This document shows positions 1 to 64,000 of a stretch of DNA of 64,000 nt, piece after piece (position 1 is the stretch's first letter; each line of letters starts with the position of its first letter). Origin of the DNA: Arabidopsis thaliana (lineage: Eukaryota; Streptophyta; Magnoliopsida; Brassicales; Brassicaceae). The DNA lies in assembly GCF_000001735.4 (NCBI RefSeq), contig NC_003074.8, positions 15,321,261 through 15,385,260 of the forward strand, read 5' to 3'. The notes below the pieces were generated by a model that saw only the letters and a program-made list of their open reading frames with translations, searched no databases and was not told the origin of the DNA. A program made the position numbers and the translations under genes.

Positions 1-2
1 AA

Positions 3-1529
3 GATGATGATGGGTGTGATGATTATCTTGGTGTGGATGGATCTATTGGGGGAAGTACCACGTATCCTACCACAGACGGTAGTGAAGGTATTGGCGAAGA
101 ATACGATTACAACAAGTGGAACGATGTAATAGTAGAAGAATATGTACAAGGAAATCTTGAGGAAGACATCAGTCTCACTCAACAGACTGCTCAACATCCA
201 GGGGAATTCAGTCGTTTATTGGAAACGTGTACGTACACGAGTGTTAGTGTACCTGGCGGAGATACAGGGGAATTCAGTCGTCTCTTGGAAACGTGTACGT
301 ACACTGGTCTTAGTGTACCTGGCGAAGAAACAATTTCTCCATTGGGTTACGGTACACGCTGCGAAGGGCAAAGGGATTCCAATCTTATTTGTATAAACGA
401 ACTCACCGGGGATGAAGTGATCGACGGTATTGGAGCTTCCTCAACTGGGACACAGAATGATAATGGGGTAGTTACCGCAGCTGAGTCTTACCAAGTGTAT
501 AATGAATTTCCTAAGTTACATGGTGGCGAGTTGGCGAATCTCGGTAACGATGCTGCTCCTGTGTTCGATGACTTACTCAATTTTCGAGCTGATGAGACAC
601 AGGTTGAAATCAGCACCACAGGCGAAACTTTGTTTGTTGAAAGTGTTTTTAAGAATAGAAAAGTCATGCAACAAACAATGTCTCTTCAAGCGATAAAGCA
701 ATGCTTTTGCTTCAAGCAACCTAAGTCATGTCCTAAAACATTGAAGATGGTGTGCGTTGATGAGACTTGTCCATGGCAATTGACTACTCGCGTCGTGAAG
801 GATTCAGAAAGTTTCAAAATCACTTCGTATGCTACGACACATACGTGTAACATCGACTCTCGGAAGAACTACAATAAACATGCTAATTATAAGCTCCTCG
901 GGGAAGTTGTGAGGAGCAGATACAGTTCTACGCAGGGTGGGCCGCGAGCTGTCGATTTACCACAGCTACTCCTAAATGATCTGAATGTGCGGATTTCATA
1001 TTCTACCGCTTGGAGAGCAAAAGAGGTTGTAGTGGAAAATGTAAGGGGGGATGAGATAGCAAATTACAGGTTTTTGCCGACCTATCTGTATCTTCTCCAA
1101 TTAGCTAATCCGGGTACAATAACACACCTACACTATACACCAGAAGATGATGGTAAGCAGCGCTTCAAGTATGTCTTTGTCTCTCTTGGCGCTTCTATCA
1201 AAGGTCTGATATATATGAGGAAGGTAGTTGTGGTAGATGGAACGCAGCTAGTCGGACCTTACAAAGGATGTCTCCTTATTGCATGTGCCCAAGATGGGAA
1301 CTTCCAAATATTCCCAATAGCTTTTGGTGTTGTTGATGGTGAGACCGATGCTTCTTGGGCATGGTTTTTTGAAAAGTTAGCTGAGATTGTTCCAGACAGT
1401 GACGATTTAATGATTGTCTCGGACAGACATTCATCTATATACAAAGGCCTAAGTGTTGTTTACCCGAGAGCGCATCATGGAGCATGTGCTGTTCACCTTG
1501 AGCCTAAGTTTCTGAGCCGGCCAATATAG
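3..1529 (+). pseudogene. VANDAL-like MULE transposase, N-terminal half
   Basis: The frame is already open at the window edge and has no ATG near position 33, so the true start lies upstream. Counted from position 33, the protein has an acidic low-complexity N-terminus (about 1-190). A MuDR-type zinc-finger region follows (about 245-290, CVDETCPW then HTC). Next is the start of the MULE DDE domain, with VVVVDGTQ giving the first catalytic Asp (about 400) and IVSDRHS the second (about 465). The reading ends just after HHGACAVHL, where the helical part, the last catalytic acid and the SWIM zinc finger of a full transposase (usually 700-900 residues) should follow. DNA downstream is AT-rich spacer. 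It therefore looks 3'-truncated and would not catalyse transposition. The order of blocks matches the transposase at 60.9-62.9 kb, which belongs to a related element. Confidence 0.85.
201..332 (+). repeat. 66-bp in-frame tandem duplication with 12-bp palindrome
   Basis: GGGGAATTCA recurs at 201 and 267, a period of 66 bp or 22 codons, so the transposase has two near-identical copies of a segment starting GEFSRLLETCTYT. Each copy carries the perfect palindrome GTGTACGTACAC, the same word that clusters in the noncoding DNA of this element. Confidence 0.9.
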
Positions 1530-2077
1530 TGTACGCTTCTGTGTTTTCTCGGTGTACGTAAGTTTATATATAATCCACCTGTAACTATGTACGTTGTGTA
1601 CATATGTTTAAACTCTACGTTCGTATAACTATGTACGTTTTTGTCTGTGTACGTGTTAAAGTTCATGTAATAAGGGAACATAGAGGTGGTTGCTCAATAT
1701 TTTGAGTAATTTGAAATAAGTTTTTTGAAAATCTAACTTATTCCCCCTCTTAAATGAACGGAGTTGGAGACATAGTTGGGTATATTGTGGTTGTGTTGGT
1801 ATTTAATGGAAAGGACGTAACTGTTGCTGTTTATTGTCAAATCAACGTTATAATTACCTTATATGACGGTTACCAGGCTATTACCAAAAATTTGAATCAA
1901 GTGTAGTTGGAACCGCATTAATAACTGTAGCCGTTCCAGATTTCCTCTATTTAAGTCTCCTCCTTTCCTTAATTTTATCCACAATCCTCATTCTAAACCC
2001 ATTTCTTGTGCCGGCAGTTATATCATTCACTAAAAAAAATTTAGTCTTTCGATTCGCTTGTTCTTGCTATCCGTGAG
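1530..2077. other. AT-rich spacer with TGTACG motifs, probable RPA-like promoter
   Basis: No coding signal. Five TGTACG sites lie between 1534 and 1650. The segment 1900-2077 directly precedes the ATG of the RPA-like gene and presumably holds its promoter and leader; I see no decisive TATA box. Confidence 0.5.
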
Positions 2078-3026
2078 ATGGAGGGGTTTCATATGGTCTC
2101 AGAATTGTGTTCTCTGATCACTGGGTGGCGAATATATGTCTTTGTCGTGAGAGTCTTCAAGAAGGTTATATCGCCCAACGTCTTCGAACTCGGCCTTATC
2201 CTGGCAGATTACGCGGTAATTTCCGTCAAATCATTATGTGTTTTTCTCGTTCATTCGCTTAACTTGTATATTAAACTGTCTACTATCATGTTCTGTATGT
2301 AAAGAATAACCGTATTGAGGCCACCGTTGATCGTCGCCTTGCTCCGTTTTACGAAGACCGATTCGTTGAAAATGAGTGGAAGACGATCACCTCTTTCTTG
2401 GTCCGTAAGTCAACTGACTCAGTCAGAGCAACAAAGCATGAATACGGCATACTATTTATGTATCGGACCGTCGTCGTTCAGGCCCCACCGAGATCACCAC
2501 CAGTTCCAGATTTCGATTTCGATCCCTTCGACTACATTTTGGAGAAATCTGCTTACAAGAACGTTTTAGTCGGTGAGGAGGAATAACTCCGATGCTTCAT
2601 TTATTACATTTTTGAAATTTTTTGTTTATTATCTTTGTTTCTCCATCATCTAGATGTCGTTGGAGCGTTAGTTGATGTTGGCGCATTGACTACAGACTAT
2701 TACGGTCTCAAACTGAGTTTCGAGATAAAAGATAGATAGTAAGTGTTCTTTTCATTTGTTTTATTTACAATGTCACTCTAAACGCTAACTGTCCTTATTT
2801 CTAACGTAGCAATAAAGTCTTGGAGTGCGAAGCCCGCAATCAACAGGCGGAGTACTTGGATGGTTACTTTCAGAGTTTGGGTAAGGGAAATTTTGTTGTC
2901 GCACTCAGCTTTTGGCGTCTAACCGAACTGTCTAACCCGAAGCTTGAGAGCCATGGTGCTATTTCAAAGGTGGTTGCCAATCCGGACAGACCAGAAGTTG
3001 CGGATATCTCGATGGTGGTGTTTTAG
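2078..3026 (+). CDS. RPA1-like OB-fold protein (DUF223 type), four exons
   Basis: Four exons join in phase with GT-AG introns: 2078-2215, 2305-2572, 2654-2738 and 2810-3026, giving 708 nt and 235 residues. The protein has the layout of the plant RPA70-like, DUF223-type single-strand-DNA-binding proteins. An N-terminal strand region (ITGWRIYVFVVRVFK) and a middle OB-like block (KHEYGILFMYRTVVV) are followed by the second OB fold starting DVVGALVDVGAL, and its last strands lie around FVVALSFWRLTEL. It lacks the C-terminal zinc finger of full RPA70. This family is greatly expanded in Brassicaceae and often rides on Helitrons and MULEs. Here it sits between the transposase fragment and accessory genes of a VANDAL-like region, so it is probably cargo. 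The clean reading across four exons suggests recent function or recent capture. Confidence 0.8.
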
Positions 3027-3552
3027 CTAGAGGGAATGAACCATTATTCTCCGTTTTAATATAATATAAGACTACATTTCAATTAAGTTTTCTTTCCCAG
3101 TTGTTGTTGTTGTTTCCATAAGAACCAAACTACATTTCAATCGTTGTTGTTTCCTGTTTCCGTTTAAATGTTAATCTAATTTGTTGTTTTATGTACGTGC
3201 CTTGTTTTATTGTTCAAATCCTCTCGCAATGTACGTATAGTTTCTGGTGTACGCTATCGTGTACGTATATTAATTTTGGTGCCTTCAACATCAAAAACTA
3301 TTAGATTTATACTTATGTTGTGTACGCAATTTCCCAATGTACGATAAACCAAGTTTAATGTACTATATAGTGTACGTAGACGAAGACATCTAGTAATACT
3401 TAAAGTGGTAATTCATTCAAAAGCCAGAAACATAAAAAGGACAGGCAGTTTATATAAAGGGAAATTCATAAGATAAATAAACTGGAACGATTCAAAAAAC
3501 ATAATTTTTTCAACGAAGCATACACATGTGTTACAAAATATGTGTGCATCCG
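3027..3552. other. Spacer rich in TGTACG motifs between convergent genes
   Basis: Seven TGTACG sites fall within about 180 bp (3192-3378), the densest patch in the window. The segment lies between the ends of the plus-strand RPA-like gene and the minus-strand gene at 3553. No ORF is convincing. Confidence 0.6.
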
Positions 3553-4200
3553 TCATACCAAAAGACTTGAGAGTAGAGCCGAGTAGAGTAGCTTAAACCT
3601 TAGCAGCTTTGCTTCTAGCAGAATATAGCAATCTCCTTGCCCTACGCAACTCGGCGGGTGGACAAACCTCCAAGACCTTTCCCAGCGGCGAGCATTTTCA
3701 GTGTGAAGCTGGCTGATGTGATACATCACCATCTCTGCAACCGCGTGGCCAGCTTCAAGGGTGGGTGTCATTTCCCAGAACTTTTCGCTGATCGGGAGGA
3801 AATCCAAGTGATTACCGGTACACGTAAGGAACAAACCGGTTGCAAAGCAAGCAAAGGGATCAGATAAAGCGACCGTTGTCATGACTGAAAGGCCCTGAGC
3901 TACTGTCACGAAGTTGCTCGCTTGGCGAACACCTTCAAGGTAAACCGCCGGGATGGATCCACGTTCTACAAGCAGCTCGAAGTATGACCGGAAGGTAGAC
4001 TCCGGTTGGAGTAACGACGGCCACGTCATGAATTCATCGATTGCAAGGGTGTTGATGTTACAACTGTAGACTAAGTTCCTTAGCGTCTCTATGGGAGTCT
4101 GGCTGACGGGGAGGTAGTTGACAAGTATGCTTATGGGGTTTGGCAATTGGATTCCTAGGTACAACTCGGTTGGAGGGGTTAGCGGAGGTAGGAAAGGCAT
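3553..4200 (-). CDS. At2g35280-like repeat-domain protein without F-box
   Basis: A single open frame of 215 residues starts at an ATG (4200). The middle part (about 70-150: FRSYFELLVERG, AVYLEGVRQAS, FACFATGLFLTCTGN) matches the TPR/Sel1-like helical region of the Brassicaceae At2g35280-like F-box family. In that family it reads as a file of helices with a YxxGL segment and ends in a Cys-rich tail. The N-terminal F-box is replaced here by a Pro-rich stretch. The Cys-rich tail is altered as well. It is related to the C-terminal domain of the gene at 5004-9686, from which it is separated by 800 bp. It may be a truncated family member or transposon cargo; function is unknown. Confidence 0.6.
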   Translation of the reverse strand: MPFLPPLTPPTELYLGIQLPNPISILVNYLPVSQTPIETLRNLVYSCNINTLAIDEFMTWPSLLQPESTFRSYFELLVERGSIPAVYLEGVRQASNFVTVAQGLSVMTTVALSDPFACFATGLFLTCTGNHLDFLPISEKFWEMTPTLEAGHAVAEMVMYHISQLHTENARRWERSWRFVHPPSCVGQGDCYILLEAKLLRFKLLYSALLSSLLV

Positions 4201-5003
4201 TGTTTTTCAAACGAGGAGGTTTAGACGGATTCGTGTATTCAACTAAGTGTGTTTGACATGAGTTTTAAAGAGGAGAATAACCATCAATGTAAGTGGGTGG
4301 GTGACGTGGATGTATATTTAGTGCATCATATTAGTAACTTTTAATTTAAACAAACTACTGTGTACCTCTCATAATCGCGTCGTGTACGTCTATAAAATAC
4401 TCATTACGTTTTCTGACAGAAGGTTGAGTTGACGTCTGTTTGTATTGCATATAAGTGGAACAATCTGGCTTCATGTATAGTGTTATATTAGGGGTCAACG
4501 CATTTACTAACAATCTTTTCAAATAAACATTAACTTACTTATTTTATCTGCCAAATCAATTGAGTACGTTGCTCGGGAACCGTGTACGTCTAATAGAGAT
4601 ATTAATGAGAGTGTGATGGAGGTCACTTCTAGAGTGTATTTGACAGCGAGTAATTAATATGGAGCGAAATCTTCTAGATATGGGTTATACGACGTCAAAT
4701 CAAATTTCCTTTCGTCTTCATTTACAAACTATATCGTCGCTCACTATGTAATCTTTATAGTTGGAATTAAACTATGCCACGTGTACATTATCATATATCG
4801 TGTACGTAGATATTTTATTATTTTATTATTATTTTGTGTTAATGATGTCTCATATTAGAGTAGTTTGAGCTAGTATGTTTGAATAAATTACGAAGTGGTA
4901 ATTATTAAAAGCAAACTTCCATTACTGATAATCAACGTAAAAAGCTCACATATTGTTGCATAGAAAACTTATAAATATGACAGGATCATGGCGAATGTGA
5001 GCT
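4201..5003. other. AT-rich spacer with TGTACG motifs
   Basis: No gene seen. TGTACG sites lie near 4383, 4583 and 4800. The segment separates two minus-strand genes and would hold the upstream region of the 3553-4200 gene. Confidence 0.5.
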
Positions 5004-8000
5004 CTACAGGATCTGGCTAATCCATTTAGCACACAACCAGATGTAACATTGGTTGCAAAGATTATTGAAGAGTCTCGATCTCATGTAACACATCTCCGTG
5101 CATTCAGGAGTGCTTACGTCACCACATTTCGGGTACGAAAAACTGTTAGCGTATGTATATTTTAAAGTATTACCATATTTCTTTATATCTTCTAGCACCT
5201 CCTCACAAATGTCACGTGCCTCCTCCGATTCCAAAGCATAATGGTTGCTTCCGAAGAGCCGAAGGTAGACACCACCCATGTGAGCATTACCAGCACATAT
5301 GTAAAGAATAGCGCATGCAAGGGTTGCAGCGGCGTTCCTTGGGGCGATTCGCTCTAAGTGTAGGATAGCTCCCTGAATGTCAGACTCATGTGTAACGAGA
5401 CGCAGTCCTTCATGGTAAATAGTCGTGGGGTTACCAGCTTGTAAGCACCGTTTGAAGAAGGGTCTATAGCGACCTTCGGAGTTGATGTCATTTGGATCGT
5501 GGCCTGCCGCGTAGAAGTCATAGGGATCGTTGCACATGCTGAAAATGTTTGCATCTTTGAGGACATCCCATTCACCAGGTGTTAGAAGGTTCGCAAAAAA
5601 CTCGTTGGGCACTTTGCGAAACCCGAAAAGAGTGTGAATCCTGTAAATCCAAAAAAAATATTTGATAACAACCTTAAGACTTGGAAAAATGATGATTGAG
5701 ATATTAAATAATCCATTTTAATATAATGTACTTACACAGAGGGTCCTTTAATGATATTGCTGAATTCCTCTACTTTTGAAGGGTCAACCATGTCCAGGGG
5801 GTTGTATGAGACATTTCCAGCCCTGATAACAACCTCTATCTGTTGAGTTGGTACATCGGGCACCAAAACTGTTTTTGCCTTAAAACCATGAGGATGGGCA
5901 TCATCCTGTTCATAGACAAGTTGCTTCTTCACTTTTTTTGGGACCTTTGGGGACGATTTTTTTTTTCTTTTGCTTCGACAGCAGCAGCATTGTCTGATTC
6001 ATCCTGTTAACAAATATGATTGTCAACAACAGTTTCATACGTTTTTCTATGTTTAAAATAGGTACATACATTATTTTTAGGAATATCGGTCTTGTCTGCT
6101 TCATCTGACCCTGGGTTAGGATCCTCAGTTCCTACAGACCCCTCGACAATACCCGGCTCTTCCATGACTACTTGTGCAAGTTAACGTACACAAGTCTATA
6201 TAATGTACACATATAATCCTATGCATGCTATTCCGAAAATAGGAATTGAAACACACAAATTGTTACCTCCACATCAGTAGTTGCAGCCAAATCACCAACG
6301 GCTTTGGTATCCTACTCCCGTATGACCTGCATAATATAAATTTTATACATTTGAACAGTAAATAGTACATTTTATTTGTTGCAAGAGTTAGCTTACATTG
6401 TTAACTACTTGAAATGGTGATGAGGGATCACTGTGGGTCTTCTCAGGTATTTCAACTTCCATCCTTGTCACTAATTTGGATTCTCCTGCCGCCTCAACCT
6501 GTAGAATTTATCATCGGAAAGAAACTTTTTAGTAATGTATGAAACAATATATATGTACACAGAACATAGTGACAAAAATGTACGTACACTTGTGCCAGGT
6601 ACGTGAGCTGTATCTCCATCAGAAGGCTCATAAGTTTCTTCTGACTCGCTGCCATTAGCTACAGTCGATGCACTGGCATCTCTTGCTTCTTCCTGAAACA
6701 AAAATAATTTGCAAAGTCTTATGGGCGTACACATATGGAAAAAGAACAAGTGACTAACACATACCTGTGCAGATGTTGAAGGTAAACCTGATGGATTGTC
6801 TACCATCTCTATGTCAGCATCAGCTATTTCATCGGCCCCTGTATGGGTACCAATTAAGCCAGGTTCAGCAACATCCTTTGGTCCATTATCCTGAAACATA
6901 GGCTACCATAGAGTTAAGCGTTAGATAAGTGGAGAAATTAATGTAATATATATGCATATAGTCATGGAAATCTGTATATAACGATTACCAGAAGATCTAC
7001 CTCTGAAACTCTTGCAGACACATTAGATGGAACTTCTTCCATCTCGGTGTCAACAGTAGCTTCTTCCACAGGCCTCTCTTCCTGTGTAATATAGACAGTC
7101 CAGACATTGAACCTAAGAAGACAGTCTTACCAACAACAATATTTCCTCTATCCTGAAACATAGTTTAACTAACTTCTTAAGCGAATATGTACGTACACCA
7201 TTTAAACAGATTGTTAAGAGTATTAGTAGACGACATACCAGATGGGATTGTGTGGATCCAGCATAAGGAACTATTAAAAATCCAGTGTCTAATATCTCTT
7301 CTTCAGCGGCCGAAGAATCCAATCCATCATTTGCAGTAAAATCACTTTCATTATTAGCGCCATACTGTATCGAAGTAGACAGTACAGTTATACATATGGA
7401 TTATAAAATATTTAGCAATGTACGTACATGACTTACCTGTTCATCAATGAATCCTTGCATATCTTCCTTATTGGAATCAGGTAGCTCAGTAGTGTCAACA
7501 GCAAAAGAAACATTTTTCTTCGGCTTTGAAGGTTTTCTTCTTCCGCCGACAGCAGTGGTATGTACTCCAGGGACATCCAAATCTTCCTCTTTGGAATTAC
7601 AGCCAACAGAAAGTGCAGGAGTGTCCACATCATGAGAAACACGAGTCAGCCTTGAAGACTTTCTCGTTCCAGTGCTTCCTTTTGTAGACATCCTTCTCGA
7701 TGGCTTCTTCGCAGTAACCGGTGCCTTATCCATAGAAGTAGGTGGTTCCCGCGAATCATGGGAATGTATGGTTTGTTCTGGCCTTTTGCCTTTTGGATCA
7801 AGGGCAGCACGTATCTGGTCACGGACAAAGTCTTTCATATCTTCATGCATTTGATACATTTGGTCTTCCAGCTCCTTGAAAGACCTCCTCATTTCAACAA
7901 TAAACCTCTCAGGCACAGGCTCTCCAAAACAATCCTCAGCGTTCTCTTCTTTATCACAGTCCATTTCAGATTTCTGTTTTTTCATAGCAGGTTCTTTAGG

Positions 8001-9686
8001 GCTCGGGCCCGGTGCATTTCGTTTCCTCTTAACATCTACAATAGACCAGTTGCTGCTATTAATTGGTTTTCTTCTGGGTGCAATACCAAAAAAAAATGTA
8101 AACAACCTTTATACTTATACTTACCTGTCTCTTCTAGTTGTGGTGGGCACAACTGCTTTGGTACTCTAGCATAGCCTCCAACCCATTCATCCTCCTGCCA
8201 CTGGTGCCCATCTATCAACAGTGCTTCAATGTAATCAACCCTTGGATCATCAACTTCATCATCCCATGAAAGAGATGGAGGACAAACATTATCAGCTGGT
8301 TTCACAATATAGTTGACCTCAACCTACACAAATAAGTATGTTAACCATAGATAATGTACATTTACTTATTATGTACGTACATACACAATTTAACACACCT
8401 CATCAGCAGCCTCACACTCCAAAATGCGAGATGTCCGGATTGCTCGCCGAGAGGCAAGACGATGGATAGACCTCTCAGCAAATGTCCTGTTAGGTACATC
8501 ATCAGGTCCTAGCTTAGCAATTGATGGGATTGTTTCGAAAGCTAAAAGCTGGAGAGCTAATGGGAAGCCATGGAGTGCATAAGACCCTACAAGTAAACCC
8601 CTTATTAGTTGTTGAGCATCGTAAGGAGTTTGGAAATTTGCTATCCTCCCCAAAGTACGGGTAAAGGACACCCTTCCCCATGGGTATTTGCAGAAGAACT
8701 CCAGGTTCTTAGTCATCTCGACAGTCTTCGAAGTAGGCCTGTTGGGGTTACTGTGGGCCGCTACCACACCGTCAACCAAAATAATAAGAGATAGTGCCAG
8801 TTGCTTCCACCCCTCCATGCTTTCCTCCTCCTGCAGCCAGCTCACCAAATCAGCAATTGTTGGAACCGTGTCCCCAAACCTCTCATCAAACAGAGTCTTC
8901 CAAACACTCTCACACTCAGGTTTCACACTGATAACATCATCAACGTCTTTCTTCTTGGGATACTTCCCACATTCCAGCCCACTTAGGATACTAAATTCTC
9001 TTAATCCAAATCTGATTGGATGACCGCCGAATACAATCCACATCTCATTCACCTTCTTTGTCACTAACTGACGGCATATTAGTCCAAGGACAAGCTTAGC
9101 ATTGAAAGATGCCTTGTTTTTGGGTATTTTAAAAAGTTCCCCAAATGGAGAATCGAGAAGAAACTGCATCTCTGGTTTCCCCTTTAGTACATTTGCTATG
9201 TCAGAAATGTACTCCGGTTTAGAGTACGCGTTCATCTTTGTCTCGGAAGGGTACCGGTCTAGAGCAAAGAGTCTTGGTGGTAACTCTTCAACTGTAAGAT
9301 CTTCAGTCGGAGCAACACTTGGACTACCTGCAATTAAAAGTCATATACTGTTAAGCAAACCGAAGTAGTGTACGTACACAGACATTTTCCAGATTATAAC
9401 TCAAAATCATATTTTTGGCGGAAACAGAGATTTCCAATTCTACTTCTCAATTTTTCATCCTAAAGATATGCTAAATTCCGACAAATTCTAACCCTTTAAT
9501 CAAACAAGCTTTACAATTCTGATACACCCAAAGACAACAAACGGTAAATTAGAGATTCTAACCCAGTTCCTCCGTTGCCTTTGTCGAAGAGCGTTTTCTC
9601 CGCGGGGAAACTCTTAATACCCGCTTCTCCTTCCCTGGACCATGCTGCTTCCTCGGGACTTCGTCGTTAGCTTTATTCCCAGCCAT
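5004..9686 (-). CDS. DUF1985 VANDAL/KAONASHI-type protein fused to At2g35280-like domain
   Basis: The start is ATG at 9686 (MAGNKANDEVPRKQ, basic N-terminus). Exons that join in phase: 9686-9563, 9327-8399, 8323-8125, 8035-7437, 7364-7239, 7081-7001, 6890-6765, 6692-6588, 6498-6397 and 6311-6267. Less certain exons follow around 6170-6070 and 6004-5746, then the last exon from about 5640 to the stop at 5004. Exon 2 encodes DUF1985 (LPPRLFALDRYPSE, then LSGLECGKYPKKKDVDD), the N-terminal domain of Ulp1-like genes carried by Arabidopsis MULEs. Exons 3-10 give basic nuclear-type segments (DVKRKRN, KKPSRRM) and acidic ones. Instead of a Ulp1 catalytic domain with His/Asp/Cys, the last exon leads from VPNEFFANLLTPGEWD into FYAAGHDPND, an At2g35280-like helical domain with a Cys-rich tail. 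One phase problem lies at a run of ten A on the coding strand (5957-5966), possibly a frameshift. VANDAL VANC proteins are the closest role I can suggest. Confidence 0.65.
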
Positions 9687-9689
9687 AGC

Positions 9690-10850
9690 TAAAGATGCTA
9701 TCTCGCTGGAGGTTCAAATTTTGCCGGAATAAACAGTAACTTTCTCTTGGCTTCGCCGGGAAAAACAGTAACTTTCACTTCCCCGGATGTGGGAGTTCAG
9801 TGGCTCAATTCAACTACCCAACAATTTGAAGTTATGTCGAATTTTGAAGCAATGGATACTGAATTTCGTTTCGCTTTCTGATTCTCTCGCAAATCTCTCC
9901 GTTACTCTCTTCTCTTTTTCGTTTTCTCGGGTTTCTTCGTTTCAGTTTTTTTTTTTTTGTCGTTTTCAAAACTGAACGCATCAACTAAACCGAAACCAAC
10001 TGCTGTAGGGTCTGGTTTACGCCATCAACTCAACCGATACGAACTGCTGCACGGTTTGGTTTGTGCCATTATTAAGTTTTCCCAGGGTAATTTGGTCCGA
10101 AATTGAATGAAAACACAAAACGTGAAAACCAGTTCTCACTTTGACAAACGGTGAGAGCAAATCTTTTTTCGTCCACTTCTGTGAAAATTTCTTTTGATTC
10201 AATCGGTCTGCCACGTGACTCAAACAAACTTCAGTAGATCTATGATTCGTAACTGTTTTAGGTAAATTAGTAAACTATACTACTATAATTTAGTTGTAGA
10301 ACCGAATTTATGTTTGGTCCCATATATTGTCTAGATCAGCTTCAAGAGCAAATTTTGACAGATGTATGAAATTGAATCTAAAACAAAAAGTTTATGAATT
10401 GGAGTAGGCAAGTTGCACTCACTTCCAATAATAATCACATATGTTTCTATATGGCAATGGGGTCACATATTTGGTCTATTATTGGGGTAACCTGTCATAG
10501 GAGTGTCCAGTCCAGTTTAACCAATTTAAACCGAACTAAAACCATTAAAAATTGATCCGCAAATGAAAGAAAAAATAATACCGATCTAGATTTTTCCATC
10601 TCTGAGCTGAGCTTACGATAACCCAACACAAACTGTAGAAGTAAACCTCTAATGTATTTTCTCAATAACCGAAGCCATACCAAACCGGACCAAAATATGG
10701 TATACTTTACTTGCTGTCTAGCTACATGTCATTTGTGTCTTCATTTTCTTATGACTTGACCAAGTGTGTTTTGAAGCTTGATTCTTGAATAACATTGGAA
10801 GCTACTTTATTTTTTTTTGTAAACCAACAATGGAAGCTACTATAGTTCTA
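9690..10850. other. Upstream region of the DUF1985 gene and spacer
   Basis: No convincing gene. The first 250 bp upstream of the ATG at 9686 are CT-rich and probably leader and promoter. Beyond about 10.25 kb the sequence is ordinary AT-rich spacer. I could not find the outer end of the MULE or a matching target-site duplication. Confidence 0.4.
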
Positions 10851-10875
10851 TAGTTTGTTAGTACTTAAGTACGAA

Positions 10876-12510
10876 ATGCTTTCGTGTAATTCTCTAGGAA
10901 AGCTTATGAACAACGGAGCAGATAATGGAGCCTTTCTTAGGGACTTGGCATCGTGTTCTTGTAGGGATTTAAATCTTGAGAATCTTAACATGTTCTTGTT
11001 TGTTTATACAGAACTAATTAACGCGGATGCAGAGGATGCGAGTTGTAGTAGCACGCCTAGTTGGAGAATCAAGAAAAGTCTAACATGTGTTTGCTTTAAC
11101 CGCAAGAGAGCTTATGAACGCATTTGCTCTAACTTGACACCATTGCAGGTTAACACAAATAGAAACAACAGCTCCATTAACTCGTTTTTGTATGACAACA
11201 TTCAATTTTCTAAGTCTGATTTTTTTTTTTCATACGAAGAAAGACTGAAGAGGTTGAGGAAAAGAATGAAGAATTACTATGATGCATCACGGCCCGATCA
11301 TCAGGATGCATTGAGAGCACTGTGATCAGCTACGTATGCTGATGAAAAGCTTCAAGATTTGATCTCAGACCAGTGGAAAAATATGGGATGGCAAAGAAAA
11401 GATCCATCCACTGATTTCAGGTTAACCTCTCTCTTGCTTGAGTAACCATACATGTCAGATAGTGCTTAATTTGGTTTTCTTGTGACTGTTGTTATCAGAG
11501 GAGATGGATTCATTTCATTGGAGAATCTTCGATTCTTTGCAAAGACTTTCTCGGTAAACTTAACTCTCATAACTTTCTACTTGAGAGATTCATAACCTTT
11601 TTGATGTTTTTCGGGTGGCATTGGTGTAGACTTCGTTTCAGCGTCTCTTGAAGAAACAGGGAGGCAAAAGAGCAGCTTGGGAATATCCATTCGCTGTAGC
11701 GGGCGTCAACATAACCTTCATGATCATGCAAATGCTTGACCTAGAAGCATGTGAGTGTCCCTAATATCTTGCTCTTTGTTTGTGAAGCAAGAAACCTTGT
11801 TTTAATACTTACTACATTTGCAGCAAAACCTAGGAGTTTTATACGGTTGGTATTCTTACAAATGTTGTCAGGTGAAATATGGAAATATTTGGTTATGATG
11901 ATCATGGCTCTCTGGTTTACTTGATTTTTAACTAAGTTTTTGGAATATCTAGAAAGCGAATGGGCCTTTGGTTTGCTTTACTGTGTTGCCTTTGTGGTAA
12001 TGGACAAGCAATGGCTGGACAAGAACGCCACCTACATGGAATTCAACGTGAGTCGATCATCTTTCGGTTTATATTGCTTGGTTATGGTGATGGCGATGTG
12101 ATGATAAATTGTATTTGTGTAGGATGTGCTAAGATGTATTAAGGATATCAATCATATCCTACATTTATTAAGAGGATCAATCATATACTTGATTGCAAAG
12201 GTTAAATGTTCATATATGTAATGTCGTATATACTCTTCTTTATTACAATTTGTATACCCTAGCTGGTCTCTCTCTTGTATATATATTGTAATGTCGAGAA
12301 CATAATAAATCATCAGTTCTTCCAACATCTATATGGTATCACAGCCTTGATTCATAAACCTGCAAAAGAAAAGAAAAGAAAAAAAAATCTTTTCTTCTTC
12401 TTTCGATACACGTATTTCTATAGATGTACAAGGGGCAGCTTGAGAGAGAGCTGATGATGGATGATGTTTTCAGAATTGAGGATATGCCTTCATTCTCTCT
12501 TCTCTCTTAG
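10876..12510 (+). pseudogene. ELMO/CED-12 domain protein, broken (At3g43400-like)
   Basis: Exon segments in order read as the plant ELMO-domain family: NLTPLQ (to about 11147), ERLKRLRKRMKNYYDAS, DLISDQWKNMGWQRKDPSTDF (to 11420), DGFISLENLRFFAKTFS (about 11500-11552), FQRLLKKQGG to MQMLDLEA (11631-11750), FIRLVFLQMLS (11824-11870), WAFGLLYCVAFVVMDKQW (11953-12048) and the end ELMMDDVFRIEDMPSFSLLS (to 12510). In animals ELMO proteins partner with Dock GEFs; plant members are little studied. Damage: a TGA at 11323 where the family has Trp, a degraded splice acceptor before ERLKRL (about 11240), a 290-bp insertion in the last exon and a one-base loss beside it (about 12430). The first exon is not well defined. 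Confidence 0.85.
12132..12428 (+). mobile_element. LTR-retroelement fragment in the last ELMO exon (fossil)
   Basis: About 290 bp separate the two halves of the last ELMO exon, flanked by the repeated word AGATGTA (12132-12138 and about 12422-12428). The insert resembles a short LTR followed by a primer-binding-site-like stretch (TGGTATCACAGCC near 12334) complementary to initiator tRNA-Met, then a purine-rich piece. This suggests a TRIM-like or truncated Copia relative. It is an incomplete fossil; age unknown. Confidence 0.5.
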
Positions 12511-12899
12511 TTTTTTACTAATCAATTCTTGTTGTCACTTTAGATTTAGACAATTTCACATAAAGAAACTCAAAGAGGTTGATTTTTTTGTTTTACAAAT
12601 ATCGGACTGGTAAGATGAGAGAACAAGTTTGATATTAGGAATTGCTAGTATATGGTATATATTGTACCCTGTGAGTTTTGGTCTAAATTCACCAAGTATG
12701 GGAAAGACTCTATTCGGTATAGAGGGTTCGAAGTTCAAATGAAAGCAAGGAAGAGATAAGAGTTATGGGTCGCTTAGAGGGTTCACTTTATGCGCCAAGT
12801 TTGAGAAACAAAAGGCATGTCTTCTTGCTCTCTCTCTCTCGTCACTTTGTCGAGTTCGTACAAGCAGACGAAGAAGGAAGCTCTCAGAATCTGTGTCAA

Positions 12900-13305
12900 T
12901 CAAGGCGCCCTCGACATGGATTCAGTTACAATTGAGGACCGTAATTGAAGGAAGAAGAGCAGACTTGTGTAAGATGTTAGCACGAGCTGACGGGTAACCA
13001 TTCTAGATCCTTCTCTCTGTCTCTATAAGAACATAGTGGTTCATGTTTTGTAGTTAAGGTGTGAGAGAAGTTTGTAACAGAGAGAGAAAGTTGTAGAACC
13101 CTAAAGGCTCAAGTTTAGAGTAAGTTCTTAGTGGATTTCCGAGAATATCTCGACGAGACGTAGGGATTCAAGTCTGAATCCTGAACTCGTAAAATTCCTG
13201 TGTGTTCTTTACTTTCAAGTTTCTGCAATTACAAACGAGTGAACTAAAGAGTGAGTTGAGAGTTCTAAGTTTTGACAAAGAACAACTCAAAAGCGTTCAA
13301 ATCCT
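12900..13305 (+). mobile_element. Diverged LTR remnant related to the 55.8-kb Copia
   Basis: Several blocks match the LTRs at 55842 and 60545 in the same order: TTTGTAACAGAGAGAG, CTTAGTGGATTTCCGAG, GACGTAGGG, GAACTCGTAAAA and GTGTTCTTTACTTTC. No internal region is seen, so it is a solo-LTR-like fossil, much older than the complete copy. Borders are approximate and no TSD was found. Confidence 0.6.
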
Positions 13306-15180
13306 CACATACCCTTTTCTTACTTTTTAATATCTTAGCTTTTATATATGAATACTACTGTATATTGTTAAAAATATTATATATTATTCCAAATTCACCG
13401 TTTTTAGTATGTAAAGAGTTTATCAAAATCTCATAATCGTGATTCATGCGTTATAGGATGCTTTCAAGTTTTACTTTGAGTTTGAAGAATAGTATCATGT
13501 GTCTTTCTTCTTAAATCCAAATACACTATTATCGATTTTTCGTTAAATTTAAATTAATCATTTTACTAAAAGTTAATTTTTTGTGGTTGAGACATCACAT
13601 TATATAGTGCTATTTGGAAATTTATTTGTAAGCGTGTTACTTCATCTTTTTTTTACAAAGTACATTTCATTCATTTTTTCATAAAACTAAATTTATACAA
13701 CAATCCATATTTTTCTTGATTTTCACAAAGTTTATTTCTGTTTTTTTTTTGTTCTATTTTTTTTTTTTCTTAACAAGATTTAAAATGTATGAAAGATTAA
13801 CCAAAAAATTAAAAGCAAAAAATAAATGTCATGTATTTTAATGATACCATAACACAATTGTTTGTAACATATCGCAAATTTCCTATTTAATTTTATCTTG
13901 AATGAAAAATTACTTTATTTTTCTTCAATTTAATTTTGTTTTGTAACATATCTCACAAATTTGACAGTATTAATTTAAAGTTTTATTATATTGTATTAGA
14001 ATAATTAGCCGTTATGTTTATAAGAAAGTAGTTTGATATACTTATATATACATATTTACCAATCACGTTTTTATGGATCAATTATGAATAAACCACTTTT
14101 TTCTCTATGCCATTGTCGAATCCAGCATTTTTTTAGTTCCTTATAGATATAGGTACTTATAACTCAATACATTGACTGTTTTATCTTCCAATTCAATGGA
14201 CCATTATGTTTCTTCTCCTTCGCGTTTATCACCGGAGCAATTGTCGGAGATGTCATCAAAGTCAATCGCTATAACAGAGAATTTGATTATTTGGTCAATT
14301 GCTTCTCCATCACCTCAACCAAAATTTCGAAGTTCAGATCAATGTGTGGTCGATCTTCTTCTTCGAAGAAACAGACAGTTATCATCTATACGTCTTCTGA
14401 ATTTTAATTTCTCGATATGAATCACTATTTCATCATCTCTCGCTTTATTTTAAAAACGGAAGAAGGAAAACTGTTGAAGTTTAAATAGATTTGATTATTG
14501 TTCAAGATTGGATCCCTTGGGTTCACTATATAGTATCCATTTAGGGTTTAGCTTTCTTCAATCAACAAGCAGTTAATTGATTCTATTGGGTTAATCGGAA
14601 TATGGGTGTTGGTCGTAGAAATGTTTTTGAGTTGTCGAAGAAGAAGATGATGTTGATGAAATTCCAGGGGTGATTTCGTCAATCCATCTCACAAAAAAGC
14701 CTAACCCTATAAGTCCATTGCGAAAGTGCTTAATTTCTCATTTTTAGGCCAAAAAGTACTCATTTCTGTAAAAGCCCCCCTTTTATATCATATCACTATC
14801 TTCACTTTATCATCATTTCTAACAAAATTTTATAGTCTCATGTTGCAGTAGACAATTAATTATAGTAGAAACATTAATACCTTTGCAATTTTTATGATAT
14901 AATAATTATATCTTGAAAGATAATTATCTAATATAAATAGTAAATTTGTTTAATATGACATATAAATTGATTTTTTTTAAGTACCTAACATAATTTAATT
15001 ATAAAATATTGCATATTTAACTATATTAATTTCAAACTCATATAATGCGTAGGACTCTTCCTAGACTATGGTATCAAATATTGCATATATACTTTACTTA
15101 TGCATAGAACTCTTAATAAAATATTGCATATATATAGTATTAATTAATGGAATTTCTTGTACTTGTACCTGAGCGAGAAA
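13306..15180. other. AT-rich intergenic DNA
   Basis: No recognisable gene or element. A short ATG frame near 14194-14420 contains an LSPEQLSEMSS stretch but I recognise no family and see no splice partners. Confidence 0.5.
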
Positions 15181-15189
15181 GCTAACAAG

Positions 15190-15680
15190 CATCCACCAAA
15201 AATAAAGGGAAACTACATGCAATACCTTAAAGGTTTTTGTTATGACTCTTCAAGCAAGCCCTTTCCTTGTACCACATGACATTTACCATCAACACCTTGA
15301 GAGAATAGCGAAATTAAGTAACTGTGTTGAACACATCAATCTCAGCAAAAAAATTCTCAAATTTGATAATCTTAAGATTATGACGATCGTTGAAGATATG
15401 CACAGTTTTTAAACAGTATATATATATAGAAAGAGCGGTGAGTTTTGGATGAGAGAGTGTGTTTGAGTACAATTGGAACAGATCGATCCCCTTACTTCCG
15501 TTAACTTGAACTTTTAAAAGTGAGAGAGTTTTGGTATGTTTTGACGAAAAAGTAATTGAATCCAAGTTTCGAGCACACAATCTTTACTTTGGTGTGCATA
15601 ATGATGAATTCTAGAGCCCACCAGATGACCATTATGATTGTTAAATGGAATGTTCCAACTCTACTTTGCACTCGCAATTG
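15190..15680 (-). pseudogene. F-box/FBD/LRR gene fragment, left arm of inverted pair
   Basis: Read on the minus strand, this carries leucine-rich-repeat pieces typical of Arabidopsis F-box/LRR/FBD proteins (YxSKLGFNYF, LSHPKLTALSIY, HNLKIIKFENFFAEIDVFNTV). Several stops and shifts interrupt them. No F-box or FBD domain is attached. It is the same gene segment as 15740-16150 on the opposite strand and as part of the pseudogene at 19.2-22.0 kb. Confidence 0.75.
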
Positions 15681-15739
15681 GATAAGAGGTTTTGCAAAAT
15701 ATGAAGGTAACACTTTATGAACAATCAAAATGGTTATCT

Positions 15740-16260
15740 GGTAGGCTGCCAGCCTGCCACACTAGTGTAAAGACAATGTGCTTGAAACTTGGATTCATTT
15801 ATTTACTTTCTAGAAACGTACCAAAAATCTTTCACTTTCAAACCTTCATACTAACCGTAAGGGAGTCAATTTGCTCCAATTGTCCCCAAACACATTCTCG
15901 CATCCAAAGAACACAACATTGTTCCTATATCTATATAGTTTAAAAACCGCGTATGCCAATTCAACGACTATCATAATCCCAAGAATCTCAAACTTGAGAA
16001 AATATTCGTTGAAGTTTATGTGTTCAACACAGTTATTTCATTGTATCATTCTCTCAAGGTTCTGGTGCTAAATGTCATGTTGTACAACAAAAGGACTCGC
16101 TTGAAGATTCATAACAATAACCTTAAGGTCTTGATGTGGCATCCTCTAATTCATAATTCGGTTCTGAATGTACGACATCCCTGCGATGGACAGGCTCTCC
16201 CCGCACTTAAGACCACTACGAACGGCTCTGCATGCGATATTCTAGACCTCCGATAAGCTT
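15740..16260 (+). pseudogene. F-box/FBD/LRR gene fragment, right arm of inverted pair
   Basis: The plus strand reads a similar LRR segment (KLGFIYLL, SICSNCPQTHSRIQ, then a stretch ending in TTGAAGTTTATGTGTTCAAC) in several broken frames. About 70% of bases match the complement of 15190-15680 by eye. The tail runs on through bases that correspond to the KIHNNNLK block of the 20-kb copy. It is a decayed duplicate. Confidence 0.7.
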
Positions 16261-16434
16261 TGCACCATTAATTTGCAAGAAATTGCGTTCTCTGAAACTC
16301 GAACCCCAAACATAGTGTATAACTATTAATGAACCCTTGGTTAATCACTGGACTAAGGGATTTCCACCCTCTTCCATCGTTTAGACAATATACTTGTCTT
16401 AACAGCATCTTATGCGAACATTTCCATTGGGATT

Positions 16435-16792
16435 GTAACACCCCGACCATCATACTTAGTGGGTCCCACATTCTCTCTTGGTCTGTGGGCTCATCCGTAT
16501 CGGACGACCGGTCCACTATCAGAAGGCTTTAAAGGCTTGTTTAATGAACCTACAAATCACTACATGATCTTTCTCTATATTTTGTCCTCACTCACACGGT
16601 TCTGACAATCACTTCTCCGAATATCACCTATTCTGAAATTGCTCCAGCATAAGCACATTTAATTGTGGAGTTCTTTTTGGATATTTGACCGGAAATATAT
16701 GTGTACTTTGTTGACATAGATGATCAAAATAATTCTTTTAAACATCTATGCATGAATTACCATATTCTTGAAACCAGGATGTTACAAACACC
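16435..16792 (+). mobile_element. Possible solo LTR (fossil)
   Basis: The segment starts TGTAACACCCCGACC and ends CAGGATGTTACA. TG...CA ends with a short inverted TGTAAC/GTTACA and a CCCCGACC start are a common look for plant Gypsy-type LTRs. There is no coding DNA beside it and no matching TSD, so the call is tentative. Confidence 0.35.
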
Positions 16793-16799
16793 CCCACTA

Positions 16800-17445
16800 G
16801 TAATAGCTCCTAAAAGAAAATGAAAAGTTTTTTTATTTTTGTAAAAAAAATGAGAAAATCATAAAACAAAATTTAACTCGATAGTGGCATATGAACCGAC
16901 CAAAACGAAAACAAAATTACAGTTACCCAAAATTAGGTGACACAGACAAAAATAAATGAAGCAATGATATAAAGATTGGTTTTTCTCTGATTTGGGCACG
17001 ACCGAAACAAATGAGAAATCCTAAAATGCATTGGATTCTCTAATCGTGAAGAGCATCACGGAGATGTTGTACCAAAAGATTGATTCAATCGAATACCAAA
17101 TGATAATCAGAAATGAAAATTGATGTAAACATAATAACCAAACCAAAGTAAAATTTGATGTCATGAAACAATTGGAGTAAACATCTATAACTCAATTTGA
17201 AATTAGAGAAATGAAGCTTAAAGCTTACCTTAAAAAGTTGATCGAAATGGAGATAAACCCAAAAATGGAGGGATTGGCGATGATTCAAAAAAGAATCAAA
17301 GATGTTGTTGACACATGAGAGTTGGGTGAGAGATACGATTCAAAGTCTTTTTCGGCGGAGAACACAAAGTTGTGTTTGGTCAAAGCTGGATTTGTTTTGA
17401 TTTTGGGTATCCATCAAAGTATTATTGGGCTAAGCCAATTAGACA
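16800..17445. other. AT-rich spacer
   Basis: No recognisable gene or repeat. A weak minus-strand frame (17085-17288) has no known motifs. Confidence 0.4.
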
Positions 17446-17449
17446 TCAT

Positions 17450-17710
17450 TATCCTTATTATATAAAGTATGAATCATAGAATTGTGTCACATGTCAAGTC
17501 TATCAATCAAATGTTGACATGTGTTGGAAAAGAGTTGACTCTTTTTTCTCTTAAAGAAATAAAAAAAACTAAAAAATGAAACAAATCTTATTCTATAAAG
17601 TATGGTTTTTAAAGTTAATAACTCATACAATTGTGCCATATATCAAGTCTATCGATCAGATGTTGACATGTGTTGGAAAAGAGTTAACTTTTTTTGTTCT
17701 CTCTTAAAGA
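17450..17710 (+). repeat. Direct repeat of about 130 bp, Helitron-like start
   Basis: Two copies, about 17450-17565 and 17583-17710, share TATAAAGTATG, the block TCAAGTCTATC, and TGTTGACATGTGTTGGAAAA. The first begins TCCTTATTATATAAAG after an A, as Arabidopsis Helitron 5' ends often do. No matching 3' hairpin with CTRR was found, so the Helitron reading is weak. Confidence 0.45.
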
Positions 17711-19190
17711 AATATAAAAAATTACAAAACAAACAAATTTACATATACTATGTCTAAATCTAAAAAAATTATAGTTTATTTTTCTTAACCAAAACAAAAA
17801 TTAACAAATTTGTTTTGGTCAATTAATTTTAGCATGTATTAATTTGGTTCTAAATCATTTAGTATGGATATTAACTAATAAAAATGCTATTTGAAATTTG
17901 TATTTTATACAATGTTTGTTTTCCAAATATTTTTGCGTATTTTGTTTTTCTAGTTAGTTATGTTTGGTAATTGTTAATTATTTTAATATTAACTAAGATA
18001 TAGATTTCATCTCATATAAATATAAATATTATTTTGATATAAAACTGTTATCATTTAAGATGAAGTGTGTATAGTTAAACTCGAGTTTATTATGATGAAA
18101 TAGATAGTTAAATTGTATTGTAAAATTGAATGTGGAAGATCGAATTTTTTTTCTTTCTAAATGCTAATTTAAATAGAAACATTGTGTACGTTAGTATATA
18201 GAATTCAAATATCATCAATTAATGTGTGGAGAATTAAAATGTATAATAATATAACACTGAAATTTTGTTTAAAACAAAATTATTAAATTAAATATCAAGA
18301 AATTAAATTATGTACACCAGTATTTTACTATTCAAATTTTAAATATTATTGATAAAATTTATATTTATATCTTACACTCAGCCTATTTAGTAAAAACCAA
18401 ATGTTTTTTAATTTTGTTCTTTTTTTTTATATTCAAGTCGAGTTTTTTTTGAAATTAAAAATACTGATTGTTGTAAACACTACTAGTCTACTATACCTCT
18501 AAATCTTAATTATATAAAAATTTCATCATAATATATAAAACAAAATTAAGAGCTCTCATAATATATGATATTGTATGGGTTATAATCGATGTTAGTACAA
18601 TTATTTTACGCGTGGGTTGGTTTATTACTTTGATAACTAATAAAAATTTAAACTTAGAAACGTTTAATATGACATGATAAATGAGAATATATTATAACGC
18701 TCCTACTAACATTTTAAAGATTGAAAATAAGACAAAAACGTAAGATATTATAAAATAACATACTATATGATAATCTTATAGACATTTCAATAAATAAATA
18801 AATTATGATTTTAACCAATCACAAGGGTACATCTCTACAAAAGAAATACAATTGTTCTTTGTTTGGATTTTACTTAAGTTTAAGATGTCTACATAATGTA
18901 ATTAAAAAGTTTAAAGCATTCAGAATTAGCCCAAAGACGATATAAAAAAAAAATGGTAACCGTTTAAACTGGTATTAATTTACTAGACGATATCACATAA
19001 AAATTTTCTAAAACAAATTGTATTAATTCTTGTTATAAGCCATTAGGAGAAAGAGAAACTAGTATTGTTGCATTTAAAATATTCAGAATTAGCCCATAGA
19101 TTTTATGTCACAAAAAGAAAGATTAATTATATAAAGAGAGAAGAAAACAACATGAAATTGTTTTGAAATTTGTCTTTTTCACTATAGGTT
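17711..19190. other. Very AT-rich spacer
   Basis: Nothing coding. The sequence is dominated by A/T runs without clear terminal repeats. Confidence 0.5.
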
Positions 19191-19243
19191 TTGTCACATA
19201 AGACTAGAGATACTATTTAGAACTAGATTCGAACCAAATTTCA

Positions 19244-22049
19244 TCAGAAGTATCCAATACTAAGGTTCTTATTACCCTTTGGAAGTTCCATCAGTTTTGC
19301 AACGGCCGCTTCTATATAAAACTTCTCAACTGGAGGAATCAAAGACGTCTCGATCATCATCGTGTTCATCACGGTCCCTTGCGTTATAAAACGCGAAGCT
19401 AATGCAAACTGTTTCTTATTCAAACCACTGAAATTAAACATCTACAAAGCTTCCACTCGAAATTCAGCATTGGGAAATGAGTTTTCCTCCTCCCACATTT
19501 TCATTTGTGTTCCACCAATAGAAGATTCACCTTCTTCCTTATACACATTGTCATGCTATATATACAAGTACATACATAAAAATGTTTCGCATTTGATACG
19601 TATTAATTAAACAGAAGTGATAAACGAAAAAAAAACATTAAATTTATCTACCTAAATTGAAGACTAAAATGTTCGTACCTTAAAACATATATCCAACTTT
19701 TTCATGATTCCATTCCATGCAACTAAAATTTGCCTGAACATCTCAAGTTCTTTCGTATTCATTATATCCACGGCCACCGCCAAAGATTTAAGCCTCCCCA
19801 AATAGTTAGCATCGCTACTCATCAAGAACCTATGTCCAAGATTTTCCATCTCCTTTTGATTCATATAAACAACTTAAACATGTCAAATAATTTAAATATC
19901 ATTTTCTATATATATAGATATGTAATTATATAACAAAAAATAATAATAAAGCAATTGTTGCTTGCTAGTATGTACTCGAACATTATATGAAATGTTATAG
20001 TTCATGCTTGGTACTCTCTCCGGGTCTATAGCCCCATAGTTTTTAGTAAAGAAAAGTCTTGAGGACTTTATGAAGAAGTTATATTCCCTATCAAATATGT
20101 AGTCAATGGAGAAAATATCCAAAAGAGGTGCAGACACTTCAATGCTATGAACATAATAGGAAGCAACATGCAAGAGCTTTAGATTATTGTTATGAATCTT
20201 CAAGCAAGCCCTAGCATCCACATGACATGAAGCACTAGCACCTTGAGACAGGACACCATGCAATAACCGTGTTGAAAACATTAACCTCAGAAGGATACTT
20301 GGGTTCACCCCTAGTGGTTAACCCTTTTATTCACCTCCTATTTTCTTATCCAATTAGAATGTGCCATATAATTAAAAAAAAAAACAGATTTAATTATAAA
20401 ATCAAATCTAATCATTTGTTTATAAATAAAAAACAATTATTTAATAACAAATCTAAACATTACCCTGTTTTTTAACCCAAACTGATATTTAATTTTGTTT
20501 AATTGTAAAAAAAAAATCTAAACCCAAATTCTCTTTTATAAACCCAAACTGTCATATAAACTCGTTTAATTATAAAAGAAATCTAAACCCTAATTCTATT
20601 TTAAAAACCCAAACCGTCATAAAGATTTTTTTTAATTGTAAAATCTAAACCCTAATTTATATTTATAAACCCAAACATATATATAATTTTGTTTAATTAT
20701 AAAGTGTAAATCCTACATATAATTAACCTCATTTAATTAATAGTTTACAGATTTTATTTCCTTAATTATAATATGACATGACATAATGATAGGTCTAGAA
20801 TAAAGGGGGTGAATACAAGGGTTCACCCATAGGGGTGAACCCAAGTATTTTTCTTAACCTCAGCAAATATATTCTCAAATTTCAGAACTTTGAGATTATG
20901 GCATGTCCTGAAGGCGTTTGCGGTTTTTAATTCGTATTGATGTAGCAAGAGTGTTGTAAGCTTAGGATGGGAGAATGCGTTTGGGGACAATCGGAGTATA
21001 TTGACACCCTTACTGTTACCAGGAATGTTTGGAAGTGCGAGAGCTCTAATTTGTTTCTGAAGAGTAAGTAAGTGAATCCAAGTTTCTAGTTCACCATCTT
21101 TAAATTAGTATGCAAAATGATGGATTGTGCAGCCCATCATATCACCATTGTGATTTTTAATAACCTTTAAGAGAACAAACATAATTATTTTAATAAGACA
21201 CATATACAATATAAGTTGTCAATAAAAGCTAATTTGTTTGTCTCTTGTGCTTCAGTTTCGCTAATAAAGATTTGTATGTGAAGCTATATATAATATCATG
21301 TAACTAAGTGAATTAGGCAAGAGATTTTTTTATTAGATTTTCAATAACTAACTATTATAATAATATATTTACAATCTATATATGCTCACCTTCGAATATA
21401 TTGATAAACAATCATTTAAAATTTGCGTGCGAAATACCGTTAGTATTATGTTTTATTATTGCGAAAAATTAAAGATAAAAACTCTTTAGAAACACCTAAC
21501 AACAAAGATAAACGTTGGTGATATTTATAATTAAGTTTTAGAGATAAACGTTCATAGAGTTTTTCCTGTTGTCTTATCCACCATGGATTTATAATCTGAG
21601 ATTGTTGTTTGCCTCGAGTTATCTAAGGTTTTCATATTAACTGATACATCCTAGTTGATTTCAAATTGGTTCATGTATATATAACCTTTCTTCATTGAGT
21701 CAAAATGTAAAGTAATCATCAATTCATTCATAAATACAATAATCCAAAAGATTTCCAGATAGAGAAAATAGAGAAAAACCTCGGTTATCAGTTTGGCAAC
21801 ACGATTAGAATGAGTGGGCAAAGGTTCCATAATTGTTAAGAAAGATTTTTGCATATCAAACAAGACATATGGCACTTGCTTCCATACAGTCTTCCATCTT
21901 TTAGACAAGACACTTGTTTTGACCGCATCTTCTGTTAACATTTCTTTGAGGATCATGACCAACACATTATCTGGAAGTTTACTAATCTGATCGACCGTAT
22001 CAATAAGGATCTGTTTGCCTCTTGCTTTCAATGATAGATATGCATTCAT
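19244..22049 (-). pseudogene. F-box/FBD/LRR protein pseudogene split by a MITE
   Basis: On the minus strand, exon 1 (22049-21780) encodes an F-box (residues about 20-70, ISKLPDNVLVMILKEML, VLSKRWKTVWK), ending at a GT donor. LRR pieces follow at 21170-20863 and 20280-19960 (KIHNNNLKLLHVASYYV, IEVSAPLLDIF). The FBD domain is at 19864-19664 and 19441-19244 (FNFSGLNKKQF, KLMELPKGNKNLSIGYF). Such proteins are substrate receptors of SCF ubiquitin ligases. Damage: a stop near 21085, frame changes within the LRR part and a 564-bp MITE at 20290-20853. It is one of several decayed paralogs in this window (15.2-16.3 kb, 26.2-27.2 kb). Confidence 0.85.
20290..20853. mobile_element. MULE-type MITE, copy 1, with 9-bp TSD
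   Basis: The 564-bp insertion is flanked by the perfect 9-bp duplication TTAACCTCA (20281-20289, 20854-20862). The ends are GAAGGATACTTGGGTTCACC and, inverted, GAAAAATACTTGGGTTCACC; next to the TIRs lies a small palindrome around CACCCCTAGGGGTG. The interior has about four units of roughly 65-70 bp containing AAACCCAAAC and AAACCCTAAT blocks. There is no coding capacity. A 9-bp TSD points to Mutator-type mobilisation. Paralogous gene segments at about 15.33 and 16.0 kb lack the insertion and serve as empty sites. Confidence 0.85.
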
Positions 22050-22390
22050 GGATTGGATAGATGATGAAATTGTGAAATTTTGAGAGAGAGACTGATTTGG
22101 AGAGAAGAGAGACTACACCTACAAAAGATGATGATAGGTTGGTTGTATAAACTCCATATGTTTGTTTACGAAGAGATAAGAAGGATCCTTCATCACTTCT
22201 TATAATCCAGATTATAGACAAAGAAAATATTTGTTTGGTGTTTGTTATTGTAATGAAACACTAATTTAAGTTATTATATTTTTTTAATAAAATTTTATTG
22301 GAAAGAAATCCACAATTAATGCATAAAAATGCTTTGCGGTCCAAGTAGAAAGAAATAGATTATTTATAGTAACTAACCATAGAATACAAA
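22050..22390. other. Upstream region of F-box pseudogene
   Basis: Spacer without coding signal; it would hold the former promoter of the minus-strand F-box gene. Confidence 0.35.
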
Positions 22391-22394
22391 AGAA

Positions 22395-24472
22395 TATAGA
22401 AACTAACTATGGAGTAACAGTATCGGCTGAGAGACAATTTTTATACCTTTTTCTGACAATTTTACCATCTCTCTTATATGCAGACCCTCTCTCTCTTCCA
22501 TCCAGATTCTCTCTCTTTTCAACTCGGAGACACTCTCTCTCTTCCATCCCTCTCAACACGTTGGATCTAAAAATTCTTAAGAGACTACTCTTGTCCCTTC
22601 AATGGTCAAATATGAACTTCAAGAGAGTATTGTTTACCCCCTTAAATGGTTGACTGTGATTTTTTGCTTGCTATGCTCGAATCGCATGTATATATGTACT
22701 TAAATTATGCAATTTTTATAAATGAAATGATATATATTTTCAACAAATATGATCGTATGTAATTAAAATCATGCTGCTTTTATAAACTACATGATATTTT
22801 TAACAAATATGATTATATCACATGTACATGTAATTAAAATCACGATGTTCTTATAAATGACACGATATATACATCTAAAAATAATCATACCACATGCTAT
22901 TTCTATTTACTCCAAGAAATCATGATATTTTCTTATATCACATGATATGTACATGATAAATCCATGTATTTTTTACATGTTTCATGCCATTTCCTTAAAT
23001 TCACTGTATTCTTTCTTTCACCTTGTACTCGGATCTCCATCGTTAAACGTTTCTCTTGTCGGAAAGTGTTATCACCAGATCGATCAACACCACCGAATCA
23101 CTCTCACACTTTCTCTCCTATTTTTCCATGTCGATGATCTATCCCTCTTGCTCGAATTTTTGCCGTCAAGCTATCCCACTCTCGCCATATCCAGAGATCT
23201 TTTTCACTAAATTCCTTCCACAAGATAAAATGTTTTTCTCTAATGAGATGCAATTGATCTCTATTACATGTGTTTCCAAAAGTCAATACACGTTGAAACT
23301 TTCTTTATCCCACATGAGGATATTTACGTCTTTTAGTTGGCCTTATTTAGCCAGTCGAAGTTATTTTCCAACATAAAACCAAGCCGAAGTCATTAACTTA
23401 ATTTAGTTCCAAAATTAGGCTATCTAGTAATATTACCCAAAGAAAAATATTATGGAATAACCAAATTCTGCAACAAAATTAAGTAAATGACCTCGGTTTA
23501 GTTTTTTATTGGTAAATAACCTTGACTGGCTTGGCTGCCTACATAAATGTAGTTGAAAAGACATAAATGCTCTTATGTGAGATAAAGAACGTCATAGCAT
23601 ATATTTAGCATATATTTAAAATAATATGTATATTGAAAAATAACATGTTCCTTAACAAAAAAACATGTGTTAGAAATCAATGACTTGTAATTTTTTAAAA
23701 TACCATATCATCTAAAAATGAACGTGTTACATAACAAAATAACATGTAATGTGTTTTAAAAAGAGTATGTTATATAACAAAATAACATGAAATTTAGAGA
23801 AAATTGGATATGGTACATAACAAAATAACATGAATTTGAAGAAAAAATATGTAATAATGTAACATGGTATTTTTTCTAAAAAGAGTGTGTTACATAACAA
23901 AATAACAAGTAATTTGTTCTAAAAAAAATGCGTTATATAAAAAAAAAATAACATAGAATTTGGAGAAAGAAGTGTGTTACATAACAAATAACATGGAATT
24001 TAAAGAAAAGTCCAGCAGATGAAAGAGAGATGCGGTGGAAGTTTCGATAAAATGGAGAAATATCCAGAAATTCAGCAGATGAGAAGTAAGATGCGAGAGG
24101 GAGATGATACAAATGAATTTAAGATTCGGCCATTGAAGGGGCTAAGCCACCCTTCTGGAAATTTGCAGATGCAACGCTTCCAGGAAGATAGAAGAGAGAG
24201 AATCCACTCAATCAGAAAAAGAGAGAATCAAGATGGAAGATTAGATCTGATTGGAGTTGTGGGAGAGATAACGGTTGTGGTTTGATGGTAGTTGACTAGT
24301 GACGGTTGTGGTCTGATTGATGTTGCGGATGGTGGTGGAAAGTGAATGGGTTTAAGATAGATGATGTTGTTTACGAAGAAGAAAAGCTTAGGAAAGTTGT
24401 CTTCACAATGAAAGGCTAAAATCGTCAAATTGGGTATAAAAAAAGTTTGCATGCCGATACTGTTAGTCCAAA
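22395..24472. mobile_element. Noncoding TIR element of about 2.1 kb
   Basis: The left end carries GAGTAACAGTATCGGC (near 22412). The right end read in reverse carries GACTAACAGTATCGGC (near 24475), with similarity running on for about 70 bp through TTTTTATACC. The inside is AT-rich with a CT-rich patch (22450-22560), weak repeats (22680-22900), a minisatellite (23700-24005) and a short frame at 24019-24285 with no known domain. No clean TSD was recognised, so borders are approximate and the superfamily is open (Mutator-like is possible). Confidence 0.5.
23700..24005. repeat. Minisatellite, about 50-bp units
   Basis: At least five imperfect units share GTTACATAACAAAATAACATG followed by an A-rich spacer. 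They lie in the right half of the TIR element. Confidence 0.8.
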
Positions 24473-24649
24473 GTTACTTTCTTAATTTTTTTACAGTCAA
24501 AGGTTAGTTTGTATATACACTCAATAAAAAAAGATAAAATAATGTTTTTTTAACAATAACTTAGTAATATTTTTTAATCATTTATAATTTTTTATGTGAA
24601 TATATGTTTCTTTTCAAAGATTTATGAAGGACTACTAATTCGAAAACAC

Positions 24650-25130
24650 TGATTCCAGGTGTAGTCCCTCTCTCTTGACTGAGTAACAGAACATTTAAGA
24701 TTCGGAAGAATCTTCTATTCTTTTACTAAGACATTCTCGATAAACTTAAGTCCCAAATCACTTTCTACTTTTAGAGATTCACATTGTTGTGAATCAGTGA
24801 CACCGATTCAGTCCCAACTCGATCTCAAGTCACGAGTAAATAACAAATTTTATAAAAGCTAAAGCATATAGAAAACCAAAATTTAACGAATTAGTTTTTT
24901 CTTGCATGGCCATTCTCCCACAAACATACATCCACTACCAATCAAGGTTTACACAAATCTCTAACCGACTCTCTTTTTTCTTTTTGTGTCAGGTATACAA
25001 ATCTTAGGGAGGAACAACAACAAAAAAAAAAGTAAAGAAAAACCTTTAGGTAAAGACACAAACTGTTTTAACATTCTTACTATAAATGTGCAGGAAAGGC
25101 TGGAGTTTATACGGTTAGTCTTCTTACCTA
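24650..25130 (+). pseudogene. Second, badly decayed ELMO gene fragment
   Basis: Two stretches match the ELMO pseudogene at 10.9-12.5 kb. 24655-24790 follows its intron and exon DNA (CCTCTCTCTTGACTGAGTAA, CTCGATAAACTTAA, TTAGAGATTCA). 25090-25130 matches the exon with GGAGTTTATACGGTTAGT, from the FIRLVFLQ region. The block between them does not align. No coding potential remains. Confidence 0.65.
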
Positions 25131-25204
25131 GGTTGCATGGAATCAGAAGTGTGTATGCGGAAGCGATGCAGATGCTTAGGAACGTGAAAACGATTTTTTA
25201 GATA

Positions 25205-26200
25205 TTTTTGAAAGCAAATACGTATTTGAAAAATATATATAGACAGTTTCAATAAACATATGATTTAATTTATTAACGAATTTTAGTTCAGGATTTTGTT
25301 TATTAAAGAAATAGTTCAGGATTTAAAAATAGATCCGGCCAATGTTGAAGGTTTCTTTCAATAAATTCTCTATATATATCTATAATAAAACATTAAGCAA
25401 TATATCATATTAAAAATTATAACTAACCATACAAATCTAATACATAAATTTTCAATACCTCAACAACAAATAAAATTCAAATAGTTCACGTTTACAAAAC
25501 AAATATTCAAATATTTCAAAGTCAATAATTTAGATCACTATCTTCATTCTCATTTTCCTAATTTTATCAAATCAAATTGTTTGAAATTTCGTTTTATCCA
25601 TTAAAACATTATCAAACTCAAGTTTCTCCAAACTCATTTAATTCAATTAATCGTTCCAATATCTTCCAATAAATGTTTCATGCCGTTGTCATTTTCCCAA
25701 GCATATGGTACCTGTAAAATAAAATAGAAAGATTAGTACGATAAAATACTAAATTGCAAAATTAGTTTTGGTTTTTGTTTTTATGTTTGTATAAGAAAAC
25801 TATCAAAAGTAATATATTGATTATTTATTTATTAGTGACAGCAAAAAAATTTAAATGGACGCGCAAAATTTCAAAATACGTATATCAATTGTAAGTTTCT
25901 AAAGAGCTTCCAAAGTCAATTTTTTGACAACGCTTTGGAAACAAGATTCCGAGAGCTTCCAGTTCCGACTCCGATCCTGAATGCGGTGATAGGTTCATAA
26001 AAGCCATTGCAATAAAATGGTATTTTTTGTCATTTAAACTTAAAAGCATTCAATATTAAACTAAAGATTTTATGTCATAAAAAAAAATTATCAATATAAA
26101 AGGAAGAAGAAAACTACAAGATTATGTTTTGAAATTTGTTTTTTTCACCACAAGCAATTTGTCATATAGGGCTAGAAATATTGTTTTCTACTAGATTCTA
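25205..26200. other. AT-rich spacer
   Basis: No gene recognised. The tail end next to 26.1 kb already resembles the downstream flank of the F-box/FBD copy at 19.1 kb. Confidence 0.4.
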
Positions 26201-26204
26201 ACCA

Positions 26205-27180
26205 AATGTCATAAGAAGCATTCAATACTAAGATTCTCATTACCCTTTGGAAGTTTTTTTAGTTTGGCGACAACCGCTTCGTTATCTAATTTCTCATTTG
26301 CAAAAAGCGAAGACGTCTTAATCATCATCTTCTTCATTGCCGTCGCTTGTATTACAAAATGCGAAACTAATGTAAATTGTTTTTTATTTGAACCGTTAAA
26401 ATCAAACATCCACATAACTTCCCCACGAAAAATCAGCATTGGGAAACAGATTTGCCTCTTCCCACTTTTTCTTTTGTGTTACACCAATCGAAGATTCACC
26501 ATCTTCCTTAGAGTTAGAGACATGATTATCCTATATATATATATACAAGAACATACAATGTAAAAATAGTGATTTTAATTAAAGATTGTTACACATATAC
26601 AATGTAAAAAGTTGTCAATAAAAGCCAATTCTTTTATATCTTGTGAATAAGCACTTGATCAATTGTTAAATTCAATAAACTGAAAGATATATGGCAAGAG
26701 ATCATTTTTTATATTTTCATTAACTACTATAATAATGCATTCAAAATCAGTGGTCACTTTCAAATATACTGACAAAATATTTTTTTTAAAACTATATTCT
26801 CTCCGTTTCATATTAGTTGTCGTTTTTAGAAGTTAAATTTTGTCTTGAATTAATTGTCGTTCTCGATTTTCAATGTATTTGTTTGACAGATTTTTCAATT
26901 CTATCTTTATTCTTTAAACTTATTAATTGATGATATCAACTAAAATAATACATTAATTAGAGATAAAACATAAAAATGAGTATTTTCTTAATACTAGTGA
27001 AAAAACTTAAATGACAATTAATTTAAGGGAGTAATATATTTTTTCGCTTGAAATACCGTTGTGATTACCTTTTATTATTGTGGGAAAATAAGATAAAACC
27101 AGATAATCACCTAACTACAAAATTAAACATGTTTGGACTTTCATGTTTTATATATATATAAGCAAGTGTATTTGATTCCA
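26205..27180 (-). pseudogene. F-box/FBD duplicate lacking the LRR part
   Basis: The minus-strand FBD domain (26439-26209: FNGSNKKQFTLVSHF, KLKKLPKGNENLSIECF) is followed, going 5', by DNA resembling 21.18-21.5 kb of the F-box gene (GTTGTCAATAAAAGC, GGCAAGAGAT, GAAATACCGTT). The LRR exon between the two is missing and a MITE lies inside (26795-27040). It is a deleted duplicate of the 19-22 kb gene. Confidence 0.7.
26795..27040. mobile_element. Small MITE, Stowaway-like
   Basis: The left end has CTCTCCGTTTCATATTAGTT and the right end, inverted, ACTCCCTTAAATTAATTGTC, with TA at both edges. The CTCCCTCCGT-like start and TA flanks fit Tc1/mariner Stowaway MITEs, though the match is imperfect. Confidence 0.45.
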
Positions 27181-27249
27181 ATTGGTTCACGTACAACATT
27201 TCTTCTACGAATCAAAATATAATGCAATCATACAAGTTAAGTTAAGGGA

Positions 27250-28465
27250 AACATGTTTTGTATTGCAAATTCATTGCTAAACATTATAAACAATAAGTTT
27301 AAGCATTCAAATATTTTCATTTTTATATTATTAACTAAGTTTTATGTATAAATATTATTTCATACTTACTGTTTTTATAAAAACTAAAACATAGTATGGA
27401 TTTAAACGAGATTATGCTGCTGAAGTAATTTTGAGTTACTACAATCTACATGAACTAACCTTTTAATTATGCAATTCACATGTTGCGGAAGTCACTTTCT
27501 GAATTCCTCTCCGTTATTATATATGTAACGTTTATATGATAAATAACTATTTCATATTCATCATTCTAAGAAAATCATATCAAAATTTATGTTGTAAATT
27601 ACATTACGAGCTCTTAAAGTTTATGAATTATTTGTAGCAGTCATTATGTCGATGAGTTCCCACTACCTTATCTTATTTAGTCCGTTGCTCGTGCCTGTGA
27701 AGATAAAATGTTTTGGTAAATCAGTAAAGAGGTATGAGTTCTATATCAAAACAATTGTAAAACCAATTGATATAAATCACTTACAAATTGTTTCTCTCGA
27801 ATATTGCTTCTTGATCCTTACAATCTTAGAAGTTATCATCATGGATTTGTGATGCCAATCGGATTATGATCGTCTATTGGAAAATTGTGGAATCTTAACG
27901 TTGGAAGTTTAATCGAAGAGATAGTGAAAGTGAACCTAAATCGACAATCATCATCCGACTGTTTCTTTTTTTCCTTGCCCAACAAATATGTTATACAGTA
28001 GTTAGGCTGATGATTTATTATGGGCTTCGGTTTTACAATTGGGCTTTAGTAATAGTCTATTTTCACATAAGTAAAATGTATTGGACTTTGGTAATAATCA
28101 GAATTCATGCTGCTAAATGTATTATTACAAAATACATTACTATATTTATTATTATTTTGATTATTACAATTTCATTAGTATAATACATAATTAGAGTTTT
28201 GTAATTGTTATAATTATTATAGTGTCACAAATTTTATGGTTAAACAAATAAACACATTGTAAACTTACATAAAATTTATATCAAATTACTATTCAATATT
28301 ATCGTTAGATTACGGGTCATTTAAATTTTGTACACACCCGGAAAAAATTATTTTGTAACCAAATAAAACAATAGACATACTAAACATAAACTACACTCCA
28401 AAAAACATAAAATAAAATCATAAAATAAATAATTAACATGCGGTGTACCTCGGGTCATATCCTAG
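27250..28465 (+). mobile_element. Helitron remnant with 3' terminus
   Basis: The right border at 28465 has GCGGTGTACC then CGGGTCATATCCTAG, with T as the next base. That fits the Arabidopsis ATREP Helitron end (short hairpin, then CTAG, insertion before T). Upstream AT-rich DNA with a CGGGTCAT block near 28315 also fits. The 5' end was not located, and no Rep/helicase gene is present; the left border given is a guess. Confidence 0.45.
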
Positions 28466-31400
28466 TTGGTATAAAAAATGTAGGAGTCTATGGATGACAC
28501 TAGGGGATAATAACCCTAAATATTTCCATGCTCTAACAAGACAGACACGGACTAGAAATTGGATTACCGGATTACATGATGAGAATGGGACATAGTCTTC
28601 AGAATATAAAGATATTCAACATATAGCAATGTCTTATTTTCAAAAATTGTTCACAACGACTAATCCTCAAGATTTGGAGGAGTCTTTAGTAGAGGTTCAA
28701 ACTTTAATAACAGATCAAATAAATGATTTTCTAACTGCATCGAGACAAAAGGTGAGGTGCAAACGACATTACTTATAATGCATCCGGAGAAGGCACCAGG
28801 CCTAGATGGTATGTCATCTTTTTTCAAAAAGCTTGGGATACAAAAAAACGGATTTGTTATTCTTTGTAAACTCTTTCTTACAAGATGGAGTTTTTGATAA
28901 ACGGTTAAATACAACTAATATATGTTTGATTCCAAAAACGGAACGACCGACACGGATGACGGAATTACGACCTATTAGTCTTTGCAATGTTGGGTATAAA
29001 ATTATTTCAAATATTCTTTGTCAAAGACTTGAGACGGTTCTCCCAAGTCTTATTCCGGAAACACAATCTGCATTTGGTGAAGGACGTCTAATTTCAAATA
29101 ATATTCTTATTGCACAGGAGATGTTTCATGGGTGAAGAACTAACTTGTCATGTAAAAGGAAATACATGGCCATTAAAAACGATATGAGTAAAGCATATGA
29201 TAGAGTTGAATAGACTTTCATTGAGGAACTAATAAGAAAAATGGGCTTTTGCGAAAAGTGGATCTCGTGGATAATGTGGTGTATTACAGAAGTCCAATAT
29301 AAGGTCCTCCTTAGTGGACAAGCTAGAGAACTAATAATAACAAAATGGGGGTTAAGACAAGGAGATTCGCTTTCTCCTTACTTATTCATCCTATGTACAG
29401 AAGTGCAAACTGCGAATATTCGGAAAGCATAACAAGACAAGTTTTACTTACGGGTATCAAAGTAGCAACATCAAGCCCTTCAGTTTCTCATATATTATGT
29501 GTGGACGATAATTTATTCTTTTGTAAGACTAATAAGGAACAATGTGGAGTAATATTGGGTATCCTAAAACAATATGAAGCGGTCTCGGGGCAAATGATAA
29601 AAAATTTCAAATGTTCGATTCAGTTTGACCATAAGGTAGATGATTCTATAAAGGCAGAAATTAAATCGATATTGGGTATTAGTAATCTCGGGGGTATGGA
29701 TTCTTATCTTTTATTACCAGAAAGTCTTGGGGGGTATAAGACAAAAATGTTTTGTTCGGTTAGAGACAAATTGCACACTAGAATAAATGGATGGTCGACA
29801 AAATTCTTATCGAAAGGAGGGAAATAAGTGATAGATTAAATCGGTAGATGCTGCATTGCCAACTTATGTTATGTCTTGCTTCAGACTACCGGAAACAATC
29901 TCTTCCAAACTAACAAGTGCGGTCGCAAAATTCTGGTGGAGTACGAATGGTGAGTCCAGAGGTATGCACTGGATGGCTTGGCATAAATTATGCAGTAGTA
30001 AATCAGAAGGTGGGTTAGGTTTTTGAAGCATTGATGATTTTAATTCAGCCCTATTAGCAAAAAAATTATGGCATTTGATTAAGGTTCCAAATCCTCTTTT
30101 TGTGAAGGTTTTTAAAGAGAGATATTTTCGGAAATCTAACTCTTTGGAAAATATAAAATGATACTGTCAGTCCTATGGCTGGAAACATATATGTTCAGCT
30201 AGATCTCTTGTTAATAAAGGACTTATATATGAAAAGAGTCGGTTCTGGGGAGTCCATCTCAGTTTGGGAGGACCCTTCGATTTTTCCAGCTTAATTCCCG
30301 AGATCAGCCATTAGTAATGGGTCAATTATTGATCCATCTTTAAAAGTTAAAAACCTTATAGATAGTCGGTCAAAATTTTGGAATATTGATCTCTTAAAGG
30401 AACTCTTTGATCCGGAAGATGTCCAGCTGATAAGTGCATTCCACTTGGGTGCGTCAACGAAAGAGGATACTCAAGGTTGGCATTTCACAAAATCCGGAAT
30501 ATATACAGTTAAATCGGTTTATCATACAACGCAGTTAGAAAATTTTGGATGACAATTTAACTTTTACTAGCCCACAAATCAAAGCACTAAAAGCACATAC
30601 TTTGAAAGTGCAGTGTCCGCCTAAGTTACGTCATTTTGTGTGGCAATATTATCAGGTTGTGTGTCGGTCACGAAACATTTGCGAAAAGGTATAAAATGTG
30701 ATTCAAGATGTGCTAGATGTGACGCATTAGAGGAAACAATTAACCATACACTTTTCCAATGTCACCCATCCAGACAAATATGGGCTCTTTCATAGATTCC
30801 TATTGCCCCAACGAATTTTCCGACGACTTCTATTTATGCGAATTTGGATCACTTATTCTCAAGAATACCTTGAGAACTTGATTCTTCTTCATCTTCATGG
30901 ATAATTTGGTATATTTGGAAAGTAAGGAATGAAAAAATATTTGAGAATGTGGATAAAGATCCGCTAGAGGTATTATGTTTAGTTGAAAAAGAGGCACAAT
31001 CATAGCAGTTAGCTCTAGTTGCGCTTCATAGTGAAAATCACCGCTCCTTGAGATTGGAAAAAATAATTTGGGTGAGGGATATCTCATATGATAATATATA
31101 TTTATTCAGGATTTTGCTACTTTGTGGACGGAACATGGAAAGGAAGCGATAAATTTTCAGGAACAAGATGGTTTTGTACGTCATCAAATGTACAGTCACC
31201 AACCATGGGAGCTGCAAATATTCGTAAAAGTCTATCTCCACTTCACACTGAATTCAAAGCTCTACTTTGGGGGATGAAGTTTATGATTGGTGCCGACAAC
31301 CAAGATGTAGCCTTTTTTAAAGACTATTCAGAATTGGTGAAAATGGTGTCTTACCCAACCGAAAGGCCGACATTTTTAGCATATTTGGACGATTTTCAGA

Positions 31401-31590
31401 GCGACAAGGAAGAATTTACAAGTTTCTCTTTATATTTAATTTCTCGTAATGTAAATGTTAAAGCAGACAATTTGGCACGAAAAGTTCGTACTGAACCGCT
31501 TCATGTCACTTATGTAAACAATTTTCCTCAACATTGGCTCTTTTGAGCTCTAAATAAAAACTGATGACAAGAGAAAAAAGAAAAAAAAAG
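28466..31590 (+). pseudogene. 5'-truncated degenerate LINE (L1/Ta11 type), ORF2
   Basis: The sequence starts inside ORF2 (SLWMTLGDNNPKYFHA). Reverse transcriptase blocks follow: ICLIPKTERPTRMTELRPISL (28920-28980), the thumb-side AYDRVE, WGLRQGDSLSPYLF (29345-29395), and an active-site motif altered to CVDD (29500). A Cys-rich zf-RVT region (about 30600-30800) and an RNase H-like domain (31088-31546, FVDGTWK, NVKADNLARK) come next. It ends in an A-rich tail (31572-31590). Many stops and shifts lie throughout. The 5' side abuts the Helitron end exactly, so the missing part was either never copied or lies elsewhere. Confidence 0.85.
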
Positions 31591-33490
31591 GTGGCTTCTT
31601 ACAAATAGAGATAACTTATGGGTATTTTTTGTAGTCTTCAAAACATTAAATTCTAGAGACTTTTTGTTCGACCGCAAATGGTATCGATCGACACTGGTAA
31701 CATGGTCTGACTCTAAATTCTTCTCTTTAGTTTAATTCTCTTGGTTTTACTCCAAAATGTCTCTTTATTTTCAAACGCATCTCAATCATATAAATACCTG
31801 TAATGACAATAAAAAATATTCTAAAACGAATACATTTATCATGGGTAAAAACAGTAAAAATTTTGATATATCAGGTTTTATCCAATAATGCTTTTTTCTG
31901 AATAACCGACAAAATAAAAGATAATCTTTTCTCTACCTGTAAATAATTTCTCTTAAAAATATCTAATAAAAAATTTAGTTTGATTTGGCTTTTGGATATG
32001 AATTTTTTTTTTTCTGCATGATTTGATCTTAACACAAATATGGTTGTATGAAATATGTCTTTGCAATGATTTTGAATTTTATACTGAAAACTAGATTTTA
32101 AGTAGTGATTTTAAATATTTAATGATTATGTATTATATATAAAAATTTGTAAATAGTATAATTTTGTAGGACATTCATATTTTTATAGTTTACAATTATT
32201 ATTAAGCAAAGGTATACTACGAGATTATTTTTGTCTATATAATTTTATTTAAATCAAGCTGATTCGATATATTTAATAATAGTGGTGTTAAAAATAATAA
32301 AATGAGGGTTTAATCCATATTGAAGCGATGAATTAATAATATTTTAAAAATTTATTAATGTTAATTCAACTCATCCCGCTATATAGTCCATCCTTGCAAT
32401 ATAATCCGTTTTGTGCTATTTTCTATTAATATGTTCAAATTTAATAATTTAAAAAATATTGATTTTATTCTGCCTCGTATTGAAGCGGCGAATTAATGAT
32501 ATTTTAAATTTTTTATTAATGTTGATTCAAACTCTGTCCTTCCATGCCACCATAAAAACTAGTTCCGCAATTTCATCTGTCTCGGTTTTTTTTATATGTT
32601 CAGATGTTTATAATATTATAAATTTTTTATTGCTTTTGAATATATTAATTATTATATTTCCAGTGAAATGAAACATTTTTACTAAAAACAGAATTAGCAC
32701 ATATTGAAATTTTTAAATTTGGATGCTTGTTGAGTTAAGGTCCCTAGTCATTCGGATTTGGATTCATTTTGATTTTATTTACAGTGTGATTATGAATTAT
32801 TTTCTAAATATTTTAGCTAATGTGTGATGTTAAACATATACTTTTTCAATAATTGGATAATATATGTTCGTTTTCAAAATTTGAATCAAAATATATGAAA
32901 AAAAATTGTTTACTTTATGTATTATACGATTATCCAAAAAAATTAAAAAAAATTAAATAAAGATGAAAAGAGAATCATAGATTTAAATTATTACCAAATA
33001 TTCTAACTATATGTATTATTTAATATAGAAACATAATTAGTAGATATGATCTAATTTTGGTAATATTTGTATCCAACTTTAGATAAAAAAAACAATAGAA
33101 GAGTCGGGTCAAATATAATCCGATCCACCCAAACTTTTATGAATAATATTTTTATTAAATTGGGTATCATATGTATCCGAAAATAGTTTAACCCATCCGT
33201 AAAAATTATACTTAAAAAAATACTATAGAGATAAGTAGAAAACAATAAAACGGAATGTGACAACTAAGAAAGGATAAATAAATGAAAAATGTTGAAATAA
33301 TAATAAAAAATGTTAGACATTTATCTGAAGAGGAGAATTAATACAGTTTAACATTTGTATATACAATCAAATCAAATTGATTCGATTTCGTATAATTGCG
33401 ATCAATCACTCTTATATTTCCTATTCGACCCCTCTACCAATTACAATATTCATAAAAAAAATATGAAATCAAATGTTTTCTAAAAGAAAA
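31591..33490. other. AT-rich spacer with a 165-bp direct repeat
   Basis: No gene seen. Two similar segments near 32316 and 32480 share ATTGAAGCG, GAATTAAT and TTTATTAATGTT blocks in order, suggesting a tandem duplication. The right end is the 3' flank of the RING gene. Confidence 0.5.
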
Positions 33491-33497
33491 ATAAAAG

Positions 33498-34001
33498 TCA
33501 GGGAAGAAGATCGTCGCCGAAGAGGTAAAGAAGTCGTTCAACAGCCCAACTAGTTTGAGTAACGGTTGAGTAATCAGTGAAAGATGGAAGCAACGGCGTT
33601 CGACATAGGGGACAAGTACGGTGGTTATCATCATCACCGCCGCAACATTCATAATCTAGCCATCGGTCAATACAATCACGATGAAACACGTGAGTACAGT
33701 TCCTAAGCTCTCTGATTTCGTCCTCGTCTTCAAGATCTCCTAGACACACGGCACACATGTCGTTTATCGCCGCGGGAGATCTCTCCACCGCGTCGCGGAA
33801 AGCGGACACGGCTAGGCTTTCTTTGATGGTTTGTGATGAAATAGAAGGAGAAGAGGAGGATTGAGATGATGATGATGAGGAGGATCTTGAGCGGTAACGG
33901 AGGATCCATGCAAAGATCCATCGTAAAACGGTGATGATAAGTGCCGTTTTGTAGAGAACGTGGCTGATGATGAGACTAGTGTCTTCGATGAAGAATGTCA
34001 T
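33498..34001 (-). CDS. RING-H2 zinc-finger E3 ligase, membrane-anchored (At3g43430-like)
   Basis: An intact single-exon frame of 167 residues starts at ATG 34001. Residues about 10-35 (ISHVLYKTALIITVLRWIFAW) form one likely membrane helix. A Ser-rich linker follows (about 38-58), then a RING-H2 finger at about 82-140: CAVC, CTHVFHRDC, and CPLC after an acidic insert. All eight zinc ligands are visible. Small RING-H2 proteins with an N-terminal helix (BRH1-like group) are ubiquitin E3 ligases that recruit E2 enzymes. Length, single exon and position before JAZ11 fit Arabidopsis At3g43430 as I remember it. A TATA box lies about 70 bp upstream. Confidence 0.92.
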   Translation of the reverse strand: MTFFIEDTSLIISHVLYKTALIITVLRWIFAWILRYRSRSSSSSSSQSSSSPSISSQTIKESLAVSAFRDAVERSPAAINDMCAVCLGDLEDEDEIRELRNCTHVFHRDCIDRWLDYECCGGDDDNHRTCPLCRTPLLPSFTDYSTVTQTSWAVERLLYLFGDDLLP

Positions 34002-34068
34002 TGTGAAAACTTGGAGTAGAGAAAGAGAGGAGAAGAAGAGGGAGGACTAGAAGTTAGAGTCATGCGTC

Positions 34069-34074
34069 TTTATA
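34069..34074 (-). promoter_or_regulatory. TATA box of the RING-H2 gene
   Basis: TATAAA on the minus strand about 70 bp before the ATG at 34001, leaving room for a leader of about 40 bp. It is placed as expected for a plant core promoter; not experimentally known. Confidence 0.6.
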
Positions 34075-34079
34075 AAGAC

Positions 34080-37000
34080 AACTTAAAGGTGGTGATGGTT
34101 TGGTTTTTCATTGGTGTAAGTGGCTTTTTATTTTATTTATTTTAACTATTTTTATTATTATTTTTGCAAAAGTATTTATTTATTTACAATTGTTTTTTTC
34201 ATTACAACTTTCGGTGTCAAATTTTCTGTTATGCTTATCTGTATCCACATATTTTAATCTATATAATAAATTATGAGTCTGCATTGAGGATATATTTTTT
34301 TTTATTCAGCTGTTGATGTTGGAAAACTTAATCAGTCAAATTTAATGTGCTATTAAGCTATTTTATTCATACAGTACAATTGAAAATTCAATGCATGAAC
34401 TGTTAGTTAGTTGAAATTGAGTAAAAGGAGAAGATTAATGTTTGGATAGAGTTCTGTTAGTTAATGTAATGAAACTTTGTAACATAATTTTATATATGAT
34501 CGTGGAATATAAACCCTTGAACACATTTATAAAGTTAAATGTTACTCAGAGGATCAATCAAAAGAGTTTTGGGTGAAGAAATAAGAATCTAAAAATATCT
34601 AGGTGACGACAGTTGAGAGAAGAGACTAAAGTGAAATACAAGAGAAAGAGCAGGAGAAGGTGACGTTGGGATAGTGGCGTTCGTGTCACAGTCTGTGCTA
34701 CTCTGGCTTGCAGTATTTGCTTGCATGAGAGATTGAGAGAGACGGTGAGGAATAAAAGATGATCGTAATCGTTTCTTTTTCTCTTCCTTTTACCAAACCA
34801 CCTAAAAAGAGAAACATATATGAAAAGAAAAAAAAACATTTTGACGTAACAGATTTTAGTATCATTATCGTTGGTTATCTTTTAGAAGCAATTTGGTCAC
34901 ATTCACATAAACCTTTAAATTTGTTACTCCATTTGTGGCTTATTGCCTTAACGATTACGCCTTGTTTTCTTTACATATATATTCATGTGCTTTTTATGTT
35001 CTCTGTTAGCTTTTACGTCAGAAATATAGTTTACAAAAAAATATATATATATATTTTCACAATTCCAATATCCCATATTCTCACATAACTTTCTTTGGGT
35101 TTTTTCTTTTCTTTGGTTTTCTTTTGATTTTCATTACTTATCTATTTTAATTTAACAAAAAGAAACCGAAAGAAAAATGATTAAACAATAAAAACTTAAA
35201 AGGTGTAAATAATTTTATGATATTTCACGAATAAATTTATAGGGTCCGATGGTAACTAAAATCTGTTAGCTGTTAGCTTTTTCGAAACAATGCAAAGCTG
35301 TAAAAAAAACTATACGAGAAAATTATAAAAAAAAACTAAGAGTAAAATTTTTAGCAACGTTTTTGTGATTGGTAATTGTTAAAATTATATATTTTATAAC
35401 GTTTTGTACCGTTTTGTAAAGTGATTATCAATCAAAACCGTAGTTAAGTATATTATGATATGAATGATGGTACTAGTGAATCGAGATGATATTAATGTAT
35501 ATCAAATATTTCGGCTTACGTCGCATCTTTTTCATTATATTAAAATAATCTTATACGTAGCACCTTCGTTGAAGTTTAAATATTAATCGTATAGCAATAG
35601 CTAATTAATAAAGAATCTCAATTGTGGTGATAGACATCAACCCATTTATAACAGTGGTTTGGCTTCTTCTGTTTCTCGGTTTTACTTTAGAAATTTACGT
35701 AAGCATCACTATTTTTTTAATGGTAAGAGTTCAATGATGTATTCAATGAAGTATTAGTTAGGATATAAAAAGAAGAATTAGAGAACGATTTAACTTTATA
35801 ATGATAGTCCTTAATTATGTTCTAGGAAAAAAAAAAAAAAAAACGGAACAAATCCTTTCCACATGCACATGACACATGATGTCGTCTACGAACAAAAAGA
35901 CAAGGTGGTCCCAATCTGACACATCAATTTCCTAACTATCCTACTCAGATTCCATTACTTCAACTTTCATGTCAAATGCTCAACCTCCAAATGCCATACC
36001 TTTTCTTCTTTCTTTTCTTGTAAACCTAATATATATATAAACAAAGATGAAAAAGGCATATTTGCAAATGCCCAAAATCTTCTACCATTTTGCATCATTG
36101 ACTTTAGTTGCCTCTTTCAGTCCATTGTGATATGTATTCTATTGAAGCTTTGTCTATGTGACATGCACAGGTCCACACGGACACAGCCACTTTATAAAAT
36201 ATAGTTTTTTTTCTTTCTTTTAAGTCATTTATTTTTGATAATAATAGTGAAAAGAACTCTCCATCCCCTTACTTTTCGTTCTTGCTATGAAAACAACTCT
36301 CTTCTCATTCCTTCTTTTTTTTTTTTGAATTTTGTCGTTTCTATATGTTTTTATTTTCCTTGAATTTAATAAGTTTCTCCGGCACGTTTCATCTTTTGAA
36401 AGCCTCCATGACATGTGTATGATTCATTTCTCTGTGTTCATTGCGGGAATTAGATTGGCAATATATCACACAATCTTAGGTATAGCATGTAGGCCTAATA
36501 TGATGCATCTTGGTGGAACTGAGATTTGGGTCCTTTTGTTATAGAGTTCTTGAGATTTTATCAATTGACAACCGGTCTGAAAAAGGTTTGGCTAATGATA
36601 TGATAGAAATTGTTAGTTTTTCTCCCTAATCGCATGTTGATAAAATAGTGTGGCATTAGTTTTACGTGGATTAACATGTTCAGTGCTCCTCTATCTGCTT
36701 GTTTCCACCTATATATCTTTTTAATTTCCTTAGTTACAATATTCACATTGATTAGAAGATCCCCCTTAAACGCAAATTAAAAGTCGTATAGAACTTGATA
36801 ATAGACTAGGATAATCTTTACTCTGATATCGACATCCAATAAGATACTGCAAGAGAACTAGAGAAGTACCGAGCACTTGCATACTATAATAACAAAAATT
36901 GGTAACAATCCCCTATTAGTCTTCTCATAGGCATGCACCTAGAGAGCACTTAGCGTTCATGTTTCTCTTTTTCTTTTTATCAACAATTAGAGCTTCACTG

Positions 37001-37750
37001 TTTGATGATACATATCACCATTATATCATATAAACAAAAGAAACTGTGCAAAAGAAAAAGGAAAAAAAAAAAGAGAGTAAGGAAACCAGATACATTGATT
37101 TTCAAAAGACAAATGAGAAAGTGTCCGCTAGAGCTTAAGGCCCCATGTGAGATATGATCTTTCTTTTTATGCTTTGGTTGACTAAAACTTTACGTCGACA
37201 CCCCATTTGAGTATTTACAACGACTAAATTCTAATGTGAGCTCAAGCTTTTCCAATTTATTTAATATTTGTATCTATGAGTTAACCTTATATCTCAAGGA
37301 TCACTCCACTTTTGCTAAATAAAATATATCCACTTCACTGTTAAGTTCATTGGTTATTTCACAACCATGTTTCTTAAAAAGATAACAATATATATATTTT
37401 TTTTTGTCTTCTAACAACATTAGATTTGAATAGATGTAAGGCGAAATTTGAATAGATTTTACAAAAATCATTTGAACTTCTCTAAAATATATATTGTTCC
37501 ATTAAAATTCCACTTTCAATACACCCCCCTTAGAGTTTCATATAATATAAATACATTTCAATATAAAAAACAATAATGTTATTTATTTAAAGATTCATGG
37601 AATAAACTAAAAATAATCTAAACTGAACCGAACCGAAACTCATATGTTTTATTATTTATAAAACCGAAAAGAAAAAAACAAAGTGTAATAAGCTGAATCA
37701 CATACTATTTATATATGTATTTAGTTTTTATAAAACCGATAAACTGTAGA
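34080..37750. other. Long intergenic region
   Basis: No convincing gene. 34558-34839 has a less AT-rich, possibly transcribed patch on the minus strand with a Leu-rich frame, but no family is recognised. The rest is AT-rich with homopolymer runs (for example 35826-35843). Confidence 0.45.
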
Positions 37751-37758
37751 ACCAAAAA

Positions 37759-38319
37759 GAAAATACTTGGGTGAAGGGTGAACCTTTATGTTCACATCTT
37801 TAATTTTAGCCAATCAGAATTTACCATCTAATAATAAAAATAATAATTTAATTTAGTTAAAAAATCTAATTTTTTATTAAAACGAAATTATGTATCGGTT
37901 TGGGTTTATTAGAAAGGATTAGGGTTTAGATTTTATGATTAAACAAGTTTAAATATCGGTTTGGGTTTATAAACGAATTTAAATTTTATAATTATACGAG
38001 GTTAAATGTCGGGTTGGGTTTAGAAAGTACGATTAGGGTTTAGATTTTTTACGATTAAACGAGTTTAAATGGTGGTTTGGGTTTACAAAAGAGAATTAGG
38101 GTTTAGATTTTGTAATTAAACGGGATTATATATCGGTTTGAGTTTATAAAAAAATGATTAAAGATTAGATTTAATAATTAAATAAGTTTAGTGAGTTTTA
38201 ATATATTTATTTATTTATTTAATATTAATTGTTTTAGTTTAGTTAATTAGATGACATGACAAATTTTAATTGGTGAATGAAAGAGGTTCACCTCTAGGGG
38301 TGAACCCAAGTCCTTCTCA
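37759..38319. mobile_element. MULE-type MITE, copy 2, with 9-bp TSD
   Basis: The 561-bp element is flanked by the perfect duplication AACCAAAAA (37750-37758, 38320-38328). The ends GAAAATACTTGGGTG and, inverted, GAGAAGGACTTGGGTTCACC match copy 1 at 20290-20853. The interior repeats carry the complement (GGTTTGGGTTTA, ATTAGGGTTTAGATTT), so this copy is inverted relative to copy 1. There is no coding capacity. Confidence 0.87.
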
Positions 38320-39004
38320 ACCAAAAACCAAACTGAAAACCATACGCCATCCTACATTTTTTTTCCTTTGGTTAGAAATAAAAATATATTATGGTTAACC
38401 AAAAAGATTGTGTGGGATCTTTTGTAGGAAGAATCAAGTTTCTCTCTCCTGAGTGACTTTCTCTCTCCTGAACGACTTTCTCTCTTCTGAACGACTTTCT
38501 TGGCAATTTGTCCTTCTCTAACCTAATTGCCTCCGGCGGCCGGCATCTCGCCGGTTGACATGATTTTTTCCAATGTCAAAGAAAAAGAAGAAGCTGCCTT
38601 GTCCTTCTTCTTGTTCTCCCTCTCTCTAAGTTCTCTCGAGTTTTGGCCTCGGCCAATAGCTCGTCTCTCCTCCCTGGTTCGAGTGTTCTTATCGGCTCCT
38701 CCTTGGTTGTCTCGCCGTCGTCCACTGAGAGTGACACGGCTCATTCAGTTGAGATGATGGGGAATCTTTCATCGTCTCCTGTCACCTAGATCGCGCTTTT
38801 TCAATCTGGATCTGGCTCCACTCCTCCTCCATCTGAAGCATCGGTTTTGTAGGTTGAGACGACGGGGAATCTTCGACTCCTGAATCTCAGATTAACCTTA
38901 TTCAGCCTAGCGCTGACTTAAATCCTCTCACACATGCTATTTCGATTGAGGCCCTGAGCTCGTCCTCTAAGCTTCATGTCTCTAAGAAGGTTCCTTCCCC
39001 GGAT

Positions 39005-40385
39005 TTGACCAAAGTGTCTGAGATCTCTTTCAATATAGTCATAGTGATTGATTTGGATAATGCTCTGGCGACTAGAATCGATCCTCTTCCGCTCTCTGCC
39101 CCCTTTCCAACCAAAGTCCTGTCTTATGCGAAAATGGCTAAGCCTTCAAAGGCCAAAGATCCTTGGGCTTTGAAATTCAAAGCGTCGTTGAGGAACCTCA
39201 AACAGATGGAGTTCCTAACCTTCCTTGAAGATGGTACTCCAGTTGTGGTGGCTCCTCCTTCTGTCATGTTGAAGACGGCAACCCTGTGGAAAGATCATTT
39301 GGTAGCTCAATTTCACGGGCTATGTCCTTCATCTAATCGTATTTTTAATGACTTGAATTTGATTTGAGGCCGGTTTGGTAATATTACAGTGGGACTAATC
39401 TCTGAAACGACAACTCTCATCTTTATTACGGCGCCTCTTACTCGACAATGGGTTATTGATGTCGGCTTTTGGCACGCGGGGAACTGTTCATGCACAGTTT
39501 ATCCTTGGTCTCCTGACGGTCCTCTTGAGCTGGAGGAACTTCATACGGCGCCTACGTGGGCGGTTTTGCGTAATGTCCCTCCTCAACTATATTCCTTAGA
39601 TGGAATTATAGTCATTGCCAGTGGTATTGGAGATTCTCTCCACACTGAGAAGTCCAAGCTTGATCTAGTGAACATTGGCTTTACCAAAGTCAAAGTTATA
39701 ATCAAACTAGACGCCCTGCTCCCCACCACAGTGATAGTAAAAGACTGTCAAGGAAACGTAACTCGTATTGTAATGGAATATCCTCGGCCTCCACCTAAAT
39801 GTCTGAATTGTGGAAGATATGGACATCTCCTAAGCCGTTGTCCCAAGCCTCTGATGAAAAAACCCCTTTTTAGAAGGTTTCTCCCTCTGGTTCAAAAGAG
39901 GTATATCACACTCATGTGCTTCTACCGCCCTCCAATGGTCTAGCTGGAACTGACGAAGTGCCTTTAGGCACATCTTTGGCTTCTAGCTTCAAAGTGAAGT
40001 GCAGACGTTCTCGCTCCAAGAAGAGATTCACTAGCACTCCTCCTAGACTCATTGCTAATGGTGTGGTTGAGAAGGGGAAGAAGACTCTAGAGGGGCCTTT
40101 TGAATGCGTTAAGAAGTGGGTCTGTAAGCCTGGGTGGACACATTCTGAACCTTCACAGGGTGAGGCGATCTTGTGCACCCCAGCGAGCGACCTATCCCTC
40201 CTAAGGGTTTTGGAACGGAGAGGATGGTCTTGTGCTCCCCAGCGAGCGACCTAGCTGCAGGTTTATCTGCAAGGATTTCTGATCTTCCGGACTTAGATAT
40301 GTTTCCTACTCCTCCGAGATGGGATAACATGACCAAGAAAGCAAGGAAGAAAATGCAGAAGATCTGGTTCAACCACATGAGATGA
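39005..40385 (+). pseudogene. LINE ORF1: DUF4283 and zinc-knuckle RNA-binding protein
   Basis: The pieces include a DUF4283-like domain (ATRIDPLPL... to the RIFNDL block, then WVIDVGFWHAGNCSCTV, VLRNVPPQLYSLDGI) and one CCHC knuckle, CLNCGRYGHLLSRC (about 39797-39838). ORF1 proteins of plant L1 elements coat the LINE RNA. A stop at 39367 and later frame changes break it. Confidence 0.75.
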
Positions 40386-40436
40386 AGAGTTCAAGCTGTT
40401 GCTCGGGAGTTTCAGAAAAACACTTTTTGGGTAGTA

Positions 40437-43400
40437 ATGATGATATTTTCTTGGAATATTAGAGGTTTGAATAGCCAATCTCGTCAAATAATAGTTAGAA
40501 GCTGGGTTGTTTCAAATAAATTACTGGTAGGGAGCTTTTTGGAAATTCATGTTGAAAAGGAAAATGCAGCTACAGTTTTGGCTTCTACTCTACCAGGTTG
40601 GAGAATGGATAACAACTATTGGTGTTCAGAAATGGGAAGGATTTGGTTGGTTTGGGATCCCTCAGTTTATGTTTTGGTCTTCAAAAAATTGCAGCAAATG
40701 ATTCTCTGCAGTTTAAAAGTGTCGGGTACTTATAAGATTTCTGCTGCTGCTTTTGTTTACGAGAAGAATAATGAAGTTGAGAGGAGAGTATTCTGGGATG
40801 AAATTTCCTCGCTGGCTATTACCTCTCCTTTCAACAAAACTCTTTGGGTGATTCTAGGAGATTTAAATCAAATTCTTACTACTGCTGAATAATATTCGGT
40901 TTCCCATTCTTCTTACTCCCCGAGAGGTATGGAAGATCTTCAAGATTGTATGAGAGACAGTGATTTGGATGATGTACCAACTCGGGGAGTTTTCTACACT
41001 TGGTCAAATCACCAGCAGAAAAATCCTATTATCAGGAAGTTGGATCGGGCATTAGGTAATGCGGACTGGTTCGACACTTTTCCTTCGGCTATTGCTGAGT
41101 TTGGCCCTCCTGAAGATTCTGATGATGCTCCTTGCATAATTAACTTGGCCAATAATCCACAACGCTCAAAGAAGTCTTTCAAGTATTTCTCATTCTTGGC
41201 TTCGCATCCCACCTTTATGGCCTCTATTCTTGAGGCTCGGAGCAGAAACACATTTGTTGGCTCTAATATGTTTCTCTTAGAGGAGCACCTTAAGGAGATT
41301 AAAAAAGAGTGTAGAAGATTGAATAGAGCAGGGTTTGGTAATCTTCAGCAGCGCACTAGCGAAGCCTTGGCTGCCTTAGAAGATATTCAGTCTCAATTAC
41401 TTTCTCTTCCCTTAGATTCTCTCTTTAGACGAGAGCATATGGCTAGAAAAAATGGGATTTCTTTGCTGTGGCCTTGGAGTCTTTTTATAGACAAAAGTCA
41501 AGAATCAGGTGGCTAAAAGAAGGGGATGCTAATACTCGGTTCTTCCGTAGAGCTTTCCTTGCTCATCAGGCTAGAAATCTTATCAAGCAGTTGCGTGGTG
41601 ACAATGATATTTTGGTTGTTAACGTGGATCAAGTCAAAGATATGATTGTGGCGTATTACTCTCACCTTCTCGGCTCTGAAAATGACTCAACTATTCCTTT
41701 ATCTATTAAAGTTATAAAGGTCTTACATCCTTTCCGGTGTGATGAGTCTCTGGCTACTCTGTTGTCTGCTATTCCTACTGATGAAGAGATTATAGGGTCA
41801 CTGTTCTCAATGCCTAAGAACAAGGCGCTCAATCCAGATGGTTTTCCTGTGGATTTTTTTTGGGATTCGTGGGCTGTGGTGAACGATACTGTTATTTTTG
41901 CTGTGAGGGAATTCTTTCTTACATCTATTGAAGAAGTTCAATGCAACTGCCATTACTCTTATTCTTAAGGAATGTGGGACAGACAAATTATCTAAGTTCA
42001 GACCGGTTTCTTGTTGGAATACAATTTACAAAATTTACTAGAATCATTTCCAAGCGCCTCAAGCTGTTCAGAACTCAAGCAGTTCAAGGGAATCAAGTGG
42101 GTTTTATAAAAGGAAGGATGCTTTGTGAAAATGTGTTGTTAGCTTCTGAACTAGTTGAAGGGTTACATATTGAAGGTGAAGTAACTAAGGGCTGCTTACA
42201 AATTGATCTTACCAAGGCTTATGACAATGTCAGCAGGGAGTTTCTAATCAACATCCTTGTGGCTTTGGATCTTCCTCCTATTTTTATAAACTTGATCCGG
42301 GTTTGCATATCTACTCCTTATATAGTATTGCTTTTAATGGTGAGTTGATTGGGTTTTTTCAGGGTAAAAAAGAAATCAGACAAGGAGATCCCATGTCTTC
42401 TCATATATTTGTGCATATCATGAATATTCTAGCAAATTCACTGGATAAGGGCGCAGTTGAAGGCCGTTTCATGCTTCACCCTTAGTGTTCAGCCCCTCTC
42501 ATTACTCATCTCAGCTTTGCCGATGATGTGTTAGTCTTCTTTGACGGTTCTAAGGATTCTGTTGCTGGGATCATATCCATTCTTGATGAGTTCAGAATTG
42601 GTTCTCGTCTTGGAATAAACAGGCAAAAAACGGCTTGGATGGTGGTGACTTGCATAATGTGGCCACTATCTCTGAGCGTTTTGGTGTTTCTCAGGGTGTT
42701 CTTCCGGTTCGTTATCTGGGGATTCCCCTAATGATCTAGAAGATGAAAAAACAAGATTATCAACCTCTTCTTGACAGAATTAATAAAAAGTTCTCCTCTT
42801 GGACTGTCAGACATCTCTCCTTTGCTGGTCGGCTTCGGTTGCTGAAATCTGTGATCTTTGCTACCATCAACTTCTTGGTGTCAGTTTTCCTCCTTCCAAA
42901 CCAATGTCTCCAAAAGATTGAGCAGATGTGTAATGCCTTTCTTTGGAAAGGTCTGCCTACCTACGCTAGAGGTGCAAAGATCACTTGGAACGTAGTATGT
43001 ACGCCTAAGCAAAGTGATGGCTTTGGGTTGAAAAGGTTGATCTCTTGGAATACGGTTTTCGTTTTGAAACTTATCTGGTTGTTTTTCACTAAGGCTAGTT
43101 CTCTTTGGGTTTCTTGGATGAGGATTAATCTTATTGGTAACCGGAATTTTTGGGATCTGAATCCTTACTACTCAGGGAGTTGGATTTGAAAACGTTTGTG
43201 CAAACTTTGTAACCTGGCGAGACCTTTTTTGGTGTGTGAGGTGGGTTAAGGAATTACAACAAGTTTTTGGCATGATAACTGGATGGGGTTGTGGCCGCTG
43301 ATTGATCTCTCGGGTCCATTAGGACCTCAAGTTATCGGGTTGAACAAAAAAGCGGTTGTTAGAGACGCAACATCTTGCAATGGATGGAAGATCATGACTT

Positions 43401-44090
43401 CTCGAAGTCGTAATCCCATCATTTCGACGATCAAAAACGCCCTGCCATATTGGATTGATATCATTGATTGTGAAGTGGATGATGTCTATCTTTGGAAGCT
43501 CGAGCATCATCCACCCACACCATTGTTCTCCTCTACTCTAACTTGGCTCGCTTTGCACCCATCTACCTGTCCGGTTCTGTGGCATAAATCTATATGGTTT
43601 AAGGACTATATTCCAAATCATGCGTTCATCAATTGGGTTGTGGCTTGGAACAGGGCTTCACACTAGGGACCGAATGCGGAGTTGGGGAATTTCTATTCCC
43701 ACGGATTGTGTCCTTTGCTCTGGAAGTTCGGAGTCTAGAGATCACCTCTTCTTTGAGTGTGACTTTAGTCTGGCGGTCTGGAGTCACTTCAGGAATAGAA
43801 CAAGATTATCTCCTCCGGTCCCCTTCATGGCCTGCCTCTTATGGATTAATTCGGCTTCGTGTGATGCTTATCTCTGTCTCATCATCAAGCTAGTGTTCCA
43901 AGCCTCTATTTATCTCTTATGGAAAGAACGCAATCGTCAGATCCATTCTCATGCTCCCCGTACCTCTGCTTTGATCATCGAGGAACTTAAGGTTATTCTA
44001 TGGTCAAAGCTTGATCCCATTTCTCGGCGTAGTGAATTTGATTCTCCAGGATCCTCTCTGCTCTCTACTTGGTTTCGTTTCTTCAGCTAA
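40437..44090 (+). pseudogene. LINE ORF2: endonuclease and reverse transcriptase
   Basis: It begins MMIFSWNIRGLNSQSRQ, the APE-type endonuclease start. WVILGDLNQIL (about 40845) and FYTWSNHQQKNPIIRKLDR (about 40995) are later endonuclease motifs. Reverse transcriptase blocks follow: QVGFIKGRMLCENVLLA (42095), LTKAYDNVSREF (42205), IRQGDPMSSHIF (42375) and the FADD active site (THLSFADDVLVFF, about 42505). A zf-RVT Cys-rich region lies near 43600-43800. Stops and frame changes occur at many points (for example 40890, 41514, 42345, 42484). Confidence 0.85.
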
Positions 44091-44303
44091 GGGCAGTTCC
44101 TTCGTTCTCTGTTCTTCTTTTTGGGCTGTTTGGGTCTTGTTGGGCCATTCAAGTTTAGTTTCGGGCCTGCGTGACTTGGATTTGGGCTTCTTGCCGTGTA
44201 TATTTTTCGGGCTTGCGTGCCTTTTTTTGGACTCTTTGTTTTGTAACTTGCTTTTATCTTTAATGGAAATTTAAACCTAAAAAAAAAGAAAAGATTGGGT
44301 GGG

Positions 44304-45530
44304 CAAATGCATGTTACCTACTGATGTTACCGAGTATCTCAAGTACTAACAACAGCTCTATGTTTCTCAAAAGGAAAGTCTCAAAGCGACGACGTATTAT
44401 TTTCACGCACGTTTTAAATTCTTGATGCCTTTTTTTGTTTTATTCTTTTTTCTTAAGTTACACATTTAAACAAACAAAAAAGAACAAAATGAGAAAGAAA
44501 TAGATTGTTTTCGAGCTTTCTCTCTCTTCTCTCTCTAAAAAATCTTAGAGAAAAGGGAAAGTTTTCTCTTTTGTTTCGCTGGCCTGATGGCATTCCGACG
44601 TTTATGTGTTTTAATATAGTTGGGTTTTATATCTAACATCTCTGTCGTTTTTAGCAGTGATGGCTGGCTCTTGCCTGACAGCGTTCGAATTCCATGACCA
44701 TCGTTGGCCGGATCTACTTTTCTTATCAGTGTATCTGATGTTTTTTTTTTTTTTTTTCTTTCAATAATCTCATAGATCCTCTATTGGAAATTTAGGTGTT
44801 TTTTTGCTTAAAGGTGTTTATTATCCAATTTGATCTTTTGAGTTTGCGATTTGCAGGAATCAATCCAAAGAGTTACATCTTAAGTTGCAGAAAAGAAAAC
44901 AATTTCATTGCACACTAATATTGCTTTTAGCTGTAAATCTCTATTTTGATGTTCGATTGGTTTATGAACAATGAAACCTAGAAGAATCAAGCTTGCTTTT
45001 ATAATCAATGATGATTTTTCTCACTGGAATCGATCTCAGATGGCGAATGATCTACAATTGAGGCTATTTGTCTAATTGATCTATGGACACGAGTGTTTTC
45101 CTTTTTGTTTTTAGGTGTTGCTGAAAAGCTCCATCGGCTTAATATCTACGTTGATGTTCTTTGGAGTTCGGGAGTCATTGCCCTTGTGAAGATCTTTTCT
45201 TTACAGATTTGATGATGTAGTTGGTAGGATTCTCTAGTTAAAAACCTGTGGACTTATTTCTTGAAGCTCTGACGGTTTTCGGTAGTTTTGGAGTTCCCTT
45301 ACGCTTCGTACCATATCGGCTATGAGCGGCGAACGGCGACAACATCTACTTCAACTTTACTTCATAGGCTCACACATGGTTTTGTGTTGGATTTGTTATA
45401 TTTCTTAGTTCCTTAAAGGGGTATCTTTATGGATTGGACTTTTTAAGTTGGGTCTCCGCTTATAAGCTGAATTGTTGGTGAAGTGGAAGCTTCCACTGTT
45501 GTACCTTTTACGACATAGAGTTTTAAATAG
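44304..45530. other. Less AT-rich noncoding segment, possible retroposon
   Basis: 44450-45530 has a higher GC level than its surroundings, CT-rich stretches near 44520, and ends in TTTTAAATAGAAG before the next element. No ORF is convincing. It could be a noncoding retroposon (Sadhu-like) or a LINE leader fragment, but I cannot match it. Confidence 0.3.
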
Positions 45531-45534
45531 AAGA

Positions 45535-46291
45535 GAAAATTCCCAAAAAAAACTTCAACTATTAAAATTTGCCAAAAAAACCTCAACTTTTTCGGTTGTC
45601 AAAAAACTCAAACTAATTTATTAGTGACAAATAAAACCCAAACTAGAAATATTGGCAGATTATACATACGCTCTAAAAACAAATTATAGTTTTATCCTTA
45701 AAAAATTAATTCTTTTTTTTTTGAAACGAAAAGAAATTTCTTATTTACTTTGTATTTTTTTAGTTTATACGTTTTTGCCTTTTTGGAAATTATCATAGAA
45801 AAATGATATGAGTGTCTCATTTTTAATTCTCTTTTCATATATTTTTACTTTTTAGATTTTCAAACTTTAAAAACCAAATCGTTTCTCTATTTCTTTTTTT
45901 TTTGCTTATTTCTTTCTAATTTTTGGTTCCTCAATATCAAAATGATTCAATGTTCTTCGACTAATTTACATATTTTGATTTTTTCATCATAATTATATAG
46001 TTAGCTTTGTGTTAATATATCTTATTTAATTTATTTTAGCAATACGATAACGGCGGTATGCATGTACTAAAAAGGATGCGTAAAGAGTATTAAGTTTTTC
46101 ACATCGAACAAAATTGTCCACTATTTTATTTTTTTAAATAGTTGTCTATATTACAAGAACAAATGAAAATAAATAGGTATTATTAGATAAGTAGTTTTTT
46201 TTTTTGGTAAGGCATTATTACTTATTAGATAAGTAGTTAGATATATAAAATAATCAAATAGTTGAGGTTTTTTTGGAATATTTCTGAGAAA
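45535..46291. mobile_element. TIR element just upstream of JAZ11
   Basis: The left end ATTCCCAAAAAAAACTTCAA and the right end read inverted, ATATTCCAAAAAAACCTCAA, both continue CTATT. The interior is AT-rich and noncoding. The left end also has a second internal copy of the CCAAAAAAACCTCAAC word. The TSD is unclear (GAGAAAA at both sides is suggestive only). The right border is about 120 bp before the JAZ11 start codon. Confidence 0.5.
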
Positions 46292-46409
46292 AACAAAAAG
46301 AAAACAAAATTGATTGAATAATGAATACACCGAATAACGAACGTTGCGTAGAGAAGAGAACCAATTCCCAATCAAACGGAGAAGACAGATATTATTCACA
46401 GAGAGGCTC

Positions 46410-48514
46410 ATGGCTGAGGTAAACGGAGATTTCCCCGTTCCTAGTTTCGCCGACGGGACCGGTTCTGTTTCCGCCGGACTTGACTTGCTCGTTGAGAGAT
46501 CGATTCACGAAGCTAGGTATGTATCACTAGTAACTGGAATCAATTTGAATCGTTAATTCTCATTTCTCTTTATCTGTCTTTGTGTTTGAAGTTTTTTCTT
46601 AGCCTATAGTTCTGTGATTTGTTAGTTCTTAGTACACTATAGGAGCGTGAGCAATTGACGAGACTTGGATCTATATGAATTGTTAAATTAGCAGATCAAT
46701 TTGGGAAACTCAAGAGGTTTAATTTCAAACTCTTGTTTCAAGGTCCACAGAGCCAGATGCTTCAACTCAACTTACTATTATCTTTGGTGGGAGTTGTAGA
46801 GTCTTCAATGGTGTCCCTGCACAAAAGGTTTGGTCCATCTAGCTTTGAGTACATACATTCTGATTTTGTTTATGTTGGTTGCATCAGAGTTTCTAATTGT
46901 ATTGGTGATCAATGCTTAATAGGTTCAAGAAATCATTCGCATCGCTTTTGCTGGTAAACAGACGAAGAATGTGACCGGTATCAATCCAGCACTGAACAGA
47001 GCTCTTTCTTTCTCAACTGTAGCTGGTAAGCAATTGCTTCATTCGGTTACTGTAAGCATTATCTACGGAGTTACGGACTATTAATCCCTGTTTGTCTCAG
47101 ATCTTCCAATTGCTAGGAGACGTTCGCTTCAAAGATTTCTCGAGAAGAGACGGGACAGGTAGTTAGATATTCAGTGTTTGCTTTATTAACATATTGATAG
47201 TTCTGGAAGTGTTAGTGTGTATGAATCTGATTTGTTAGTATGTATTAGTTTGTGACGTCAAATATTGTTCTTGCATTTAGGAATTTTCATGTGTAGGTAG
47301 GTTGTTGAAGCTTAAGCAAATGAAGAGACTGGATCTATGTGAATGTTAATTTGTATACATTGACTGGTTTCGGAAACTGAGATAGTCTTTTAGTTTTTTT
47401 TCTTACAAGTGTTTAAGCTTTTATTCTCATGTATTATTCTACTTCTATATCATATTTGGCTGACTTATGGCCACCAGATAATTGTGTATTTCTTAGTGAT
47501 CATGCCTCACAAATACATTAGATGTTGTTGCCCATTCTTTAGTATCGGTTTTATGAGCTTGAATTTGAACTAGGCTTGTGTGTTTGATTTTGGTACCGTT
47601 GAATGCAAAAATAGCCTTCTATCTACTGTTAGATGACATCATCAGATGATTTAAATTTAGTAGGTTGTTTGAACTGATGTATTGATGGGACTGAGGTTAG
47701 TTGATAGCCTAAGCGGCTGTAATATTGTAGTGGAATCACTATTTTGTTCTTCTCCCTTTTGCATCAATAGGGTCTTAAAATTTGGGTGGATTATTATTAT
47801 CTTCCATCATTCATAACTAGCTCTTGTTTCTTCTATTGAAGGTCCACGAAGCCAGATGGTTCAATGATCCTTCCAAGTCAACTAACCATTATTTTTGGTG
47901 GGAGTTTTAGCGTATTTGATGGTATTCCAGCTGAAAAGGTTTGGTCCATCCAAGTTTTGAGTACATTCGTATTTCGTTTTTGTTGGGAAGCAGTTGCATG
48001 AGATTTCTTGTTCTCTTGGTGATCACACTTAATAGGTTCAAGAAATTCTGCATATCGCTGCTGCAGCTAAAGCCACTGAGACAATTAATTTGACCAGTAT
48101 AAATCCAGCATTAAAGAGAGCTATTTCATTCTCAAACGCATCAACAGTAGCTTGCGTATCGACAGCAGGTAAGGACTTGCTACATTGGATTACCGTAAAC
48201 GTTATATAGTCCGAGTATGGAAAACCCCATGAGCTTTATGTAAGATGCATGTTTATCTCAGATGTGCCAATTGCTAGGAGACGTTCACTTCAAAGATTTT
48301 TTGAGAAAAGACGGCATCGGTAGGCATATCTGCAGTGCTTGTTTTATAAACATATACTCTCATCTTTCTCCATCACTCACCTATGAGTTTGACCATTAGA
48401 TTTCATCTAATAGTAACTTGGACCCTCTTTATTTTCAGATTTGTCCACACGAAGCCTTACTCTGCTACGACTTCGGAAGCAGACAAAAATGAAACCAGCC
48501 CCATTGTGACATGA
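46410..48514 (+). CDS. JAZ11: JAZ11/TIFY3A, jasmonate ZIM-domain repressor
   Basis: Eight exons join in phase: 46410-46516, 46743-46827, 46923-47025, 47101-47158, 47842-47938, 48036-48168, 48262-48319 and 48439-48514. They give 717 nt and 238 residues, the length I recall for Arabidopsis JAZ11. The start MAEVNGDFPVPSFADG is followed by two modules. Each has a ZIM/TIFY block (TQLTIIFGGSCRVF, about 44-57; SQLTIIFGGSFSVF, about 106-119) and a Jas-like segment (LPIARRRSLQRFLEKRR; VPIARRRSLQRFFEKRR). JAZ proteins bind MYC2-type factors and, with COI1, form the jasmonate co-receptor; hormone causes their degradation in the nucleus. TIFY appears as TIIFGG, as in JAZ11/12. The gene appears intact although surrounded by transposons. 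Confidence 0.96.
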
Positions 48515-49455
48515 GCTCCAAGACTGTAAGCTAACCTCAAACCTTACTTTCGAAGCAACTCAGTATCACAGTTATCTTTGACAAGATTAACACAGCTCAT
48601 ATATAAGCCTTCCGTTGTTGTACGATAATCATCTGCCTATGTTTCTTAGACAAAACACAAAATTGTTTTCCATGTTTGTGATTTGATGTGTTTATCATCT
48701 CGCACCTCCTCTTTGAGGAAGATGATTTCTTTTTCTTCACAATGTATGTTGATGCTGTATGATAAGGTCTCAGAGCTATATAAGAACACAAGAGTACTCA
48801 AAAATGACCATGAAAGACTTAGTGTCCTTATAAGCAAATCACGACCAAGAAACATACAGAGAAATCATCAAATACTAACCGGAGAGATTAGTAGGGACCT
48901 CAGATCAAAATTTTCAGGTCTGGTTAGGCATGTGATTATTACCAGAACCAAAATTTTCAAACCAAGCCAATCCAGTTTTTGGTCATTTCAATTTAGGGTC
49001 GGTCACTAAAAGTGAACAGGTCGGCATAATTTTTTAGTACATATATTTAACATGTGCCCAAGTTATGACAAACGATGAAACATAACATATTTATTATAAA
49101 TGATTTATACATCATAACTCATAAAAACATCAAAATTATGAAATATTTTGGTAGCGCTACCATAACCACTCAATCATCCGACTGAAATCATCAAAATAAA
49201 AAAATATTTTCTAACTTTTTTTATATTTACATAAATATATCTACAAAATGATCCCGTATAAACTTGTAATAAATTATATATGTGCATTTTTCAAGACCAA
49301 ATCTCTAAGATCAAAGACTAATGCTACCACATCATTCAACGAAACAATGCAAATAAATTTTGGGATAACTTTAACTTTGATCATCTTTTAAAGTATTTAA
49401 GGATTTTACATACAAATTTGTAATTTAAAGGGTTCACAAACGGCAACAAAAAACA
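48515..49455. other. 3' flank of JAZ11 and AT-rich spacer
   Basis: 48515 to about 48620 probably holds the JAZ11 3' untranslated region. The stretch 48890-49020 (CAGGTCTGGTTAGGCATG onward) looks like a repeat fragment but was not identified. No coding signal. Confidence 0.4.
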
Positions 49456-49460
49456 AAAAA

Positions 49461-50285
49461 AGGTTTACTAACGAATTTGTAATTTTAAGAAGATCAAAAT
49501 ATAAGAAATATAAATAATATCATAAATTTTAAAGGGTTATAATGCAAATGTTGAACTTTAGGAAACCAGCTGACCTCCTTTAATCGTCTTTGGATGTCTA
49601 TGCGGCGGACCCATAAATACTTTTTATGGGTCCATCAAATATAATTTAAAAATAATAAGTAATTAAAAACAACCAAAAACTAAAAAAAAAAAAACTCATC
49701 TCTTTAAGTTTACATATGAATTTGTAATTTTAAAAAGGAAAAAACAAAATAATTTTAAAGGTCTACAATACAAATATAGAATTTTAGAGGGGTCGTCTGA
49801 CCCCTTTTAATCTTTTTGGGTCTGTCGCGTGGGCAGACCCATAAATACTTTATATCAGATCAAAATATAACTTAAAATAATTAGTAATTTAAAAAAAAAA
49901 ACTAACAAGTTTTAAAAAATATTATTAGTTTAAAATATACCGCAAATTAGGTTCAATATTTATGGGTGAATCACATTAAAAGGCTAAAAGTATCAAAACA
50001 CAAAGTAGAAGAAAATATATAATAAAACTTAAAAGGTTTACATCAAATTTGTAATTTTAAAAGGGTCAAAACATATGAAATATAAATAATATCATAAATT
50101 TTAAAGGGCTATAACACAAATGTAGATTTTTAGTTGGGTCAGCTGGCCTTCTTTAATCTTTGCTCTTTGGATCTGCCTATGCGGCGGACCCATAAATACT
50201 TTTTACTAGGTCAAAATATAATTTAAATAATTAATAGTTTAAAAAGATTAAAAAACTAAAAAAAATATTCATTTGCTTATTATAT
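49461..50285. repeat. Triplicated unit with internal palindromes
   Basis: Three imperfect units start near 49461, 49705 and 50035. Each has GAATTTGTAATTTTAA or a close variant, an AAATTTTAAAGG block, a GTCNNCTGACC-like palindrome, TTTAATC and GGACCCATAAATACTTTTTA or a close variant. In unit 1, GGACCCATAA and TTATGGGTCC form a 10-bp inverted repeat at 49608-49634. Confidence 0.8.
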
Positions 50286-50589
50286 ACCATAGAGAATGAT
50301 TCCCAATTTTTTTTTTGTCGGCAATGATTCCCAATTTTAAATACAGAGAATGATATAATCATAATTTATTTATTTAAATATTCATACATTGACAATAACT
50401 GAGTACATCCATGATTCTTTATTTTTGAATCATAATGTCCTTTCTTCGATTATTATTCGCTTACAAACAACACTCTTATAAAATATTTTCATAGAGGAAT
50501 TAAGCACGATCATTGCTCGGAAAGTTTTGTATACTAGTTTCATCACTACCGATATATAGATAATTCAAGATAAATAACATTCATATTTA
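50286..50589. other. AT-rich spacer
   Basis: Nothing recognisable between the triplicated repeat and the hAT-type MITE. Confidence 0.4.
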
Positions 50590-50854
50590 GGGGTGTCAAA
50601 GTGGGTCAAGATTTATGGATCAACTCAACTCAACGCAACTTTTGAACCCTAATGAGTTGAAATTTTTGACTCAAATGAGTTGATGGGTCAAATGAGTTAT
50701 TGGGTCAATTGGTTTGATGAATAAAATGAGTTGGGTTGTAATGATTAATGGTTTCAATGGTTTACCCAATTAACCCATTAACCCATAACTCATTTAACCC
50801 TAAACTCATTTGATTATGAGTTGAGTTGAGTTGGGTAACCCATTTTGACACCCC
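50590..50854. mobile_element. Palindromic hAT-type MITE
   Basis: The 265-bp segment starts GGGGTGTCAAAGTGGGT and ends ACCCATTTTGACACCCC, inverted repeats of 17 bp with one mismatch. The interior repeats GAGTTG, CAACTC and TTAACCC words so that most of it could fold back on itself. GGGGTGTCAAA-type ends are common in plant hAT MITEs. A clean 8-bp TSD is not visible. Confidence 0.65.
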
Positions 50855-51273
50855 ATATAACCAAAAGAATAAAAAAAAAAGATAAGTTGGAGAGTAGACA
50901 GTTTTTGCTAAAATAATTTGAAAAGTAGACATTTTTTTTTAGAGATAGGAGGCATATGTAGTTTTATCTCTCCTCTCTAATAGAACTCCCTCTCAAATAC
51001 AACTTTTAGTAAAGTACTATTTTACCCTTCTGTTGTTTTGATGAAATAAAATGGACCTCATTAAAAGCAGCCCAATATCATCTTCAATTTCGAATTGTTC
51101 ATGGGCTTGACATCAACTAAACCCCATATTTTCTTAAGTCATTAGAACCAAACACACTCATAAACCCTCGTCGTCGACATCTTCATCTGTACGGTAAAGA
51201 CCTCGTCGTTGTCAAAAAAGGATAAACCCTCGTCGTTGCCAAAATCATAGAGACATTGTCAATTTCATACCAG
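50855..51273. other. Upstream region of MULE A gene
   Basis: Probably the 5' noncoding part of MULE A (promoter and leader before ATG 51274). A clear terminal inverted repeat was not found. Confidence 0.4.
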
Positions 51274-51459
51274 ATGGAAGGTATGTTTATCATAAAACGC
51301 TTTAAAGTTTTTGAATTTTTGCTGTCAGCCAACTAATAACTTTGACTCTGTTTTCGTTTTTTTTCAGGGGACGAATCATGCGTCTCCATGGTCGGCCGCT
51401 GGATTTGCTACTCGAATGGTTGGTGGGACTTCAAAATTGATAAAACTAGGCCAGGAAAG

Positions 51460-54400
51460 GGGAAAATGCTTAATTATTTCCTAAAATATCCAAAATGCGC
51501 AGATTAATTCCCCAATTACCTCAGACGCATAATAAACTCCCAATTATACTTTGACGTAGCAAAGTTAGACTTCATTATTGTCAACGTTAAATATTAAACA
51601 TGTCGTTAAATATGTCGATTCTCATCTTCTTCTTCTCCAAATCAAAAACCCTAAATTCCTAAAGCTTTATCTTTAAACTCGAAACAATCAACTGTAAATC
51701 TACTTTCCAAACTTATCTTCCCTAAATCAAACATCAAAACCTAATCCGATTGGCAAAACGAAAGTTTTAATTTTGCAAACTGAACCATGACAGGAAGAAG
51801 ACGAAAGCTTCCAATACGAAGGTATGCACAAAACGATAGGTGGAATCAAAATTGTTTCTAATATTAAATCCATTGATGTTTCTTTTACTTGTGGTTTCTG
51901 ATTTTATTGTAGTTCAATACCCGTTCCTTATTTTGCTTTTATCAATTAGTTTACGGTGTTCATGTTATTAGTTTCTATGGTTGTTCGGCTATGATGTAGA
52001 TATTTTTATTTTTATAGGACACTAAATGAAGAAACAGTTGAATCTGATGGTGAACGAAGGGTGCATGAAGAAGAGATAGAATCTGATGCTAATGTAGGTG
52101 TGGAGGAAGATTTTTGTGAAGTGATTGTCGAAGATATGGGTGGATATAAAGAGACAGAACCTGATTTGGCTGAGTTTGAGGTAGCGGATAATCACTATGT
52201 TGATGTAGAGATCTGTGAAAACTTAGAAGACCATTTTGGAGACATTGCATGTGGAGATGAAAATGGTGATTCTAATGATAATGGGGATGATATTCGGGAT
52301 GATGAAAATATTCCAGATCCATTATCAGATTCTGATATAGAGGAGAGCAGACCATTCACTTATGGATTAGGTCCTAAAGAACTTTTAGGATTAGGGAAGA
52401 CATTCAATAATGCAGATGAATTCAAGTATGCACTTCTCAGGTATTCTCTAAAAACGAAATATGATATCAAGATGTACAAATCATCATCTAACAGGCTTGG
52501 TTCAAAGTGCACACATTGGATAGAAGAAAAGTGCCCATGGAGAGTTTACTGCTCTTTTGAAAAAGGTAGAAACAAGCTGATGGTAAAGGTTTTCATAAAC
52601 GAGCATATTTGTGTAAGATCAGGTTATATTAGGCTTTTGAAGAGTGGAGCTATTGCACAACTGTTTGAGGAAAGAGTTAGAGTTAATCCCAAAATCAAAT
52701 CACAAGAGATGGTAGACGAAATCAAGAGGGAGTACAATATGATTGTTAGTGTCCATCAGTGTAGGAGAGCAAAGATGTTGCTTGCAGAGAAAAGAAAAGC
52801 TAGTCATGAAACTCATTTTGCAAGAATATGGGATTATCAAGGAGAGATACTTAATAAAAATAAAGGTTCAACTATGGAGATTGAGACAATTCCCGGGCAG
52901 TACCCGGAAGCAAGCAAAGATTCTACCGTCTCTACGTTTGTTTTGAAGCTTTGAAAAACTCGTGGAGGAAATCATGTAGACCTATTATTGGATTAGATAC
53001 TGCGTTTATGAAATGGGATATCAAAGGCCAAATGTTAGCTGCGGTTGGTAGAGATGGGGATAACAGAATCTTTCCTATTGCTTGGGCAGTAGTTGAGGTA
53101 GAGGATAATCCTAATTGGTTGTGGTTTGTGCAACTTCTCAAAAAAGATTTGGGACTTGAAGATGGAGCAGACATTACCATCATCTCAGATAAACACATGG
53201 TGCGTCTTAATATAATAATTTCCATGTTTGTTTCTTATTATAGTTTTTTATGTTGTTTGTTTTTATGTGACAGGGTTTGCTAAACGCAGTTCATATCGAG
53301 CTTCCGAAAGCTGAATATCGAATGTGTGCTAGACACATTTTGGATCGTTGGAAGAAGACGAATAAAGATATAGAACTTGAGCGTTTATTTTGGAGGATAG
53401 CACGAAGTTACACAATTGAAACCTTTACTGATAACTTAGAAGCATTGAAGAAATACAACAAAGGATCGTTTGATACACTATAACGTACATCACCGGAATC
53501 ATGGTCTCGAGCTTTCTTTAAACTTGGATCTTGTTGCAACGATAACCTAAACAACCTATCAGAATCTTTCAACAGAAACGTTAGAGAGTCAAGGGGGAAA
53601 CCTTTGCTTGACATGTTAACGAATGTTAGAAGGAAGTGCATGGAGAGGAATGCCAAGAGGACTATTTTAACCAACAGGTGGAAAAAAGGTTTACACCTAG
53701 AGCAGACAAAGAAATTGAGCTAAACCGGCAAAAAGCTAAGGATTGCAAAAGATACATGACCACAGGAAATTTACATGAAATAGACTTTCATGGTGATGGT
53801 TATAGTGTTGATATGGAACTGAAAACTTGTGGATGTGGCTATTGGCAATTGAATGGGATTCCTTGTATGCATGCTATGTGTGTCATCACAACAACATGGT
53901 TAGATCTCAACGACTATGTCTCTGATTATTACTTGACTTCGAGGTGGCGCGAACTGTATTCTAAGGGTATGAAACCAGTCCAAGGCATGAAGTTGTGGAC
54001 ACGGTTAGGCCGATTACCTGTGTTACCGCCATCAAGATTTAACCGTGGAAGACCACATGGTCATGCTAGGAGAAAAGCTCCTCATGAATCTTTTTTCTAA
54101 TCCGAACAAGTTAACACGCCTTGGTCGTGTGGGAACATGTACGAATTATAAACAAGAAGGACATAACAAGACAAGGTGTCCTAATCAAACGGCACCACCT
54201 CAAGCAAAACGACCACGAGGTCGTCCAAGAAAAGATCAGGTTCATTTTTCTTTATTTAAATTTGGTTTTACGTCATTTGGGGTTTGATTCAGCTGTTAAA
54301 TTCTGGTTTGGTTTTCAATTCCTTGTTTTTCTTGTTCCATTGTTTCAATTTAGGGAGAAGCATCACAAGCAAGAGCTTTTCAAGATGGATCATCTCAAGT

Positions 54401-55003
54401 AGGAGCTTCTCAAGATGGATCATCACAAGGAAGATTTGGTTTCTCTCTTTAATTCATTCGCTTTGCTCAAGACTGAAAAACATGTTTCAGAATTTGTTTT
54501 TTTTTTAACACGTTTCTGATTCCGGTTCCTTAGTTTCGATCATGTGTTTTTCAACTTTTTTTGTTCTCTTTGCTTTGTAATACCTTTTCTTTCACGTTTT
54601 ACACATCCACAAACTTCATTTTCAGAATTTAAACTCTACTTAGAATACAAAGTTTCAATTCAAACTTCACGAAAATTCAATCTGCAATTTTTAAAACACA
54701 ACAAACTAAGAAAGCATTAGTTTTAGAAACGATTACATGACAGTTATTCTCTTCACATTCTCACTGTTAGAATTCTCTGGGTATTTAATTTGGGGAAGAA
54801 AAGGAAAAGAAGACCATGAGAATCGATATAAACTAATTTTGGCTTTTAATTTTAACGACACACGTTTACTATTTAACGGTGATAACAATGAAGTCTAATT
54901 TTGGTAAGTCAAAATGAAATAGAGGGTTTATTATGTGTCTGAGGTAATTGGAGAATTAATCTGTGCATTTTGAATACTTTAGGAATTAATTAAGCATTTT
55001 CCC
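51460..55003 (+). mobile_element. MULE B, complete element inserted in MULE A
   Basis: The 3.5-kb element starts GGGAAAATGCTTAATTA, and the right end is its inverted match. TIRs of about 150 bp (51460-51609; 54856-55003) are roughly 85-88% identical by eye. The flanking duplication is GCCAGGAAAG (51450-51459 and 55004-55013), 9-10 bp as expected for Mutator. Removing the element and one duplicate copy gives back the MULE A exon frame, so it entered an intact exon. Confidence 0.93.
51787..54452 (+). pseudogene. MULE B MURA-type transposase
   Basis: Exon 1 is 51787-51821 (MTGRRRKLPIRR) and exon 2 starts 52018. An acidic region (to about 52350) is followed by a MuDR zinc-finger block (CTHWIEEKCPWRVYC, about 52510). 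The DDE domain has GLDTAFMKWDIKGQ (52990), FPIAWAVVE and IISDKHM (53190), then an intron to 53275. A SWIM finger CGCGYWQLNGIPCMHA lies near 53830-53880. A zinc knuckle CTNYKQEGHNKTRC (54137) and an AT-hook-like KRPRGRPRKDQ precede a last exon (54355-54452) with a repeated QDGSSQ. Lesions: frame change near 52900, TAA at 53481, frame change at an A run near 53685. These few lesions suggest recent inactivation. Confidence 0.88.
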
Positions 55004-55841
55004 GCCAGGAAAGTGTATTAACTGCGGAAAAATTGACACTTTCAAAGCCCTTGAAGAAGTTATCCGGCAAAGATTCTCGATGGTTATTAACAACGTGTTT
55101 GTTGAGATGTCATACTGGGCTGATGACGTTTTGGTGAGGCTCAATGGTCAGGAAACACCTCCGACGGAAATCAAAGATGATTGGTCTTTCAGAATGTTCA
55201 AATCTCTTCTAAGGTCTGACAGTTCTGTGAATCTTTTTGTCACCTTTAAAAGAATGGTAGACGATAAGCTTGAGTTCCTAGATCCCCTTGAAATTGCTGT
55301 TCCGCCTTACAACAGAGGCTTCCCACTGATACAAGGTGATAACACTGTGAAGGAGTTGCAACCCTTTATTGTTGGTGTTCCAGATAAAACGACCGTACAC
55401 CATGAAAATGAGTTTGACGTACACCAGCAACTTGAACATTCTCTTCGAAAACCAAATCCAGTTTCAGACAACAGTAGTCCAGCTGGAGATGTCCGAGACC
55501 TGGTCATTTGGGATGGTACTGTTGATAACTCACTAATAGCTCACATTGAAGAAATTGAAGCTCAGTTAAAAGATGTAAATCCACAAGAAGACGTTGTTGA
55601 TGAGGATATCGAAAGCAATGATGATTCTAATGAGTTCAGTGAAGAAGACGATGAGCCAGACTATCAATCTGGATCAAAAGAGGATGAAGATGATGACGTC
55701 TGGTCTGAGACAGTTTTAGACAAGAATGTGGCGTTGAACAATGATGATTTCACAGATCCCCCTCTAAGAAAGGTACAAAACTATACTGATCTTCTTCGTG
55801 AAATGGATGATTTTGTCTGCCATCCTCTTTTGGTAGACAAC

Positions 55842-56244
55842 TGTGAATAAGTGACCCAAATGCATATTATCCTTAAGTATAGGAAAGCCTCTATTCAAGT
55901 GAGAAGGTCTTCGGTTTTGGGTTAGTCAAACCTTAACACGTGAGAGCACACGTGCGAACGACTAAAGCTGAGAATCAGCTTTATAATCCAAGTCTCTGTT
56001 TTCTTCTGTTGTAGAGTTTGTTTTGTAACCCAAAGAGAGAGAGAGAGAGAAGAGAGAGATTCTTGTAATCAAGCAATATTATTTGTGGCTTAGTGGATTC
56101 CGGAGAGAGCCTCCGGCAAGACGTAGGGTTCCGTTGTGGAGCCTAAACTCGTAAAACTCTTGTGTCTTTTCTTTCTTTGAAATCAAACGAGAGTCGTGAG
56201 TGAAGTGAGCTAGATTGTTCTTCGATTCAAGTCAGAATCGTACA
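55842..56244 (+). repeat. Copia 5' LTR
   Basis: Begins TGTGAATAAG and ends GAATCGTACA. It contains a GA-rich run near 56036 and is the partner of 60545-60949. Confidence 0.95.
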
Positions 56245-56247
56245 AAT

Positions 56248-56259
56248 TGGTATCAGAGC
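56248..56259 (+). other. Copia primer-binding site
   Basis: TGGTATCAGAGC, three bases after the 5' LTR, complementary to the 3' end of initiator tRNA-Met as in most plant Copia elements. Confidence 0.9.
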
Positions 56260-56299
56260 TCCAGGTTCTCGCGATAGCTGATCATTGTTACAAGGATAA

Positions 56300-59200
56300 C
56301 GAATTCGAAGATCAAGATATCGGTGTTCGATGGAACTGGTGATTTCTCACTGTGGAAAACACGCATGTTCTCTCATCTTCGAATCCTTGGCTTGAAGGAT
56401 ACTCTGGTGGAACAAGCTCCGTTCCCACCACTGAAAGAGGAAGATGAATCAGATCCGGATAAGAATAAGAAACAAATCGAAGAAGAAACTGAGAGAATCG
56501 AATGATGTGAGAAAGCTATGGACATTATCTTATTCAATGTCGGTGATAAGGTACTGAGAAAGATTGATCACTGCAAGACTGCAGCAGAAGCATGGGCGTT
56601 GCTTGAACGATTATATATGGTAAAGACTTTACCGAATCGTGTGTATCTACAGCTCAAGGTTTACAATTACAGGATGCAGGAATCGAAAACACTAGATGAG
56701 AACATTGATGAGTTCTTGAAGATGATATCAGACCTAAGTAATCTGCAGATCTAAGTCCCCGATGAGGTACAAGCGATCTTGATTTTGAGCTCTCTTCCAG
56801 CCAAATATGAAACATTAAAAGAAACTTTGAAATATGGAAGAGAAGGTCTACAACTTGAAGAAGTGATAAGTGGAGCAAAATCCAAGGAATTAGAGTTTCA
56901 GGCAGAATCCAGTTCTAAGTCTACAGCAGAAGGTCTTTATGTTAAAGGAAATCAGAACAACAATTCAAAGTCAAGATCTCAAGATGGTAAGAAGGTATGT
57001 TGGATATGTGGGAAAGAAAGTCATTTCAAGAGACAATGTTACAAGTGGCTAGAGAAGAATAAGTCAGGTGGGAATACACAAGATACATGTGAGTCTGGAC
57101 TTGCAAAAGATGATGCTCAAGACTTGGTTGGTCTAGTAGCCTCAGAGGTAAACCTAAGTGAAAAACAGCTCGACCAGAATGAATGGATCATGGACACCGG
57201 TTGTTCTTTTCATATGACACCAAGAAGAGATATATTCATTGAGATTGAGGAGCTAACTTCAGGAAAAGTTAGAATGGCGAACAACTCGGTTTCAGAGGTA
57301 AAAGGAATTGGTAAAGTAAGATTCATCAACACAGATGGAACCACATTTGTGTTACATGATGTAAGATACATGCCTGGAATGTCTCGAAACCTCATCTCAA
57401 TGGGTACTTTAGAAGCAAAAGGGTGTGTGTTTAAAGGAAATGATGGTGTACTTGAAGTAATGCAGGGAAATACAGTGTTCATGAAAGGTCTACGGAGAGC
57501 TTCATTATACATCCTGCAAGGAGAAGCTAAAAGGTCAGAAGCCATGGTAGCTGAGTCAGAAGAGTCGGATATGGATTTAACTCATGTATGGCACAACAGA
57601 CTCGGTCATGTAGGACAGAAGGAAATAGATGAATTAGCCAAGAAAGAATGTTTTGGCAATGACAAAGTCTCAAGTCTGAAATTCTTTGAAGACTGTGTCT
57701 TCGGAAAAACACACAAAGTGAGCTTTGGGCAAGCTCAACATGTCACAAAGGAGACGTTAGACTATGTGCACTCAGATTTATGGGGATCACCAAATGTGCC
57801 TTTGAGTCTTGGTAAATGTCAGTACTTTCTCACCTTAACAGACGACTGGTCCAGGAAAGTTTCAATCTACTTCCTTAAAACCAAAGACGAAGCATTCGAT
57901 GCCTTTCTATTATGGAAAAAGATGGTAGAAGTTCAGAGTGAAAGAAAGGTGAAGAGGTTACGCACCGACAACGGTCTAGAGTTTTGCAATCATAAGTTTA
58001 ATGATTTTTGCAAACAAGAGGGAATGGTGAGACACAGGTCGTGTACTTACACACCACAACAAAACGGAATTGCTGAGAGGCTTAACAGAACTATCATGAA
58101 CAAGGTGAGAAGTATGTTGAGTGAGAGTGGTCTTGGTCAAAGGTTCTGGGCTGAAGCAGCTTCAATAGCAGTGTATCAGATCAACAGAACACCTTCTTCA
58201 GCAATTGACTTCCAGATTCCAGAAGAAAAGTGGACCTCAGGAACACCAGATTTGTCAGGACTCAGAAGATTTGGATGTCTAGTGTTCATCCATTCAGATA
58301 AAGGAAAATTGAATCCTAGAGCAAAAAGAGGTATCTTCACAGGTTATCCTGAGGGTGTGAAAGGATTCAGAGTGTGGCTTCTAGAAGACCAGAGATGCAC
58401 GATTAGCAGGAATGTTGTCTTCAGAGAAAGAGTGATGTATAAAGACATCATAGCACAAGAAAAATCAGGTATGTCCTCTAACCTGTTTGATTTGTCTACT
58501 GATGAGTCTGTTAGTAAAATTGCAGAAACAGGTAGAACGAAAAGGGACTTATCCCCAGGTGGAGCTATTGATCAAGGTGGAGAAAACACACCTAAACAGA
58601 ATACAAATGAGACAACACCAGAGGCAAGAACAAGGACTCCTGTTAATCGTCAAATAGCAATTCACAGAGCAAAAAGACAGATTGTCAGACCTGCCAGACT
58701 AGAAGACTACATCACAGATGAAGCTGAACTAGATCAAGTAGCTGGATATCCCTATATGGCCACTGAGGATGGAGAAAAGTCAGAACTAGGAAGCTTTCAG
58801 GAAGCTTTAGATGATGTTGATCAAGACAAGTGGATTAAAGCATCTGATGAGGAGATGGAATCTCTCATGAAAAACAAAACCTTGATACTGGTGGACAGAA
58901 ATAAAGAACAGAAACCTATTGGTTGTAAATGGGTGTTCAAGAGGAAAGCTGGGATAGCAGGAGTTGAGGGTCCCAGGTTTAAGGCAAGGCTTGTAGCAAA
59001 AGGTTATTCTAAGAAGGAAGGGATAGATTACCAAGAAATATTTTCCCCAGTAGTGAAACATGTCTCCATCAAATTTTTTCTAAGTATGGTAACCCATTTT
59101 GACATGGAGCTTCAGCAGATGGATGTAAAAACGGCGTTCCTTCATGAAACAATATACATGGATGAAACAATATACATGGAACAACCTGAGGGTTATATTG

Positions 59201-60354
59201 ATGAAAAGAATCCAGAAAAGGTGTGTCTATTACATAGGTCTTTCTATGGCTTGAAACAGTCACCAAGGCAAGGGAACACCGGGTTCAATGAATTCATGGA
59301 GGCTCATGGTTACAAGCTGAGCTCATATGTCAGCTGTGTGTATTTCAAGAAGTTTGCAGGTGGTGATTATGTGTTCATATTGCTATACGTAGACGACATT
59401 TTGATAGCTTTAAAGAACATGAAGCATGTAAGTGATCTCAAAGAGCTGCTGGGATCCGATTTTGAAATGAAGGATCTAGGTGAGGCAAATAAAATTTTGG
59501 GTATGGAGATAAACAGAGACAGACTTAAAGGTACTCTTTCTATCTCCCAGGAAGGTTATCTATTGAAGCTGTTGGGAACATTCAACATGGATCAATCCAA
59601 GCCGGTTCTAACGCCAATGGGAATACATTTTATATTGAGGTCTACTACAGATGAAGAAGTTAAAATTCAATATGAGGCAATGAGAACAGTTCCATATCAG
59701 AGTGCAATGGGAAGTCTGATGTATGTTATGATAGGTACAAGGCCTGATCTAGCACATTCTGTTGGTCTTGTCTGCAGGTTTATGAGCAAACCTCTTAAAG
59801 AAGATTAACAGGCAGTCAAGTGGGTCCTTAGGTATATTCAGGGATCATTGAAGAGAAAGCCGTGTTACACTAATAAGGGAGATTTCATAATTCAAGGCTA
59901 CTGTGATTCAAATCATGGTGCAGATCAAGACGGTAGAAGGTCAACTTCAGGAGTTGTATTCACTGTTGGTGGTAACGTGGTTAGTTGGAAGTCTAGCTTA
60001 CAGAAAGTAGTAGCTTTGTCATCAACAGAAGCTGAGTATATGGCATTGACAGAAGCATCAAAGGAAGCAGTTTGGTTACTAGGACTCATGAATGAACTCG
60101 GTTTTGAACAGGAAACAATTGACATTTACAGTGACTCACAGAGTGCCATTGCATTGGCTAAGAATGCAGTTCATCATGACAGGACTAAGCATATAGAGAT
60201 CAAGTACCATTTCATTAGGGAATTGATCTACAGTGGTTTAATAAGAGTGAAGAAGATTGTCACAGAGACCAATCCTGCAGATATATTGACAAAGGTTGTA
60301 CCAGTGGGAAAACTTGAGGAAGCTTTGGAGTTTCTCAGAGTTACAGAGAAATAA
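56300..60354 (+). pseudogene. Copia gag-pol region (fossil)
   Basis: Parts in order: Gag, with a CCHC knuckle (CWICGKESHFKRQC, about 56998); aspartic protease (WIMDTGCSFHMT, about 57185); the integrase zinc-binding region and catalytic core (about 57590-58250); reverse transcriptase with the YVDD site (LLYVDDILIA, about 59380-59410); and RNase H (about 59880-60300). The coding DNA is interrupted at about three places and is treated as a fossil. Confidence 0.93.
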
Positions 60355-60526
60355 GAAGAGCGGGTTAAGCCTCAAAATATAAAGCTGAGTGGGTTTACTC
60401 AGGAGATATGAAGCTCGGTGGGATTACTCAGGAGATAAGAAGTTGAGTGAGTTTACTCAATTGGTAAAAGCTGGGTTGGTTTAACCAGGTCCGGAGGTGG
60501 AGTCCAGAAAGCTAAGTCATGGCATT

Positions 60527-60544
60527 AGGGTCAAGGTGGAGAAT
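60527..60544 (+). other. Copia polypurine tract
   Basis: AGGGTCAAGGTGGAGAAT-like purine-rich run directly before the 3' LTR, where plus-strand priming occurs in this family. Confidence 0.75.
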
Positions 60545-60949
60545 TGTGAATAAGTGACCCAAATGCATATTATCCTTAAGTATAGGAAAGCCTCTATTCA
60601 AGTGAGAAGGTCTTCGGTTTTGGGTTAGTCAAAGCTTAACACGTGAGAGCACACGTGCGAACGACTACAACTGAGAATCAGCTTTATAATCCAAGTCTCT
60701 ATTTTCTTCTGTTGTAGAGTTTGTTTTGTAACAGAAAGAGAGAGAGAGAGAGAGAAGAGAGAGATTCTTGTAATCGAGTAATATTCTTTGTGGCTTAGTG
60801 GATTTCGGAGAGAGCCTCCGGCGAGACGTAGGGTTCCGTTTTGGAGCCTGAACTCGTAAAACTCTGGTGTCTTTTCTTTCTTTGAAATCAAATGAGAGTC
60901 GTGAGTGAAGTGAGCTAGATTCTTCTTCGATTCAAGTCAGAATCGTACA
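60545..60949 (+). repeat. Copia 3' LTR
   Basis: Begins TGTGAATAAG and ends GAATCGTACA. It is about 96% identical to the 5' LTR, with one small length difference in the GA run. Confidence 0.95.
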
Positions 60950-62922
60950 ACAACCCTCTTCTGTCTCCTGTCCAAGTTAAGAGGAGAAAAGTCTCACAAA
61001 AAGAGTTGTCCTCCAATCAGAAGGAAGAACAGGCGGCAGCCTTAAAGAGAGGGATAACATTGTCTGAAATATATGGCTTTCAAGACGTTGAACCAATGTT
61101 CATTGAGAGTGACTCACCCGATTTCAGAAGTCATAACATTGATCTTTCTAAAGAAGACGATGTTCTGTTTAAAGGAAGGGTTTTTGAAACCAAGGACGAG
61201 TTCAAAGTGGCACTGTCTATTTATGCAATCAATCAAATTTTCCGGTTTAGGTTTGTGAGATACGCCAAGTGTTATCTTGTAGCACAATGTGTTGACAAGA
61301 AATGCGACTGGCGGGTGTACGCGCATAAGATTGGTGATAGCGATGAGTACGAGGTTAGGAAAGTGAAGCTTCAACATGTGTGTGATGTGGAAACCCGAGG
61401 TCAATTTACCGTGCACGCCACTTCTAAGATAATCGCTGCTTTATTACGGTCGAAGTATGTCAATGTCACAACTGGTCCTAGAGCGAGAGATCTACCCTAA
61501 GCTGTTTTAGACGAGCATAATGTGACAACTTCTTATTGAAAATGCTGGAAAGCCAAGGAATTGGCAATATCTTCTGCTCAAGGGACAGAGGAGACTTCTT
61601 ACTTACTTTTGCCCCTATATTTGCATTTATTGCAACATGCAAATTCAGGGACATATTACCATTTAGAGATAGAGGATGATGATGTCAGAGATAAAAGGTT
61701 TAAGTATGCCTTTGTCTCACTGGGTGCAAGTATACAGGGTCTGAAATTCATTCGGCGTGTAGTTGTTGTGGATGGGACTCATCTTCAAGGGAAATACCAT
61801 GGGTGCTTATTAACTCCAAGTGGACAAGATACAAATTTCCAAGTATTTCCAATAGCTTTCGCTATAGTGGACAGCGAGAATCATAATTCTTGGACGTGGG
61901 TTTGATCTAACTATCATATCTGACCAGTCAATATACCATGCTAAGTCACTAGTGTACACTCAGGCGCACCACGTCTGTTGTCTTGTACACCTGAGGCGCA
62001 ATGTGAAAAGCTTGTATAAAGGAATGTCCGGACTTGTATGGAAAGCTGGGGAGATGTTCAGAGTTAATGATTTTAAGAAGGCATATGCACGTATTAAACG
62101 AAGGAAGCCTGAATGTTGGGAGTACCTTGAGGCTATTGGTGTTGAACATTGGACTCGTGCACACTGCAAAGGGGAGCAGTATAACCTAATGTCTAGCAAC
62201 ATTGTTGAATCTCTAAACAATGCCTTACTACCGGCTAAAGACAGCCCAGTTGTTGCTCTTATTGAATGTTTTTGGAAGATGCTTAGTAGGTTGTTTGAAG
62301 CCCGCAAGAAGAAAGTGTCTAATACCCTTGGATTGATTCCTGCAGAAGTTGAGAAAATCTTATTGAAGCAGCTTCCAGACTCAATAGGTGTAAGTGTTCG
62401 AAGTGCATCGGCTTGTGATTATGAAATAACAGCAAAAGATAGAGGAAAATTCTACGTATCATTAGAGAAACGTACATGCACTTGTCACTCATTTCAGCTA
62501 CTACAAATTCCTTGCCCACACGCAATGGCTGCTGCCCATAGCAGGGGAATAGAATACCGATCACTTGTTGGCTGCATGCATAAGAACGACATATGGGCTC
62601 CAACGTTTGACGGTGTTATCCTATCGGTTCAAGACCCATCAGAGGTGGGAGTACCTGATAGCATCAGGTTCCGCTTCATTCTTCCACCTAAGACTAAACG
62701 TCCTTCCAGGAGGCCCCCTAAAGTTAGTATACCATCAACCGAAGAGTTTGAGGTTAACATTCTTGCTCTTCATTTATATTATGATGTAACTAATTCATAC
62801 TCACAACAAAGTATGATTATTTATGCATGAAGAAACAGAATACTGGTACAAGGAAGAACAATTGCGGAAGGTGCAATGGTTTAGGATACAACAGGGTTCA
62901 GTGCCCAGTTCCGCTGAAATGA

Positions 62923-63475
62923 AGTGCATGCGTTTGAGGAATGGTGTACAACCAGAGAGTCTTCACTGGTAGTTTGTAAACTCGTTTTTATTTTTTTCGG
63001 CTTTAAGAAGGGGATGTGATTTTTGATACTTTAAGGGCTGAAGAACTATAGCTCAATCCGTTTTTTGGATTGACATACCCCTTATTTGATACTCTTCATT
63101 AAAGGTGTACACTTGTTTTGCTATGTAGTGTACACCCGTCGTAGTTGATTCAACGGATTTATTATGAGATGTTGTGATACATTCTGTGTTTAAATATCTA
63201 TTTTTGCAATTATTTTTGGTTATTTTTTTGCGAATTAAGTTACATATGTATCCATAATTTGCTGTTATTAAAAAGGTAAATTATTTGAAACTGAGAATGA
63301 AATGTTTCCCTCCTTCCTTTTTATCCTAACTATTTAAAAAAATTTGAAATGAAATTCCAATGTCGGATTGAAATGTTTCCCTCATTCCTTTTATCCTCAC
63401 TATTTGTGCTTATCCTAACTATTCTAGATCTTTCTAAATGTTTTTAAAAACATTGCGTGTATTTTATTTTACACA
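62923..63475. other. 3' noncoding flank of MULE A
   Basis: AT-rich DNA with GTGTACAC words near 63106 and 63128 and a duplicated GAAATGTTTCCCTC block (63300, 63370). No coding signal. Confidence 0.45.
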
Positions 63476-63479
63476 AAAA

Positions 63480-64000
63480 GCATAAGAGGACAAACTAGGT
63501 GTTTAAATAAAGTTGTCAAACTAGGTGCCAAACTAGGTGTCATTGCGTGTATATATGTTTAAATATAGCTGTCCCCCTTTCACTAAACTAGTCTCGCCTC
63601 ACTACCAACATGTAGGGTACGATTTAAAAAATCAAGGGCCAATACTTTCCCAAAAAAAACTTCTAGGCCATCACAAAAATAGTAACAAGACAAAGTAGGT
63701 TCTATTTTGTTTGTAATCTTACATATAGCTGTCCAACCTATTTTAATACTTTAATACTTTAATATGAGGACTGTGTCAGCCTTTTACTAGACTAGTCCTT
63801 TTAAGTTAATTAAATCAACAAAAGTCTTCTCACCACCAACATGTACGGTATAATAAAATCAATACAAGGGCCAATACAATCCGGAATAAAATATTGTAGT
63901 AGGATAACAACTTTTTTATTATTTTAATAAACAAGCAAACAATTCAACAAGGGGTCTCGTTCAACAAACATAAACAAGACAAATTAGGTGTACACAACTT
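63480..64000. repeat. Subterminal tandem repeats of MULE A flank
   Basis: Two imperfect units of about 230 bp (about 63545-63740 and 63745-63985) share ACTAGTC, CCAACATGTA, AAGGGCCAATAC and ACAAGACAAA blocks. The short word ACAAACTAGGTGT or variants recurs near 63492, 63517, 63531, 63690 and 63978. The array runs off the window edge. Confidence 0.6.

What the first reader, a model, noticed from the sequence alone, without database searches (positions are those of the whole stretch)
220..9385. TGTACGTA-type motif array confined to a VANDAL-like MULE region
About 24 TGTACG/CGTACA loci lie in 9.2 kb against roughly 16 in the other 54 kb by eye, an 8-9 fold density difference. They favour spacers and introns and often extend to the palindrome TGTACGTACA. 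In known VANDALs the VANC anti-silencing protein acts on a short motif multiplied in its own family's noncoding DNA. Here a DUF1985 gene of the same region could be the partner, which would make this a family-specific self-recognition system. The link between protein and motif is inference.
Basis: partly seen in the sequence, partly recalled or inferred. Interest (0 to 1): 0.82.

Follow-up and report, generated by a model that had tools for sequence, protein, structure and literature searches.

The report
Transposon's repeated self-recognition DNA word
A plant jumping gene (a VANDAL-type element, apparently of Arabidopsis) carries dozens of copies of one short DNA word, mostly in its non-coding parts, and these are most likely landing sites of a protein it encodes to undo its own silencing; this kind of system is known, and this looks like a further member of it.

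Summary
In detail: 24 TGTACG/CGTACA loci in 220-9385 against 17 in the other 54.6 kb (8.4-fold); words of this motif lead all 6-, 7- and 8-mers. The array lies in one MULE, flanked by perfect 9-bp duplications, from 1,240 bp upstream of the window to 10193, with a MULE transposase domain and a DUF1985 gene. A longer copy on C1 (14,781 bp) also has a Ulp1/C48 exon, absent from the window copy, and 54 motif loci, 15 in a 66-bp tandem array. Motif and DUF1985 clade go together: 27 of 27 clade loci fetched carry at least 3 TGTACG; six more distant DUF1985 loci carry 0-1; VANDAL21 0; VANDAL6 5 scattered. In the one sister copy examined, 22 of 27 loci lie in DNA not alignable to the C1 copy, and another tandem array multiplies the same word. 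The DUF1985 protein is a homologue of solved VANC21 (E=2e-12). Best reading: target array of a VANC-type anti-silencing system. Binding was not tested, and motif columns are not significantly more conserved. The kind is known (Hosaka 2017; Sasaki 2022, not readable here).

The parts
1..10193 (.). VANDAL-type MULE, window part (element starts 1,240 bp upstream of the window; C3:15320020-15331453, 11,434 bp)
   Evidence: 94-97% blastn match to a second copy on C1 and perfect 9-bp flanking duplication TTGATTCAA on both sides
10194..10202 (.). right copy of the 9-bp target-site duplication
   Evidence: sequence
3..1529 (+). VANA-like MULE transposase ORF, truncated against the C1 copy (about 0.95 kb missing; the SWIM part seen in the C1 copy is not in this ORF)
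   Evidence: PF10551 E=2.6e-17
196..327 (+). 66-bp tandem duplication inside the transposase ORF, one TGTACGTACA palindrome per unit
   Evidence: the repeat finder D1
1530..1653 (+). cluster of 5 same-orientation TGTACG sites (1530, 1553, 1588, 1632, 1648)
2045..3026 (+). apparent multi-exon gene with a split DUF223 domain
   Evidence: PF02721 E=1.3e-13 and 7.5e-20 on two neighbouring ORFs; the third ORF (2805-3026) has no family
3192..3376 (+). cluster of 7 same-orientation TGTACG sites
3553..4206 (-). ORF of 217 aa with no Pfam family above its cut-off; a similar-looking ORF lies in motif-bearing stretch L047
   Evidence: likeness by eye
4383..4806 (+). three same-orientation TGTACG sites (4383, 4583, 4801)
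5004..5717 (-). TPR_27-like ORF (below the Pfam cut-off)
   Evidence: PF23310 E=1.8e-5, 24.8 bits vs cut-off 27
8390..9340 (-). DUF1985 exon of the VANC-type gene
   Evidence: PF09331 E=4.1e-35; PDB 9lnj VANC21 E=2.1e-12
7401..8108 (-). further open stretch of the VANC-type gene region; the palindrome at 7419 lies just past an inferred splice donor
   Evidence: by eye
6185..9378 (.). 7 motif loci in and around the VANC-type gene: palindromes at 6579, 7188, 7419, 8372, 9369 and single sites at 6185, 6726

Best explanation
The RTGTACG(TA) array is the cis half of a VANC-type anti-silencing system. The element's DUF1985 protein (probably joined to a Ulp1/C48 domain in longer copies) binds the word where it is dense in non-coding DNA of its own and sister copies and removes silencing marks there, so that the element's genes can be expressed. 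Shown here: the array, its restriction among the DUF1985 loci examined to one clade, its presence in further stretches, its density in DNA that does not align between families, different tandem arrays of the same word, and homology of the protein to VANC21. Inferred: that this protein binds this word, that demethylation follows, and that the C48 exon is spliced to the DUF1985 exon. The window copy, lacking the C48 exon and part of the transposase, is more likely a target than a full driver.
For: Enrichment. All 18 close copies carry 2-4 palindromes within about 3.9 kb (these copies are nearly identical and not independent). All 27 loci L005-L031 carry at least 3 TGTACG, 26 of 27 a palindrome; six distant DUF1985 loci (L032-L034, L053-L055) carry 1, 0, 0, 0, 1, 1 TGTACG and no palindrome. 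VANDAL21 stretch: 0 TGTACG in 16 kb but 16 of its own YAGTATTAY; VANDAL6 stretch: 5 scattered TGTACG and no palindrome in 16 kb, 7 of its own AGTTGTMC. The same unbiased 8-mer count ranks ACGTACAC first in the C1 copy (39 seen, 0.7 expected), TACGTACA first in the sister copy L038 (25, 0.54), and AGTATTAC, within the published VANC21 motif, first in VANDAL21. Tandem arrays: 66 bp x 5.5, 5.5, 3.5, 2.5 and 4.5 in five copies; 114 bp x 3.1 in L038; 21-bp spaced repeats in L044. Motif loci in DNA not alignable to the C1 copy: 22 of 27 (L038), 24 of 24 (L044), 19 of 22 (L046), 11 of 21 (L045), 0 of 5 (L037). Density 5.88 vs 1.26 loci per kb outside vs inside ORF-called coding DNA of the C1 copy. 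Homology to VANC21 (control 79). C48 exon in the C1 copy and in L038. Genome-wide, ACGTACA followed 4-30 bases on by ACGTACAC: 222 matches vs 26 for the reversed control (arrays give several matches each).
Against: No binding or methylation data. Substitution at motif columns among 16 close copies is lower but not significantly (5 of 620 vs 536 of 34,499 letters, p=0.18; CpG columns 3 of 124 vs 57 of 1,938, p=1.0). Genome-wide the bare palindrome is not much in excess (494 vs 408 for its reversed control), so only density sets the elements apart. No general helical phasing of spacings (five of six sets not significant, L048 p about 0.02 uncorrected). The 8-mer method did not put the published VANC6 word among the six listed for VANDAL6. 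Nine of 54 loci in the C1 copy lie in ORF-called coding DNA. L037 (DUF1985 77-78% identical) has only 5 loci in 10 kb, all in its alignable part. The 27-row fork of the tree has support 86/79 only. Other proteins of the element could be the binder.
Confidence: 0.77

Rival explanations
1. Sites for the element's own transposase, as short subterminal motifs are in Ac/Ds or En/Spm (recalled).
For: The element has a MULE transposase. At the VANA-side end sites come within about 145 bp of the tip (C1 copy 15725 of 15869; window copy -1101).
Against: At the VANC-side end of the C1 copy the first site is about 870 bp inside, and the densest block is an internal array; sites are spread over the whole element.
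Confidence: 0.08
2. GTAC-core sites for host SBP/SPL transcription factors (consensus TNCGTACAA, recalled), used to borrow host expression.
For: CGTACA shares the GTAC core (recalled knowledge). The sister family is less strict at the flanking base (40 of 60 purine, so 20 of 60 could fit).
Against: The A that SBP proteins prefer after CGTACA would be a T before TGTACG; instead a purine stands there at 64 of 64 sites in the C1 copy, 31 of 31 here and 130 of 133 in close loci, against 18 of 27 background sites.
Confidence: 0.06
3. Neutral by-product: a word spread by descent and by slippage of tandem repeats, without a binder.
For: Most close copies are nearly identical; tandem arrays clearly spread the word; motif columns are not significantly more conserved.
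Against: The same word is dense in DNA of L038, L044, L045 and L046 that does not align to the C1 copy and sits in array units of 66, 114 and 21 bp, while VANDAL21, VANDAL6 and six distant DUF1985 loci lack such density.
Confidence: 0.06
4. The binder is another protein of the element, for example that of the DUF223 gene at 2045-3026, with the DUF1985 protein acting elsewhere.
For: DUF223 is found in the window copy and in L047; such domains are related to OB folds of replication protein A (recalled).
Against: VANC21 and VANC6 bind their words through the VANC protein (PMC5735166), and the DUF1985 gene here is homologous to VANC21.
Confidence: 0.05

Closest known systems
VANC21 / VANDAL21 (Hiun) anti-silencing system, Arabidopsis thaliana
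   Same: MULE with transposase and DUF1985 gene; short word dense mainly in non-coding parts and rare in other VANDAL families; tandem arrays that differ between copies (PMC5735166: Results, Discussion and the second part of Methods read)
   Different: Different word (YAGTATTAY vs RTGTACGTA); the word here is often palindromic and always holds a CpG; DUF1985 exons only about 25% identical; the C1 copy has a Ulp1/C48 exon, not found at VANDAL21; element about 15 kb with further DUF223 and TPR-like ORFs
VANC6 / VANDAL6-VANDAL8 system
   Same: Word shared between related families and also found in another element (AT9TSD1); array structure (PMC5735166)
   Different: Word AGTTGTCC/AGTTGTAC; DUF287 in an ORF downstream of DUF1985; no C48 match in the stretch examined
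Kaonashi (KIU) Ulp1-bearing VANDALs and the VANC systems surveyed by Sasaki et al. 2022 (EMBO J e110070)
   Same: DUF1985 and Ulp1/C48 in one element; a 2026 review states that KIU-carrying Vandals recognise motifs in other KIU-carrying Vandals (PMC13317346, passages seen)
   Different: Whether this word is listed there is unknown: the 2022 paper is not held (only its reference entry seen). I recall its abstract speaking of about ten systems

Membership tests
VANDAL (non-TIR MULE) | MULE/MuDR transposase | tested here: met
   PF10551 E=2.6e-17 in the window copy; MULE and SWIM in the C1 copy
VANDAL (non-TIR MULE) | 9-bp target-site duplication | tested here: met
   TTGATTCAA (window copy) and TATTTTCTA (C1 copy), both 9 of 9; two copies examined
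VANDAL (non-TIR MULE) | no long terminal inverted repeats | tested here: met
   by eye on the ends printed: tips differ, a short subterminal similarity remains; no separate search made
VANC-type anti-silencing system | DUF1985 protein homologous to VANC21 | tested here: met
   PF09331 E=4.1e-35; PDB 9lnj VANC21 E=2.1e-12
VANC-type anti-silencing system | short word enriched in the element's own non-coding DNA and rare in other VANDALs | tested here: met
   other VANDALs examined: VANDAL21, VANDAL6 and six distant DUF1985 loci; shared with a sister family and L044-L048
VANC-type anti-silencing system | word carried in tandem repeats that vary among copies | tested here: met
   66-bp array, 2.5 to 5.5 units in five copies, chosen because one search showed paired sites there; the window copy lacks this array, other copies not examined for it
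VANC-type anti-silencing system | arrayed in the same orientation | tested here: met
   C1 copy: 38 of 44 non-palindromic sites read CGTACA on the VANC strand; window: 15 of 17
VANC-type anti-silencing system | protein binds the word | not testable with these tools
   needs EMSA, DAP-seq or ChIP-seq
VANC-type anti-silencing system | expression causes loss of DNA methylation at motif-bearing copies | not testable with these tools
   needs a transgenic line and bisulfite sequencing
KIU (Ulp1-bearing VANC) | Ulp1/C48 exon in the DUF1985 gene | tested here: inconclusive
   C48 ORF downstream of DUF1985 on the same strand in the C1 copy (PF02902 E=1.8e-71) and in sister copy L038; splicing to DUF1985 not shown; no match in the window copy

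The most novel reading that the evidence does not exclude
A Ulp1-bearing VANC that recognises a CpG-containing, often palindromic word (TGTACGTACA), unlike the CpG-free words of VANC21 and VANC6. Binding could then be gated by methylation of the site itself, giving a bistable on/off switch, and the word is shared by two VANDAL families and by shorter elements, so one protein could unsilence a guild of elements.
Probability: 0.25. Interest if true: 0.72.

Novelty: new member of a known kind. Interest (0 to 1): 0.42.

Why it matters
[quoted passage not shown] The word holds a CpG, so methylation sensitivity of binding can be asked directly. The sister families give a natural test of how word and protein change together.

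Tried and rejected
Conservation of motif columns among 16 close copies (L021 and L022 left out): not significant. A first attempt mixed strand orientations and its conservation numbers were discarded; its coding/non-coding count is kept. Helical phasing of spacings: none in general. AlphaFold2 of the DUF1985 exon alone: mean pLDDT 40, not usable; Foldseek on it gave no match at E<=0.001. Naming the Repbase family: not done, no tool for it. Reading Sasaki 2022 and Fu 2013: not held. Literature: one search found 0 papers with ACGTACAC, TGTACGTACA or GTGTACGTA as whole words; (at least 3 of TGTACG, CGTACA, VANDAL, VANC) found 599, of which 20 were listed, none with VANDAL.

The VANDAL21 and VANDAL6 places were recalled and then checked by content (VANDAL21 also 79).
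Full report
OBSERVATION. The window holds 24 TGTACG/CGTACA loci in 220-9385 and 17 beyond, 8.4-fold by density. Shuffles of the region give 3.4 +/- 1.9 occurrences (maximum 11 of 500) against 31 seen, and words of this motif lead all 6-, 7- and 8-mers in an inside/outside comparison. The base before TGTACG is a purine at 31 of 31 sites. Of the 24 loci 19 lie outside open stretches of 120 aa or more, two in the transposase ORF and three in open stretches of the DUF1985 gene region.

THE ELEMENT. The window lies at C3:15321261-15385260 of a 119.66-Mb genome that I take to be Arabidopsis thaliana. A second copy on C1 (L035+L036) aligns at 94-97% over most of the element. Both copies are flanked by perfect 9-bp duplications: the window copy runs from 1,240 bp upstream of the window to 10193 (11,434 bp), the C1 copy is 14,781 bp. 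Against the C1 copy the window copy lacks about 0.95 kb of the transposase region and about 2.6 kb (C1 copy 5757-8330) with the C48 exon, a TPR-like ORF and the 66-bp array, and has about 240 bp instead that align only in part; which copy changed was not worked out. No C48 match is found in the window. Genes seen: MULE transposase, DUF223 gene, two further ORFs, DUF1985 gene.

THE MOTIF IN RELATIVES. A DUF1985 search of the genome lists 127 matches, of which the best 30 were fetched. All 18 close copies (L005-L022) carry 2-4 TGTACGTACA within about 3.9 kb, and L023-L028 carry 1-3. In a tree of 32 rows the 27 motif-bearing rows fall apart from L032-L034, VANC21 and VANC6; support is 86/79 for the 27-row fork and 100/100 for the split from VANC21/VANC6, root at the midpoint. 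Three more distant DUF1985 loci (L053-L055) have 0, 1 and 1 TGTACG in 6 kb. Controls: the VANDAL21 stretch (16 kb) has 16 YAGTATTAY and no TGTACG; the VANDAL6 stretch (16 kb) has 7 AGTTGTMC and five scattered TGTACG with no palindrome. The unbiased 8-mer count recovers the published VANC21 word as top word in VANDAL21, but the published VANC6 word is not among the six listed for VANDAL6. Genome-wide the palindrome occurs 494 times against 408 for its reversed control, so it is its density, not its presence, that marks these elements.

RENEWAL OF THE WORD. The C1 copy has a 66-bp x 5.5 array with up to three sites per unit; four other copies, picked because one search showed paired sites there, have 5.5, 3.5, 2.5 and 4.5 units. 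The sister copy L038 has a 114-bp x 3.1 array, and L044 has 21-bp spaced repeats of the palindrome. With sensitive blastn, 22 of 27 motif loci of L038, 24 of 24 of L044, 19 of 22 of L046 and 11 of 21 of L045 lie in DNA that does not align to the C1 copy; in L037 all 5 align. So the word is kept while the surrounding sequence differs, which common descent alone does not easily explain. L044-L048 were picked from the clusters. L045 and L048 match the element's ends and part of the transposase region, L046 matches transposase-region pieces, L044 and L047 only short stretches; I read them as short non-autonomous relatives, by inference. Genome-wide, ACGTACA followed 4-30 bases on by ACGTACAC matches 222 times against 26 for the reversed control.

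WHERE THE SITES SIT. In the C1 copy 45 of 54 loci lie outside ORF-called coding DNA (5.88 vs 1.26 per kb); 15 loci are in the 66-bp array. The coding set was drawn from ORFs, not transcripts. Of 44 non-palindromic sites 38 read CGTACA on the VANC strand. The purine before TGTACG holds at 64 of 64 sites of the C1 copy and 130 of 133 in close loci, but only 40 of 60 in sister loci, against 18 of 27 background sites.

THE PROTEIN. The DUF1985 exon matches the solved protein VANC21 (PDB 9lnj, 9lnk) over residues 48-275 at E=2.1e-12; the control exon at C2:10003208 is VANC21 (E=2.9e-170). I saw no titles of those entries, so not whether DNA is present. A C48 ORF lies downstream of DUF1985 in the C1 copy and in L038, with weaker matches in the motif-poor L054 and L055 and none at VANDAL21 or VANDAL6.

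MECHANISM. For VANC21, binding to a dense short word in non-coding DNA and loss of methylation there are published (PMC5735166: Results, Discussion, second part of Methods read; PMC10398659: introduction and passages read). The anatomy here matches closely, so the best reading is a VANC-type target array served by the DUF1985(-Ulp1) protein. Binding and demethylation are inferred. Against or neutral: no significant extra conservation of motif columns, no general helical phasing, nine loci in coding ORFs, sites close to the VANA-side tip as a transposase site would be, and alternative binders in the same element.

KNOWN OR NEW. The kind is known. A 2026 review (PMC13317346, passages seen) says Ulp1-bearing Vandals recognise motifs in their own group, citing Sasaki et al. 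2022, which is not held. This word may be listed there. Searches for it in the held library showed no VANDAL paper with it. I therefore file it as a new member of a known kind, with the CpG-bearing palindrome and the sharing across two families as its distinctive points.

Noticed in passing
window 55832-60950: Copia-type element with two LTR-like direct repeats (95% identical, about 4.7 kb apart) and a 1,017-aa pol-like ORF (named by eye), lying between an unassigned ORF at 54990-55850 and MuDR-type ORFs at 60919-62830; apparently inserted into a MULE. Its LTR ends supply two of the 17 outside sites.
   Followed up: partly
L054 (C1:16954501-16960500): A more distant DUF1985 locus (41% identical) with a C48 match shows its own enriched word AACACAAC/GTTGTGTT (8 seen, 0.34 expected), a candidate word of another system.
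   Followed up: no
L045 (C2:7288501-7296500): Two motif-bearing short elements in inverted orientation (inverted repeats of 584, 457 and 382 nt, 90-93% complementary), a possible hairpin-RNA source against this family.
   Followed up: no
window 5004-5717 and L035:6776-7594: TPR_27-like ORFs below the Pfam cut-off, related pieces occurring more than once in the element, possibly captured host gene parts.
   Followed up: no
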